Shown here: in pieces, positions 1-64,000 of the stretch
How positions within the stretch are numbered: the first letter of the stretch is position 1
Layout: every line of letters begins with the position of its first letter
Assembly (NCBI GenBank): GCA_964030475.1
Contig: CAXIPT010000003.1
Span: 8,224,515-8,288,514, forward strand
Origin: Tethya wilhelma
Lineage: Eukaryota > Porifera > Demospongiae > Tethyida > Tethyidae
Direction of reading: 5' to 3'
Length of the DNA: 64,000 nucleotides
Position numbers and translations under genes: made by a program
Notes under the pieces: model-generated
What the model saw: only the letters and a program-made list of their open reading frames with translations
Told to the model about the DNA's origin: nothing
Database searches by the model: none

Positions 1-1251
1 TCCTCCCTTCAAGTCAGTGAGAGTGGTGGGACCATAGAGATTGTTGTCATGGCAACCAGTCCAGTCCCTGAGGGGATCGTTGTCGTTAATGCCCTCAACG
101 GAACAGCTCAACGTACGTGTGTGAGAATCAGTAGTGTCACATGACAATACAGATGTGTCACATGATCTTTTGGCCCCTCCCCTCTAACAGACGGTGTTCA
201 CTTCTTCCTCCCCTCTCTGCCTTACCCTTTGAACTTTAGTGACGCACAACAAGCTGTCATCCCTGTACAAATTGTTGACAATGCATATTACGACCCGTTG
301 CAAGTGCTGGGGTTTTCCCTGCAGTTGTCCTCCTCATTGGAGTACTCCCAGGTGATCCTGGGACAGACAGTGGTTGCCGTGACGATAGCAGATGACGAGA
401 ATGGTATGTGTGTGATGTAGGTTGGAGGATGGGTGGTGGAGTGCCTGGTTCCATTGCTGTGTGTGCTCTTGGTCTTTATGTTGGCTGTGTGTGTGTGTGT
501 GTGTGTGCGTGTGTGGCTGTGTGTGTGTGTGTCGTGATTGACCATTTTGAGATGCACGTAAACTGTGTCAAAACTGACATTGGGAATGGGAAGGGTTCTT
601 GTAATATTGTATTCATGTTTTCTCTCTCTCTCTCTCTCTTTCTCTCTCTCAGTGCCGCTGGTCAACATTTCTTCCTCATTGTCAGTGAGGAGTGTTAGAG
701 AGTCTGCTGGTACTGTGACCTTCTCTGTCTCCGTGACAACCACTGTGCCAATGGTACCTGGACTAGTGGAGCTAACAGTGGAGGATGGCTCTGCCAAAGG
801 TAAGAGGGACTGGCTTAGCAGTGGGTAAAGGGGCTATTGTCATTAACACTTTATCGTAATGCTTCTCTCTCTCTCTAGCTGGTGTTGACTATGTGACTCC
901 CGACCCAGTGACTGTAGTATTTGATGGTGTGACTGGAATGGCTCAAATATCAGTGGAGATTCTCCGCAGGAGTGGTTACCAAGGCAACAGGAACTTCAGC
1001 CTGCTACTGAGGAACACTAATCAGGGGGCTGTGTTGTTTGGCCAACAGAGGGACCTCGTCTGGATCCTAGATACTGATGGTACGTGTATCGAAGTCTTAA
1101 CTCTCTTGAATATTGTCAATATCTTATTAATACTTGCATTAATTTTATTAACAGTTAGCTTGTACTAACTTGTGCTTTTGTTAATCCTGCCTTGTTCTTA
1201 TAATTTCAGGAGCTCCGTTCCGATTGGTCCTTGGTAATCTGGAGATCGATT
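1..1251 (+). CDS. Calx-beta repeat extracellular protein, internal exons (partial)
   Basis: Five exons read in one frame: 1-112, 191-403, 653-799, 879-1079 and 1210-1251, each bounded by AG/GT, all with phase-1 junctions. The peptide shows repeated beta-sandwich units ending in acidic-Gly motifs (IADDENG, ILDTDG) and a typical GVDYVTP strand, as in Calx-beta domains, which bind calcium in adhesion proteins, Na/Ca exchangers, ADGRV1 and sponge aggregation-factor core proteins. About 1.5 domains are present; both ends of the gene lie outside. The last exon runs into a single N at 1252, beyond which is an unrelated mobile element, so the gene is cut by a contig join. A tandem-Calx-beta cell-surface or matrix protein is likely; calling it an aggregation factor would be a guess. 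Confidence 0.75.
486..532. repeat. GT dinucleotide microsatellite
   Basis: A (GT)n-type tract with a few C and T interruptions lies in the intron between the second and third Calx-beta exons. A CT-rich tract (619-650) just before the next exon serves as the acceptor polypyrimidine tract. Confidence 0.9.
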
Positions 1252-1252
1252 N
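1252..1252. other. Single N, probable contig join
   Basis: One ambiguous base separates the Calx-beta exon from the middle of a TIR element that also begins inverted-repeat arm A. Arm A homology starts immediately after this base, as expected if two contigs were abutted here. Confidence 0.6.
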
Positions 1253-3069
1253 ACCCTACAGATTCTCTCAATGGTCTCTCTATGGGCAACGTCATTCAAG
1301 TGATTTCGCGTACCAGGCTCTCTCCCTTCTTATTTTTGCGTGCGTGCGTGCATAAATATTCACTGGGAGAGAGCCTGGGAACGAGGCTAGCTCCAACTAT
1401 GAACAGAATCCCGTAAAACACAGAACTGGTGATGTCACAAATCCTTACTGTGGAAAAGCAGAAGCCATAATGTTATTTTTACGTGCAGAAATATTTAGTG
1501 CCACATAAACAGGTGCTTTCGAAGAAAAACTCCTTTCCTGAAATATTCTGTGTGGCTCTCCAGTTAAAGGAATTTTGGAGGACAGCAATTCAATCTCATG
1601 TTTGGGCATAGCACAGTAGGCAAAAGCTTAACTAAAAATGTACTAAAAAAAATCAATTAGCACTTAAACATAAAGTATTATGCTAAATAAACAATTTCCA
1701 AGCACATTCTTTTGTGTAATGAATTGCATTGTGTTTACTTTTTGCTTTCAATTTGATTTATTTTTGGGATTGATTCACAATGAGAAAATAGCCACTGACT
1801 TTTAGATCTAGCTGGGTATATAGATCATGAGTGGGAACAACCGTTACATTATAGTCACATATATCAACAATAACGCCAAGGGATATGGGTGGGGCAGGTG
1901 TTCATCAGTCATCTGTCAAGCGAAGGTGACATTAACACATGATGTAAGAGAAGTAGCAGGCTCCTAGTACTACCACACATACAGGAGGCCAAGTCTCAAA
2001 GATTATATTTAGCAATTCTACAACTATGGTTGTACCTGTGCTATATCTTGATGTGTTACTGCCAGGATTTCATTTATGAAGCATGTATGCCATACGGTCA
2101 CTTTTCTCATGAAACTTTTTGTTTGAGAATATTAATTGGAGTTTGGCAAAAGCTTGGAGAGGGAACTACTTACACAAAACAGACAGCTTTCCTACTGGCT
2201 AGTCTTACTAACCAAACCCTGCATACATTCAAGGGGGCCTGGTGACCATTGTGCGATGCTGGAATGTACACTTATGTTATCTAAGCTACTTTAGTACTTA
2301 GCAGAGAAGGTCTGTCATCCATGGGCCATTGCTGTTGTAGGCTAATTACAATATTGATACATCAGAACTTTCAATATTAGTAATGAGTGGGGGTAATATT
2401 AATTAAACTCTTATTAGATGAGAAGGTCATACTTCTGACATTAGCAGATTCCCAACAAGGCAAGTAAAGCTAATCGATAAGTATGCAAATTTTTTCAATG
2501 GTTCAAGAATGCCAGAGTATGTTTGAAAAGTTGAAAACAAATTGTTTTGTTGTGACGTTTAATTGTACCGATTAGGTTTATGATACTCCTGATGCAAAAA
2601 AGGACCTCAAAACCAGGAAATAAAATCATGTGTTATTAGGAATTGGCCTGTGGTTGTCCTGGCTCATAACTCGGAGAGAGTCTGGGCACAAGACTAGCTT
2701 GGACTATACAATTATTGTCAGTACACATACTTGGATAGCTACTTTCTCTTTCGAGCTCTCTTGCTTGTAGTTTTCTTGCTTCCAGACCCAGCATATCCAT
2801 TTGAGTTTACAGCTACTCCACTCCCTTTTTCAGAATTGTCCTTCGCTCGAGGGCTTTCTTCCTCCTGAGTACTTATTGATTGACCATTTACACCATCACT
2901 AGCTCTCTTGGTGTTTTCTGAGAATTCTTTTTCTCTAGGAGGGATAATGACAATGGCAGCTATACATACTAGCTGGAATACGGCTCCAATCAGCAACCCA
3001 TAATGCAAGAGGTGGTCAAACCACGTCTGTTGAAATAGCTCTTCTAGGCCGTCGGGGATGTCAACACTA
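1253..3069. repeat. Inverted duplication, arm A (contains MANBAL)
   Basis: This stretch recurs in reverse complement at about 12050-13853 with high identity and small indels (for example a short insertion near 1834-1845). It carries a partial TIR element (1253-1392), non-coding sequence (about 1400-2700) in which I see no supported gene, and the MANBAL coding region. Homology ends inside the first codons of MANBAL at about 3070. Confidence 0.9.
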
Positions 3070-3074
3070 GACAT
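2739..3074 (-). CDS. MANBAL: MANBAL-like small membrane protein (UPF0239)
   Basis: A single-exon 111-codon protein beginning MSSVDIPDG. Residues about 15-45 read TWFDHLLHYGLLIGAVFQ then LVCIAAIVIIPP, a hydrophobic transmembrane segment closely resembling the vertebrate MANBAL core (LLRYGLFLGAIFQL). A polar, Ser/Lys-rich tail ends in KRARKRK, like the basic end of the family. Vertebrate MANBAL is about 85 residues; the extra length is in the tail. The frame is open for 33 further codons upstream, but the MSSVD start fits the family best. It lies divergent to the FDFT1 first exon 336 bp away, so the two may share a promoter. Molecular function of the family is unknown. A 5'-truncated copy lies at 12050-12375. 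Confidence 0.85.
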   Translation of the reverse strand: MSSVDIPDGLEELFQQTWFDHLLHYGLLIGAVFQLVCIAAIVIIPPREKEFSENTKRASDGVNGQSISTQEEESPRAKDNSEKGSGVAVNSNGYAGSGSKKTTSKRARKRK

Positions 3075-3409
3075 TTTTCTCCAAGTCTTGGTCAGACCAA
3101 ATATGAAGTGTTGGTGGGCGCTCCTTTTGAATTTGCCATGGATGCGCCCGAATCGGTTACGGAATTTTCTCAAAATTTTTTAGACGTAATCTCGACCGGG
3201 GTCACGCAGGTGCTAGGCGCTAGGCCGGTGTGACCTCTGACCTGTGACCCAGCAATTTACTTCTTAGGGTAGTCGTCCGATTTGTATCAGGTGACTTCAG
3301 AAAATGTTGCAGGTTTTGTATATCACGCGGATGGCTACTTCTGTTTGTAAAACAGCTAAGTACTCCTGTTTTGCGAGGTTTGATTTGTCAGTGTCAATTT
3401 GCTGGAAAC

Positions 3410-3511
3410 ATGGATATGCTGAAGTCAACAATATATCCTAGAGAGATATGGGATTTGATGGTATTTAGGTTTGCAGGTGGAAAAGAAGTTATCATGCCAA
3501 GACTGGATACA
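3410..3511 (+). CDS. FDFT1: Squalene synthase, first coding exon only
   Basis: ATG in a good context (aacATGG) opens 34 codons ending at a GTAAGA donor. The peptide (MDMLKSTIYPREIWDL then MVFRFAGGKEVIMPRLDT) matches the N terminus of animal squalene synthase, with the characteristic RFxxGGKxxxMPxxD pattern seen in human FDFT1. That enzyme condenses two farnesyl diphosphates into squalene at the ER, the first committed step of sterol synthesis. None of the downstream exons (catalytic Asp-rich motifs, C-terminal anchor) could be found in the window; the next 8 kb is repeats. Either the first intron is long, or the scaffold departs from the true locus. Divergent from MANBAL. Confidence 0.7.
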
Positions 3512-5585
3512 GTAAGAACTAACGTAACTTGTTTACAAAACAATACTAGTTAAATTTAAAACACAGAAAGCTACGTGCAATACTTGCAAGATGGAGTGGC
3601 TGTTTAGTAAATTACATGCATAATTCCTTCCTCACAGCAAATCCATCTTTTTTTTATGAGTTTGTTATTCTGTGTCTCATTAAACTTTACCCTTGGTGCT
3701 GCGCACATGCACAAAGGGTTATAATACTTGTTTGTATGTGAGTGTGTTCAGTCATACGTTGCTTTTTTTCAAGTCTTGACACGTGGAATTTGCAGTCATG
3801 ATGTCATCACCCTAAATTCACCCCTGGACCCATTTTGTCGGTTCAGTAAGAAAGTGGATCACTTCAGAGCTACACAAATGCAAAGTTAACAAGTACAAAA
3901 AATGTTTGGCCAAACATAGGAATGGCCAAATCGTAAAAAAGGGAGCAAATAAGATCGGAATGGTCAGATTGAGTGAGGAGTTCATTCACTGTGTCACATA
4001 TGTTCATATCCCTAGCTCAATGACATTGTAGACACGGGAATGAACTCGCTCAGTCTAACAACCATTCCTATCTTGTTTGCTCAACTTTTTTATGATTTGA
4101 CCATTCCTAATGTTTGTATAACATTTCTAATGTTTTTGTCCAATAATAGGCCAGGCAAAAAAAATTATTAGTTTCTCAGGCCCGCCCGCTTCCTATTTTT
4201 GAATGTGTAGGCTTTATATTTTTAATTAATTCATTTGTTATTCTTCGTCACGTGATCAGCACATGGCAACTTTTGTGATCGTTCTCAGTTCAGTCGAGAG
4301 CAAAGATGCTTCTAGCATCGAGAATTGTGTTTCTGTTCGCTAGCCAGACTGTTTTAGCCAGAGACTGGAGAGTTATTAACGTACCTGATGATGAGAGCAA
4401 TGCAGTTTCCTTTGCTGATTTATAATTGAGCACGCTCTTGACCCGTTGGAAATGGGCGTGACATCCGGTTACGCCCCTAAAAATTAAAATAAAAACCCGC
4501 CTGCCCGCATAGTTTTTTGCAAGAAAAAGCCTGAGAAACTAATTTTTTTTTTGCCTGGCCATATCTACATGTAGCCTTTGTCTTACTATGATGTTGTCTT
4601 AGGCAATGTTCCCAGTACGGTAGTACGGGATACATTCGAATGGCAAGGATGGCCAATTAGCGCAATACAAATATTTACGCGAATAACTCTGCAAACACTG
4701 AGCGCTTGGCACTAAAGGCTTCTTAAGCTACTATTTTAGCTCGCTCTTTTTCTAATAAACCCAAAAACATGACCTAAAACCATTGCTAAAGTAACAAACT
4801 AAATTATGCCAAACCTCCAATTTTCTCCATCTTATTCTTAGTCTTCTTCTATCTTCTTACGCCATATCTCAAAGACCATTCACTTTTGGAAGCAATTTTG
4901 AAAAAGCAAACTTAATTTGTTTCTTTGTCTTCAATCGCTTTTGCCATCAGTTTTTTGTGTCTCTCATTGAGTTGCTAGATAGAAGGGGGAAAGTGCCTTC
5001 TCCATAATATTATAGTGGCCATTAATTTCTAAACTCATGCATTATTTATAAACTATCTAGCCTCACGATCCTTTACATATTCAAGTGCGCGTTATTTGGA
5101 ATTTATTGCAAGCATGCAACATTTCAGTGCAACAAGTTCTGTCCTATTCTCTCATTCTCTGTGTTCAGTTCTTCAGTAGGAAAGTTATCTTTAGCATAGA
5201 TAGTAGAGGCTAGCCTCTACCATCTACGTCTTTAGCTAACAAGAGACACATATTATTCAGTCGATCGAGCATGCAGTGCAACAAGTTCTGTCCTATTCTC
5301 TCGTTGTCTGTGTTCTGTTCTTCAGTAGGAAAGTTATCTTTAGCTAGCAAGACTGACACACATATTATTGACATAAATCACATTCAGCTTGAGGTTTCAG
5401 ATTATCAGCTATCTGAAATACATGGATGTACTAAAGTCCATCTGGTTTGAGAATGCCGGTAGAAAAAATTGAATAACTATCTAAATATCCAACCGATTTT
5501 AAAATTTCAAGCACCATTGGAAAGCGCTCGTCCTTCCCGTTCTTTTGGTTGCTTTTCCAGCTTCTTACACCTTACCAGTCAAAAG
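3512..5585. other. Repeat-rich stretch without supported genes
   Basis: Contains a partly palindromic element (about 3888-4145, ends like ACAAGTA...CATTCCTAATG) of a family recurring near 17740, 25400, 29870, 32752, 51317 and 58318; a TIR element (4149-4560); and a dispersed repeat (about 4600-5450) related to 18190-18480, 25110-25320 and 46020-46330. From 5433 a copy of the AAAGTCCATCTGGTTTGAGA element runs into the gap. No coding exon beyond FDFT1 exon 1 was recognised. Confidence 0.6.
4149..4560. mobile_element. TIR element, 412 bp, GGCCAGGCAAAAAAAA termini
   Basis: Starts GGCCAGGCAAAAAAAATTAT and ends with its near-exact inverse (AATTTTTTTTTTGCCTGGCC); the inner part TTAGTTTCTCAGGC also pairs with GCCTGAGAAACTAA. 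No transposase is encoded, so it is non-autonomous. No clear target duplication was seen. Confidence 0.7.
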
Positions 5586-6403
5586 TTAGCTATTTTGCCC
5601 CATATNNNNNNNNNNNNNNNNNNNNNNNNNNNNNNNNNNNNNNNNNNNNNNNNNNNNNNNNNNNNNNNNNNNNNNNNNNNNNNNNNNNNNNNNNNNNNNN
5701 NNNNNNNNNNNNNNNNNNNNNNNNNNNNNNNNNNNNNNNNNNNNNNNNNNNNNNNNNNNNNNNNNNNNNNNNNNNNNNNNNNNNNNNNNNNNNNNNNNNN
5801 NNNNNNNNNNNNNNNNNNNNNNNNNNNNNNNNNNNNNNNNNNNNNNNNNNNNNNNNNNNNNNNNNNNNNNNNNNNNNNNNNNNNNNNNNNNNNNNNNNNN
5901 NNNNNNNNNNNNNNNNNNNNNNNNNNNNNNNNNNNNNNNNNNNNNNNNNNNNNNNNNNNNNNNNNNNNNNNNNNNNNNNNNNNNNNNNNNNNNNNNNNNN
6001 NNNNNNNNNNNNNNNNNNNNNNNNNNNNNNNNNNNNNNNNNNNNNNNNNNNNNNNNNNNNNNNNNNNNNNNNNNNNNNNNNNNNNNNNNNNNNNNNNNNN
6101 NNNNNNNNNNNNNNNNNNNNNNNNNNNNNNNNNNNNNNNNNNNNNNNNNNNNNNNNNNNNNNNNNNNNNNNNNNNNNNNNNNNNNNNNNNNNNNNNNNNN
6201 NNNNNNNNNNNNNNNNNNNNNNNNNNNNNNNNNNNNNNNNNNNNNNNNNNNNNNNNNNNNNNNNNNNNNNNNNNNNNNNNNNNNNNNNNNNNNNNNNNNN
6301 NNNNNNNNNNNNNNNNNNNNNNNNNNNNNNNNNNNNNNNNNNNNNNNNNNNNNNNNNNNNNNNNNNNNNNNNNNNNNNNNNNNNNNNNNNNNNNNNNNNN
6401 NNN
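5586..6403. other. Assembly gap (Ns)
   Basis: A run of Ns of about 818 bases. The left flank is a mobile-element half; the right flank begins at the terminus of another TIR element. Confidence 0.98.
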
Positions 6404-7151
6404 GTCAAAGGTGGAATTACTGGAATGACACGTGACAGTGCACTGGAGCGAGAGTACGCAAACTCCGGGGCCACCGTAAAAATCGAATACGAATCGATCA
6501 TTAATCGATTGTGGATGTTAGTCAAATACAAAAATCGATTACAAAATCGATATCAGATCGATTTTGCTTATCGTAATCGACCACCTATCGAATACAAAAT
6601 CGATTTAATGACATTCACAGTATAGTTGCTATTTTTGTCGCACTTGGCATTCCATAGTAGAGGGCTTAATATTTTATTTTGAATAATGCATTATTACACA
6701 CTACAACTGTACTAAGTTTGGTGGAATTTCAAGGAGGTCACTCGCGAAATGTTGTTGAATTGAAATGGAATGACTTTAATGCTAAAACCGTAGTGCGGAA
6801 CTTTCGTATGGTGCAAATTTTCTCATTTTTTGCATCCCATTCGAATACACGAAAAACTAAACTCTTGCCCAAGTCAAAACTGTACCCAAACAGCTCAAAA
6901 GTGGAAAGATATGGAACGCCATGTGCAACAAAAATAGCAACTACTGTGAATGTTGTTAAATCGATTTTGTATTCGATAGGTGGTCGATTACGATAAGCAA
7001 AATCGATCTGATTGATTTTGTAATCAATTTTTGTATTCGACTTACAATCGATAAATGATCGATTCGTATTCGATTTTTACAGTGGCCCCGGAGTTTGCGT
7101 ACTCTCACTCCAGTGCTGTCACGTGTCATTCCAGTAATTCCACCTTTGACC
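6404..7151. mobile_element. Long-TIR element rich in AATCGAT motifs
   Basis: The left end (GTCAAAGGTGGAATTACTGG) recurs inverted at 7132-7151; each arm is about 200 bp and contains repeated AATCGAT/ATCGATTT units. A truncated relative lies at about 7740-8050. The interior contains a 105-codon open frame that resembles no protein I know and is probably incidental. Confidence 0.75.
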
Positions 7152-8878
7152 TTCGTAAGATATTCATCATCAAGAGAAGCTGAAGCTGCTGGTTGGCTTT
7201 AATAGTTATTAATCACTCTGATTTTCTACCCTACAATAGTCTTCTGCTGCCTCATCTCTAGGCCACTGCCACCTATGATAAATTCTGAGTTTCTCTGCGG
7301 TGTCTCAGTCCATAGATATTATACACTACTATGCTCAGTCAAAGAAAATTTAGTCACTACTCTCTTGGTTATATATATAGTATACCCAGGCCATGCTGTT
7401 CTAAGTGGCTTCATAGAATGGTGGCTTTCAAGATTCAAATCACTTTATATTTAGTCTTCATCTCTTCCTATATGTTAGTAAAAACAATGCCACATGCAGT
7501 GCCACTAGTTAGCTACTAGTGTAAAATGACCCAGTAGCTAAGATCTATCTACGATCTGATGGTTCTTTGTACTAAGCTAATAGCCTAGATACCAAGACTG
7601 CTGGACTGTCTTGGAGGCTGCTGCAAGTCTTTGTCAACCATGCAGCAATGCTGCATGGTGACTTGTAATAATTGGCTCATGTCTTATTTTGCAATTATTC
7701 TATATGTTTGTATATAATATTAGCTCTACCACTAAGCAGATCTCAAAGGTCAAAGGTGAAATTACTGGAATGACACGTGACAGCAGTGGAATGACACGCG
7801 ACCTCCAGGGCCATCGACATGGGTAAAAATCGAATGCCAGTCGATCATTGCAAAAAAATCGATTGTATGTCGAATAAAAATCGATTAAAAATCGAGTACG
7901 GTAGTATATAAAATGCAATAGGACCACCAATCAATTACAAAATCGATATCAGATCGATTTTGCTTATCACAATCGACCACCTATCGAATACAAAATCGAT
8001 TAACGACATTCACTGTATAGTTGCTATTTTTGTCGCACGTGGCGTTCCATAGAAAGAAACTAGCAACACATCTAAGCGATAGGATATCAACAAGCATTTT
8101 AGAACATCCCTACTGACAGGCATATTGAAATACACTCAGTGAATACTGGTAAACCCTCAGGCTCTGCCCTTCGGTTTACTCAATATTACCTCATGTATTT
8201 TTGATAGTGCCCTAGTATAGGCATGCATGTTCTAACATAGACGTATTGTATGTTCTGTGCATCAACTACCATGACCATGACCATATGACTACGCTTTATA
8301 GGTAGCTGCACTTATAGTCAGGGGCATGATGCTATGTTGGCTGCTTTTGTATACTTAGTTTGTGCAGCACTAGGCTAAAGAAAACTATAGCAAGCAATAG
8401 TATAATATTATGGCATGTCTATCAGACCTACTGACGGCCGAACTGTAAAGACTGGAAAACCTGACCATGATTCAAATTTAAATTACCGTATTCTGTACTC
8501 ATGCAGCTGGTTAGAACATATTGTGTAAGCAGATTATCTTTTAAACTCCATTATGTTATACATTAAAGTCAACTCCTAGTTCACTGTTCTGGCAAAGCAT
8601 GCATAGATTAAAAGTAGCGTGGATGCATATGAGCCTTCACGGTTTCTCTAAATAGCACATAGGCATGATCTATATATTAAGTGTAATGGAATGCTCAGTA
8701 AAAGCACAAAAGCCTGGTATCTCAGCAAGTGTTGTTTGCATGATTTTTCAAGACAAATTTCAACTTCGATTTATGAACGTGATCAAGTGCTATGGCTTTC
8801 CATTTTGACCAAAGAGCTGCCATTCTACAGATAACTGAACAGACGGACACACAAACACACATAACCACTACAAATAAC
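7152..8878. other. No supported gene
   Basis: Holds the partial AATCGAT element copy (7740-8050) and, at about 8690-8878, a fragment of the dispersed repeat that also occurs at 10637-10850, 52345-52460, 54165-54420 and 55007-55191. Otherwise I see nothing. Confidence 0.5.
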
Positions 8879-9558
8879 TAGCCTCGTCCCCAGGCCCTCT
8901 GCGTGCTACTATTGTTGATTTGTTACGTTGACGATCCTTACCAGATGATTTTATTTAAGCACGCAGAGGGCCTGGGAAACGAGGGTAGACGCATGGTAGA
9001 CAAGTGATTTTGCGCGTGGGCAGGACTGCTTAGACTGCCCACGTATTTTGCGTATGACATCATCAGTTTGTGAATAATTTTGTGAGCCTATGCTGAGCGC
9101 TAGCGCTTTGGCCTGGAGCTAGACTACAAGCGCAGCCAATCTGAGCTTGAAGGCCAGATGACAGAAGTCAAAAGATGAAGACCAGACAATATAGCCAAGT
9201 AAACATAAATTTGGACTTAGTTTGACCTTAGATACGAGTGATATGTCCAGACATCGCTTCTTTTTACTGTTTTTTTTCAAAATTTCTTGCTGCTTTGAGA
9301 CATTTGGCAGGCATTACCTAGCGTAGTGCTGTGCTACTCAAAAATGTTGCTCTTTGTCTTGCCTCGCGGGCTTGCACAAGAAAAAAAATCTTCAAGACTT
9401 GCTTGCGGTTAGGCCGCCTACGCTACAAGTTTTCTGATGTCATTCACGTGATTTCGTTCACCAGGCCTTCTGCGTGCTAAAAAATTACGAAAATGGTAAA
9501 GATCGTCAATTTAATAAATCAATATTAGCAGCACGCAGAAGGCCTGGGAACGAGGCTA
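8879..9558. mobile_element. TAGCCTCG-terminus TIR element with 9-bp target duplication
   Basis: Begins TAGCCTCGTCCCCAGGC and ends GCCTGGGAACGAGGCTA. ACAAATAAC occurs immediately on both sides (8870-8878 and 9559-9567), a 9-bp target duplication. Both ends carry inner palindromes around a GCACGCAGA(A/G)GGCC motif. No transposase is encoded. It sits inside a copy of another dispersed repeat. Confidence 0.8.
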
Positions 9559-9567
9559 ACAAATAAC

Positions 9568-11721
9568 TGTAACCTTCACCAAGGGTTAATTATGCTAGTT
9601 CGTATACACTAGGAATGGGCAGCATGCAAGTCCCGTGAAGGATCAAGACATAAAACACTAGAAGTCAATGGAAAAGTTGCTATATTATTGAGAAAAACTA
9701 TCTTTAGTGTGCATACTTTAGCAGAGACAGATGTTCCTATACCTATATTGTAAAACTCTGAACTAATTATTTTTTTTCTAGGTCAAAATTTGTTTATACC
9801 AATACAGTGTACATGGAATATGTAAACTTAAGCAGTACCATTGAACCTATAGTGTTACTTTGCTATGGTACAAGAGTGGTTGGACACTGGCTAACCACCA
9901 GTAATTAACTCTATATAGCAAGTCAGGGTACATCAGCTGTGTTTATATAGTGACTATGCTTTGGTACAAGTCATCTGACAGTGTACTATGTGCCCTCGGG
10001 GAATACATATACAACAGCTCTCAGGAGCAACTGCACTGTAATTATTGGTAAAATTTGAGAGAATGCATGCTATTAGCTGAATAATATTGTGTTAAGTAAT
10101 ATTTGTATCATAAGTAACATTAGCTAATTTTATTGTGTATTACTATAACCTTAAGAATCTTATTTTTAACTCAGTCTTTTCCTGTAGTCTTCGTTTTGAA
10201 TTCATATTGTTTCTCATCATAAGTAGTGAAAATTTTCCTTCATGAGACAGAGAGTTCTCATCAATACTGTATAATTAGAACATGTTAAAACATAGAATCT
10301 GATATAATGAATGCTCTTACCGCTGAGCTACTAGTATGTACTGAAATGCTTAGTAAATAGATAGATCAGTACAAAATCTAGCCAGGACACCTCATACCTG
10401 AGGCTGAGACTGCTTTGTCAGTGGCCATGCATGCAGCCAATGTTGGGCAACACTTTATGTCAATACATCTATGCTTACATAGAAAGCAGGCCAACTCTTG
10501 TCTGGCTTGCCAAGCAACACTATTCGACAGTGACAGCAGCAAAGAGCACTATGCATGATGCATGAGCATCATTGAATTCAACATGGATTCTAGATAACGC
10601 ACACTAGATCAGTAGGCGTGGCCTCGAAGCCAAGCGCTAAAGAAGCACAAAAGCCTCAAATCTCAGCAACTACAGTGTTTTGGACAGCAAAAATGTAATT
10701 CTACAAGATTGTTCAGAGCTATGAACGTAAGTACCATCAATTTTGTAGCTAGAACTGCCTTTCGTGAGATTTCGATAGAACAGACAGACAGACAAAACGA
10801 CTACCATAACCCTCTGCACGTGCTACGCACACGCCGAGGCTTAATTATATAGCCTCACAAATATACAACAAAATCAGTGCTATTATAATATTTGTAAGCA
10901 AAGCTTTGTCTGTCTGTCCATTTGTGTGTGCCAATTAATGTGTGTGTGTATGTGTGTGACTGCATAGTTCACCTAAAGTGATGCAACTTATCCGAGCTAT
11001 ATATAGACTGAGCCCATTTGAGCTTAACAGTGGCATTAAGTATCCGACAAAGAAACTAGAGAGGCTATAACTATTTTATACGTGGAGTGAAAAGTCAAAA
11101 ACAATCACACAACAGAAGCATAGTAAGCTAGTGTGAACTTTTTATAGACTATAAGTCTGCTTCTCAGTTGCTGTATACAAAACTTTGCTAGCCAGATATG
11201 AGTTTTGCTATACTCTATATATATCTGAGGTGAGAAGTCCATCCACTTGATTGTCCAAGCGTTCAATTAGAAGAATGTGCAGCGCTATAAACAAAGTGGA
11301 CGTGAGCTCTACGAATGCTAAGGTGCGGCATGACTGTGTTAATTCAGTTTTTCATGATTAAAATTGTATATCTGTACATCTGCCCTTAGAGACCAATGTT
11401 GAAATGATAATGATTCAACTTATCAATTTTGAAGTTTACCTTGAGTTCGGTGGTCATGTGACAATGAATATGTTAAGGTTACATATATTGAATTTTTTGG
11501 TACTATGGGAGGCTATTTTCCAAGGATGATATCAAGTTGATATTTTGAAAAATGTTAATTAAGTTTATTATTAATTAATCCACCTAGCACATAATTAATC
11601 AGGACACAATTAATGAGTTATGGTAAAAATCAATTTTATAGATGGTGCACTTTAATTAAAAAAATTGCCATAACTAATTAATTAGTTAATTAATAATTAA
11701 CTTAATGAACATACCACCCAA
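9568..11721. other. No supported gene; repeats only
   Basis: Includes a dispersed repeat (10637-10850, with CACGTGC-type sequence near its end), a tRNA A-box-like sequence at about 10312-10335 on the minus strand without a clear B box, and a very AT-rich palindromic region (about 11555-11706) built from TTAATTAA-type sequence. No coding exon recognised. Confidence 0.5.
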
Positions 11722-12057
11722 TTATGGGGCCAATATCTTCACGGGAACCATGCCTCCCCAGAATAAAAGGTGTAATTGCTTAATTATGCAATTATTCGAG
11801 GTCAGATGACTATCAAACTTTGTGTGGACATCACAATCCTTGACACGTACCACTTCTCTGAGTTTGANGAAGGCATTTTTACTCCTCAGCAAGTAGGTTG
11901 TGAGCGATTCATAGCTTTTTTCGGGGTTGTTCGGATCATATGCTTGTGTCACATTCTGAATCCTGGTTCCAGTCATTGTACCATTATAACAGTCAGGTGG
12001 TGAGGACTGGTATGGGAATGGGACCGTGTCATTACATCCGTTCTGACAATTGACATC
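11722..12057 (-). CDS. Unrecognised protein fragment, possibly extracellular (partial)
   Basis: An open minus-strand frame reading DVNCQNGCNDTVPFPYQ, then PDCYNGTMTGTRIQNVTQAY and SYESLTTYLLRSKNAF, continuing past a single N at 11868 to KLREVVRVKDCDVHTKF. Cysteines and possible N-glycosylation sites (NGT, NVT) suggest an extracellular protein; I do not recognise the family. The true 3' boundary of the exon is uncertain; the frame stays open to a stop at 11722, but composition after about 11800 looks non-coding. The upstream end stops where MANBAL copy B begins (12050-12057, shared GATGTCAA), so the exon is cut by that breakpoint. Confidence 0.35.
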   Translation of the reverse strand, partial: DVNCQNGCNDTVPFPYQSSPPDCYNGTMTGTRIQNVTQAYDPNNPEKSYESLTTYLLRSKNAFXKLREVVRVKDCDVHTKFDSHLTSNNCIIKQLHLLFWGGMVPVKILAP

Positions 12058-12375
12058 CCCGACGGCCTAGAAGAGCTATTTCAACAGACGTGGTTTGACC
12101 ACCTCTTGCATTATGGGTTGCTGATTGGAGCCGTATTCCAGCTAGTATGTATAGCTGCCATTGTCATTATCCCTCCTAGAGAAAAAGAATTCTCAGAAAA
12201 CACCAAGAGAGCTAGTGATGGTGTAAATGGTCAATCAATAAGTACTCAGGAGGAAGAAAGCCCTCGAGCGAAGGACAATTCTGAAAAAGGGAGTGGAGTA
12301 GCTGTAAACTCAAATGGATATGCTGGGTCTGGAAGCAAGAAAACTACAAGCAAGAGAGCTCGAAAGAGAAAGTAG
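12050..12375 (+). pseudogene. MANBAL: MANBAL copy B, 5'-truncated
   Basis: Identical in frame and almost identical in sequence to MANBAL at 2739-3074, from the fourth or fifth codon (DIPDGLEELF) to the KRARKRK end. The ATG and upstream sequence are replaced by unrelated sequence; the frame upstream meets a TGA near 12002 without a Met, and no splice acceptor is visible at the boundary. The only in-frame Met is in the middle of the membrane segment. It is a truncated duplicate or an assembly duplicate of the intact gene. Confidence 0.8.
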
Positions 12376-13853
12376 CTATCCAAGTATGTGTACTGACAAT
12401 AATTGCATAGTCCAAGCTAGTCTTGTGCCCAGACTCTCTCCTGAGTTATGAGCCAGGACAACCATAGGCCAATTCCTAATAACACATGATTTTATTTCCT
12501 GGTTTTGAATCGAGGTGCTTTTTTGCATCAGGAGTATCATAAACCTAATCGGTACAATTAAACGTCACAACAAAACAATTTGTTTTCAACTTTTCAAACA
12601 TACTCTGGCATTCTTGAACCATTGAAAAAATTTGCATACTTGTTGGGAATCTGCTAATGTCAGAAGTATGACCTTCTCATCTAATAAGAGTTTAATTAAT
12701 ATTACTATGATGTCATAACTAATGTTGAAAGTTCTGATGTATCAATATTGTATTTAGCCTACAACAGCAATGGCCCATGGATGACAGACCTTCTCTGCTA
12801 AGTACTAAAGTAGCTTAGATAACATAAGTGTACATTCCAACTTTGCACAATGGTCACCAGGCCCCCTTGAATGTATGCAGGGTTTGGTTAGTAAGACTAG
12901 CCAGTAGGAAAGCTGTCTGTTTTGTGTAAGTAGTTCCCTCTCCAAGCTTTTGCCAAACTCCAATTAATATTTTTAAACAAAAAGTTTCATGAGAAAAGTG
13001 ACCGTATGGCATACATGCTTCATAAATGAAATTCTGGCAGTAACACATCAAGATATAGCACAGGTACAACCATAGTTGTAGAATTGCTAAATATAATCTT
13101 TGAGACTTGGCCTCCTGTATGTGTGGTAGTACTAGGAGCCTGCTACTTCTCTTACATCATGTGTTAATGTCACCTTCGCTTGACAGATGACTGATGAACA
13201 CCTGCCCCACCCATATCCCTTGGCGTTATTGTTGATATATGTGACTATAATGTAACTCATGATCTATATACCCAGCTAGATCTAAAAATCAGTGGCTATT
13301 TTCTCATTGTGAATCACTGCTTCAATCCCAAAAATAAATCAAATTGAAAGCAAAAAGTAAACACAATGCAATTCATTACACAAAAGAATGTGCTCGGAAA
13401 TTGTTTATTAAGCATAATACTTTACGTTTAAGTGCTAAATGATTTTTTTTAGTACATTTTTAGTTAAGCTTTTGCCTACTGTGCTATGCCTAAACATGAG
13501 ATTGAATTGCTGTCCTCCAAAATTCCTTTAACTGGAGAGCCACACAGAATATTTCAGGAAAGGAGTTTTTCTTCGAAAGCACCTGTTCATGTGGCACTAA
13601 ATATTTCTGCACGTAGAAATAACATTATGGCTTCTGCTTTTCCACAGTAAGGATTTGTGACATCACCAGTTCTGTGTTTTACGGGATTCTGTTCATAGTT
13701 GGAGCTAGCCTCGTTCCCAGGCTCTCTCCCAGTGAATATTTATGCACGCGTGCATGCAAAAATAAGAAGGGAGAGAGCCTGGTACGCGAAATCACGTGAA
13801 TGACGTTGCCCATAGAGAGACCGTTGAGAGAATTTGTATGGTTTCTCTACTAC
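12050..13853. repeat. Inverted duplication, arm B
   Basis: Reverse complement of arm A (1253-3069). It includes MANBAL copy B, about 1.3 kb of non-coding sequence, and a complete TIR element of which arm A has only part. The arms are about 9 kb apart. Confidence 0.9.
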
Positions 13854-13967
13854 AGCATACTAATTTTTCCGCGTGCTACGTCATTCATGTGATTTCGCGT
13901 ACCAGGCTCTCTCCCTTCCTATTTTTCAGCGTGTAATATTCAGGGAGAGAGCCTGGGAACGAGGCCA
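13706..13967. mobile_element. TAGCCTCG-terminus TIR element with 9-bp target duplication
   Basis: Begins TAGCCTCGTTCCCAGGC and ends GCCTGGGAACGAGGCCA. AGTTGGAGC flanks it on both sides (13697-13705 and 13968-13976). Inner halves carry GGGAGAGAGCCTGGTACGCG-type sequence. Non-autonomous, 262 bp. The matching element in arm A is interrupted by the N at 1252. Confidence 0.8.
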
Positions 13968-14207
13968 AGTTGGAGCCATTCGCTTATATAATGCTTTTCT
14001 ACCTTTAAATTGGCTGACTTCTTTAATGAGTAGTTTTGCAGAAAAATCATGCCAAAAACTAAGTTTGCCATAGAGAATGAGTGAAATTTTGAATTTTCTG
14101 TAGTGCCTAGCACTTAGTTGTACGTATAAATTAGTTGTGTATACAATGCAATTCCTGTGTAGTACGAATGCATGCATGCATGGAAAATTCATTGAAAACA
14201 ATCTTGA

Positions 14208-14275
14208 GATCTAGCTGGGATTCAAACCCAGGTTTTTCAAATTCCAGTTGAATGCTCTTACCACTCAGGGTTTCA
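14208..14275 (-). repeat. tRNA-like sequence (tRNA-derived repeat or tRNA pseudogene)
   Basis: On the minus strand TGAGTGGTAAGAGC (A-box-like) is followed after about 25 bases by GGTTTGAATCC (B-box-like). The acceptor stem does not pair convincingly, so an intact tRNA gene is unlikely; a SINE head or degenerate tRNA copy fits better. Confidence 0.4.
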
Positions 14276-14356
14276 TTTTAGGGAAGTGGGGGGACGTTTC
14301 TTCCAAAAACAGTGCCACTGCAGGCACGAGTTAATTGACTGCATAGTAGCTAATTG

Positions 14357-15606
14357 GAGCGAGCCTGAGCGAGCCCCAGATAGCGAGTAGTACGCGGGGT
14401 GCGTCTGTCTGTCTGTCATAGTTGGATCTTGTATGCTCGAGTGCTCACGTAAGCTAATTCTAGCTAACATAATGATCGACCCGTACCATGTACCATGCGT
14501 TACTCATGCATGCGCATAAGTTTAGAGTGTGCACATGTTTTCGAGACAGTCGATCGAGAAATCAGTAGTCTCATGCCCAGACCCCTCCCTTACACGTGCG
14601 CGAGGGAAAAAGGGGTCTGGTGAAATACGACAGATTTCTTGGCTCAGGGAACGGAATTTGAGCGTCCCAATAAGATCGCAGTAAGAGTAATTATAACATT
14701 CCAATGTGCGTTCAGTCACATGATAGCTTCTAGTATTTAATAATAACCATACAGATGGTTGTGCTTCTGTGACAGTGAAAGAAAGTAGCTAGCTATGATG
14801 TTTTGTGTAAAAAGATTGAATAAAGAGTATTTACTAACTGAAATGTGAAATCAAGGCGGCTATTAGTCAGGCTGCTATAAAACAAGGGTGTTTGAATGCG
14901 TAAGCCTGTGCTGCCTGGAAATTGCTCTTACAAATGCAAAGAAAATCTCGTACGTACTAGTGTTCTTTTCTGTCAGTAGCCAGAACAACACACAACTTTT
15001 GGGTACTGTCACTTTCCCACAAACAACACAAAACTGACCCAGCTGATCACAAATTAATTCTACATGACATATTTGCTCGTTACTTATGACGTAATGAACC
15101 AAGAAATTTGTCGTATTTCACCAGACCCTTTTCCGTCCTTGTGAGGGGTGGGGTCTGGGCACGAGACTAAGAAATCAGAGGCAGCTAGAGCAGAGCTGTT
15201 GACGAATGGTTCTGCTGATAGCTAGAGGTTGTGAGACTTAGACAGTTGCTAAGCATATCTTATGAGAGAAAGGCACAGAAACAGTTTAACAGCAGCGCCC
15301 AACAGAAAGATAGGCAGAAACTGCAAGGAGAAAAACGGTGATGCCAGGCTTGCTCAACATACAGTATCAGAGGGTAAGAGATACCAAGTTCGAAAATAAC
15401 CCTAGACTTTACATCTCATTAGCAATCCTTCGTGTAAGCTAACTTCTGACGTTCACACCACAGTCATTTGAACACGATCAGTTTTGTACTCATGCATGAC
15501 ACTGACAGCCAGATCTATACCATAATTTGCATTCTGACAAATATTCTCCATACACTGACTGCTGTACAATTCCTGCAAAAAGCTGCGCTCGCTCAGGCTC
15601 GCCCCA
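14357..15606. mobile_element. GGGGCGAGCCTGAG-terminus element carrying a nested insertion
   Basis: The ends carry inverted copies of GCGAGCCTGAGCGAGC. Removing the nested element at 14566-15169 plus one target copy leaves about 637 bp, matching the 641-bp relative at 35622-36262 in reverse orientation. No coding capacity. Confidence 0.65.
14566..15169. mobile_element. TAGTCTCATGCCC-terminus TIR element, nested, 9-bp target duplication
   Basis: Begins TAGTCTCATGCCCAGACCCC and ends GGGGTCTGGGCACGAGACTA. AGAAATCAG flanks both sides (14557-14565, 15170-15178). The homologous element at 35622-36262 has a single AGAAATCAG (36049-36057, reversed), an unoccupied site. 604 bp, no transposase. Confidence 0.85.
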
Positions 15607-16674
15607 CAATGCCTTGCATTCTTCAAGTTATTGCATGTGTTGCATTAATTAGTGCTAGCTCTATAGTCAACCAGACTGTCTTATCATATGTCCAAGGGAT
15701 ATGGTGAGCCTGGGAACAAGGCTATTGCACGCATGGATGTTTAGATTTATCTGTTTTGTTTCATACAGGCACGGTGATCATTATATGCAATTGCCTCCTA
15801 ATAACAGCTAGTAACTATAATATTTAGAGTATTTATTAGTATTATAAGAACTATTAATAGTATGCATTCTACTTAGAAACGTTTCATTGTTTGTGTTGAC
15901 TTGAACTTTAACATTAATTTTACTGTATGCCCATAATTATTATTATTATGTCAATAATTTATGTGCTCTACTGTAAAGACCTTGTTGCTATTATGTGTTA
16001 AGAATAATTTATTATGGTTACAATTACGTACAGTATATCTTGGCGCATGAATATCATGAAGCACACGCATTGCCTACTATTGCTTCTGGAGTTAAAGGGA
16101 AAATAGGGGCTGCATGGGCACTTTAGTCCCCCTCGAATAACATTATTACTAATTAAAATCATGTTCAATTACATGACTAATACACTATTGTTATCACAGA
16201 GATGTCAACCTTCATGTCTACCTGACGTCCTTCACGCCATTACTCAATCAAGTACATATAAGTGCTGTTAGGAAGTTTAACTGATCTGTTAATTAATTTC
16301 CAAGAACTTAATAATAATTATCTGCATTCCTACTGAAATCAACACTGATACATGATAGATCCTAGCAAAGATAGGGCACATTTTGTACCACTAAGTCACC
16401 TAAGATCGTGAAAGTATCACCCTGAACCATACAACACTGGTGCCAAAATATCTTGTGGTTTTGCATCTCATCACATATTATGTACATAACAAAAAAAACA
16501 AAAACAAAACAAAAAAAACCAAAAAAAAACAACAGAAGACAAGCATTTCTTTTGTTGATTTCACATGGATCTGAGACTTATCTGCTTGAATCAAGAGTAT
16601 TTTTTTTACATGTCTACATGCAGTAGTTTATGCATAACATCATACGTACTGGTAAAATGCTACAGCTGCAATTT
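15607..16674. other. No supported gene; downstream region of MBD4
   Basis: AT-rich sequence with an A-rich tract at about 16491-16541 and a half TIR element near 15705. It lies 3' of the MBD4 stop and may include its 3' UTR. Nothing else recognised. Confidence 0.4.
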
Positions 16675-19600
16675 TCACAATTTCGGACCAGAGGAATGAA
16701 AATCAAACTTTTCACATAACCAAGAATAGTACTTGCTTAGCATATGATCAGTGGGTTGAACCTCTTTCCACTCTGGTACACAGAATATTCGGTATGAATC
16801 ATTTCCATATTTACCAATACCATAGAGTTCATCAGGATATACCCAGTTTTTAGTGTTATACTCTTCTGCAAGTGAGAAAAATAATTAATTTATATTAAAA
16901 TAATTATTATTATAAATTAAACCTATACACAATATGTTTAGGGATAGATAACTGTATGTATCATCTATGGTATAGGTCACATAACGAGGTGCAGGCTTCT
17001 ATGTTATTTACACGCTACGCCGAGGGCCAGAGGCTGAAGGCTGTGCAAATAACATAGAAAACTGAACCGAATGATGCTGACTTGTACCACAGACCAACCA
17101 AATCAGCTGTTCACAAAATAGTGGGAGTGGCCTACAATTATTGCTATGTAATAAATAGCTTCTAGGTAGAGGGGATATACCGTACAGCAGGTAAATTCTG
17201 TGGGCTTAATATTTGGTGAATTCGCATTTTAGAATGATTGGCAATTTAGCTCCGCACGCTGCATTGTTTATATGCACCCGTGTACGTATAGAACTATTTG
17301 GCGATTTTTAACTTGAAAATCATTCACTAATTTGCCAAATTTACCCGCTTTACGGTACCCAGGGGGGAAACCGAGCACCTCCTTCCCGCTCGCAAAAGTG
17401 TGATGAATACAATTAGTTATTTTACCTTTGGCAGTACAGCAGTAGCGATTGTTTTACACAACAAAATTCTGGACTTTCCAACATGTATTAATTTTTAGTT
17501 ATAAACTTACATTGCTAGCTGCATGTACAGTAGTCTCTGTAGACGTTCAAGTTCCCACAGCTAATGCTTGCTGGGAAAAGCTAACATATGAGCTCACTTT
17601 ACGCGTGCTAGACCTAGTCACGTGACCAAAAGTGAGCGTGGCCTCCAAAAATTTTCAGGCACTTTGCGCCTGTTATTGTTTAGTACCCTTCTATTCTAAA
17701 TCCTAGATACACCCCTGCGTATTGGTTGCCTGTAACACCCTCTTTCCATGTTGAGTCTCATTTGCCCACAGGAAGAATTCCTTACACATGTACACTCTAA
17801 CAGCAATTCTATCTTGTTCGCATTCTTTTTATGATTCAGCCATTGTTTTTTTTTACCTGTTTGTTCTCATTTTTTCATAATTCTACAAATGACTGAGATG
17901 TGTGTTTCATTTGAGCAGGTCAGCTACACAACTTACAGCATGTATACATGCACAAACTCAAAAGTGATTTGGAGGCAGGAGCTGTATCATAAGATTTACA
18001 TACTTGCCTTGCTATATTATAATAATTTGAGAAAGCATTCACCTCCTAAGAAGAGCAACCAGGAATCACAAAATACATGAAAATAGTTTCAGGCAACTTG
18101 CATTTGAATTCCAAATAATGCACATATTTTTGTGTAGAAAGAGTCATCGATTTGAATTCCAAGTAGTCATGAATTATGCATAATGTAGAAATTAATGGCT
18201 CTCATACAGAGAAGGCGGTTTTCGTCTTGTATCTAGCTACTCAATGAGACACGAAAAACCGATGGCAAAAGTGACTGAACCCAAAGAAACCAACTTCGTT
18301 CGCTTTAAGAATCAGCTTTTTAAGTCTCTGAAAAAAGTTGAGCCAAGATAGAAGAAGAAAAACAAGAAGAATATTAAAGAAATAGTTAGAGGTCTGGCAT
18401 ATTTTAGTTTGTTACTTTAGCGATGGTTTTAGGCCATGTTTTTGGGCTCATTAGAAAGAGTAAGAGCTAAGAAGCCTTTTAGTAGCATAGATAATATAAA
18501 TATAGACTACATAACAGGGAGCGGGATTAATATTGGTGACTTCTCACGTGAGCAATACACTAATAGAAACTCTGCCCATTCTATATATCAGGGAGGTTGA
18601 CAGTTGAGACGATAAAGTTCAGGTTAATCATGGTAGAGATGTCAGTGGAAGCTATTAAGGTGTGAAGAGAGCTGGAAGGACACCTAGTTGGGAGACTTTG
18701 AATAGTACGAAGTATTTTCCTATGGACCCTTCAAGCATAAGAAGTTCAGTCTTAATAGGAGACCACAGCTCAGCTCCATACAGCAGAATCGGGTCAGCTA
18801 TAGAGTTGTAGAGACGGTGAGAAGCAGAGGGGTGAAGCAATCCAAAATAAGCACCCACTGCGTTAAGCATGAACAAAAAGCATTCCTACCATATGTGCAC
18901 TTGGCCGCAGTATGGTGGATGTTTGTGTTGTGAACAGATATGAGGATGCCGAGATGTTCGATCTCATCCACCTCCTTAACTGGGGACTCACCTAGAGACC
19001 ATTTTCTGTAATGTCTGCCTGCAGGCAGAATTCCCCAAACACCATGATGGTAGACTTGCCAGCACTAAGACTGTAACGCCATTTGTTAGCATAGGTGGCC
19101 ACAGTATCCAACATAGCCTGAAGCTCCTCAGGAGAGCTAGCAATAAGAGCCACGTCATTCGCGTACATTGGGGCACCACAGTAAACCTCCCCAATGTGTG
19201 CACATAAACCTGAAAATGTCAAGGAGCTCCTCAACGAACAGGCAGTACAGGAAGGGAGACAGGACACCTCCTTGCCTGACTCCTTGGCTTATGGAGAAGG
19301 TTGAGGATTCCAGTCCCTCCCATAGAACAGAACTACTGCTGGACTTTTACCAACTTCTGAAAAAGACCATCGTGCCAGACTGTATCAAAAGCCTTTCTTA
19401 CATCGAGAAAGGCCACATAAGCTTTCTTACCCTGCTCTCTGATGTGTTGTATGGCCTCCTGAGTATAAAATCTGAGTAACGACTAGCCTCGTTCCCAGGC
19501 TCCTCCCTCGCGAATATTTCCTACGAAAATAAGGAGGGAGAGATTACTTATTTTCGAAGGAAATATTCGCGAAGGAGGAGCCTGGGCACGAGGCTAAGTA

Positions 19601-22320
19601 ACGACAACTATGATTGGGTTTGAAGTGGATTAAGACCAAGTGGATTTTCTTGCTGGATAATTTGTACGAGGATCGGGTTTTTTTTCGTTGTTGTTGTTTT
19701 TTTTTAAAGTACTCCTTCGGGTTTACCACAATTGTGGCTAACGAGGGCCTGCAAATAGCCTAGGGCTAATGAACGCAGGTCCCCCGGGACCGACGGCTTT
19801 ACATCCCCTCCGAAGGATGCGGTGAAATTTACCTCCTCATTTTTTGGGGTAGAGCTGAGTTAACTCCTAGGCAGAGCTCGAAAGAGAAAAAGGGAAACAA
19901 ATACCTGTGGTACTGGAGGGACTCGAACCACCTACCCATAGGTTGGGAGTCTGAGTCAATGGTGAACAAGCCACCAGGCCAATGTATGCAATGTATGTAT
20001 GCAAAATGAAATGTAAAATGTATTTATGTATGCAAAATGAAATGTATGCAAGCCCCACCAACTCACTATGTACATTATAATGGAACTAAGTCAAGCTTCA
20101 CGCTTTGCCACGCTTGAGAGATTGCACTACCTCTGCCACCTCCTCAACTGTGAAGGGAATGAATTCCTCATCAGAGCAATCTGAACATGTGTCATGTAGA
20201 GAGCTGGTGTCTTTCTTCGAGAATGTATTGTCATAGCTGGTTGTGGCAGTTGGAGTTGTCAGGTCTGAGAAGTATTCTGCCCAGGTCTCGGAAATGGACT
20301 CTTCCTTGGACTTAGTTCCATTATAATGTACATAGTGAGTTGGTGGGGCTTGCATACATTTCCCTTCATTTTTCTGATTTCTCTGAACAACCTAGAGGAG
20401 TGTTTGAACTTGGTATCTAGCTGATTAAAAAAAAAGTCCCCCTTTTGCTGCTGCTGGTGATTTCTAAGTAAGTTTAGCTCTGAACTTTGATTTCTCAGAT
20501 TTATAGTGCATAAGAATTGGATGATTGCTTCTGACCCGCGGTGACCCAAAGCTTGTAGGCCCTCTTAGACTTGTTATGAGCAGTGGTGAGCTCTCTAGAC
20601 CAGCCTGGTTTACAGTGAGGAAGATAGTGTTTGCAGGGGATATTATCTCTTGCAGCTTTCAAAACAGCCGAAGTAATGGTATCCAAATGAGGATCAATTT
20701 CAACACTACTGGCATCCTCAGACAAAAAAAGGAGCCTATCCAAAGACTCCTGGACAGCCCTAGCTAATGTAATTACTTGAAATTTCCTCCTTTGAGAGTT
20801 TTGATCAGTTAGGAAAAAAAGACTTGTTAAGGGATGGACCGTGCCTAGATGAAGGAGATTGAGAAAGGAGGGTGCACTGAAAGGTACAAACAGGCAGATG
20901 ATCAGAAATGTTCAGTGGATTCTCATCCATAACACAGGAGGAGGGGAAACTGTCATGTTAGTACAAACTTCTCACACAGGTAGTTTAAGGCACAGTTGTG
21001 CAGGCATCTCTGGACTTGAACGTAGATAACGAGGGGTACAGGTAAGAGGGTCTTCATCAGAGGGGGCTGATATAGAGTATATAGGCAAAAAAATCACTGT
21101 GAGATTTAGACAGCAGGGACAGATTGAATAAGTGTAACCAATGTTCAGAGATGGTACATAGTCGAGTGAATCAAGAAGATCATATAGATAATGTTTAAAA
21201 CTAAGAACATTAAAGCAACCAACTTTTGGACTACTATGCTTGTCACCCCCCATGCAGTTGGATCTAGTTACTGTAGAGGCATGGGGGAGGGAAGGGGGCT
21301 ACCCCTGATTCTTGAGTTGAATCAGTGGAGGATGGGGAACTAGGGCAGGAACTGCTCATGTGAGAATTCACCAATCCCAGTCACGTAGTGTATATTATTC
21401 TGAGTACAGTAGTAGGAATGGTACGGATGGTCCATTAACGCAATACAAATATTCACACTAATAACTCTGCAAATAGTAAAGTCCATCTGGTTTGAGGATG
21501 CCGCCGGAAGTAAAATAATGAGATTCATGCAATACATTTTATATGGGGCAAAATAACTAATGAAGCAATCCAAAATAAGCACCCACTGCGTTAAGCATGA
21601 ACAAAAAGCATTCCTACCATATGTGCACTTGGCCGCAGTATGGTGGATGTTTGTGTTGTGAACAGATATGAGGATGCCGAGATGTTCGATCTCATCCACC
21701 TCCTTAACTGGGGACTCACCTAGAGACCATTTTCTGTAATGTCTGCCTGCAGGCAGAATTCCCCAAACACCATGATGGTAGACTTGCCAGCACTAAGACT
21801 GTAACGCCATTTGTTAGCATAGGTGGCCACAGTATCCAACATAGCCTGAAGCTCCTCAGGAGAGCTAGCAATAAGAGCCACGTCATTCGCGTACATTGGG
21901 GCACAATAGTAAACCTCCCCAATGCGTGCATGCACATAAACCTGAACATGTCAAGGAGCTCCTCAACGAACAGGCAGTACAGGAAGGGAGACAGGACACC
22001 TCCTTGCCTGACTCCTTGGCTTATGGAGAAGGTTGAGGATTCCAGTCCCTCCCATAGAACAGAACTACTGCTGGACTTTTACCAACTTCTGATGATATTC
22101 CGAAAAGACCATCTTGCCAGACTGTATCAAAAGCCTTTTCTTACATCGAGAAAGGCCACATAAGCTTTCTTACCCTGCTCTCTGATGTGTTGTATGGCCT
22201 CCTGAGTATAAAAGCTGAGTAACGACAACTATGATTGGGTTTAAAGCCACCCTGAAGTGGATTAAGACCAAGTGGATTTTCTTGCTGGATAATTTGTACG
22301 AGGACCAGTTTTTTTTTTTT

Positions 22321-22355
<35 letters not shown>

Positions 22356-25300
22356 CTGATNNNNNNNNNNNNNNNNNNNNNNNNNNNNNNNNNNNNNNNN
22401 NNNNNNNNNNNNNNNNNNNNNNNNNNNNNNNNNNNNNNNNNNNNNNNNNNNAACAAGCCACCAGGCCAATGTATGCAATGTATGTATGCAAAATGAAATG
22501 TAAAATGTATTTATGTATGCAAAATGAAATGTATGCAAGCCCCACCAACTCACTATGTACATTATAATGGAACTAAGTCAAGCTTCACGCTTTGCCACGC
22601 TTGAGAGATTGCACTACCTCTGCCACCTCCTCAACTGTGAAGGGAATGAATTCCTCATCAGAGCAATCTGAACATGTGTCATGTAGAGAGCTGGTGTCTT
22701 TCTTCGAGAATGTATTGTCATAGCTGGTTGTGGCAGTTGGAGTTGTCAGGTCTGAGAAGTATTCTGCCCAGGTCTCGGAAATGGACTCTTCCTTGGACTT
22801 AGTTCCATTATAATGTACATAGTGAGTTGGTGGGGCTTGCATACATTTCCCTTCATTTTTCTGATTTCTCTGAACAACCTAGAGGAGTGTTTGAACTTGG
22901 TATCTAGCTGATTAAAAAAAAAGTCCCCCTTTTGCTGCTGCTGGTGATTTCTAAGTAAGTTTAGCTCTGAACTTTGATTTCTCAGATTTATAGTGCATAA
23001 GAATTGGATGATTGCTTCTGACCCGCGGTGACCCAAAGCTTGTAGGCCCTCTTAGACTTGTTATGAGCAGTGGTGAGCTCTCTAGACCAGCCTGGTTTAC
23101 AGTGAGGAAGATACTGTTCGCAGGGGATATTATCTCTTGTAGCTTTCAAAACAGCCGAAGTAATGGTATCCAAATGAGGATCAATTTCAACACTACTGGC
23201 ATCCTCAGACAAAAAAAGGAGCCTATCCAAAGACTCCTGGGCAGCCCTAGCTAATGTATACAATTACTTGAAATTTCCTTCTTTGAGAGTTTTGACCAGT
23301 TAGGAAAAAAAGACTCGTTAAGGGATGGACCATGCCTAGATGAAGGAGATTGAGAAAGGAGGGTGCACTGAAAGGTACAAACAGGCAGATGATCAGAAAT
23401 GTTCAGTGGATTCTCATCCATAACACAGGAGGAGGGGAAACTGTCATGTTAGTACAAACTTCTCACACAGCTAGTTTAAGGCACAGTTGTGCAGGCATCT
23501 CTGGAATTGAACGTAGACAACGAGGGGTACAGGTAAGAGGGTCTTCATCAGAGGGGGCTGATATAGAGTAGGCAAAAAAATCACTGTGAGATTTAGACAG
23601 CAGGGACAGATTGAATAAGTGTAACCAATGTTACATAGTCGAGTGAATCAAGAAGATCATATAGATAATGTTTAAAACTAAGAACATTAAAGCAACCAAC
23701 TTTTGGACTACTATGCTTGTCACCCCCCATGCAGTTGGATCTAGTTACTGTAGAGGCATGGGGGAGGGAAGGGGGCTACCCCTGATTCTTGAGTTGAATC
23801 AGTGGAGGATGAGGAACCAGGGCAGGAACTGCTCATGTGAGAATTCACCAATCCCAGTCATGTAGTGTATATTATTCCGAGTACAGTAGTAGGAATGGTA
23901 TGGATGGTCCATTAACGCAATACAAATATTCACACTAATAACTCTGCAAATAGTAAAGTCCATCTGGTTTGAAGATGCCGCCAGAAGTAAAATAATGAGA
24001 TTCATGCAATACATTTTATATGGGGCAAAATAGCTAACTTTAGATTGGTAAGGCATAGAAAGCTGGAAAAGCAACCAAAAGAACAGGGAGAACGAGCACT
24101 TTCCAATGGTGCTTGAAATCTTGAAATCGGTTGGATAATTAGAAAGTTATTAAACTTTTTCTACCAGCATTTCTCAAACCAGATGGACTTTCAGTAGTAA
24201 CTGTAGTAGTAGTAAATTTCTATTTATACAGGTAAGCCACATCTACAAGATACAGTAGGTTTTCATGTGGGTCCTGTCTAACTGTATACAAACACAAAAA
24301 CAGTAGTAACAGCTAGTACTAAAGTACGAAAGAATCTAACAATAGTATCAAATTATCTGTGTTTGCTAAGCTATATAGTTACATTGAAAGTAAGGCCTTT
24401 TAAAACTGTCCTTAGTTCTTAGAGCCCTGATATTCTCTGGGAGCTGATTGTACAACATGGTACCTTGGAACTCAAATGAGTTTCGTTAGAAGTTTCTGGT
24501 CTCTTTAGATGCATTTTGTACCTCTGGTAAATTTGTAGTTTTTTCAGTTTGAATTTAGTACAAACTTCTCATACAGGTATTTTGAGGCACAGTTGCGTAG
24601 GCATCTCTGGACTTGAATTAGGGTTAAGTTTCTGTGAAGTGTAGTGAGCCCAAGCTTTTCTCTCGGTGGTTGGCTTTGTGTTAGTGGTGGTTTGTCTAAC
24701 ATGAGTCTCATTGCATAATTTTGAACCCTTTCTAGCTGGTCACTTAGGGTCTTGCTACATGAGTGGTACACAACAGCACAGTAGTCCAGTTACAAGAGAA
24801 TGAAAGTTTGGTATAGTAGCTTTTGACAACGTTGAGGGAGGTGAGTATGATTTCTACATAGATATGAGAGACCATCAAGACATTTTCTGCGGAGGTTTTG
24901 GATGTAGGGTTTCCAGGTTAGTTTATTGTCAACCACGGCTCCTGTAGGTACTTGACTGTATCTTGCTGTGTGATCTCTTCCCCTTTTAGTGTGACTGTGA
25001 TGTTCCTGGCTTCCCGCTGCTTCTTTTGCTACTTAGAACAATGAGTTGAGTTTTTGACATGTTTATTCTCAAACCATTCTCTTCAATCCAGTGAGCAATT
25101 CTAGAAAGGCCACCTCCAAATACCGAGCGCTTGGCACTAAAAGGCTTCTTAAGCCATTACTTAGCCCATTCTCTTTCTAATGAGCCCAAAAACATAGTCT
25201 AAAACCATCACTAAAGTACCAAATTAAAATATGCTAAACACGTACTTTTGGTATCAGTTTTCCGTGTCTCTCATTGGATGGCTAGATACAGGGCAAAAAG

Positions 25301-28300
25301 TGCCTTCTCTGTATGGCAGCCATTCATTTCTGCATTCATGCATATTAAGCTACTTGAAAATTCAAAATGATTCACTTGATTCACAATGACACACTTCGAC
25401 TCAACATGGAAAGAGAGTACTAGATGCAGCCCACATGGGAAGAATTCTGGACACACTCAAACAGCCATTCCATTTTGTTTGCTTTCTTTTTACGATTTGG
25501 CCATTCGTGTGTCCTGATACATTTCCAATGTTTTTTTTTACTTGTCTATAACAGAAGCCTTTTAGAGCCAACGACTCAGTTTTTGCAGAGTTATTCACGT
25601 GAATATTTGTATATTGCGCTACATAGAAATGGGCCATCTGTAGTCTGGATTGCCAGACTCTTTGCAATGAATGGAAGAGCCTGGTACAGATCCTACCCAA
25701 GATTTGCTCAGCTTATCAAAATCTGTAGATTTGATGTAGCCAGAACCTCCTGGGCAAGTTGGTTGCAATATCTTTCAACAATGACATTGAAGTGTTCCAT
25801 AATTGGGGCGAGCCTGAGCGAGCCCCATTGGAACGGTGAAACATTGAGGCAACTGGAACAGTGTCGACCAAACCGGAAATAGCAATGATGCTCAAATTAT
25901 GCGAAAAATTTTAAAAAATTAAACAACCTGGCCTCAGATTAATTACGGTATTTCTATTTACACGCGCGCACGCAAAATCGAAAAACATGCGCAGATCTAC
26001 TCTGAACAAGTCCTTCAAGCATAATTATGCTACAAGTTAGTTGCTGCTTTAGTCTAACAGTACTGGCAGTCTGCCACTAACAGTCAGCTCAGCCTGACAG
26101 TACTTCCACTCATGTCAGCTAAGCATAACAGTACTGCCACTCACAGTCAGCTCAGCCTGACAGGCACTCACAGGTCAGCTCAGCCTGGCAGTACTGGCAC
26201 TCACAGCCTGACAGTAATGCCACTCACAGTCAGCTAAGCCTAGCTTGTTTCTTCACTCCTTCCTAGGCGAATGGGCAGCCGGCCTGCTTGTGGCCTTGAC
26301 TGAGTTGTAGATCTACTTATATTATTATGGGCTAGAATCATTTCAATTTTGCCTATAACAAGAGTAGATATATTCATGCTCTTATCTACTTTGTAATAGC
26401 ATAGTCCTGTGAATGAAGATCCTTCGCTCAGGCTTGCCCAACGATGTTTCCATTTGACTAGTAATAATTATTTTTGTCATTCTACATTATCACTAATCAA
26501 ATCTACAATAACCAGATTTTGGTAATCTGGAACCACTCTTGGGTACGATACATGTACAATGTATATGTACCAGACTCTCTCATGCGAACACATGTGAAGA
26601 GTTTGGCCAGCCAGACTAGTCCATCCATGCCATTCCTGTGTACCCAGTACTACCATACTGGGATTATAGTTAGGCTTTCAGGCTAAGAGCCTTTTCTTGG
26701 TTTAGCAAGAGGCAACAAATATACAATGATGCTGTTTGATGCTGTTATGAAACTATAAAAAAAAAACCAGCTTCCATGGAGAACAGGAACAAGTTTAGAT
26801 TGTATGCAGAGTATTATGAAACTCTTCTGAATTTAGATGTGTACTAATGTGTTAGCCTCTCTCCCCTTCTTTTCTCAGAATCTGAGCAAAACCCAGACAG
26901 TTGAGGTCAGACAGAAGAAATCAACTAGATGTATAGCTTTGGATTATGAAATTAGTTAATTACCAGATGCCCACAAAACAGTGTCAATGAGACATAAGTC
27001 AAGAGATGTCTGTCTACCTTTGTGTCTACCCTGATGCTAATTCATAATTATGACAACTCCTACCTGGCTCTCCCTTCCTATTGCTGAAAAAAAAGAGAAG
27101 AAACCACAACTGCATTTATACCAAACTACTTGGCACGAATTTGAAACAGATTTTCCAGAATTAGATCATGCAGTATATATACCTGAAAATCGCATGATGA
27201 TCTGTGCCCTTTTTTCATGTAGACCAAGAGGCTTCATCAAAGCAGCTAACTCTATATGATCTGCTTTAGCTACAGACTGAGCTGTAGAATGTAATGCAAA
27301 AAACTCCCACAAAAGTGGTAGAGCAGAAGAACCTGCATGCAATACATTTTTGTGCACAATTACAATTAAGTGGTTCAATGTAGCACAAGCAGAGGCATTT
27401 AGTTGGAACACGACTAACACCTTGAAATTTAACTTTGTATGTACAATACCAAAGAGTACTCTTGACATACCCCTTACAAATCATCTTCCCACAAATTATA
27501 CCCTATAGTGTGAAATTTTCGTGGGGGAAAATTTTTGCGAATTTCGTGGTTTGGCAGCTTTCCGCGAAAATTTTCCCACACGAAATTTGTAAGGTATGTG
27601 GTCGTCACGTATGGTTGAGATGCAATCCACGAAAATTTTCCCCACAAATTTCTATTCAAGGCGAAAATGCCAAAATTTTTCCCCACAAAAATTTCCCTCT
27701 ATACGGTATATACAATGCAATTATTGTGGGTAAAATTATTGTATCAGCAAGATCCTCTCTCTTGTGCAAGTTTTTAAAAAGTGAAAGAGAGAGTCCAGCA
27801 GGGGTATATGTTTGAAATATAAAGCTGCACTCAATTAAATCTGCTTTAATTGACAGTTATGAAATGACAGTGTACAGGACCACAAGGCATTTACAGCCCT
27901 CTTTTGATAGCGCAAGCCACAAGTCAATTGTTGAGATAGCAGAAGTTGATTGACTAGCCATGTGTAGTCTATTTTACACATGCTGTACTTGAATCTGCAA
28001 CAGTCACTGCAGTTAAAATGTTAAGTTTGAGTTATTTAAGAGCAATATTAACGACCATTACCACCATTCTGAAAATATATATTTGACCGTATGTTGACCA
28101 GCAGTAGAATGTCACTTTGACTGTCAACTTCACATATATACACAAACGCCACCCCTTGCTGTTCCTCTCCTTGTACTTTGTTTCAATGGTCAATGGCTCA
28201 ACCCCAACAAAAATGACACCAATAATTATGCACTGTGTCCCAATAAACAGGAAGTTACTAAAAATTAATATCAAAGAGACTTACACCAGCTACTACCAGT

Positions 28301-31300
28301 AAGAACTGCTGACCACATAGCTATAGTTACTAACTATACAGGAGTAGTAACAAATGCACATTTCCAGACCTGAATTTTCTAAAGCATCACAATTAAAACG
28401 TCATGATTTCTATTACTAGTAATTTCCGGTCCACTAAATAATGATCAACACATTTCCTTTCTTAACCATACTTTAGTAGTATAATACATGCATGTGTATA
28501 TCCAACCTTATTGCCCTAGCAGACTAAGTCAGGTTGGATTAGGTATGGCATGCTTTGTCGTGTCTGGAAGAACATACTGGTCATGTATTTTTTAACAATA
28601 CTTCATGGGTATTAGACTCATTCAAGCAACTGCTGACATAAAATACTTCCTAGGTCCAAGAAATACCTGAACCAGCAATGAGTCAATTATACCTGTTGTG
28701 CGGTTAAGGAATATTGTAGCAACAAGAAGCTTCCATGGATCAGTGTATAATTGCTCCTGGATTAGTCCATAAGGTGACTTTGGAGGATCAAAGGTGGGAT
28801 ACTGTAAATGTTTGTGCTTTTTTGCACTCTCTAATTTTCCAAGTTGTATATTCACTAAACTACAATTACAAATCTTTTGGGGGGCTGATTCTCTCGATTT
28901 TGATTGCATCTCTTGGCTTCTTCCTTTACTGTTCACAGCAGACCCATGTGTGCTACCCAATCTGAAATATTGGCTTGTGTGTGCATAGTAGAAAGTCACA
29001 TACCGTAAATCGCGAAATTTTCGTGTTAAAAATTTTTCCTACGTTAAATTTTCGTGTTGAATAATTTTCGTAGGATCGCCGCGTTACGCATCCCCACCCA
29101 CTATTTTGCAATTTTTCGTGCATTTAATTTTCGTAGTCTGTAGCGACTACTAAAATTTAGCGACTACGAAATTTTCACGATTTACGGTATATCAAGTAGT
29201 ATACAAAATAAAATAACTTACCTTATGAAAGAGAGAAATGGCCAAATCGAACAAACAAAGCAACAAAATGGAATCGCTGACCTGCCAGATTAGATTATTT
29301 CTGTAGTAATATACCCTATCCATAATTGAGCCTAATACAAACGTAAAGTTCCTCATGCTACATGCAGGACTTTACACTTGTAATCTAAGAGCAATTTTAC
29401 CTTGTTTGCGTAAAGTTTAGCTACTCTAGTGTGCCCTTGTATTTCCAATGTTTCTATACTTGTCTACAAGGCCAATGATGATTCACGTACGCATAAACCT
29501 AAGAAGTATTCACCGGCTAAAGCAGTGCATGAGTACATGAGAAACTTTTCAGGCTAGGCTTGTTCCTAAGTATACTCACAGGGAGAGAACCTGTGAAAAA
29601 GGCCACTTCAGGCTGAATTCAAGATTGAATATGTACACCTGGACTTCAAAAATGAGCACGCTAGTCTCACGTAGTGTGCGTGCGGAGCAAAAATTTAGAT
29701 AGAGGCCAGGGCTGACTACATGACACTATGAGTAAGCTTGTTTGTGTGAAAAGGAATATTAACTTGACCTATAAGCAGCTTCCTCATATATAATACATGT
29801 GTCAACAAGGGAAACAATGATACACATGTACATACATATCACGGACAGCTCAAAGAGTGATGAAGTTTCAAGTTAAGCTGCTGCGTTGAACATGGCCCTA
29901 ATGCACTCTTTCTTCCATTAATTTCTACACTCATGCATAACTATTTGGGAAGTGGCAACATGAGGGACCCAACATGGCGAAAGAGTATCACATGCAGCCC
30001 ACAGAAGGATTCGGTACACAATCTAACAACCATTCTATCTTGTTTGCTTTCTTTTTACGATTTAGCCATTCCTGTGTTTTGTACGTTTACCGTAGATCGG
30101 GAAATTTTCGTTGGTAAAATATTTCGCCTGTTAAATTTTCGCGTAGTTTAATTTTCGTCGTTGCGGATGATTCGGTAAAGATCGCCATACAAAATAATTT
30201 TTTGCCGAGTTTAATTTTCGTCGGTAATGGTCGTCGACGAAACTTTTTTAGCGACGAAAATTTCCCGATCTACAGTAAGTGTGTCTAATCCCAGAATGTC
30301 TAATATCATAGGCAGTGGCTAGTCTAGTCCTAGACCCCGCCTTTTCCGCCCAGCGAAAAATGGGGGTCTAGAAAAACTGGCACACATTTTGTGTTCTCTG
30401 CTCAAAATCAGGCAGAGCCAATCAGATTGCTTACATGAAGTCATGTGACTATAAAGTCACATGACAGAACATTGATTGTGGAAGTCGCGAAAAACTATTA
30501 CTTGTAAACTGAACAGTCTGCAGAATATTTGCGTGTGTGTATAAAAGTTTTGAAACTCGAACAACGTGCCATTGACATCGCTGAAGCTAGCGCTTTCATC
30601 TCAGAATGGAACAGATAAGAATCTCGTTGTTACTAAGGCATGAGCTACGGAAATTCAGTAGGTAGGGTTAGCCCCGGTGACATTTTGACTTAAAGCACTC
30701 GATCTATTTGGCGAAGATTACTTACTGGCTACTCTTTCCTCAAGTTATAATATTCACTATAAAGTCTCCTGCTTGGACACAAAAAACTGTGTTGAAACTT
30801 GCTCGCGAAAATGTTGTAGGATCCGTAATAAATTTTTGAGGTCAGGCTGCACGTGAATCATGACGAAGTTACTAATAATTACATTCCAAATTTTCACTGA
30901 AAGTGTGCAAGTTTTTCTAGACCCCCATTTTTCGCTGGGCGGAAAAGGCAGGGTCTAGGACTAGACTAGGCAGTGGCTAGAGAGCCGGGTCCGTATACTA
31001 AGCTAAATATATGGTAGTCAATGGAACCGGCACTTTAGTCCCGCGCCGCTGGAGTGCCGGTAAATCCAGATACTATAATCTGGCAATACGAAATCAATAG
31101 GAAAGTATACGGACTACCGGTTCTCTAGCCACTGCAAATATCATAATGTCTATTAAAACCTAGGCCTAGCCCTAACCCTAGACCTAGCCATTTTTGGATT
31201 CCAGCTTTATTTTAATTTATTTATTGCATCAGTACTGTTCATTTCACATGTCATTTGAATATTCTATTGCTTGGTTGTTTTTTTTTTGACTTTAGTATAC

Positions 31301-31440
31301 CTTTTCAGAAAGTAAGGACTTGCAACCGCCTTCCTCTTCTTGCTGTCAAATATACGAGTAGTTATGAACAATGGTTGGTTGTCACTTGTACCTTGGAGCA
31401 AAGCATCATCACCTGCTGCTGCTGCTGCTGCATTATCCAT
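16675..31440 (-). CDS. MBD4: MBD4-type thymine DNA glycosylase, no MBD domain
   Basis: Four exons join in frame: 31440-31301, 28961-28693, 27332-27183 and 16865-16675 (249 residues, ATG to TGA). Residues about 41-44 are SPYF, a motif found ahead of the glycosylase domain in MBD4 proteins. From about residue 101 the chain matches the human MBD4 glycosylase: [38 protein letters not shown], then the helix-hairpin-helix [17 protein letters not shown] with the catalytic Asp at residue 209, and [10 protein letters not shown]. The enzyme removes T or U from G mismatches produced by deamination of methylcytosine. The leader is only about 100 residues and has no methyl-CpG-binding domain. The last intron is 10.3 kb and holds LINE and SINE copies and an N gap. 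The ATG lies 65 bp from that of ISY1 on the other strand, so a bidirectional promoter is likely. Confidence 0.9.
17178..17357. mobile_element. TACCGTA-terminus palindromic element
   Basis: TACCGTACAGCAGGTAAATT at the left is mirrored by AATTTACCCGCTTTACGGTA at the right. It belongs to the TACCGTA-ended group found throughout the window and lies in the last MBD4 intron. Confidence 0.75.
19484..19596. mobile_element. TAGCCTCG-terminus TIR element, 113 bp, with unoccupied site in copy 2
   Basis: Begins TAGCCTCGTTCCCAGGC and ends GCCTGGGCACGAGGCTA. AGTAACGAC flanks both sides (19475-19483, 19597-19605). The direct-repeat copy has a single AGTAACGAC at 22218-22226 and no element: a precise filled and empty pair. 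Confidence 0.9.
19679..19985 (-). mobile_element. tRNA-derived SINE
   Basis: Reading the minus strand: a tRNA-like head with TGGCCTGGTGG (A-box-like) and a perfect B box GGTTCGAGTCC, a GC-rich body containing GGATGTAAAGCCGTCGGTCC, and an A-rich tail (the T-rich tract at 19679-19708 on the plus strand). The same insertion existed in block copy 2, where the T tract and the 5' edge flank the N gap at 22361-22451. Confidence 0.65.
21563..24035 (-). mobile_element. Non-LTR retrotransposon remnant, block copy 2 (direct repeat of copy 1)
   Basis: Repeats 18834-21559 in the same orientation with only scattered differences and a few indels. It lacks the 113-bp TIR element of copy 1, and the SINE interior is replaced by Ns. 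The junction between copies is at about 21560, inside an element with AAAGTCCATCTGG termini. It carries the same YAND palm motif and the same endonuclease and linker fragments. Confidence 0.8.
22361..22451. other. Assembly gap (Ns) within SINE copy
   Basis: A short run of Ns directly after a T homopolymer that corresponds to the SINE tail in copy 1; copy 1 predicts the missing content. Confidence 0.98.
23955..24191. mobile_element. TIR element, AAAGTCCATCTGGTTTGA termini
   Basis: TAAAGTCCATCTGGTTTGAA at the left is mirrored by TCTCAAACCAGATGGACTTT at the right. Partial copies occur at 5433-5585 and 21476-21559; the direct-repeat junction at 21560 falls in one. Confidence 0.7.
24530..25080 (-). 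mobile_element. LINE reverse transcriptase C-terminal fragment
   Basis: On the minus strand [17 protein letters not shown] leads to [19 protein letters not shown], a stop, then [19 protein letters not shown] and [12 protein letters not shown]. This is the region after the RT palm of CR1/Jockey-like elements. It is interrupted by at least one stop and is distinct from the repeated block upstream. Confidence 0.7.
25081..27182. other. MBD4 intron: repeats and a minisatellite, no supported gene
   Basis: Contains a palindromic element related to 32752-33018 (about 25400-25680), a GGGGCGAGCCTGAGCGAGCC motif at 25805-25827, and the minisatellite at 26060-26243. A 152-codon open frame at 25424-25882 is built from these repeats and is not considered a gene. 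Confidence 0.55.
26060..26243. repeat. Minisatellite, about 40-bp unit
   Basis: Imperfect repeats of a unit like GTCAGCTCAGCCTGACAGTA followed by CTGCCACTCACA, about four to five copies with internal deletions. Confidence 0.75.
27499..27708. mobile_element. TACCGTA-group palindromic element
   Basis: Starts TACCCTATAGTGTGAAATTT and ends CCCTCTATACGGTA, with many GAAAATTTTC blocks. Lies in the MBD4 intron between exons 2 and 3. Confidence 0.7.
29001..29189. mobile_element. TACCGTA-group palindromic element
   Basis: TACCGTAAATCGCGAAATTT at the left mirrors AAATTTTCACGATTTACGGTA at the right (one base longer). Lies in MBD4 intron 1. Confidence 0.75.
30088..30277. mobile_element. TACCGTA-group palindromic element
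   Basis: TACCGTAGATCGGGAAATTT at the left mirrors AAATTTCCCGATCTACAGTA at the right. Lies in MBD4 intron 1. Confidence 0.75.
30311..31136. mobile_element. GGCAGTGGCTAGAG-terminus TIR element hosting a nested insertion
   Basis: Outer ends GGCAGTGGC(TAGAG) and CTCTAGCCACTGCA are inverted, and AATATCATA flanks both sides (30302-30310, 31137-31145). The nested element 30320-30968 duplicated the host's own first nine bases. Without it the host is about 168 bp. Confidence 0.7.
30320..30968. mobile_element. TAGTCTAGTCC-terminus TIR element, nested, 9-bp target duplication
   Basis: Begins TAGTCTAGTCCTAGACCC and ends GGGTCTAGGACTAGACTA, flanked by GGCAGTGGC on both sides (30311-30319, 30969-30977). 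Subterminal GGGCGGAAAAGGC sequences also pair. 649 bp, non-autonomous. A one-ended relative starts at 31724 in the second ISY1 intron. Confidence 0.85.
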
Positions 31441-31505
31441 TTGTTTTCTAAATAACGCACATCACTGCAAGCAGGTGACAATCACTTACTTGGCAGTTAT
31501 ACAAA
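31441..31505. promoter_or_regulatory. Putative bidirectional promoter, MBD4/ISY1
   Basis: Only 65 bp separate the MBD4 ATG (minus strand, 31440) and the ISY1 ATG (plus strand, 31506), so the 5' UTRs or core promoters must overlap. No TATA box is evident. Divergence is directly visible; shared regulation is inferred. Confidence 0.6.
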
Positions 31506-34500
31506 ATGGTAAGCGTCTCTTAGGTCAAAAATTTAGTGTAGAGAACGTAACAATCTGTATATATGCTTTACATTTATTATCAATATATTGTTACTAAATT
31601 TGTTACACAGGCAAGAAATCATGAAAAAGCCATGTAAGTATTTTAAATTTTATATACACAGTAAAACCTTGATTCATTTAGAAGCTCACTCTAATACCGA
31701 GTTAAGCTTGCAGTGGGTGGCGTAGTCTAGTCCTAGACCTTTCCTGTTTTGCCAGCAAAAAATACGGGTCTAGGGAAACTGGTGCACTGCCGGTGAAATT
31801 CTGGAATGTATTAAACTTTGTCATGATTCGCGCAGTACAATCACATACAGCCTGACCTCAAAAATGAATTACGAATCTTACAGCATTTTTGCACAGGTTT
31901 CAACACAAATCAATATTTTTTGTGTCCATTCAGGAGACTTTAGTCAGTAAATAATCTTCACCGAATAGATCTAGTGCTTTAAGTCAAAACCTCATGCTAA
32001 TCCTACCCGCTGCAACTTCCGTAGCTCATGCCTTGTATTACTAGATTCTTATCTATTCCATTTGTAGATGATAGGGCTAGTGATGTCAATGGCACATTGT
32101 TTTCAGGTTTTAAACTTTTTTTCCCTTTAAATAGAATTTTAATGTTAAATTGGAACATAATAATTATGGTACGACACAAGATAGCAATAGAACTGTGTCA
32201 CCCAGCGTTAAAAAGAAAAAAAGAAATAGATATAATAAGCAATAAAGACACAATACAACATATGCAAACAAACGAATAAACTGACCAGTGAGCAATTATA
32301 CAGAAAACTGGAGACTAAAATAAAAATATGCACGAATAATTCAGTAACTACACAGTAGTAAAAAAATTGTAAAGATTAGATTTAAAACTGCTGGAGCTAG
32401 GATTGGGATTGATTGACACGATCAGGAAGGGAGTTCCACAGTGGAATAACATCAATAAAGAAAGAAGCCGTATGGGTAACAGTTGAGACAAATGGCTAGA
32501 CTGTTAAATTTATACACACACGCAAAAATTCTGCAGACTGGTCAGTTTACAAGTAACATTGTGGGTGGGGAGAGTTCCCAGTGGCTTTCCTTCTATTTTA
32601 GGTTTTGGATTGTTTGTAGTCCATTAATTATTTTGTGAATTTTCATACAATATATTATTTATTGGCATACAATTTTCCTCCCCAATTGTTAGGCTGCTTC
32701 TAAATCGTTTTTATGAAGCAAAAAAACAAGAAGGAAAGTTCAAGGTATTTGATACAAGTAAAAAATCATTGGAAATGTAACCACAGGAATGGCTAAATCA
32801 TAAAAAGAAAGCAAACAAGATGGAATGGCTGCTAGAGTGTGTGCAGAATTTTTCCTGTATGGGCTGCATTTAACACTCTCTTTCCTTATTGAGTCTCCCA
32901 TTTTGCCCACAGGAAGAATTCCTTACACACTCTAACAGCCATTACATCTTGTTTGCTTTCTTTTTACGATTTAGCCATTCCTGTGTCTCGTTACATTTCT
33001 AATGTTTTCTTTACTTGTTTGTTCTAATTTTTTCATAATTCTACAAATCACATTTGAGTTGTGTATGTATAGCCTGCTTGATAGTGTTCAAAGTGAAACA
33101 TGCATCTCAGTCATTTGGAGACAGGAGCTGTATCATAAGATTTACTTGCCTTGCTATAATTATTATAACAATTTAGAAAGTATTCATCTACTAAGAAGAG
33201 CAACCAGGTTTCACGAAATAGTTCCAGGCAACTTGTATTTGAACTTCAAATAATGCACAGTTTTTCCAGAGTTATTTGCGTGAATATTTGTATTGCGCTA
33301 ATGGGCCATCCGTGCCATTTCTGTGTATCCAGTGCTACTGTACTGGGAATACTTACAGTACATCAATGTTTAAATTGACTCCTTGCCCTGCATTGTCTGT
33401 TGGTTTGTACGTGTTTGTCCCCATCTACCTAAAGTTAATAACTACTGTAGATCTGTAAATTTTCACGTGTTTTGGCAATGATCACCGTACGTTATAAATT
33501 TTCGCACTTTTAATTTAACCACTCGCATGTGTGGCGAAAATTTCCTGATCTATGATATGTTTAAAGTCTGCAGTTATATCATATATAAGGTTTTAAATGC
33601 ATGCATTGAATATTTGTAAATTCGCGAGTCTCTCCATGATTCTCTCCACTAGTCTCTCCAATGTTTGCTAGATTAAAATCAATAACGAACTCTATTGTAT
33701 ATGTGCATGTGATGATCACATACAGCATTCTCAATGCTATGCTCTATTTGTACAGTATCAGAATTTAGGCAAATTCAAGACTGGAATAAAGCAAAATTTG
33801 ACAGCTAGCTTTCTACAACCAGTGTAAACATAGCAAGCCTTATATCATAGCAATTTATAGCTTGTATGAAGGAAGGCATACATGCATTAGGTATCACTCC
33901 TAGTAAAACTTTGAGCCCACTTACCCCTCTTCCCTTTCCCTTAGCAATAATAATGTGAGTTTTCTTATCAAATTTTCTGATGCTCTAATTAAGATTTAGC
34001 AAAATAGTCACAAAAATAGCATTGTGATTGTCTCCTAACTTGAATGACTCTCAGCCTGAGCTATTCATGCTGATTATTATTAATAGCAGGAAATTTTTAC
34101 TGCCATGATTGAGACACAGGTGTATGTTTATGGTTAATAAGTTCACTACTCTGCTCAGTACACGAGATGTGTATTGCCTAGGTTTGTTGTGATCTGAGTG
34201 TGATTGTATTTGAGAACTGCCTCAAACAGATTTTATTCACTATAATTATTACATATTACTTATTAAATTTATACAGGCTCGAAGACCCTATCTTGCTTCA
34301 GAATGTGATAATGTTAGAGCTGCCGAAAAATGGAGATTACAGGTGTGTACACATATTGAATAATTCTATGCGCAATCTATAAACTGTATGTTAATTTGAA
34401 TGGGAGATTTTAGTACATTTTTTTTCTGCATGCTATTTTTGCCACTCAAGTTAGTGGCAAATACATTTTTATTTTAATAATGAAAGTTTCCCAATATACA

Positions 34501-37500
34501 GTACGTAAATATTACCGTATAGTGGGAAATTTTCGCAGGTCCAAATTTTCACGATAAAGCATGTAGAAACGCTAGTTCGTTTTTTCGTAGTTCAAATTTT
34601 CGCGGATTCTACATCCAGCAATGACATACGTGCACAAGCACTATTCGAGTCACGTGTTAATATCTTCACGGTTCTTTTTTTCGCGGTCAGATCGCCACTG
34701 CGAAAATCACAAAAAATTGAACTCTGTGAAGATTTCCCGCTGTACGGTACCATAATTATATCTTCTAAAAAATTGGTGCAAAATAAACTTACGTAATTTA
34801 GTTTTGCCGATGTTGTGGAGATTACTTTGCATGCATGTGCCGCACATGTGATCAATTAGATATGTATACTTGTGGTGACCTTTGCCAAAAAGTAGAGATA
34901 AATTAACAATACAGTATAATGGGTGGCAAATATAAGAGGTGTTGAATTTTAGAAGATATGTGGTAACCATCAAAGTATATAATGCAAACATGAAAGAATT
35001 GTACTAGGGTTCATTGTTTTGTACTACTTGATTTCCCTTTGAAGTGTGGCTTTATAAAAGTTTCAATGCAAATACATGTTCAGTGTATAGTGTTTACAAA
35101 TATGATTTTGAGCTGCAGCCATGCATAGTAATCAAGTGGCTTGTTATAGATCTGCAAAAAAAGAGAAAGCACCACTCTAGTGTATGCCTGGAATTCACAG
35201 AACTCTACGTATGATGTAATAGTTGCCTTTCATGCATATGTCTGCCCTTATTTGCAGATTATCAGGGAGATTTCAATGAAAGTATCACAAATTCAGAACC
35301 GTGAGTATACATAGGAGTTGGTTTGTATTTCATGTCAATATCAGCTTTCTGGGAAGTGTTTGAGTAGGAAAACCTCAAATTTTCCACCTAGAGTTTGACT
35401 TCATTTCTATCTATAAACTTCATGTAAAAATATATAACTTACTGTACATTAATGGTGTGATCCTGATCACTAAAAGATTATAGATCTATTTATAGCTAAG
35501 AATCATTTATTTAAAAAAAAATCTGGTCAATTGGTCAAATGGGTCAATGCTGGTGTCACATATGATCTTACTCCTGAGTACACGTATATCTTTCTCTCAC
35601 TAGAAGAATGCAAGGCATTGTGAGGCGAGCCTGAGTGAGCGCAGCTTTTTGCATGAGTTGTACGGCCAGTGTATGGAGAATATTTGTCAGAATGCTGAAT
35701 TATGGTATAGATCTGCCGGGCTGTCAGTGTGAGTACAAAACTGACCGTGTTCAAATGACTGTGATGTGAACGTCTGAAATTAGCTTACACAAAGGATTGC
35801 TAATGAGATGTAAAGTCTAGAGTTATTTTCGAACTTGGTATCTCTTAACCGCTGACGCTGTATGTTGAGCAAGCCTGGCATCACCCGTTTTTCTCCTTGC
35901 AGTCTCTGCCTATCTTTCTGTTGGGCACTGCTTTTAAACTGTTTCTGTGCCTTTCTCTCAGAGGATATGCTTAGCAACTGTCTAAGTGTCACAATCTCTA
36001 GCTATTAGCAAAACCATTTCTCAACTGTTCTGCTCTAGCTGCCTCTGTCTGATTTCTTGATCGACTGTCTCAAAAACATGTCCACACTCTAAACTTAATA
36101 ATGCGCTTGCGCATGCGTGAGTAATGCGTGGTACATGGTACGGGTCGACCATTATGTTAGCTAGAATTAGCTTAGGTGTGAACGTACAAGACCCAACGAT
36201 GACAGACAGACAGACACACCCGACATACTACTCCCTATGTGGGGCTCTCTCAGGCTCGCCACAATTAGTAGAGCAGTCTGGTTGCACTATGCTTAATCAC
36301 ATGTGACACGTACAGGACTGTATTCCTGATTCAATCTATGCATCATTTTACTAGGGAAAGGGTTATGTATTTTAGACATTTTGTCTTCTAAGATAATTCA
36401 GGAAGCATCATTATTAAAGTTTTGTTGTTGTTGTTTATAATTTTGCAATGAAAATAGCATAATCTATATAGTATGTCCATATTCTACTTTGTTTGCTAAT
36501 ATTGTAGCTGGTCTAGGAGAATTTAGAATTCGTGACTTGAATGATGAAATCAACAAGTTGCTCAGGGAGAAGCGGCATTGGGAGGAAAGGATAATGGAAC
36601 TAGGAGGAACTAACTATGCAGTAAGAATCTAGTCCAATACTAATGTTGTTGGTAATAATTATTATACCCATACAATTCACAAATATAATCCAAAATTTTC
36701 TCTAGTTTTTCTGCTTCAGCCTTCGTTATTAATCCTCAGCATACATTCATCGGGTTACTGATTCTAGTAGAAACAATTCTTGAGCTTGATTTATCACTCA
36801 TAAAGCAGAATAGATTCATAAATTACTGGTGATGCTAGTGTTGCAGAGCCATGGTTGGGTGGTCATCCCCAGTAGTGTCGATATCTAATTTCAAAAATAG
36901 CAGCTCTAGTAACAACATCTATAGAGTGTAAATATTCATGAACCATTTAAAGCTATATTGCTTGTGGACTTTCATCAGAAATAAAACTTAAGTTTATTTA
37001 AGTTGCTCTCTGGCCATCTTTATCAGGTAGACAGCTCCCTGGCCAGCTTATGAGGTAGACAGCTCCCTGGTCATCTTATGAGGTAGACAGCTCCCTGGCC
37101 ATCTTATTCGTATAAATTATGCATAGCGCCTGCATTAATATTGGTATTGGGTTGTCAGTGTTTAATTTTCGCACACTGGAACATGTATGAAAATTTCCCC
37201 AATGCGAATATTAGTCAAATAATGGTATTAACTTTTTGACAGAAATTTGGTCCAAAAATGTTGGATCATGAAGGAAAAGAAGTTCCTGGTAACAGAGGTT
37301 ACAAGTTAGTTTAATACAAGACTTGTTGCATAGGTGTTTGTGATAAAAATATTGTATTCTATAGATACTTTGGAGCTGCAAGAGATCTTCCTGGTGTGAG
37401 AGAACTTTTTCAAAAGCAACGTAAGAAATGACAAATGAAATCATTGCTTGAAAGTTTATAGGAGAAACTTTGTGTCTTATCTTGTTCGTAGCCTTTTGTA

Positions 37501-40500
37501 TTGACTCAGTCTTGGCAAAAGGAATATGTTGATTATTTTACGTACAGTTAAAAGTTGTTTTAATATCACAAGCAAAGTTGTGTTTGTTTGTAACGGAGAG
37601 TCACAGGAAGAGATATGACCTCAAACTAAAATGCTACTTTTCCCCTGGACCTAGCATAAGATAATTAACCTCTTATCTTCCTCGATGTTTATTATTTAGA
37701 TGGAGACATTGTAAGGGAGGCCTGGGCAAAATGTTTGTGATCTTTATTCTTGCAGGAACATACAATTATGTTACCTCCAACTCTTGGTGTATCATGGCAC
37801 TTAGAGTTGTTACAACTTTCTTTACAGTTTTGAGCATAGTTTAGGTTCAAGCACTTGCTGTAGGAGAAGGTCAAAACACAGACAATTGTGACAGCTTGCA
37901 TGCTAAACATTTGAATTTAAAACAGGAGTACCAAATACTATCTTTGAAGAAAAATCTTTCAAGCACTAAAGTCTCTTTTCACTCGATGGTTCTTGGCTAT
38001 TTTGCATGTGCTGTATACATTCTTTTGTATCATAGGAAGCCATACTATTAATAGATTTTTCTGTGGTTTATGCACATGAATAACGCAGTATATGTGGCAA
38101 CGTTCATAATGCCCAGGGAGATATACTTATTTCCCTGTGACCTTTCCATGTTCCCTGACCTTTCTGTTTTGAAGAGTGCAAAGAGACTCAAGCGGTTGAA
38201 AGAAACACCAGAAGAGTTCAAGAATAGAGTATTGATTGAGTGTTTGTTCACTGTTCCAAGTTCAAATTTTAGAGTAGGAACTGTTATATTTACTCAAGTC
38301 TTAAGTGTCAACTTTTTAGCGAACGTATAAGCCTCAACTACACTCAAAAGTGGAAAGAAAGCAGCGTTCAACTGCAGAATATCTAGATATTTCCCTGCGG
38401 TTGAGTATGGTCAGTATGTACAAGATATTGCCCTGTTAGTGCCTTTGAAAGTGTAGCTTCCCATGATATATACAAGTTTGTAGTATGTATGTCCAGCTCT
38501 TTCATTTTGCTTTCACATGTAAATAGAAATATCGAAGTCTCTGAATATTGAATAGTTTCATGTTGTTTGAGTATTCTCTTTGTCAACATTGTTTGTTGTT
38601 TAATCTTTATACATTCCTGGTGGGGCTCACTTAGGCTCGCCCCAATAGCATTATATTTCAAAGCGATTTCAACCAATTAGTAATTCAAAATATTACTCCT
38701 AGCAGAAGATACCACACATTTCTATCACATGGTCCCAAAAATATCACAATTTTAAAATTGAAATAATTATATTATATTCCTTGATTTTTATCATCCCTCT
38801 AGCTGCTAAGGCCCCTCGTAAAACTCGTGCAGAGTTAGCTCACCTTGTTGATGCTGATTATTACGGATACCGAGATGAAGATGATGGAATAATAGTTCCA
38901 CTGGAGCAAGAACTTGAAAAAAAAGGTAGATATTTACTGTATGATTTTGTACACTATTTACATGTTATGATTGTTTGAAGTTTAACTTCAGGGATGTCAT
39001 CTGTCCAACTTTCTTTAGTTCAGATGAGAGCTGTGTGACACCCATACGTACATACATTGTAGATTTTTATCTACAACCCCCATTCCCCATCTCATGCAGG
39101 CTCCATGTCAAAAGCTACTTTTACTGCCCAAATTTTCTGTACTGTACATTAACTATAACATACAGTTTGCATTTCCCACACTCTATCTAATAGCAACCAT
39201 GCATTCCTCTTTTGTTTGCATACTTTTCAATTTTGAAATTCAATTGTAAGGTACTCTGTACGTCATGAAAGTAATTTTAGTTTGATTTCTTTGGCCAAAA
39301 ATCAACATTCAAATCTGATTGGTTGTGTATTCATCATCAGAATGCAATACCAAACATCAAAGTTAATTCATTGTTTATGAGAGAATGCTGGTGCTATATA
39401 TATACCTTAGTCTTGTTTTCAGGCCTCAAAACTTCTCGTAGTGATGCTAGCTTTTTTGCTACTGACCGGCTTTGAGATAAATGTAAGCGCTTACCATCTG
39501 CTGCTATTACGAGGAGTCCAAGCTGCCAGCAGCCTGGCATTTTGTACAAACTGCTGTAGGCTATGTAAACTTATATATATTGATAGTTATTTGCCATGTA
39601 CTTGTTATTTGTTTGTGGCTTCAGTACATATTGTAATGTAATTTTATCTGCTTCTGTGAGAGAGTGCCATTAAGGAATACATGTGAATGGTTATGAGCAA
39701 TTTGAAGATCATAACATTAATTTACAAATATTTTTTGCATTACAGTGATTACAGAAGCACTAGGTAAGTGGCAAGAGATTAATGTTGAAGGTAGGATTGA
39801 AGAACAAGAGGAAGATGAGGACATTTATGCAACGTCAAGAATTGTTGAGGTTCATACCAAAAAATTTATGAAATAATCAAGCGCAATGATTCGCTTTGAT
39901 TACCTATTGTATTATCTATAGCACACTTCAGACTCTGATGAAGAACAAGCCAATTCAGGGAAAACAGATTCACATTTATCCCATGTAGCTATTCCATCAC
40001 AAGAGGAGGTATGCTGCATGATGAATTGTGAGCAATTGCTATTATCATATAGTAGGAATGGGCCGACTATCCCATGAACACAATACAAAATGTTGGTCAC
40101 ACTAAAAATCTAGTCAAACAGATTAAACCTTTAAAGTTGCTCAGAGGCTCTCAATGACAGAGTACCAACTGCATGCAAGGCCTAAAACTCCACAAAAACT
40201 TTTTTCAGCACTCATAGAGAGAGCTAGTGGAAAGCCACAATAGTGCAATTTTTGTTCTTCTAACTACTTACTTACATACGTACTTCCTAACTGACTTACT
40301 TGAAAAAGATTTCCAGAGAACCAGAATGTATTGAGCCAACTTTGACACCACAAGTAAGTTTTTTTTAATGGGTACTACATTCCTTGATACTCGTTTTGAT
40401 CATAAATGTGCCTAAACAAAAACTAGAAAGCTTTGATACTTAGTGTATAAATTCATGTACTACAATACAGCCATCTTGTAGGTAGAGTTCAATGGTCATT

Positions 40501-42542
40501 ATCTATCCATGTGGCATTATTATGCACATGTGCATTAGCCCCCTCAGCATAATGTAGTGCATATAGCTGCTACTCAAGCTTTTTGTAGGGAAAAACCAGT
40601 CTCTGATAGTCTCCACACTGTAGTGTTAAAAAAAGTGAATGAACAAGTACCATATAGCTCCAAATCTTCGTGGTACAATATTTTCATGATTTGACCATAA
40701 TTAATATATCACGAAAATTTTCTCCACGTAAATTTAGAAAACCGTATATCGGCAATACAATTTCAGAGATCGTGATTCACAAAAATTAGCTCAAAACGGC
40801 AAAGACAGACTTTTCACGAACTTTTTGAACCACGAAAATTTGGAGCTATACGGTAGAAAAATTTTTAAAAAAACTATAATAGTGTAGGAATGGGCAGTGC
40901 AGTAAAAAGTATTGAAACAAGGAATGTCTCAATTTCAGCACATCACTACTTCATTTTTTATAACCAACTCTTACCGGGCAGTCCAGTTTAGTTTACTCCA
41001 CACTTAATCAACTGATTAGTAGGAATTCAAACCAATGCAGTAATAAGCTGTGGTATACTATTGTACATATGATTGCATTTACGACACTGAGGATTCATAT
41101 GCTATTGAGGGACCAAGAATAAAAATGAAGTAGTCACATGCTGAAATTGAGACATTCCTTATTCCAATACTTTTTACCGCACTGCCCATTCCTACACTAC
41201 TGTATAAATTTTTTGAAATTTTTACAAAGAAAGTGTGATGGGACACGTTTTGTGTCATGACATGGCACATGTATAGCAAGATATAGGGTCCTGGTGTGCT
41301 CTAATTAGAATCAAATGGGTATGTGGATTACATGTTAGAAATTGAGAGAATTGATCATGCTCACTTGATTAACTGTCATGGGTTGCTCCAACTTCTCTCA
41401 GTCTGGTACGTGCACTATGCTCTCTAAAACAGTGCCTAGCTGCTTGTTTTCTCACTAATTTGCAACCTGTTAACAATCCACATGCCAAACTATCTCCAGA
41501 TTTCAGAAAAGGGTACAGCAACACATTCGTATCTTATTTTATTGCAGCATGTTGAGAAGTATTGCAGTAGATCTCTCTATTTTTACAGCCATATATTTAC
41601 AAAGTAGAGCTATAAAAAGGGGAAATGCAATGTTTTATATTATACAAAACTTCGTCCTCCCTGCTAATATTCAGCAGATGCCAAGAAAAAGTACAGCTAA
41701 CTATGACTGTACTTGGCAATGCATAATAAAAAAATGTATTGCTTCTATGCTGTATATGGACTTTGTGCTACGTGATTTGTCCGACTCTCCATCATAATAA
41801 ATGTGAGGGGGTCAGTAGGTGAATTTAGCTTCGTACCCATGCAGCTACTTGCTGTTGTCATGCAATACTAATCTGAGGTGGTATGATTGAGGCTATAGGG
41901 GTGCATATGAATGACGTGGGCCTGTGTTTTGAGTAGTGATATACATAAAGCCAAATTTGAGTTTGATCCTCCCCACCAGTAATTGTAGAATAGTTTTCTG
42001 TTGGTCACTTGTTACATACTCGTACCAACTATTACCAGCAATTCGTGTGATACAATTTCCTGCTTGCATGATGTGCACTTAAAGGAACTGTGTCACTATA
42101 TAAGCACTGTTTTGTTACCAAAAATAAAATGTGTGACGTTTTGTGATGTTTTTTGTTGACAAACGCGCAATATACGTACATACACGGAGCTAGTAGCCAG
42201 AATTGGTACCCAGATCGCGCTAGAAACAAAATAAAAAACGTCACAAAAGCTCATAGAACGTCATTAAACGTCACAAATTTTATTTTTAGTAACAAAACAG
42301 CGCTTATATAGTGACACAGTTCCTTTAATGTACAATGGATAAAATTAGTATGTCCAATGTCATATAGGTTGAAGACATGCTAGTGAGGCGAAAGAAAATG
42401 GTAGGCATACATTAATAATAATAATTACAACAATCTTTATAAGACTTGCATGTTACTGTTTCAGGAACTGCTCGATACATATGCAAGTGAAACACTCATT
42501 CAGCAGGGAGAAGAAGCCAAAGCACTCTTGGGATATAGCTAA
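31506..42542 (+). CDS. ISY1: ISY1 pre-mRNA splicing factor
   Basis: Thirteen coding exons join in frame to a 280-residue protein (human about 285): 31506-31508, 31611-31633, 32693-32744, 34277-34342, 35258-35300, 36508-36620, 37243-37304, 37365-37420, 38803-38925, 39746-39849, 39922-40008, 42368-42400 and 42465-42542. The ATG is the last codon of exon 1, directly followed by GTAAGC. Diagnostic stretches: ARNHEKAM at the start, [74 protein letters not shown], the acidic [17 protein letters not shown] and the C-terminal [21 protein letters not shown]1 (yeast Isy1p) belongs to the Prp19/XAB2-associated spliceosome and acts around the first catalytic step. Divergent from MBD4; its stop lies 109 bp from the convergent BORCS6 stop. 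Introns hold several small mobile elements. Confidence 0.96.
32752..33018. mobile_element. Palindromic element, ACAAGTA...TACTTGT termini
   Basis: The left half (ACAAGTAAAAAATCATTGG, then AGGAATGGCTAAATCATAAA) is mirrored by the right half (TTTACGATTTAGCCATTCCT, then TTCTTTACTTGT). Related palindromes or halves are at about 3888-4145, 17740-17880, 25400-25560, 29870-30080, 51317-51590 and 58318-58412. Lies in an ISY1 intron. Confidence 0.7.
33443..33557. mobile_element. TACCGTA-group element, short divergent copy
   Basis: TACTGTAGATCTGTAAATTT at the left roughly mirrors AAATTTCCTGATCTATGATA at the right; internal deletion relative to the approximately 190-bp copies. Confidence 0.55.
34513..34749. 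mobile_element. TACCGTA-group palindromic element
   Basis: TACCGTATAGTGGGAAATTT at the left, GATTTCCCGCTGTACGGTA at the right. In the ISY1 intron 5' of exon 5. Confidence 0.75.
35622..36262. mobile_element. GGCGAGCCTGAG-terminus element with an unoccupied insertion site
   Basis: Reverse-complement relative of 14357-15606 without the nested 604-bp element. Ends TGAGGCGAGCCTGAGTGAGC and GGGGCTCTCTCAGGCTCGCC. In an ISY1 intron. Confidence 0.65.
37005..37108. repeat. Minisatellite, about 30-bp unit
   Basis: About three and a half copies of a unit like GAGGTAGACAGCTCCCTGGC followed by CATCTTAT, in the ISY1 intron between 36620 and 37243. Confidence 0.85.
40648..40855. mobile_element. TACCGTA-group palindromic element
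   Basis: TACCATATAGCTCCAAATCT at the left, AAATTTGGAGCTATACGGTA at the right, with ACGAAAATTT blocks. In the ISY1 intron 40009-42367. Confidence 0.7.
40881..41200. mobile_element. TIR element, AGTGTAGGAATGGGCAGTGC termini
   Basis: AGTGTAGGAATGGGCAGTGC with AAAAAGTATTG is mirrored by AATACTTTTTACCGCACTGC CCATTCCTACACT. Sister copies at about 51807-52150 and 58442-58766, with further shared flanking sequence (CAAAAAGCTTGAGTAGCAGC-like), so the full repeat is larger. Confidence 0.75.
42079..42328. mobile_element. TTAA-flanked TIR element
   Basis: TTAA followed by AGGAACTGTGTCACTATATA is mirrored at the right, ending TATATAGTGACACAGTTCCT then TTAA. TTAA target duplications are typical of piggyBac and Kolobok types. 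250 bp, no coding capacity. Forty bases upstream of ISY1 exon 12. Confidence 0.8.
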
Positions 42543-42651
42543 CTTATAACTCTACTTTATGTGCAGTACAGTATAATAATTATACTCTGATAATAATATT
42601 ATTATAACGCTAATTATCAGACAAAACAAAAAAGTAATACTCTCACACAAG

Positions 42652-45600
42652 TTATTGCACTCTCAAAGTTCTCTCCAGAATCTTTAACTTTTCATCTATT
42701 TCCCTTCTGTAATGATAATAATAAATTACTTATAAAATAAGAGCTGGCATGATGCATTTTCAACAATTGTTGCAGTCATCACTGCTGTTTACTATACTTA
42801 CATTTGGGTGACAAGTGCATGAACAGGTGTAAGTCCTCTGTGTAGCTCTTCAAACTTGGCCATAAACACATACATTGCCTGACATTATAATGTACATGCA
42901 TCTGATGTGCTATAAATAGACAAATCTAGATCTTATTTATGAATGCCAGGGAAACTTACCTTAACATTCGTATCAATAACAACTGAAAGGTTATCTACAG
43001 ATTCTTTGTGTAGTCCAATAGACTGTTTTGTACATACTGTCATCTGAGACAATAAGAAAATGAATACAAATAATGCTTTATATATTAAAATAATACAGTT
43101 GGTTAATTTCAGTATAAAATAAAATTATAATTATGTACAATACGGTGTATACATGCACTAATACAAAGTATATTAATTTTTACACACACACACACACACA
43201 AAAAAAAGAAACTAATATAGAGAGCTTGTCAAGCTCCAGTCACTAAAAGCTTATAAATTTTTTCACAGGATCAAGACAAAATTAATAGTACACTTTGATT
43301 ACTCTCGTGTGTTTGCAGCTATAGTCTCGTATCTGGGTGGTGCAGTAGGATACACGTTTGTATTGTTTCCATTTTGCCTTGCTATTAAGTCACTCTGGTG
43401 GTTCACTACAGCAGAATATGCAGGAGGTCCTTCAGAGTGATACATAGTAGTTGGTACATCTCGATGTTCTGAACGATTGGATGCTCGTTGATAATAATTA
43501 TTTTCATCAAAAGGTGAAGGATTTTGATAAGTTATTGGTGTACCACCAAACAAAAAGTTTTGATGATGGTTTTCACTATACCTTGTGGTGTTTCGTTGAG
43601 ATTGGGGCAGAAACAAATTAGAAAAGCTTGACCATCTTTGTCTACTCTGTCCATTGTTTTCTGTCTGTTGATGTATGTCACTATTTCTTCTACTTTGAAG
43701 CCACTCTCTGTCATAATTGCGACTTCTGAAATTTGACCAACAGCGACATACCCAACCAGCTATGCATATGATCAAGAACACAACACCAACCAAAATAGAC
43801 AGGGGTCCTAGCAAGGTACCATAATCGATATCAATAGATTTAGGATCATCCATCACCTTTATAAGAATAGTCACTTTGAAAGACTTCAAATTACGTACTG
43901 GTTGTAGTTACAGTTGTGGGCCTTCTAGTACAGTAGATTTGATTCTGCTAGTCACATGAATCACGAACAAATAGAGTTTCTGAACAGAAACATCATGTAT
44001 AAGTACATTGTCAACAATGCACTCACTGTCTCCAGGAATGCTATTGTGGTGTGTGAATATAAGTTCCAATACAACTAGAAGAAGTCCATTAACTAGCATG
44101 TACTTTAACACTGCAGAACTGTTTCATCACCTTGGAAATGTATGCACTGCATAGTTGCACATAAAATGAAACATACAAACTATATAGTTATATTGACTGG
44201 AGTTGTATCAAAGAATCTTTCTGAAATTAAATGTCAGTACGTATGAGGAAGAAAAATAAGAGCTCTACAAGACATATGATCGATCCATAGCCTGGCTAAC
44301 GTGTAAAGTCAAATGACAGAGCCTGGATACAAGGCTAGCCATTAGTGTAAGGTCAAAGGAGAGTCCTGCAGGGTGGTTCCTAAGGATGTGAATAACGAAT
44401 CAGATGACACTGCCAGATTTGGTCAATTTATTGACCAATGAGCTCCCTCGATTACACTGCTCTTTCGTGGACAGTGATTACTACTACAGTAATCACACTG
44501 ATACGGTTCAAATCATATACCATATAACACAAAATATTGACGGGAATAAAATTGGGCAGATTGTCGAAAATTTCATGATTGGCGGATTGTCAAAAATTTC
44601 ATCATTGGCGGGATTTTATTTTGGAATCAACGCTTGCAGCAATACACGTATCCATATGTGCATGCACTAAAAATGACTGGGGGATTTAATATTGGTGGTC
44701 CTTACCAAAACTGCCAATCTGCCAATATTGAAATCCGCCAAATTTTTGTGCTATACGGTAATAAAGGTAAATTTATATAGACTAATATTAACTATTATGA
44801 TTACAGGAGTAAGAGTGTATCAGTAATAATTATTGTTATCTAAATGACTACATACGCTAGATCAATGCATTTTAAAAAGGCAAATGTTTAGGCACTAATG
44901 CAAGTGTCTTCATCAGTGCCAATGACAAAAATACAGGGGGGATGTGGTACAAGTACTACAGGAAGTGGGTGGACCTATGGACGGAAATGACATAGAAACA
45001 TGACCATAAATATGGAAATAAGTAATATATTCCATACTTGTAAAATCAACACAAAAAACATTAGCACCCTCATAGAATTCAACAAAACTTGAGGGCTTAT
45101 AAGTGAGAAGCCATACAACATGTGATGCCCGAATCAGGTGTGGTTTAATAAATTGTAAAAAGGTATGTGTACCTCAAGAGGGTGCTCATTCTTTCGTAAT
45201 GAGTGTATCAAGAAAGTAAATCACCAAGGCTCTGAAAGTTAGTCACATCAATCTATGATGAAGCAGCACAAGTCACAGATTATGATATACTTGTACTGGA
45301 ATGATGTTGCCAGAAAGCATACATTGTCAATATCTCTACAAAACTCATGTATCATATGTAGTATAGTAGGTGCCCCATAGACATGAAGTGTTGATTACCA
45401 TAAAAATCTAGCAAAACAAAGCTTAGTCTTCAAAGTTGCTCAGAGGCTCTGTTCTGCCAGATTACCAATTGCATGTAATGCCCAAAACTCACTGGAACTA
45501 TTATGACCACTCGTGGAGAGCCTCCTAACTGAATAACTTAAACCAGAACCAGAATGGGTTGAGCCAACTTTGATAGCACAAAGTACTAAGTTGTTTTCAA

Positions 45601-48600
45601 AGGCATTACATTCCTTGATACTCATTTTCATAGAAAATTGAAACATAATAAGCTAATATAAATTCAATGTAGCCATATTCTTGTATAGGTAGAGTTTAAA
45701 AGTCATTGTCTATCCAATCAATCATCACCAAACACCCAAAGGGAACACTTATATACAAAGAACACAGAAATAAAAAATGCCACAAACAAAACATAACAGT
45801 TAAAAAGAGTTCTGTAGCAGGTTGAGGCACCGTCGGCAATGACCACAAAAGAGGCTACTCATGGCATCAGGACAAATTGGACCATTCAAAAAATAGAGCC
45901 ATCGATCGGCCACATTTGATCATCTAGCAGTACACCACGCAACAGAAGCTTCAGTAGACTCAAAACAAACCAAACACAAATCACAGACACAAAATCACCA
46001 CTTCATATTATTCCCAGTACAGTAGTACTGGGTACACAGGAATGGCACGGATGGCCCATTAGCACACTACAAATACGCATGTAATAATGCAAAACCTGAG
46101 CGCTTGGTACTAAAAAAGGCTTCTCAAGCTGCTATTTAACTCATTCTCTTTCTAACAAGCCTAAAAACATGGCCTAAAGGCTATCGCTAAAGTACCAAAC
46201 TAAAATATGCCAAACCTCTAATTTTCTCCATCTCCTCCTCCACCTCCTCTGTATGGCCACGATTAATTTCTAAACTCATGCATTATTTATGACTACTTGG
46301 GAATTCAACTTGAATACCCTTTCCATATAGATAATGTGCGTTATTTGGAATCCACAGCTTACCTGACCTGCTACCTTTCTTCAATAATAATTATCTTGCT
46401 ACGTATACAATTGAATAAGCAACTTAGCACTGAAGCCAACTAAGTTTTGTGATTTTATTAACTTGCCACAGCTCAGCCTGCAAGGATGCCAGGTCCAGCA
46501 AATTATGGGTGCTTCACTTTCACTAGGGTCATACCAAATTGATTTCCGGTTTCTTAACCTTTTTTTTCCCCAGTAGCCAGAAAAAAAAAGAAAAAAAATG
46601 AATATCATTAATTTTCCGATTCTGCAATGCTAATACGGAAGTCTAGTTTAGCCAAAACGTTTTCAATAGTTTTCACTTTGTTTAAACAGTTCCACAATCT
46701 GTATCAAGCTAGACTAACAAATTTGGCCATCGCTATCTCATTTTTTTGAGCAATTTTCAATTGTTTTGCAATGCTGTCAACCACGTTCACCATGTTCACC
46801 ACGTGACAACTATACATGTATATATTTTTTGTGCAGAAGGAAAATTATGACTCGGCAGATCCAAGAAACAGGAAATCAATTTGGTCTGGCCTAGTGGACA
46901 CCATCACACATTGAATAACTACTCCAGATCAGGAAATTTTCACCACTAAAAATATTTCGGCAGTGATCACTATCAACGAAAATTAAATCTAATTGCGTAA
47001 GATTTGAGAAGGAGGAGGAGCTGTTTCAGCTAGAATAGTTATTGCTGCAGCAAGAGCGATTGTTTTTAAATACGACCGATCACTCCTTGCCGGGTTGGGA
47101 GACCCTGTAGAGCTCAATGACCGTTGGGCTCACTCACTCCTTGAGCAAATGAAGTTCGTTCAAAGAAAAGCCATCATGGTAAAGAGTAAGTACACTTTAT
47201 CAAATTTTGCTGAGTGAAGAAAGACTTTTTGGATGACATTGCTGCAGCTGTTACCATGGAAGTTATGCCTGCAGAACTGATCCTCAATTGGGACCAGACT
47301 GGGATAAAACTAGTGCCATCTTCATCATGGACGATGGAGAAGCAAGGAGAGAAGCAAGCAGAGATGTTGGGGACTAACAACAAGAGGAAAATCATGGCAG
47401 TCTTCTGTGGTTCACTGGTTGGTGACTTTCTGTGTGTACAGCTAATTTACAAAGGCAAGACCGACTATAGCCACCACGGTTTCAGTTCCCATTCCAGTTG
47501 CACATTACTCACTCCCCAAACCACTGATCAACTGAAGAAACAATGCTTCAGTATGTCCAACATATAATCATGCTGTACATAGAGAGAGTGAGAGAGGACG
47601 TTGGTGAAGACAAGACAGTGCTTGTGCATGCATGGTTATGGATAATTTCAAGGGCCAAGTAACAGAGCCGGTTACCACTCTGTTGGAAAATCACAACCTC
47701 CACATTTGCCTGCTTCTACCAAACACCACAGACCTCCTTCAAGTGATGGACATTTCAGTAAACAAACCAGCCAAAGACTTTCTGAAGAGACAGTTCAATC
47801 AGTGGTACACTGAGCAGGTGATTAAACAACTGGAAAGTAAAGATGACATTGAAACAACAGAAATACAGCCCAATCGAAGTGGGAATGCCGGTGATGAAGG
47901 AGATTTCAGCCCAGTGGCTTGTAGATATGGCTACATATCCAACTGACAACCCTCAAGTTGTATTTAATGGCTTCATATGCTCAGGAATCCCAGGAGGGTT
48001 GGAACAAGATGCAGATTCAGGAAACAGATCCAGTCAGGATGTACGTGTAGTTATTTCAGTGAAGAAGATGATGTAATTGAACTTGACTAGATTGAACAAC
48101 ATTGTAACTACTTTATAAAGTATGTTTGTGTATGATTCTGCTACTTTTTGACATTAATTTCACAAATTTCTTTACTTCTTTGCTTCTCCTTCAAAAAACA
48201 GCCTGCAGGGGATCTCCATTCCACCTTGTGGGAGATCACCAAGAGTACTTTCTTCTGTCAGGTACTTGGCAACGTATGGTTCCTCCTCTCCTAATATGTA
48301 CATATCTTAGAGATTTTTCTTNAGGAAATCAATTTGGTCTGGCCTAGTGGACACCATCACAAATTGAATAACTACTCCAGATCAGGAAATTTTCACCACT
48401 AAAAAACTTTCGGCAGTGATCACTATCGACGAAAATTAAACCAAAGAAAATTTTCCTAGACAAATATTTAGAGCAGTTCACATTCCACACATGTACACCT
48501 GTGCAAGCTGTTAAAAGCTCTAAATTATGGCTCTACTGAGATATTTGAAGCCTGTCGATGGTCTTCCAGATCCAAAGGACCACTTTTATCTTCTTTGTCT

Positions 48601-51600
48601 TCTCGGGCAATTGCTGAAGCGAACAGAGAAGTGCAGAAAACGCTAAGCGAGAGCACTGCAGCCGGGAAGAAGCATGGAAGCTATATGAAGTACACTGCCA
48701 CTCAACGGTTTGAAATAGGAATGTATGGCTATGAACACGGTGCAGCTGGGATCGAAAGTAAGTGAGACTACCATAAAGTCAATTAAGAAAGTCTACATAC
48801 AAGAGCTCCAAAGGAGACCAAGAACTGGTGATAGCCAAGAACAGTTCTCGATGCTTCCACCTAAGAAGCGTGGTAGGAAGCTTCTGCTTGGAGATCACCT
48901 TAATACCAAGGTACAGCTCTAATTACGTAAGATTTGAGAAGGAGGAGGAGCTGTTTCAGCTAGAATAGTTATTGCTGCAGCAAGAGCGATTGTTTTTAAA
49001 TACGACCAATCACTCCTTGCCGAGTTGGGAGGCCCTGTAGAGCTCAATGAATGTTGGGCTCACTCACTCCTTAAACAAATGAAGTTCGTTCAAAGAAAAG
49101 CCACCACGGTAAAGAGTAAGTACACTTTAACAAATTTTGCAGAGTGAAGGAAGACTTTTTGCTGCAGCTGTTACCATGGAAGATATCCCTGCAGAACTGA
49201 TCCTCAATTGGGACCAGACTGGGATAAAACTAGTGCCATCTTCATCATGGACGATGGAGAAGCAAGGAGAGAAGCAAGCAGAGATGTTGGAAACTAACAA
49301 CAAGAGGAAAATCATGGCAGTCTTCTGTGGTTCACTGGTTGGTGACTTTCTGTGTGTACAGCTAATTTACAAAGGCAAGACCGACTGTAGCCATCCACGA
49401 TTTCAGTTCCCATCCCAGTTGCACATTACTCACTCCCCAAACCACTGGTCAACTGAAGAAACGATGCTTCAGTATGTCCAACATATAATCATGCTGTACA
49501 TAGAGAGAGTGAGAGAGGACGTTGGTGAAGACAAGACAGTGCTTGTGCATGCATGGTTATGGATAATTTCAAGGGCCAAGTAACAGAGCCGGTTACCACT
49601 GTTGGAAAATCACAACCTCCACATTTGCCTGCTTCCACCAAACACCACAGACCTCCTTCAAGTGATGAACATTTCAGTAAACAAACCAGCCAAAGACTTT
49701 CTGAAAAGACAGTTCAATCAGTGGTACACTGAGCAGGTGATTAAACAACTGGAAGGTAAAGATGACATTGAAACAACAGAAATACAGCCCAATTGAAGTG
49801 GGAATGCCGGTGATGAAGGAGATTTCAGCCAAGTGGCTTGTAGATATGGCTACATATCTAACTGACAACCCTCAAGTTGTAGTTAACGGCTTCATATGCT
49901 CAGGAATCCCAGGAGCTCTAGATGGGTTGGAACAAGATGCAGATTCAGGAAACAGATCCAGTCAGGATGTACATGTAGTTATTCCAGTGAAGAAGATGAT
50001 GTAATTGAACTTGACTAGATTGAACAACATTGTAACTACTTTATAAAGTATGTTTGTGTATGATTCTGCTACTTTTTGACATTAATTTCACAAATTTCTT
50101 TACTTCTTTGCTTCTCCTTCAAAAAACAGCCTGCAGGGGATCTCCATTCCACCTTGTGGGAGATCACCAGAGTACTTTCTTCTGTCAGGTACTTGGCAAC
50201 GTATGGTTCCTCCTCTCCTAATATGTACATATCTTAGAGATTTTTCTTGGTAAGTGTCCCACAATCATCGAGCCTTTCTTTACAGCAACAGCATATGTGA
50301 ATGCATGAAGTAGAAATCAGAAATTGGGCACAGGTTCATGAATTCAGTTATTTGAGGTCAAAGTTTAGGGGATAGTACTACCATATAGTATGCTTCTATA
50401 AGTTCAAACCTTAAATATTAACTGAGTTAAGGTATGAAAAATTGCTACCATGGTCACCAGCTAATTAAATTATCTGCTCACCATATATGGTATGATGAAC
50501 TTCAATAAAACATTACTTTATGTTTAATGAGTTGATTGGGAACATTAATTTAATTAGAAAAACAAAAATTTTATTATTGAATAGTAGTATTGCAACTAGT
50601 AGACCAATTATTCATCTAGTTTGGGTTGCCACTGTCAATAACTACAAAAATAGGATCAATTGAAATATTGCTCATTAATTATTCATGCGTATTACAATTA
50701 ATTGATATTTTTTCTTATAGCCCATAACGCTTCAGTGGTAAAAGATATGAATCCAATTTTTTGGAGAAAAATTTTGATGGCAAAGCAAAATACTTTAATG
50801 TAATAAAACCCAAAACTAGGAATATGTCTAAGCACTGATTTATACTTCATGCATTCACATATATGTCTGCTGCATTCCCACACTCACACTGACATTCCAA
50901 CTCTTCTCTGATGACTGCATCCCAAACAATGCTATATACATGGTATCCTCGAAAACAGGACTCCTTCTGAAACATCTCCATAATTACATCAGCTGCTCAG
51001 TAGCTCACCCGCCTTCAAAATGTCACTTGCCAGTCACCACTAAGTCTTTGAGCTTCACACGTGTCAAGCCTAGAAAATTTTCTGCCAATTTCAGCTCGTA
51101 TAAATAAATACATGCATTTACAGACTGCACATTAAATTTTCAGCCTATACCAATTTTCGTTGACAGGTCATCACGACGAAAATTAAACTACACAAAAACT
51201 TAACAGATGAAATTTTTCACCAATGTAAATTTCCTGATCTTTGATCACTCTCTATGATAGCTATACACATACACACACAAACTCACTGATAGAATTTTGA
51301 AAAAATGAAAGCAAACAAGTAATACAAAACATTGAAATGTAATGAGACAGAAGAATGGCCAAATCGTAAAAAAAAAAAAAAGCAAATAAGTGGAATGGCT
51401 GTTAGAGTGCGTAAAGAATTCTTCCTGTGAGCAAAATGAAGGACTTGACACAGTAAAAGACTATTACATGCAGCCCATAGAAGGATTCTGCACACACTCT
51501 AATAGCCATTCCACTTGTTTGCATGTATATTTTACGATTTGGCCATTCCTGTGTTTTACTACATTTTCAATGTTTTTATTACTAGTTAGTTGAGACCAGA

Positions 51601-53226
51601 GCAGAAGTAGACAGAGAGTCAGGGCAATACCTCTGAGTTGACAGCAACATCAGATTGAAGCTTGTGTCATTCATGATGCACATGGGCATTAGCTTACTCT
51701 AGTCTAGCATATACTGCTACTCAAGCTTTTTGTAGGGACTACTCTCCACGTGCACTGTAGTGCGAAAAAAGTGAATGAACAAGTAAAAATTTCAATAAAA
51801 TAAGCAGTGTAGGAATGGGTAGCCCTATAAAAAGTATTTAAAAAGGCATGTCTCAATATTGGCACATGACTACTTCATTTATTTAGGTCCAGGTCTTGCC
51901 GGGCAATCTAACCTCGGATCCATGCCTGTGTACTTCATTCCATTGGGTTAACCAACGGATTGCCAGGAATTTAAACCATTAATTAATGTAGAGCACTAGA
52001 TCCTGGGTACAATAATAAACACTGTATGAATTCAAACATGCATACAGTAAGAGATCAAAAATGAAAATGAAGTATTTATGTGCTGAAATTGAGAGCCATA
52101 CTGTATGTCTTGTTTCAATACTTTTTATAACACCGTCCATACACTGCATATTTTTTTGAAAGTTTCAAAACTTGATATAGAGCCACGACCAGTTAGAATC
52201 AATCTGCCTATCAATGTATCCTTAGGCAGGACTGACTGATTCCAAACTTACTACTTGTTATATGATTGACAGGGTATCATTGAGTTCTAGAATTCTATAT
52301 TTGTCTTGATCAATAGGTATTGTTTTCGAAGATACAAGTGTTCAAAAGAAGTACAAAAGCTTCAAATTACAGCAACTACAGTGTTTTAGACAGTTATGCT
52401 GGTCATTTTGTCTGTCTGTCCCATTGAAATCTCAAGAAAAGTAACTCTAGCGACAAAAGTTATACTAAATGAGTAACATTACAACAAAAAAAACATGCAC
52501 ATGAAGACAAGCACAATATGTATAGCAATAAACTTGGCGTGCATTAAATTCAGTGAATTGATGAATTATATGACGATCCGTCACCGCAGAACATAAAGTA
52601 AAAATATTGATCAATTTAAAATTTGACAATTTGTGCATGCACATATATAGTAGATTCATACGTTCTGTTTTGTGAATAGTTTGGCTAAATCTTTAGTCAA
52701 TTAGGCACCATAAAATTATGAATTCCAAATAACACACATTAATAAAGGCACCAAGGAAAATGAAGTGTGATTGCTACAAGTCAGTATAGAGCATATATAG
52801 CTGGAAATATTGACAAAGATTTTAATTTGACGGTTTGACAATCAAAGTCAAAATCATCAAATTCAAGTTTGCTAATATTAGGGTTACAGTGTACAATATG
52901 CATCTACTATGCATCCGGGTCCTATGCAAATCATCAAATTATATTATACATTCTGCAGGGTAAACCATCAAATTTTTTTGACCATCAATATTTCTAGTTA
53001 TATACACAGTAGTAAAATGGATTTTTCTACTTCCTTTGGTGTCAAAAAAAGCGCATAAAACAACACAATATTATAGCCAATCACCCAGGATCTAGTCTAA
53101 ACTAGAAAAACTTACAGCATGTAAACTGTTCCGGAGATTATCCATGACATGGTTCAACTCCGTTGCCACAAACTGTGCATGCCTTTCGATATCCAGCAAT
53201 GCTCCAGGGTCAATGGAAGAACATTC
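42652..53226 (-). CDS. BORCS6: BORCS6 (lyspersin) homologue, conserved C-terminal part
   Basis: Four exons join in frame: 53226-53116, 43043-42960, 42878-42802 and 42706-42652, ending in TAA (108 residues). The peptide (SSIDPGALLDIERHAQFVA, ELNHVMDNLRNSLHA, KQSIGLHKESVDNL, AMYVFMAKFEELHRGLTPVH, EIDEKLKILERTL) aligns throughout with the C-terminal domain of human BORCS6, including its LDxALLxDLERHA start and MARCEELxRxMxPVxxLA region. BORCS6 is a subunit of BORC on the lysosome surface, which recruits ARL8 to drive kinesin-dependent lysosome movement. The N-terminal exon is not settled: a candidate ATGTTTCCT with a GTAAGT donor lies at about 54860-54870. The 10 kb second intron holds a same-strand gene (43299-44111) and two pogo copies. 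Confidence 0.88.
43299..44111 (-). CDS. Single-pass membrane protein with two PPxY motifs, nested in BORCS6 intron
   Basis: Modelled as two exons: 44111-44027 (signal peptide MLVNGLLLVVLELIFTHH, then a strong GTGAGT donor) and 43873-43299, with matching phases; 219 residues. A very short ectodomain is followed by a transmembrane helix at about residues 49-69 (GPLSILVGVVFLIICIAGWV) and a Cys/Arg stop-transfer. The long Asn/Ser/Arg-rich tail carries PPAY (178-181) and PPRY (207-210). Such motifs bind WW domains, for example of NEDD4-type ubiquitin ligases; layout resembles WBP1/VOPP1/Shisa-like adaptors, but no family was recognised. It reads on the same strand as BORCS6 and lies wholly within its intron. 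The first exon and splice are inferred; the second exon is solid. Confidence 0.65.
44518..44760. mobile_element. TACCGTA-group palindromic element
   Basis: TACCATATAACACAAAATAT at the left, AATTTTTGTGCTATACGGTA at the right, with GGCGGATT-type inner repeats. In the BORCS6 intron. Confidence 0.7.
44761..46869. other. BORCS6 intron: dispersed repeats, no supported gene
   Basis: Includes sequence shared with 40060-40500 (about 45360-45720), a copy of the 4600-5450-type repeat (46020-46330), and no convincing exon on either strand. Confidence 0.5.
46870..48321 (+). mobile_element. pogo/Tigger-like DDE transposase relic, copy 1
   Basis: Plus-strand fragments with frameshifts: PAELILNWDQTGIKLVPSSS (first catalytic Asp, about 47270), VFCGSLVGDFLCVQLIYKGK, VMDNFKGQVTEPVTTLLENH (second Asp, about 47635) and LLLPNTTDLLQVMDISVNKP (third Asp, about 47730). 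This is the DDD/DDE arrangement of the pogo-Tigger group. Compared with copy 2 it lacks about 475 bp of N-terminal sequence (48442-48917). It ends at a single N where copy 2 begins. Lies antisense in the BORCS6 intron. Confidence 0.8.
48322..48322. other. Single N between two transposase copies
   Basis: Copy 1 ends ...GAGATTTTTCTT before the N; copy 2 starts AGGAAATCAATTTGG right after it, the same sequence that begins copy 1 at 46870. Confidence 0.7.
48323..50248 (+). mobile_element. pogo/Tigger-like transposase relic, copy 2
   Basis: Same element as copy 1 with the N-terminal part retained (ALLRYLKPVDGLPDPKDHFY, about 48526; helix-turn-helix-like KYTATQRFEIGMYGYEHGAA; basic PPKKRGRKLLLGDHL). 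The catalytic core has NWDQTG (about 49210), a frameshift shared with copy 1 just before the MDNFKGQ region, and LLQVMNISVNK (about 49660), where the third Asp is Asn. It is non-functional. Confidence 0.8.
50249..53115. other. BORCS6 intron: repeats, no supported gene
   Basis: Contains a TACCGTA-type half (about 51130-51240), a palindromic element (51317-51590), a copy of the AGTGTAGGAATGGG element (about 51807-52150), part of the 54165-type repeat (52345-52460) and an AT-rich TIR-like region (about 52780-53000). No exon recognised. Confidence 0.5.
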
Positions 53227-53329
53227 CTGATAATAGGACATACAATATCAGCAACAATTAATTTAGTACAATAATAAACTAATACATGCTAGGTCTATAA
53301 CCCGAGTCATCTACGCCACATCTGTTCTC

Positions 53330-53687
53330 TAGTCTATCGAGCTAGACCCATTTTTCACTCCACTATTATACTGACACAGTGAAAAATGGGTCTAATGGAG
53401 GTTGCTCTGCAACTGCAATATCATTAACACATAAATGACAAGCTAGTCAAAAACTAAGTGAGTGTGAACAACCTCAATGAAAACATTACCACGTGCAGTC
53501 CAATAGTGGCCATTCATAGAAGCAACGTGCATGATGCAGGTAACATCCTACGTGCATAAATTGATTTCTTCTGACCAATCAGACTTTAGTTTGAAATTTT
53601 CTGTTCTAATCAAGAGCGACTTCTGCTAGACTCATCTTTCGCCTTGTTGGTCATAAAGCAAAAACTGGGTCTAGCTTGATAGACTAA
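53330..53687. mobile_element. TAGTCTATC-terminus TIR element
   Basis: Begins TAGTCTATCGAGCTAGACCC and ends GGGTCTAGCTTGATAGACTA. Flanks are TCTGTTCTC (53321-53329) and, one base beyond the end, TCTATTCTC (53688-53696), an 8/9 match to a 9-bp target duplication. Just 5' of the BORCS6 exon. Confidence 0.65.
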
Positions 53688-54207
53688 TCTATTCTCCTTT
53701 AACTCTCAACACATGTGGCCCATCAGACTAAGCAATATTCTTAAACACATGTATCCTAATAGTAGTAGACTTAAATGAACAAGAAACCTAGTCTAACTTA
53801 ATCACACTTAGAACTCGGTGCCATGCAGGCCCAATCAATCACTTTCATGTGTGATTTACACACGGCCTGTGACTACAGAAAAAATGTACACGTGACACAC
53901 TATTATAAGCAGCAATACACTGACGGTCAAAAACTTTGACAGTTTGCTCTGCAGAACGTAAAATAAAAGTATTAACGAATTTAAATTTGATGATTTGCAC
54001 ATGCACATATATATATAATAATTATATGCGAACGTACAAATCATGGCGGCCAAACTATTTTTGGATTTAAATATTGAACTTTGACCATCAAACCGTCGAT
54101 CAAATTAAAATCCCCATCAATATTACCAGTTATACGGTAGTACTACAGGGGAAAATGGTAATTAAGCCTCGGCACGTGCACATGCAGAGAATTACGATAG
54201 TCGTTTT

Positions 54208-54230
54208 GTCTGTCTAGCTGTCTGTCTAGC

Positions 54231-54273
<43 letters not shown>

Positions 54274-54275
54274 TC
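54208..54275. repeat. TCTG tetranucleotide microsatellite
   Basis: GTCTGTCTAGCTGTCTGTCT followed by an uninterrupted (GTCT)n tract, inside a copy of the dispersed repeat 54165-54420. The related copy at 55007-55191 has a short version. Confidence 0.9.
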
Positions 54276-54573
54276 ACTCGAAATCTCAAGAAAGGCAGCT
54301 CTAGTGACAAAATTGATGGTACTTACGTTCATAAATGTGAATGATCTTGTAGAATTACATTTTTTGCTGTCCAAAATGCTGTTGTTCATGAGATTTGGGG
54401 CTTTTGTACTTCTTTTTAGTACTTAGCTTCGAAGCCACACCTACAGATTTAGTGTGCGTTATTTAGAATCAGTAATGATCACTGCATGATACTGAAGGCT
54501 GCTGCTGCTGCTGCTGTTAGTCAGAGTTCTTTGGATATACAGACAGGAGTTAGCCTGCTTTCATGTAAGCATA

Positions 54574-54774
54574 TACCGTAAATCCAGAAATTTGCGCATG
54601 TTAAAATATTCACGTTTTATTTTTCCACGTCATCTATTTTTCACGGTGTAGTGAAAGAAATATATGTAGGAATGGGTCGTTTGTATTATTAACTTAATTT
54701 TCGTGTTTTCATTTTCACGGTAACCTCGAACCGCAAAATATAAACGATAGCGAAATTTTCCGCATTTACAGCAG
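54574..54774. mobile_element. TACCGTA-group palindromic element
   Basis: TACCGTAAATCCAGAAATTT at the left, CGAAATTTTCCGCATTTACA at the right. Confidence 0.7.
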
Positions 54775-54799
54775 ATCTATTGGCAAGTGTAGATTTTCA

Positions 54800-54920
54800 G
54801 TCATTGCTGCCACGGTGGGCACACTCTACTTCCTCTACAGAAGATGGAGAGAAAAACGAGGCATTGTCACTTACAGGAAACATGGAAATGAGGAAGCTAG
54901 GCCACTGAGGGGAAAGTGAA
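54800..54920 (+). CDS. Possible C-terminal exon of a membrane protein
   Basis: After a pyrimidine-rich AG at about 54799 an open frame reads IAATVGTLYFLYRRWREKRG then IVTYRKHGNEEARPLRGK and a TGA at about 54918-54920. A hydrophobic stretch followed by RRWREKR suggests the end of a transmembrane helix and a cytoplasmic tail. No upstream exon was found and the family is not recognised. The opposite strand of the same bases offers a candidate first exon for BORCS6 (ATGTTTCCT with a GTAAGT donor), so the assignment is uncertain. Confidence 0.35.
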
Positions 54921-55006
54921 TGCTTTGGTAACATGTGAAAATGGCACACTGGTGTAGTTCAGTGCCTGGTATCACAAGCATGTGTAACGGGTCATTTGTA
55001 TTATTA

Positions 55007-55191
55007 AGCCTCGGCACGTGCGTAGCACGTGCAGAGGATTACGGTAGTTGTTTTGTGTTCGTTTCGTTCTGTCTGTCTGTTTGTTCCATCAAAATCTCAA
55101 GAAAGACAGCTCTAGCGACAAAACTGACGGTACTTACGTTCATAAATCTGAATGATCTTATAAAAATATATTTTTTGCTATCCAAAACACA
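55007..55191. repeat. Dispersed repeat copy cut by a single N
   Basis: Starts GCCTCGGCACGTGCGTAGCA and matches 54165-54420 and, reversed, 10637-10850. It stops at the N at 55192 where the other copies continue, which suggests a contig join. Confidence 0.65.
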
Positions 55192-55461
55192 NTTGAACTC
55201 CAAAAGTAATTCTTATATGGGTATTTTATAGCTAGTTGCCATCTTTATAAGTGCATGCTAAATTGAGAAGAATAATACAACTCTCTTCCTTTTTATGATT
55301 GAATTTGGGTAGATTCCCAGCAGGAAGAAGTGGTCTTGCAGTTATTTGATACAGTTAGTTTAAAAAGCTATAATTATCATAAACGTGCTCTGAATCAAAA
55401 GTGATAGTCCTACATCTCTGTAGTCTGTAGTCTAGCTCTAGTATCAAATCTTGCATCCAAA

Positions 55462-56518
55462 ATGAGGAGTCCTAGAGTACTAGTGGTGTTAAGCTGCTGC
55501 TTACTGGCATCAATTTTGGCAAGTATCACTCCACAGGGTAAGCTTACTATAGTCCACATTTATATGGATTGATATGCACTACAAAGTAAGAATTAACCTT
55601 CAAAACAATACATTAGCTGTAGGCCAAGGTGCTGGTGAAGTAGTAGAATGCTTTACAGACAACAATTGTCTTGATCCTGATGGTGATGCTGTTGTCATGT
55701 CCATCAATGATGTCTCAGAGGCTGAAGAAACCTGTTGCAGTGATCTGACCATCTTCACCTATCGACTGGAGGGTAACGAGGGATGTAGCATGTGTCCAGA
55801 AGGTAAGCTGACATCGGCATCATTATCTGACCTGTGAGACTATATTTATAAGGTCATATCACACAAATGCAGTAGTTATGTTTGTGCAGTACATACTGTC
55901 TCGATTCCTGCAGCGCTAGCCTAGGGTTAGTTGTCCAACTGCATGTGTGTGTATGTCTAGTTTGATCAACAGTATCAAAGTGGCTTCAACCTTGAACACT
56001 GAAGCCACCTGGAGTGACTGACTGTTGTATTGAAACACTAAAATGAATCAGTTCAATGCATGCTATACTAAGGATGCAGCTGGATGTCTTATTATTGTAG
56101 GAAAACCACCTACTATCCATTGACCAAACATGGGATACTGAAACTGAGTGATTCAATTGAATCAGTATCCTACACACACACACACTGTACCAAAGGTCGT
56201 ACCACCATGCCACCTGCAACAACTGAAGCAACAACTACACAGGCCACAACTGCACAGACCACTCAAGAAGAAACCACCATCTCAGTCCCAACAGAACCTC
56301 CCACCACTGCAGCAGCTACACAAAGTGAAGGAACCACTGCCACAGCTGCCACTGCCGCGGGGATAGAGGCCGAGGGAGACGGGGAACAGTCAACGGGAAG
56401 CGGGTCAAAGTGCGGGGGTGGGTGTATTGCTGGCATCGTGGTTGGTGTTGTGGTGGTCAGTGCAGTTGTCATTGGAGCAGTGGTTGCAGGAGCTGTAGCG
56501 TACTCCCTAAGACGATAA
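55462..56518 (+). CDS. Small mucin-like type I membrane protein
   Basis: Three exons join in frame: 55462-55537, 55617-55802 and 56196-56518 (about 194 residues). Exon 1 encodes a signal peptide (MRSPRVLVVLSCCLLASILA). Exon 2 encodes a Cys-containing ectodomain (VECFTDNNCLDPDGD, ETCCSDLTIF, EGCSMCPEG) with about seven cysteines. Exon 3 encodes a Thr-rich stalk (PPATTEATTTQATTAQTTQ and similar) suited to O-glycosylation, a KCGGGC motif, a Gly/Val/Ala-rich membrane helix with GxxxG spacing (IAGIVVGVVVVSAVVIGAVV) and a five-residue tail YSLRR. No known family is recognised; the tail is too short for signalling. The 56118-56172 intron stretch holds a short palindrome. Convergent with the gene at 57062-57709. 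Confidence 0.75.
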
Positions 56519-56880
56519 CTAGCACTCATTATAGTGATGGAAAAAATTCACAACTCCAGTGTACGAATTACAGTTTTTATTTCGTGCATACTTTGTATTA
56601 TCATTGCAACCTTGTGTGTATTTTACATTGTGTTATATATGTTCTTTAAACAAACCTATTCCCACCTGTTTGTGATACAATAAGGAAACAGAGTGATAAC
56701 AACTGTTCCCAAGAAAGATTGCTGGCAAACAGAGTAGGAGTAAGTGTACTTGTGTACAGTAACAGGTCATTAGTCCATAGCAAACATGAAGATAAGAACA
56801 CAAATCAAACAACATGACAGTACAGTCAACAAGAGATGTATGTGCAACAAGCTAGAAGATATCTCTCACACAATAATTAT

Positions 56881-56945
56881 TAATATCCTCAGACCAGATA
56901 AGGAAAAAAAGGATTTCTTTAAACCTGGTCATCATGGTTGCAGAG
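56881..56945 (-). promoter_or_regulatory. Candidate SECIS element in the 3' UTR
   Basis: On the minus strand, 117-181 nt after the stop: AACC ATGAT, then GACCAGGTTT, AAAG, a loop with TTTTTTT, TATCTGGTC, then TGAG. GACCAG pairs with CTGGTC and extends by G-U and U-A pairs. ATGA (56935-56932) and TGAG (56891-56888) sit at the helix base as the SECIS quartet requires, and AAA follows the 10-nt strand as in SECIS apical loops. Helix I is weak by eye. Confidence 0.6.
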
Positions 56946-57061
56946 AAGATAAAACAGCTTGATAATAAAATACCATGCAATAAAAAGGTGGATTTATGTA
57001 CACAACAAATAAAAAGTATGTTATTCTGTGAACAGTCGGGAGCTGAAATCAAACTGTCTCT

Positions 57062-57709
57062 CTAGATGAGCACACATACAGACTCTGACCTCACAACCTG
57101 TTCTGCTGGTTTTCCACTAGCAACATCTTTCACAACTTTCACAATCTAAACAAAAAAATGATAAAGAACACATGATGGCACAGAGAGAGAGAGAGAGAGA
57201 GATGAAACTAGTGCGGTAAACTCACCGCCTGTGGGTCAGGAAATGCTCCCCTCTCTCTCTTGGAGTACACCAGCTGTCCATTCACCACCACCTCATAGTC
57301 CCCTGGTTTAGTGACCTTGCCCGTTACCATGACACTGGGCACTGCTTCCTTCAGTCGCTGAGCCAGGTCATAGTACCTGGGGGCGTAGCCTCATCCACCA
57401 CTGGGAGTGTGTGTGTGTCACAGTGTGGTGTATAGAATTGTGTAAGCCATTAATATTTATATATAGACTACCATATTAAAATGAAGTTGACGGGGTTCAA
57501 TTTAAAGTGTTTGTAGAAATACTGATTGCTCATTTCAGTCAAATTGAACTATTCAATTTGGCCCTGTTGATACACACTGTGAGATACACAACTGAGCCAA
57601 CTCATGATAAGTTGAATTTCTGGCACTGAAAGCACACACATGCTTGGGCCTGGAAACTTTAATCTGTCTCTTACCAGTAGGATACTTCCACTTGGACTCC
57701 ACCGCTCAT
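57062..57709 (-). CDS. MIEN1: MIEN1-like selenoprotein of the SelW/Rdx family (in-frame TGA = Sec)
   Basis: Three exons: 57709-57675, 57400-57226 and 57145-57062, 97 residues if the TGA at 57393-57391 is read as selenocysteine (residue 15). The start MSGGVQVEVSYC runs into GG-TGA-GYAPRYYDL, giving a Cys-Gly-Gly-Sec redox motif at the usual beta1-alpha1 loop of the thioredoxin-like SelW/Rdx fold. Next come VTKPGDYEVVVNGQLVYSKR and GAFPDPQAIVKVVKDVASGK, matching MIEN1 ([20 protein letters not shown]). The C terminus is CVLI, a CaaX prenylation box like CVIL of human MIEN1, which has Cys-x-x-Cys instead of Sec. Human MIEN1 is a membrane-anchored protein linked to cell migration. Both flanking splices preserve the frame around the TGA, and homology continues for 80 residues beyond it. 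A SECIS-like hairpin follows. Divergent from the zinc-finger exon; 3' end convergent with the mucin-like gene. Confidence 0.85.
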
Positions 57710-57769
57710 GATCAGCTGCTGTGTCAAATCTTATCACCTCACTTGAGAGAGTAAAGGTAGGCAAGGATA

Positions 57770-57897
57770 AAGTTCAATATTAGTTATAGTTCGAATAATT
57801 TGAAAATTTTTTTATACGGTACGGAAGGACAACACGCGCGTGCGCGCGCGTTGCCGGCTAGCTGTTGTCAAATTATTCGAACACGTAATATTGAAAT
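57770..57897. repeat. Palindrome with alternating CG core
   Basis: TTCAATATTA...TTCGAATAATTTGA at the left mirrors TCAAATTATTCGAA...TAATATTGAA at the right. The centre is CACGCGCGTGCGCGCGCG, alternating purine-pyrimidine sequence with Z-DNA potential. Lies just 5' of the MIEN1-like gene, in the divergent intergenic region. Confidence 0.7.
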
Positions 57898-58092
57898 TTA
57901 TTTTATTTTTGCAAAGCTAAAAGAAGGCAAGAATCAGATCTGCAGCTGTCTGATTTTGACCATCGACACTCACTAGTGAACCTTTTGAAAGGTAAGGAGA
58001 GAGTTTTATGTGTATTAATAGAATATGCTTCCTGATAGTATAAAAATACAATTTTCTGCATAGCCTCTTAAAAGAAAATTTAAACGTACACC

Positions 58093-58312
58093 ATGGCACA
58101 CACTGAGTGCAGCATGTCCAAGTACGACAGTCTTCTCCAGCCGCTGCAGTGTGAGTGGGTGAGCTCTCTCACGGGGCTGGCCTGTGGAGAGGCGTTCACC
58201 AGTGTAGCTGACCTCACCTCCCACGTCCAGCTGGTCCATCTCTCCCCCTCCTCCCCCCTCGGTGACCCCCACTGCCCCCTGGGCCCCCTCACTGAGGGGG
58301 GAGCCTGTCAGT
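58093..58312 (+). CDS. C2H2 zinc-finger protein exon, GLI/ZIC-like first finger (partial)
   Basis: From an ATG in a strong context (caccATGG) the frame reads SKYDSLLQPLQCEWV, then ACGEAFTSVADLTSHVQLVH. The spacing C-x-W-x(8)-C-x3-F-x5-L-x2-H-x4-H resembles the atypical first finger of GLI, GLIS and ZIC transcription factors. Base composition is strikingly GC- and C-rich compared with the surroundings. The exon is cut at a single N (58313), after which comes an unrelated palindromic element, so the remaining fingers are missing. The ATG may be the true start or merely internal. Confidence 0.55.
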
Positions 58313-58313
58313 N
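58313..58313. other. Single N, probable contig join
   Basis: Coding sequence stops here and the following bases are the interior of a dispersed palindromic element, starting mid-element. Confidence 0.6.
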
Positions 58314-58441
58314 TTCAATCTGACAACCATTCCTATCTTGTTTGCTCACTTTTTTACGATTTGACCATTCCTATGTTTGCATTACATTTCTAATGTTTTT
58401 TGTACTTGCATAGTACATAGGAAAATTTTCAAAAAATAAGT

Positions 58442-58766
58442 GGTGTAGGAATGGGCAGTGCTGTAAAAAGTATTGGAACAAGTCATGTATCAATTTCGGG
58501 CACATGACTAGTTCATTTTCATTTTTGATTTCTCAATTATTGTCGTAAATGGTTCCAGAATTATCTGTAAATGAAGTTTATCAGCTGAGCAACAGTATCA
58601 TATACTATTGGTTCAAATTCCTGCCAATCTTACCACTTGGCTAAATAGTAGAATAAAGTATAGCAGGTAGGATTAGATTACACTGGCCAAGACTTGAACA
58701 CAAAAAAAATGAATTGAGACATGCCTTGTTCCAATACTTTTTACAGCACTGCCCATTCCTACACTG
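58442..58766. mobile_element. TIR element, GTGTAGGAATGGGCAGTGC termini
   Basis: Third copy of the element at 40881-41200; TGTAGGAATGGGCAGTGCTG at the left mirrors CAGCACTGCCCATTCCTACA at the right. Flanking sequence to about 59300 is also repeated near 40320-40620. Confidence 0.75.
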
Positions 58767-59397
58767 CTTATTTTTTGAAAATTTTTCCTACTTGTTCATC
58801 ACTTTTTTCAACACTAAAAGTGTGAAGACTGTTAGAGACTGGTTAGTCCCTACAAAAAGCTTGAGTAGCAGCTACATACATTGCAATACTAGAGTAACTA
58901 ATGCACATGCATGTTCAATGCCACGTGGATAGATAATGAATGACCTTTGAACTCTACCTACAGGAAGATTGCTACATTGAAGTACATGAATTTATAAGCT
59001 AAGTTTCAAAGCTTTCTAATTTTTGTTTAGGCTTATTTGTGATGAAAACGAGTATCAAGGAACGCAGTTCCCCTGAAACAGACTTACTGTACCTAGTGCT
59101 GTCAATGTTGGCTCCACACTTTCTGGTTCTCTGGAAAAAACGTGTTCAAGTAAGTCAGTTAGTAAGTACGTACGTTAGAACAAAAATAGCACTATTGTGG
59201 CTTCCCACTAGCACTCTCTACGAGTTCCCAGTAAAGTTTCTGTGAGCTTCAGGCCTTGTACGCTTTATGGTGATAAACAATTTGTATTGGGTCTATGAGA
59301 CATGGGGCCCATTCCTACTATATGTACTACCGTACAAATGATATACAAGATGACCTTTACTGAAAATCTGAGGTATATTATTTCAACAATATGGTAA

Positions 59398-59821
59398 ATG
59401 GTGCCGAATAATACAAGGAAGCTGCTTATTGCTACTCTGAGCAGGCATGAGTTATACACTCTCACTCAAATGTGCCTAGTTGGCAAAAGGCTGAGAGCTT
59501 CCATTGAAAATACATTGTATAATTATCAGACAAAGGCCAAGAAAAAAGGCAAGTTTATTCTCTCAGCTAAAAATGATTAGTACGCTGTAGCTATATAACC
59601 TCGAATAGATGTACTGTTTAGCCAAATACATATTCTATTGTGCTAAAGGGACTATTTCAATGAAAATTATAAAGCAAACGTCAAACTACCCAGGAAGTGG
59701 GTCTATTCGAATGGTGATCAGTGAAACTGAAGGTTGTCGTGGAGATGAAGAGAAGCTTATTACACAGACATGGTGTATAAGGTCTTCTGCAGATTTTCAA
59801 GCTATTAACATTTGGAGGTGA
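59398..59821 (+). CDS. Unrecognised small protein, two exons with a GC-AG intron
   Basis: Exon 59398-59548 (MVPNNTRKLLIATLSRHELY, then TLTQMCLVGKRLRASIENTL) ends at AAAAAAG followed by GCAAGT, the consensus of GC donors. Exon 59649-59821 (GTISMKIIKQTSNYPGSGSI, then MVISETEGCRGDEEKL) begins after CTAAAG, and the phases match, giving 107 residues ending QAINIWR. I do not recognise it. Upstream exons are possible. It converges on the gene at 59760-61856 and may overlap its last exon. Confidence 0.4.
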
Positions 59822-61856
59822 TTTGACAGTTTGAATAATTACATGTATCTAGTGTATATGTCAAGGCTTAATAGGCAACATTGAACAAGCACATACCTGA
59901 GTGCTAGGATTGGATTCTGTTTGATCTGGAGATAAATAAAACAATATATTGAATACAACACAGTAAGTAGCTATGGAAGAAGTTGGAATATACCTTGCAA
60001 CCAATGTTTCTGTTGTAATTCTTCTAAAGACTCAAAATCCTCCTCCTCATATACTTCTAGGACATCTTGAGCTACCTCATCAGGTTTCATCAGTTCCCTA
60101 AGTTTCAATAGTTGTGTCATAATAATTATATTGCCTTGTACATGGTCACAGAACTGTTTACATCTGCAAACATCAAGATATTCGTCAAACAAGTACCAGG
60201 ACAATGACACTCTCAATTAGAGATGCTATACTCATATTAAGATATTATTGAACAATCCAACTTGCTTCAAGGTACAAAATCTACACTTTTTCACTTGAAC
60301 TTGGTGAAAAAGAAAGGATATTCGCTTCAAAGGCCAATCATTTGCTCACAAGAGACAGACATGTGGAGTGTTAATATAAGTTAGCCAAATTTTGGTCGTA
60401 AATGGAAGTATATATTGTATGGCCATTGTATGAGACTCAAGGGAGTGACCATCCCTTGGCAATGGTATGAATAGTTTCTACAAAGGGGGGAAATGAGCTT
60501 GAATTCAACAAAAAAGAGATATGATGCACTATGATATTGGACAGGCCATTGGTGGGCAGAAGACTTCAAGTGGCAACTTGTTAGAATGAACTTCAGGTAT
60601 CTAATTTGTTTACACACTTGAAGCTAAAAGAGAACAGCTACATGTAGCTTGCTGCTTTGTGTTGTTGGATGCTCTAAGTGAGTTGGAAAAAAATCTGCTT
60701 TTGGGTTTGTTTGTTTTGGTTTCTTTTCGCTTTCCACTTGGTTAGCCAGGGAAACTCAGCAAATGGATAGAAGCTATAATCAGAGATGCATATTGGAACT
60801 GTATGTATTATGTGCTTATACATGTATACTCACTCATCACGCGAAGAACTAAAGTAGCTATAGTTTGTTACAAACTTGAAGCTAAGAGAGAACAGCTGCA
60901 CATACATGTAGTTCAACCACTTCCGCTCACTAATGGGCATATTCAATGTCACAGCACATTATATCCACATATTAATTTTTTGTACTAGGTATTCAACCTC
61001 ATACATATTTATTCCCACATACATAAAAAAAAAGGCTGTGGCTACTGCATCGGCTCTGTAAACTAAAGCTAAATACATTGTAGCTATAGTCAATGGTGCC
61101 GGTTCTTAATTAAAGTACCGGCTAAATCCGGATACTGTATACCATATTACGTAGCTAAGTATTACAAAAGCAAGAAAAGTACACTGACAGCCAGCATTCT
61201 AGACACAGCGTAAAACAAAATCTATAGACTATGCAAACCAACCTGTTATCCTTTGCTTTTGGAGAACTTGCATAAAGCAGTCCAACTGACTCGTACATAG
61301 AAACATCAAGATTTTTTTTGACCAATAAGTATGGTGAAACTCTTCCAGATGTATCAGTATCAGGTGTGTGATCTACCATATCTGCATTGTCTTCTTCAGT
61401 TGGTATAGAATTCAAAGATGTTACAATATCAGCGTGCTGTTCATCTGAACCTGGCAGATTTGTATCATCATTTGATGATGGATCACAAGACAAAACACTT
61501 GTGCCCTCTCCTGTTAATGGTTCATTTGAATTTCTGCTAGTTATATCACAAGTAGTTTCATGAAAATTGCCTTCTTCTAAGTCTGTAGCACAGTCAACTT
61601 CAAGATTTACTACATTCGAAGTTGTCAGTGGTCCTGCAGCAACAGCACTAGTGGTTGTAAAATCAGCATCCACAGCTCTATTCATGTTGAAGTTAGTGGT
61701 CTCACTAACAACAGCAAGTGAATCATACTCTGATCCTGATGATAACGATACTAAATCTGGGTCTTCTAAATCTAACCAACAGTAGATAGAAATTATAGTA
61801 CACAACTTCATACACGACAAGGCAACTCAGACATAAAATGACAGCTTACCTGACAT
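59760..61856 (-). CDS. Unrecognised acidic protein, divergent partner of IFT122
   Basis: Exons 61856-61850 (ATGTCAG), 61771-61243, 60097-59994, 59925-59897 and, less surely, 59786-59760 join in frame to about 231 residues. The start is MSDLEDPDLVSLSSGSEYDS; a long Ser/Thr/Asp/Glu-rich low-complexity middle follows, then SPYLLVKKNLDVSMYESVGL LYASSPKAKDN and a charged helix RELMKPDEVAQDVLEVYEEE DFESLEELQQKHWLQ. No domain or signal peptide is recognised; it is probably cytosolic or nuclear. Its ATG is 180 bp from that of IFT122 with an X-box between, which hints at, but does not prove, a ciliary role. Exons 2 and 3 are well supported; the end is uncertain. Confidence 0.6.
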
Positions 61857-62036
61857 ACTGATAGGAGGTGTGCTCTATTTAGTGCCAATTAGCAGTGGTC
61901 ACGTGAAATCTCTATGGAAACGTCGATACAAACATCGAGCGGGTATATACTAGTATTTTTTCGGCACTAGTTTTTGCTGTATGGCTCTTAAAAGTTTGAG
62001 CTAGCTTTTTTGTTGAATTTTGCACAAAGCCAAATT
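61857..62036. promoter_or_regulatory. Putative bidirectional promoter of IFT122 and the acidic-protein gene
   Basis: 180 bp between two divergent ATGs. It contains TCACGTGA (61899-61906) and an RFX X-box-like 14-mer (61908-61921). No TATA box at a convincing distance. Confidence 0.6.
61908..61921 (+). promoter_or_regulatory. RFX X-box match
   Basis: ATCTCTATGGAAAC matches all positions of the X-box consensus RYYNYYATRRNRAC used by RFX/DAF-19 factors that control ciliary genes. It lies 116 bp upstream of the IFT122 ATG. Confidence 0.6.
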
Positions 62037-63988
62037 ATGCGAGCAATTCAACTGTGGATAGACAGTGTAATCGATAAAGAAAAACAAAAGCAATGGTAAG
62101 ATTGGGGTGGGGTGGTTGGTATAAAATTGTGGGGTGTTGTCATAGATGTTAATACATGTTGTATCGTGATTCCATCTAGCATGAGAGTTGATTATCTACT
62201 TGTGTACAGTGGGGTTGGGGCTGGGACAAAGATTGGTATATTCAAGAGTACATATGAGAAAATTTACCACATTTTGACAAATTTTTATCGAATTTTGCTC
62301 TTCTACATGTTCATCAATGGACTTTATTTCACCAATAGTGTCAACATTATACAACATTCAGTCAACATCTTTTCCATTCAAATTATGGTGTTTTTTAACG
62401 TCATGCCATCAGTAACACCAATCATGCAGTCAATAGATAATATAGTACTATATTATCTAAGCACTGGAATAGTTCACCTAAACTTTAAACTAGAGGTAGA
62501 CTCATTGGCCTAAATATGAAATGATTGTTCTCTCTTGGTTCTTTGTTCATCCAGTATCTACGATATTGCATTTCGTCCAGATGGAGAGCAACTTTTAGTT
62601 ACTGCTGGATCTAGAGTTCTGGTAACTAAGAGTTTTGATGTTGTAATATTTTATTGCTATTTTGTGTCTGTTGTGCATGCAGTTGTACAATGCAAGGAAT
62701 GGTTCACTTATTCATGCTCTCAAAGGACATAGAGACATTGTCTATTGCCTTAGCTATGCAAGGAATGGTAAGTGGCACACTAATTATGTAGTTGTAGATG
62801 ATTTCTTTTCTCGGCAACACACACATTGTCATCTAGGTCAGCACTTTGCTTCAGGAGGTGCTGACAAGATAGTTATCATTTGGGGCAATGATCCACCTGA
62901 TGGTCAACTCAAATTTACTCATACTGACAGTGTTCAATGCATAGCCTTTAGTCCTGTGGCTCAGCAACTGATCAGCTGTACAGCTACTGAAATAGGTAAG
63001 TATCAGAATTACATCTTCCTTGTCTGTGCTAAGTGATCATAATTCATACTTAGTGCAGTAATTATGTGTGCTAGATACTCACCCTAGAGTGTGTCCCATA
63101 TCTAAAACTAATCTTCCAAAACTGAGTGCACTTAAATGTCGGTTCTGTGTATTCTAATAGAAAATGACATATGGTCACATGTTTACCAAGCACCTTAGTA
63201 TAACACATCTAATCATGATGTATGACTTGGTTTGCCAGCGAGTGTTTTGTATATGTACATGTGTATGTATGTCCATCTTCTCATGATCCAATTCTTCTTA
63301 TTAGCTTAGTACTGAACATAGAGCATGAGCTCAAGCCGTATTTTTTCTACAGAAATGAAGTAGAGTAGCATAGACTTTGCCTTTGTGCAAGAGTAACAGC
63401 TAGATCAAAAAAGACTTATCCTTGAGAGAAACAGCTGCTAAATAGTGACAATTTACCATCACACCACTTCCCATTTGTGTCAGTTTCACCTGACTTGGCG
63501 ATGTCAATTAAATTACCAGTTACTAAGTAATTTTTTGCCAGCTACAAACCAGCTTGATTTATTTGGTTCTAACAGCACTCCATACTAAGTGGTCATCTCT
63601 ACTATGTAGCTGGCATGTCATAATAGTTTTTTCCATAGTTTAGATTCCATGCATCTTAAATGAAACTAATGCTCAACATCATCACCATCATGTGTCAGTA
63701 CTACACGATAAATTGGTGAATGCTAGGCTAGTGCAAGGCACTTATTTTGCATTGTTTTATAGATAGCACATTACCTTTTAGAACAGGTAATTTTGGTTTT
63801 ATATGTGCATCCAACACCTCTGTTTTCCTGCTCGTGATGAACTATGTATCTTAGGATTATGGTCACCAGAGCAAAAGGCAGTGTCAAAGAGTAAAATCGC
63901 TTCTAAGGCTTGCAGTTGTTGCTGGACCAATGATGGACAGTACTTTGCTGTAGGTCACTACAGTGGCCATGTTACTATTTGGACAAAA
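62037..63988 (+). CDS. IFT122: IFT122 intraflagellar transport protein, 5' exons (partial)
   Basis: Five exons join in frame: 62037-62095, 62555-62621, 62683-62767, 62837-62995 and 63855-63988 (168 residues; the gene continues past the window). MRAIQLW starts like human MRAVLTW. WD40 blades follow: [52 protein letters not shown], then the diagnostic [14 protein letters not shown] and [23 protein letters not shown]122 is a core subunit of the IFT-A complex, required for retrograde transport and entry of membrane proteins into cilia. An X-box lies in its promoter. The fourth intron (62996-63854) shows no exon of another gene. Confidence 0.95.
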
Positions 63989-64000
63989 GTAAGGAATTGT

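Follow-up and report, generated by a model that had tools for sequence, protein, structure and literature searches.

A predicted selenoprotein of the SelW2/MIEN1 branch with a CaaX end in a sponge genome

Does an in-frame TGA in a small sponge gene end the protein, or does it encode selenocysteine (Sec) at the heart of a redox motif, and to which branch of the Rdx family does such a gene belong? We addressed these questions at one locus within a 64-kb stretch of DNA (64,000 nucleotides, hereafter the window). A preliminary description had placed a Sec-using homologue of MIEN1 at 57062..57709. These coordinates are exact, and the gene lies on the minus strand. Its three coding exons (57709-57675, 57400-57226, and 57145-57062) join to give 97 codons followed by the stop codon TAG. 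The joined translation consists of MSGGVQVEVSYCGG, the in-frame TGA, and GYAPRYYDLAQRLKEAVPSVMVTGKVTKPGDYEVVVNGQLVYSKRERGAFPDPQAIVKVVKDVASGKPAEQVVRSESVCVLI, after which TAG ends the frame. If the TGA were read as a stop, the product would have 14 residues. The features of the locus are as follows.

57675..57709, minus strand: coding exon 1, encoding MSGGVQVEVSY and the first two bases of a Cys codon; the second gene copy on contig C2 has the same exon
57401..57674, minus strand: intron 1, phase 2 (GTAAGA...CCCAG), which interrupts the codon for the first Cys of CxxU
57226..57400, minus strand: coding exon 2, (C)GGUGYAPRYY...PDPQA
57391..57393, minus strand: TGA in frame as codon 15, predicted to encode selenocysteine (YCGG-TGA-GYAPRYY)
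57146..57225, minus strand: intron 2 (GTGAGT...TTTAG)
57062..57145, minus strand: coding exon 3, IVKVVKDVASGKPAEQVVRSESVCVLI and then the stop TAG
57065..57076, minus strand: CaaX box CVLI, the C-terminal motif and a predicted prenylation site
56889..56935, minus strand: SECIS-like element, ATGA - 11 nt - AA - 28 nt - GA, with 8 of 9 helix pairs, 126 nt past the stop
56576..56581, minus strand: AATAAA, candidate poly(A) signal, 480 nt past the stop
55193..58312, no strand assigned: duplicated segment of 3.1 kb, 85% identical to contig C2:11159892-11163073 and carrying the second gene copy

Two other elements lie near the gene. On the plus strand, a 103-residue open frame (56207-56521) is convergent with the Sec gene and falls inside the duplicated segment. 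It has a Thr-rich part, then a Gly/Val hydrophobic segment and an SLRR end, and resembles the C-terminus of a membrane mucin. At 58413-59258 there is a dispersed repeat, found in at least 25 places at 85-89% identity. The repeat has 74-nt inverted arms (58422-58495 and 58712-58785), and is perhaps a non-autonomous DNA transposon.

The product is a member of the Rdx family. With Cys typed at the TGA position for profile and sequence searches, it scored 66.1 bits against Pfam Rdx (PF10262; curated cut-off 22.6) and 68.6 bits against TIGR02174, the CXXU SelT/SelW/SelH family (cut-off 34.2). The CxxC/CxxU redox motif that follows the first strand in this family is present as CGG-TGA. Eight PDB sequences matched at E values of 1 or less, led by human MIEN1 (2LJK, E 8.8e-18), with mouse SelW (2NPB) second. 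In this comparison of few sequences, human MIEN1 scores 66.7-67.6 bits, against 35.6-36.9 for mouse SelW. The alignment to human MIEN1 spans 94 columns with no gap, crosses the TGA, and reaches the CaaX box. Identity is 31/94 to MIEN1 (counting the Cys typed at the Sec site) and 24/66 to SelW. Over residues 6-71 it is the same for both, at 24/66, and in the tail (residues 72-96) 5 of 25 positions are identical to MIEN1, with a CaaX box ending both proteins. Thus, it is similarity, the gapless alignment, and the tail that favour MIEN1. These results bear out the proposed homology to MIEN1, as well as the proposed CaaX end, CVLI, which we read at 57076-57065; human MIEN1 ends in CVIL.

The gene could instead be an ordinary selenoprotein W (SelW1), lying outside the MIEN1/SelW2 branch. 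The equal identity over residues 6-71 allows this, and a CxxU/C motif is common to both branches. We nonetheless regard it as improbable, since the scores favour MIEN1, the gapless MIEN1 alignment extends to the CaaX end, and a separate SelW1 gene is found in the same genome. The latter gene, at contig C1:13939209, reads MPVKVKVVYCGG-TGA-GYGSRY..., with its TGA in CGG-TGA-GY, as in the MIEN1-like gene. Its intron, too, falls within the Cys codon that intron 1 splits in that gene. The two differ in that SelW1 carries the SelW-type insert E-TP--TG in mid-domain, which the MIEN1-like gene is without. They differ as well in their preferences: over the 60 residues read, the sponge SelW1 scores 53.0 bits against mouse SelW and 18.1 against human MIEN1. 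In a small tree it groups with mouse SelW at a support of 94/92, slightly under the tool's mark of 95, and the MIEN1-like gene falls outside this pair. Hence it is the SelW1 gene on C1, and not the MIEN1-like gene, that has vertebrate SelW as its best match. Human MIEN1 sits on a long branch of unresolved position, so its grouping with the sponge gene cannot be read from the tree alone. We infer that the split between SelW1 and the MIEN1 branch predates the divergence of this animal from vertebrates, and that each branch has a Sec form.

Searching the genome with Pfam Rdx returned the two copies of the MIEN1-like gene over the cut-off and two weak matches, one of which (L003) reads as a SelT exon on the opposite strand. 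The idea that the genome has a sole SelW-like gene was dropped, as TIGR02174 showed SelT and SelW1 exons.

The TGA is conserved in a diverged second copy of the gene. The copy on contig C2 keeps the reading frame, the splice sites, and the TGA, and differs from the window gene at seven codons, five of them synonymously. After the TGA, there are four synonymous changes over 60.3 sites and one nonsynonymous change over 185.7 sites (dN/dS 0.078, Fisher p 0.013; few changes, with sites treated as independent). On the same assumption, the one nonsynonymous change in about 186 sites past the TGA stands against 29 changes in 343 intron sites (p 4e-5). This pattern, read from the two sequences, indicates that the TGA is maintained; a dead tail would not show it.

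TGA is a stop by default, and the one in this gene could be a nonsense mutation in a decaying gene or pseudogene, the protein ending at codon 14. This is very unlikely, because two diverged copies share the TGA and an unbroken downstream frame, purifying selection persists past the TGA, and the position is the Sec site of the family. Gene conversion of exon 2 alone would have to end at the exon borders, with intron 2 differing between the copies at 7 of 80 sites as well as by gaps. The initial doubt that the TGA is a nonsense mutation was thus well placed, as was the claim that coding remains intact from the TGA to the CaaX box, given the MIEN1 alignment, the C2 copy, and the selection downstream. 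Removal of the TGA by splicing, for example through the in-frame acceptor AG at offset 24 nt in exon 2, to give a Sec-free protein, is hardly credible, since it would lose the CGGUGYAP redox motif, whereas the canonical acceptor CCCAG/TGG preserves the family motif and is kept in the copy, and the genome's own SelW1 gene has the same junction.

Bacterial relatives also have a TGA at this site. Among 163 pattern matches obtained with a Cys-typed query, we confirmed eight loci as relatives, and all eight, all on contigs of Chloroflexota metagenome-assembled genomes (MAGs), have an in-frame TGA at the aligned CxxU place (context YCAV-TGA-H). These sequences are distant and are used here for the TGA site only. 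Seven of them entered the tree; the eighth (L038) was left out because of a second stop. The loci (L031-L038) appear to be bacterial SelW-like selenoproteins of uniform type. Among viral contigs, 43 pattern matches contained no relatives.

The sponge genome encodes other components and users of Sec. The tRNA-Sec family has six matches; the best (72.5 bits) is a tRNA-Sec gene whose anticodon is TCA, and two of the other five were examined and are tRNA-Ser according to ARAGORN. This family also matches in every one of 14 control genomes, and in five of them the score exceeds the cut-off. SepSecS gives six matches, all on one contig. TGA codons stand at the Sec site in a GPx gene (VASA-TGA-GLT), in two MsrB1 genes (SRF-TGA-I), in Sep15 (CS-TGA-KLGR), and in two SelT copies (S-TGA-GYRKVF); these positions we take to be the Sec sites of the human proteins. 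The Sep15 codon lies in a weak exon match of 16.5 bits, just upstream of a match over the cut-off. The MsrB1 genes (L019 and L020; contig C1, ~12506334 and ~12509172) are on opposite strands within 3 kb, and the SelT genes (L045 and L046) lie near each other on contig C5, at ~4970292 and ~4976360.

Exons of the selD family are present on contig C12; they score below the curated cut-off, and we read no Sec site there. A TGA before one selD-family exon sequence (L029) was considered as a Sec site and rejected, as it reads as an intron end, TTGACAG. On contig C1, an uninterrupted frame of 361 residues (L027, 2843943-2844815) scores 86.3 bits against selD, short of the cut-off. With no apparent introns and a bacteria-like character, it may be a foreign gene or a related kinase.

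A SECIS-like element follows the gene. The published search pattern for SECIS elements (PMC2375036) is NTGA-AA-GA with distances of 10-13 and 15-39. The key parts are described in PMC3316567 as GA/GA together with two unpaired bases, mostly AA. The core is present downstream of the stop, and its spacings of 11 and 28 fall inside the published ranges. Counting both strands, the 64-kb window contains the pattern with eight of nine pairs two times, one of them being this element, and 20 Markov-simulated windows contain it a mean of 0.85 times. By arithmetic from the simulated rate, the chance of finding it in a given 400-nt single-strand stretch is well under 1%. Compared with shuffled sequences, the hairpin is only mildly more stable (z -1.85 when flanks are included and -1.14 when they are not). 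An energy-ranked scan of the window gave 18 matches with this element sixth, and all five better folders begin with GTGA. Scanning used folding with the apical adenines held unpaired. Free folding pairs these adenines, and for this reason a free-fold scan missed the element, which was found once they were held unpaired. No SECIS family was listed by Rfam at the element, at E values up to 10, with 1.3 kb and 111 bases searched.

In the C2 copy, the corresponding element (L001, locus 1987-2032) keeps the core, with one helix pair broken (7/9). It folds no better than shuffles (z -0.86 and +0.54) and was not found by the energy-ranked scan. As it is one helix pair short, Sec insertion in the second copy may be weaker. 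At four other Sec-gene loci (GPx L015 and L016, MsrB1 L020, and Sep15 L021), neither scan gave a convincing SECIS; each returned two matches in L015, close to the coding exon, and there was one match in L020. The sensitivity of the scans is thus unproven. We consider it probable, though not proven, that the hairpin past the stop is a SECIS.

Taken with the second copy and the Sec genes of the genome, this element supports the preliminary assignment of Sec to the TGA at the CxxU site as the best reading. On sequence evidence, the TGA is almost certainly a selenocysteine codon. The gene very likely encodes a small selenoprotein of the Rdx family, on the SelW2/MIEN1 branch, in which the TGA would be read as Sec through a 3' UTR hairpin and the CVLI end would probably be prenylated.

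A Sec form in this family has been described before. Mariotti et al. 2012 (PMC3316567) describe the SelW2 of bony fishes, frog, and elephant shark as a selenoprotein; mammals have a remote homologue, Rdx12, with a Cys aligned to the Sec. A 2019 review lists RDX12 as an alternative name for MIEN1 (PMC6738349). The selenoproteomes of planarian and Schistosoma likewise include genes named SelW2, Trichoplax has one (PMC3828610), and such genes are named in Ciona (PMC2874816). A survey of the sponge Amphimedon reports one SelW among 22 selenoproteins (PMC3473315). The preliminary description took the Sec form of MIEN1 to be undescribed; this claim fails, since the published SelW2 is a Sec relative of Rdx12/MIEN1.

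The SelW2 (SELENOW2) described from fish, frog, elephant shark, and several invertebrates has Sec at CxxU and belongs to the Rdx fold family, as predicted here. This likeness rests on published descriptions. The words "caax" and "prenyl" are absent from the main text of PMC3316567, PMC2375036, PMC2874816, and PMC3828610. Among the literature matches listed, a scope that mostly excludes subscription papers, there is no lipid-anchored or prenylated selenoprotein of this kind. The sequence adds two observations: the Sec form has a CaaX end, and the same genome carries a distinct SelW1 gene. Human MIEN1 (Rdx12, C17orf37; PDB 2LJK) shares with the sponge gene the ungapped alignment and the CaaX end. 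It differs in having Cys at the redox site (CEPC) where the sponge has TGA/Sec (CGGU), in ending CVIL and not CVLI, and in its longer N-terminus.

The proposed mechanism is as follows. The gene product would be a small, thioredoxin-like selenoprotein of the Rdx family and its SelW2/MIEN1 branch. Codon 15, TGA, would be decoded as Sec by tRNA-Sec, with the SECIS-like hairpin in the 3' UTR directing insertion. This would yield a CGGU site, presumably redox-active, where human MIEN1 has CxxC. The CVLI end would then probably be prenylated, as its motif suggests. A geranylgeranyl group is likelier than a farnesyl group by analogy with human CVIL, which is reported as geranylgeranylated in the 2019 review (PMC6738349). 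Such an anchor would hold the redox domain at a membrane.

This arrangement may be ancestral. We lean towards a MIEN1 ancestor that was a prenylated selenoprotein, with Sec and the CaaX end in place before this animal and vertebrates split and SelW1 already separate. The Cys of mammals would then reflect a later loss of Sec.

The SelW2/MIEN1 family itself is not new. Interest in MIEN1 centres on its part in cancer cell migration, while little is understood of what its redox motif does. That a second animal has a Sec form ending in a similar CaaX box speaks for membrane-bound redox chemistry as the old function. Annotation of such genomes should read the TGA of this gene as Sec, and the sponge form offers a natural variant for testing the redox function of MIEN1.
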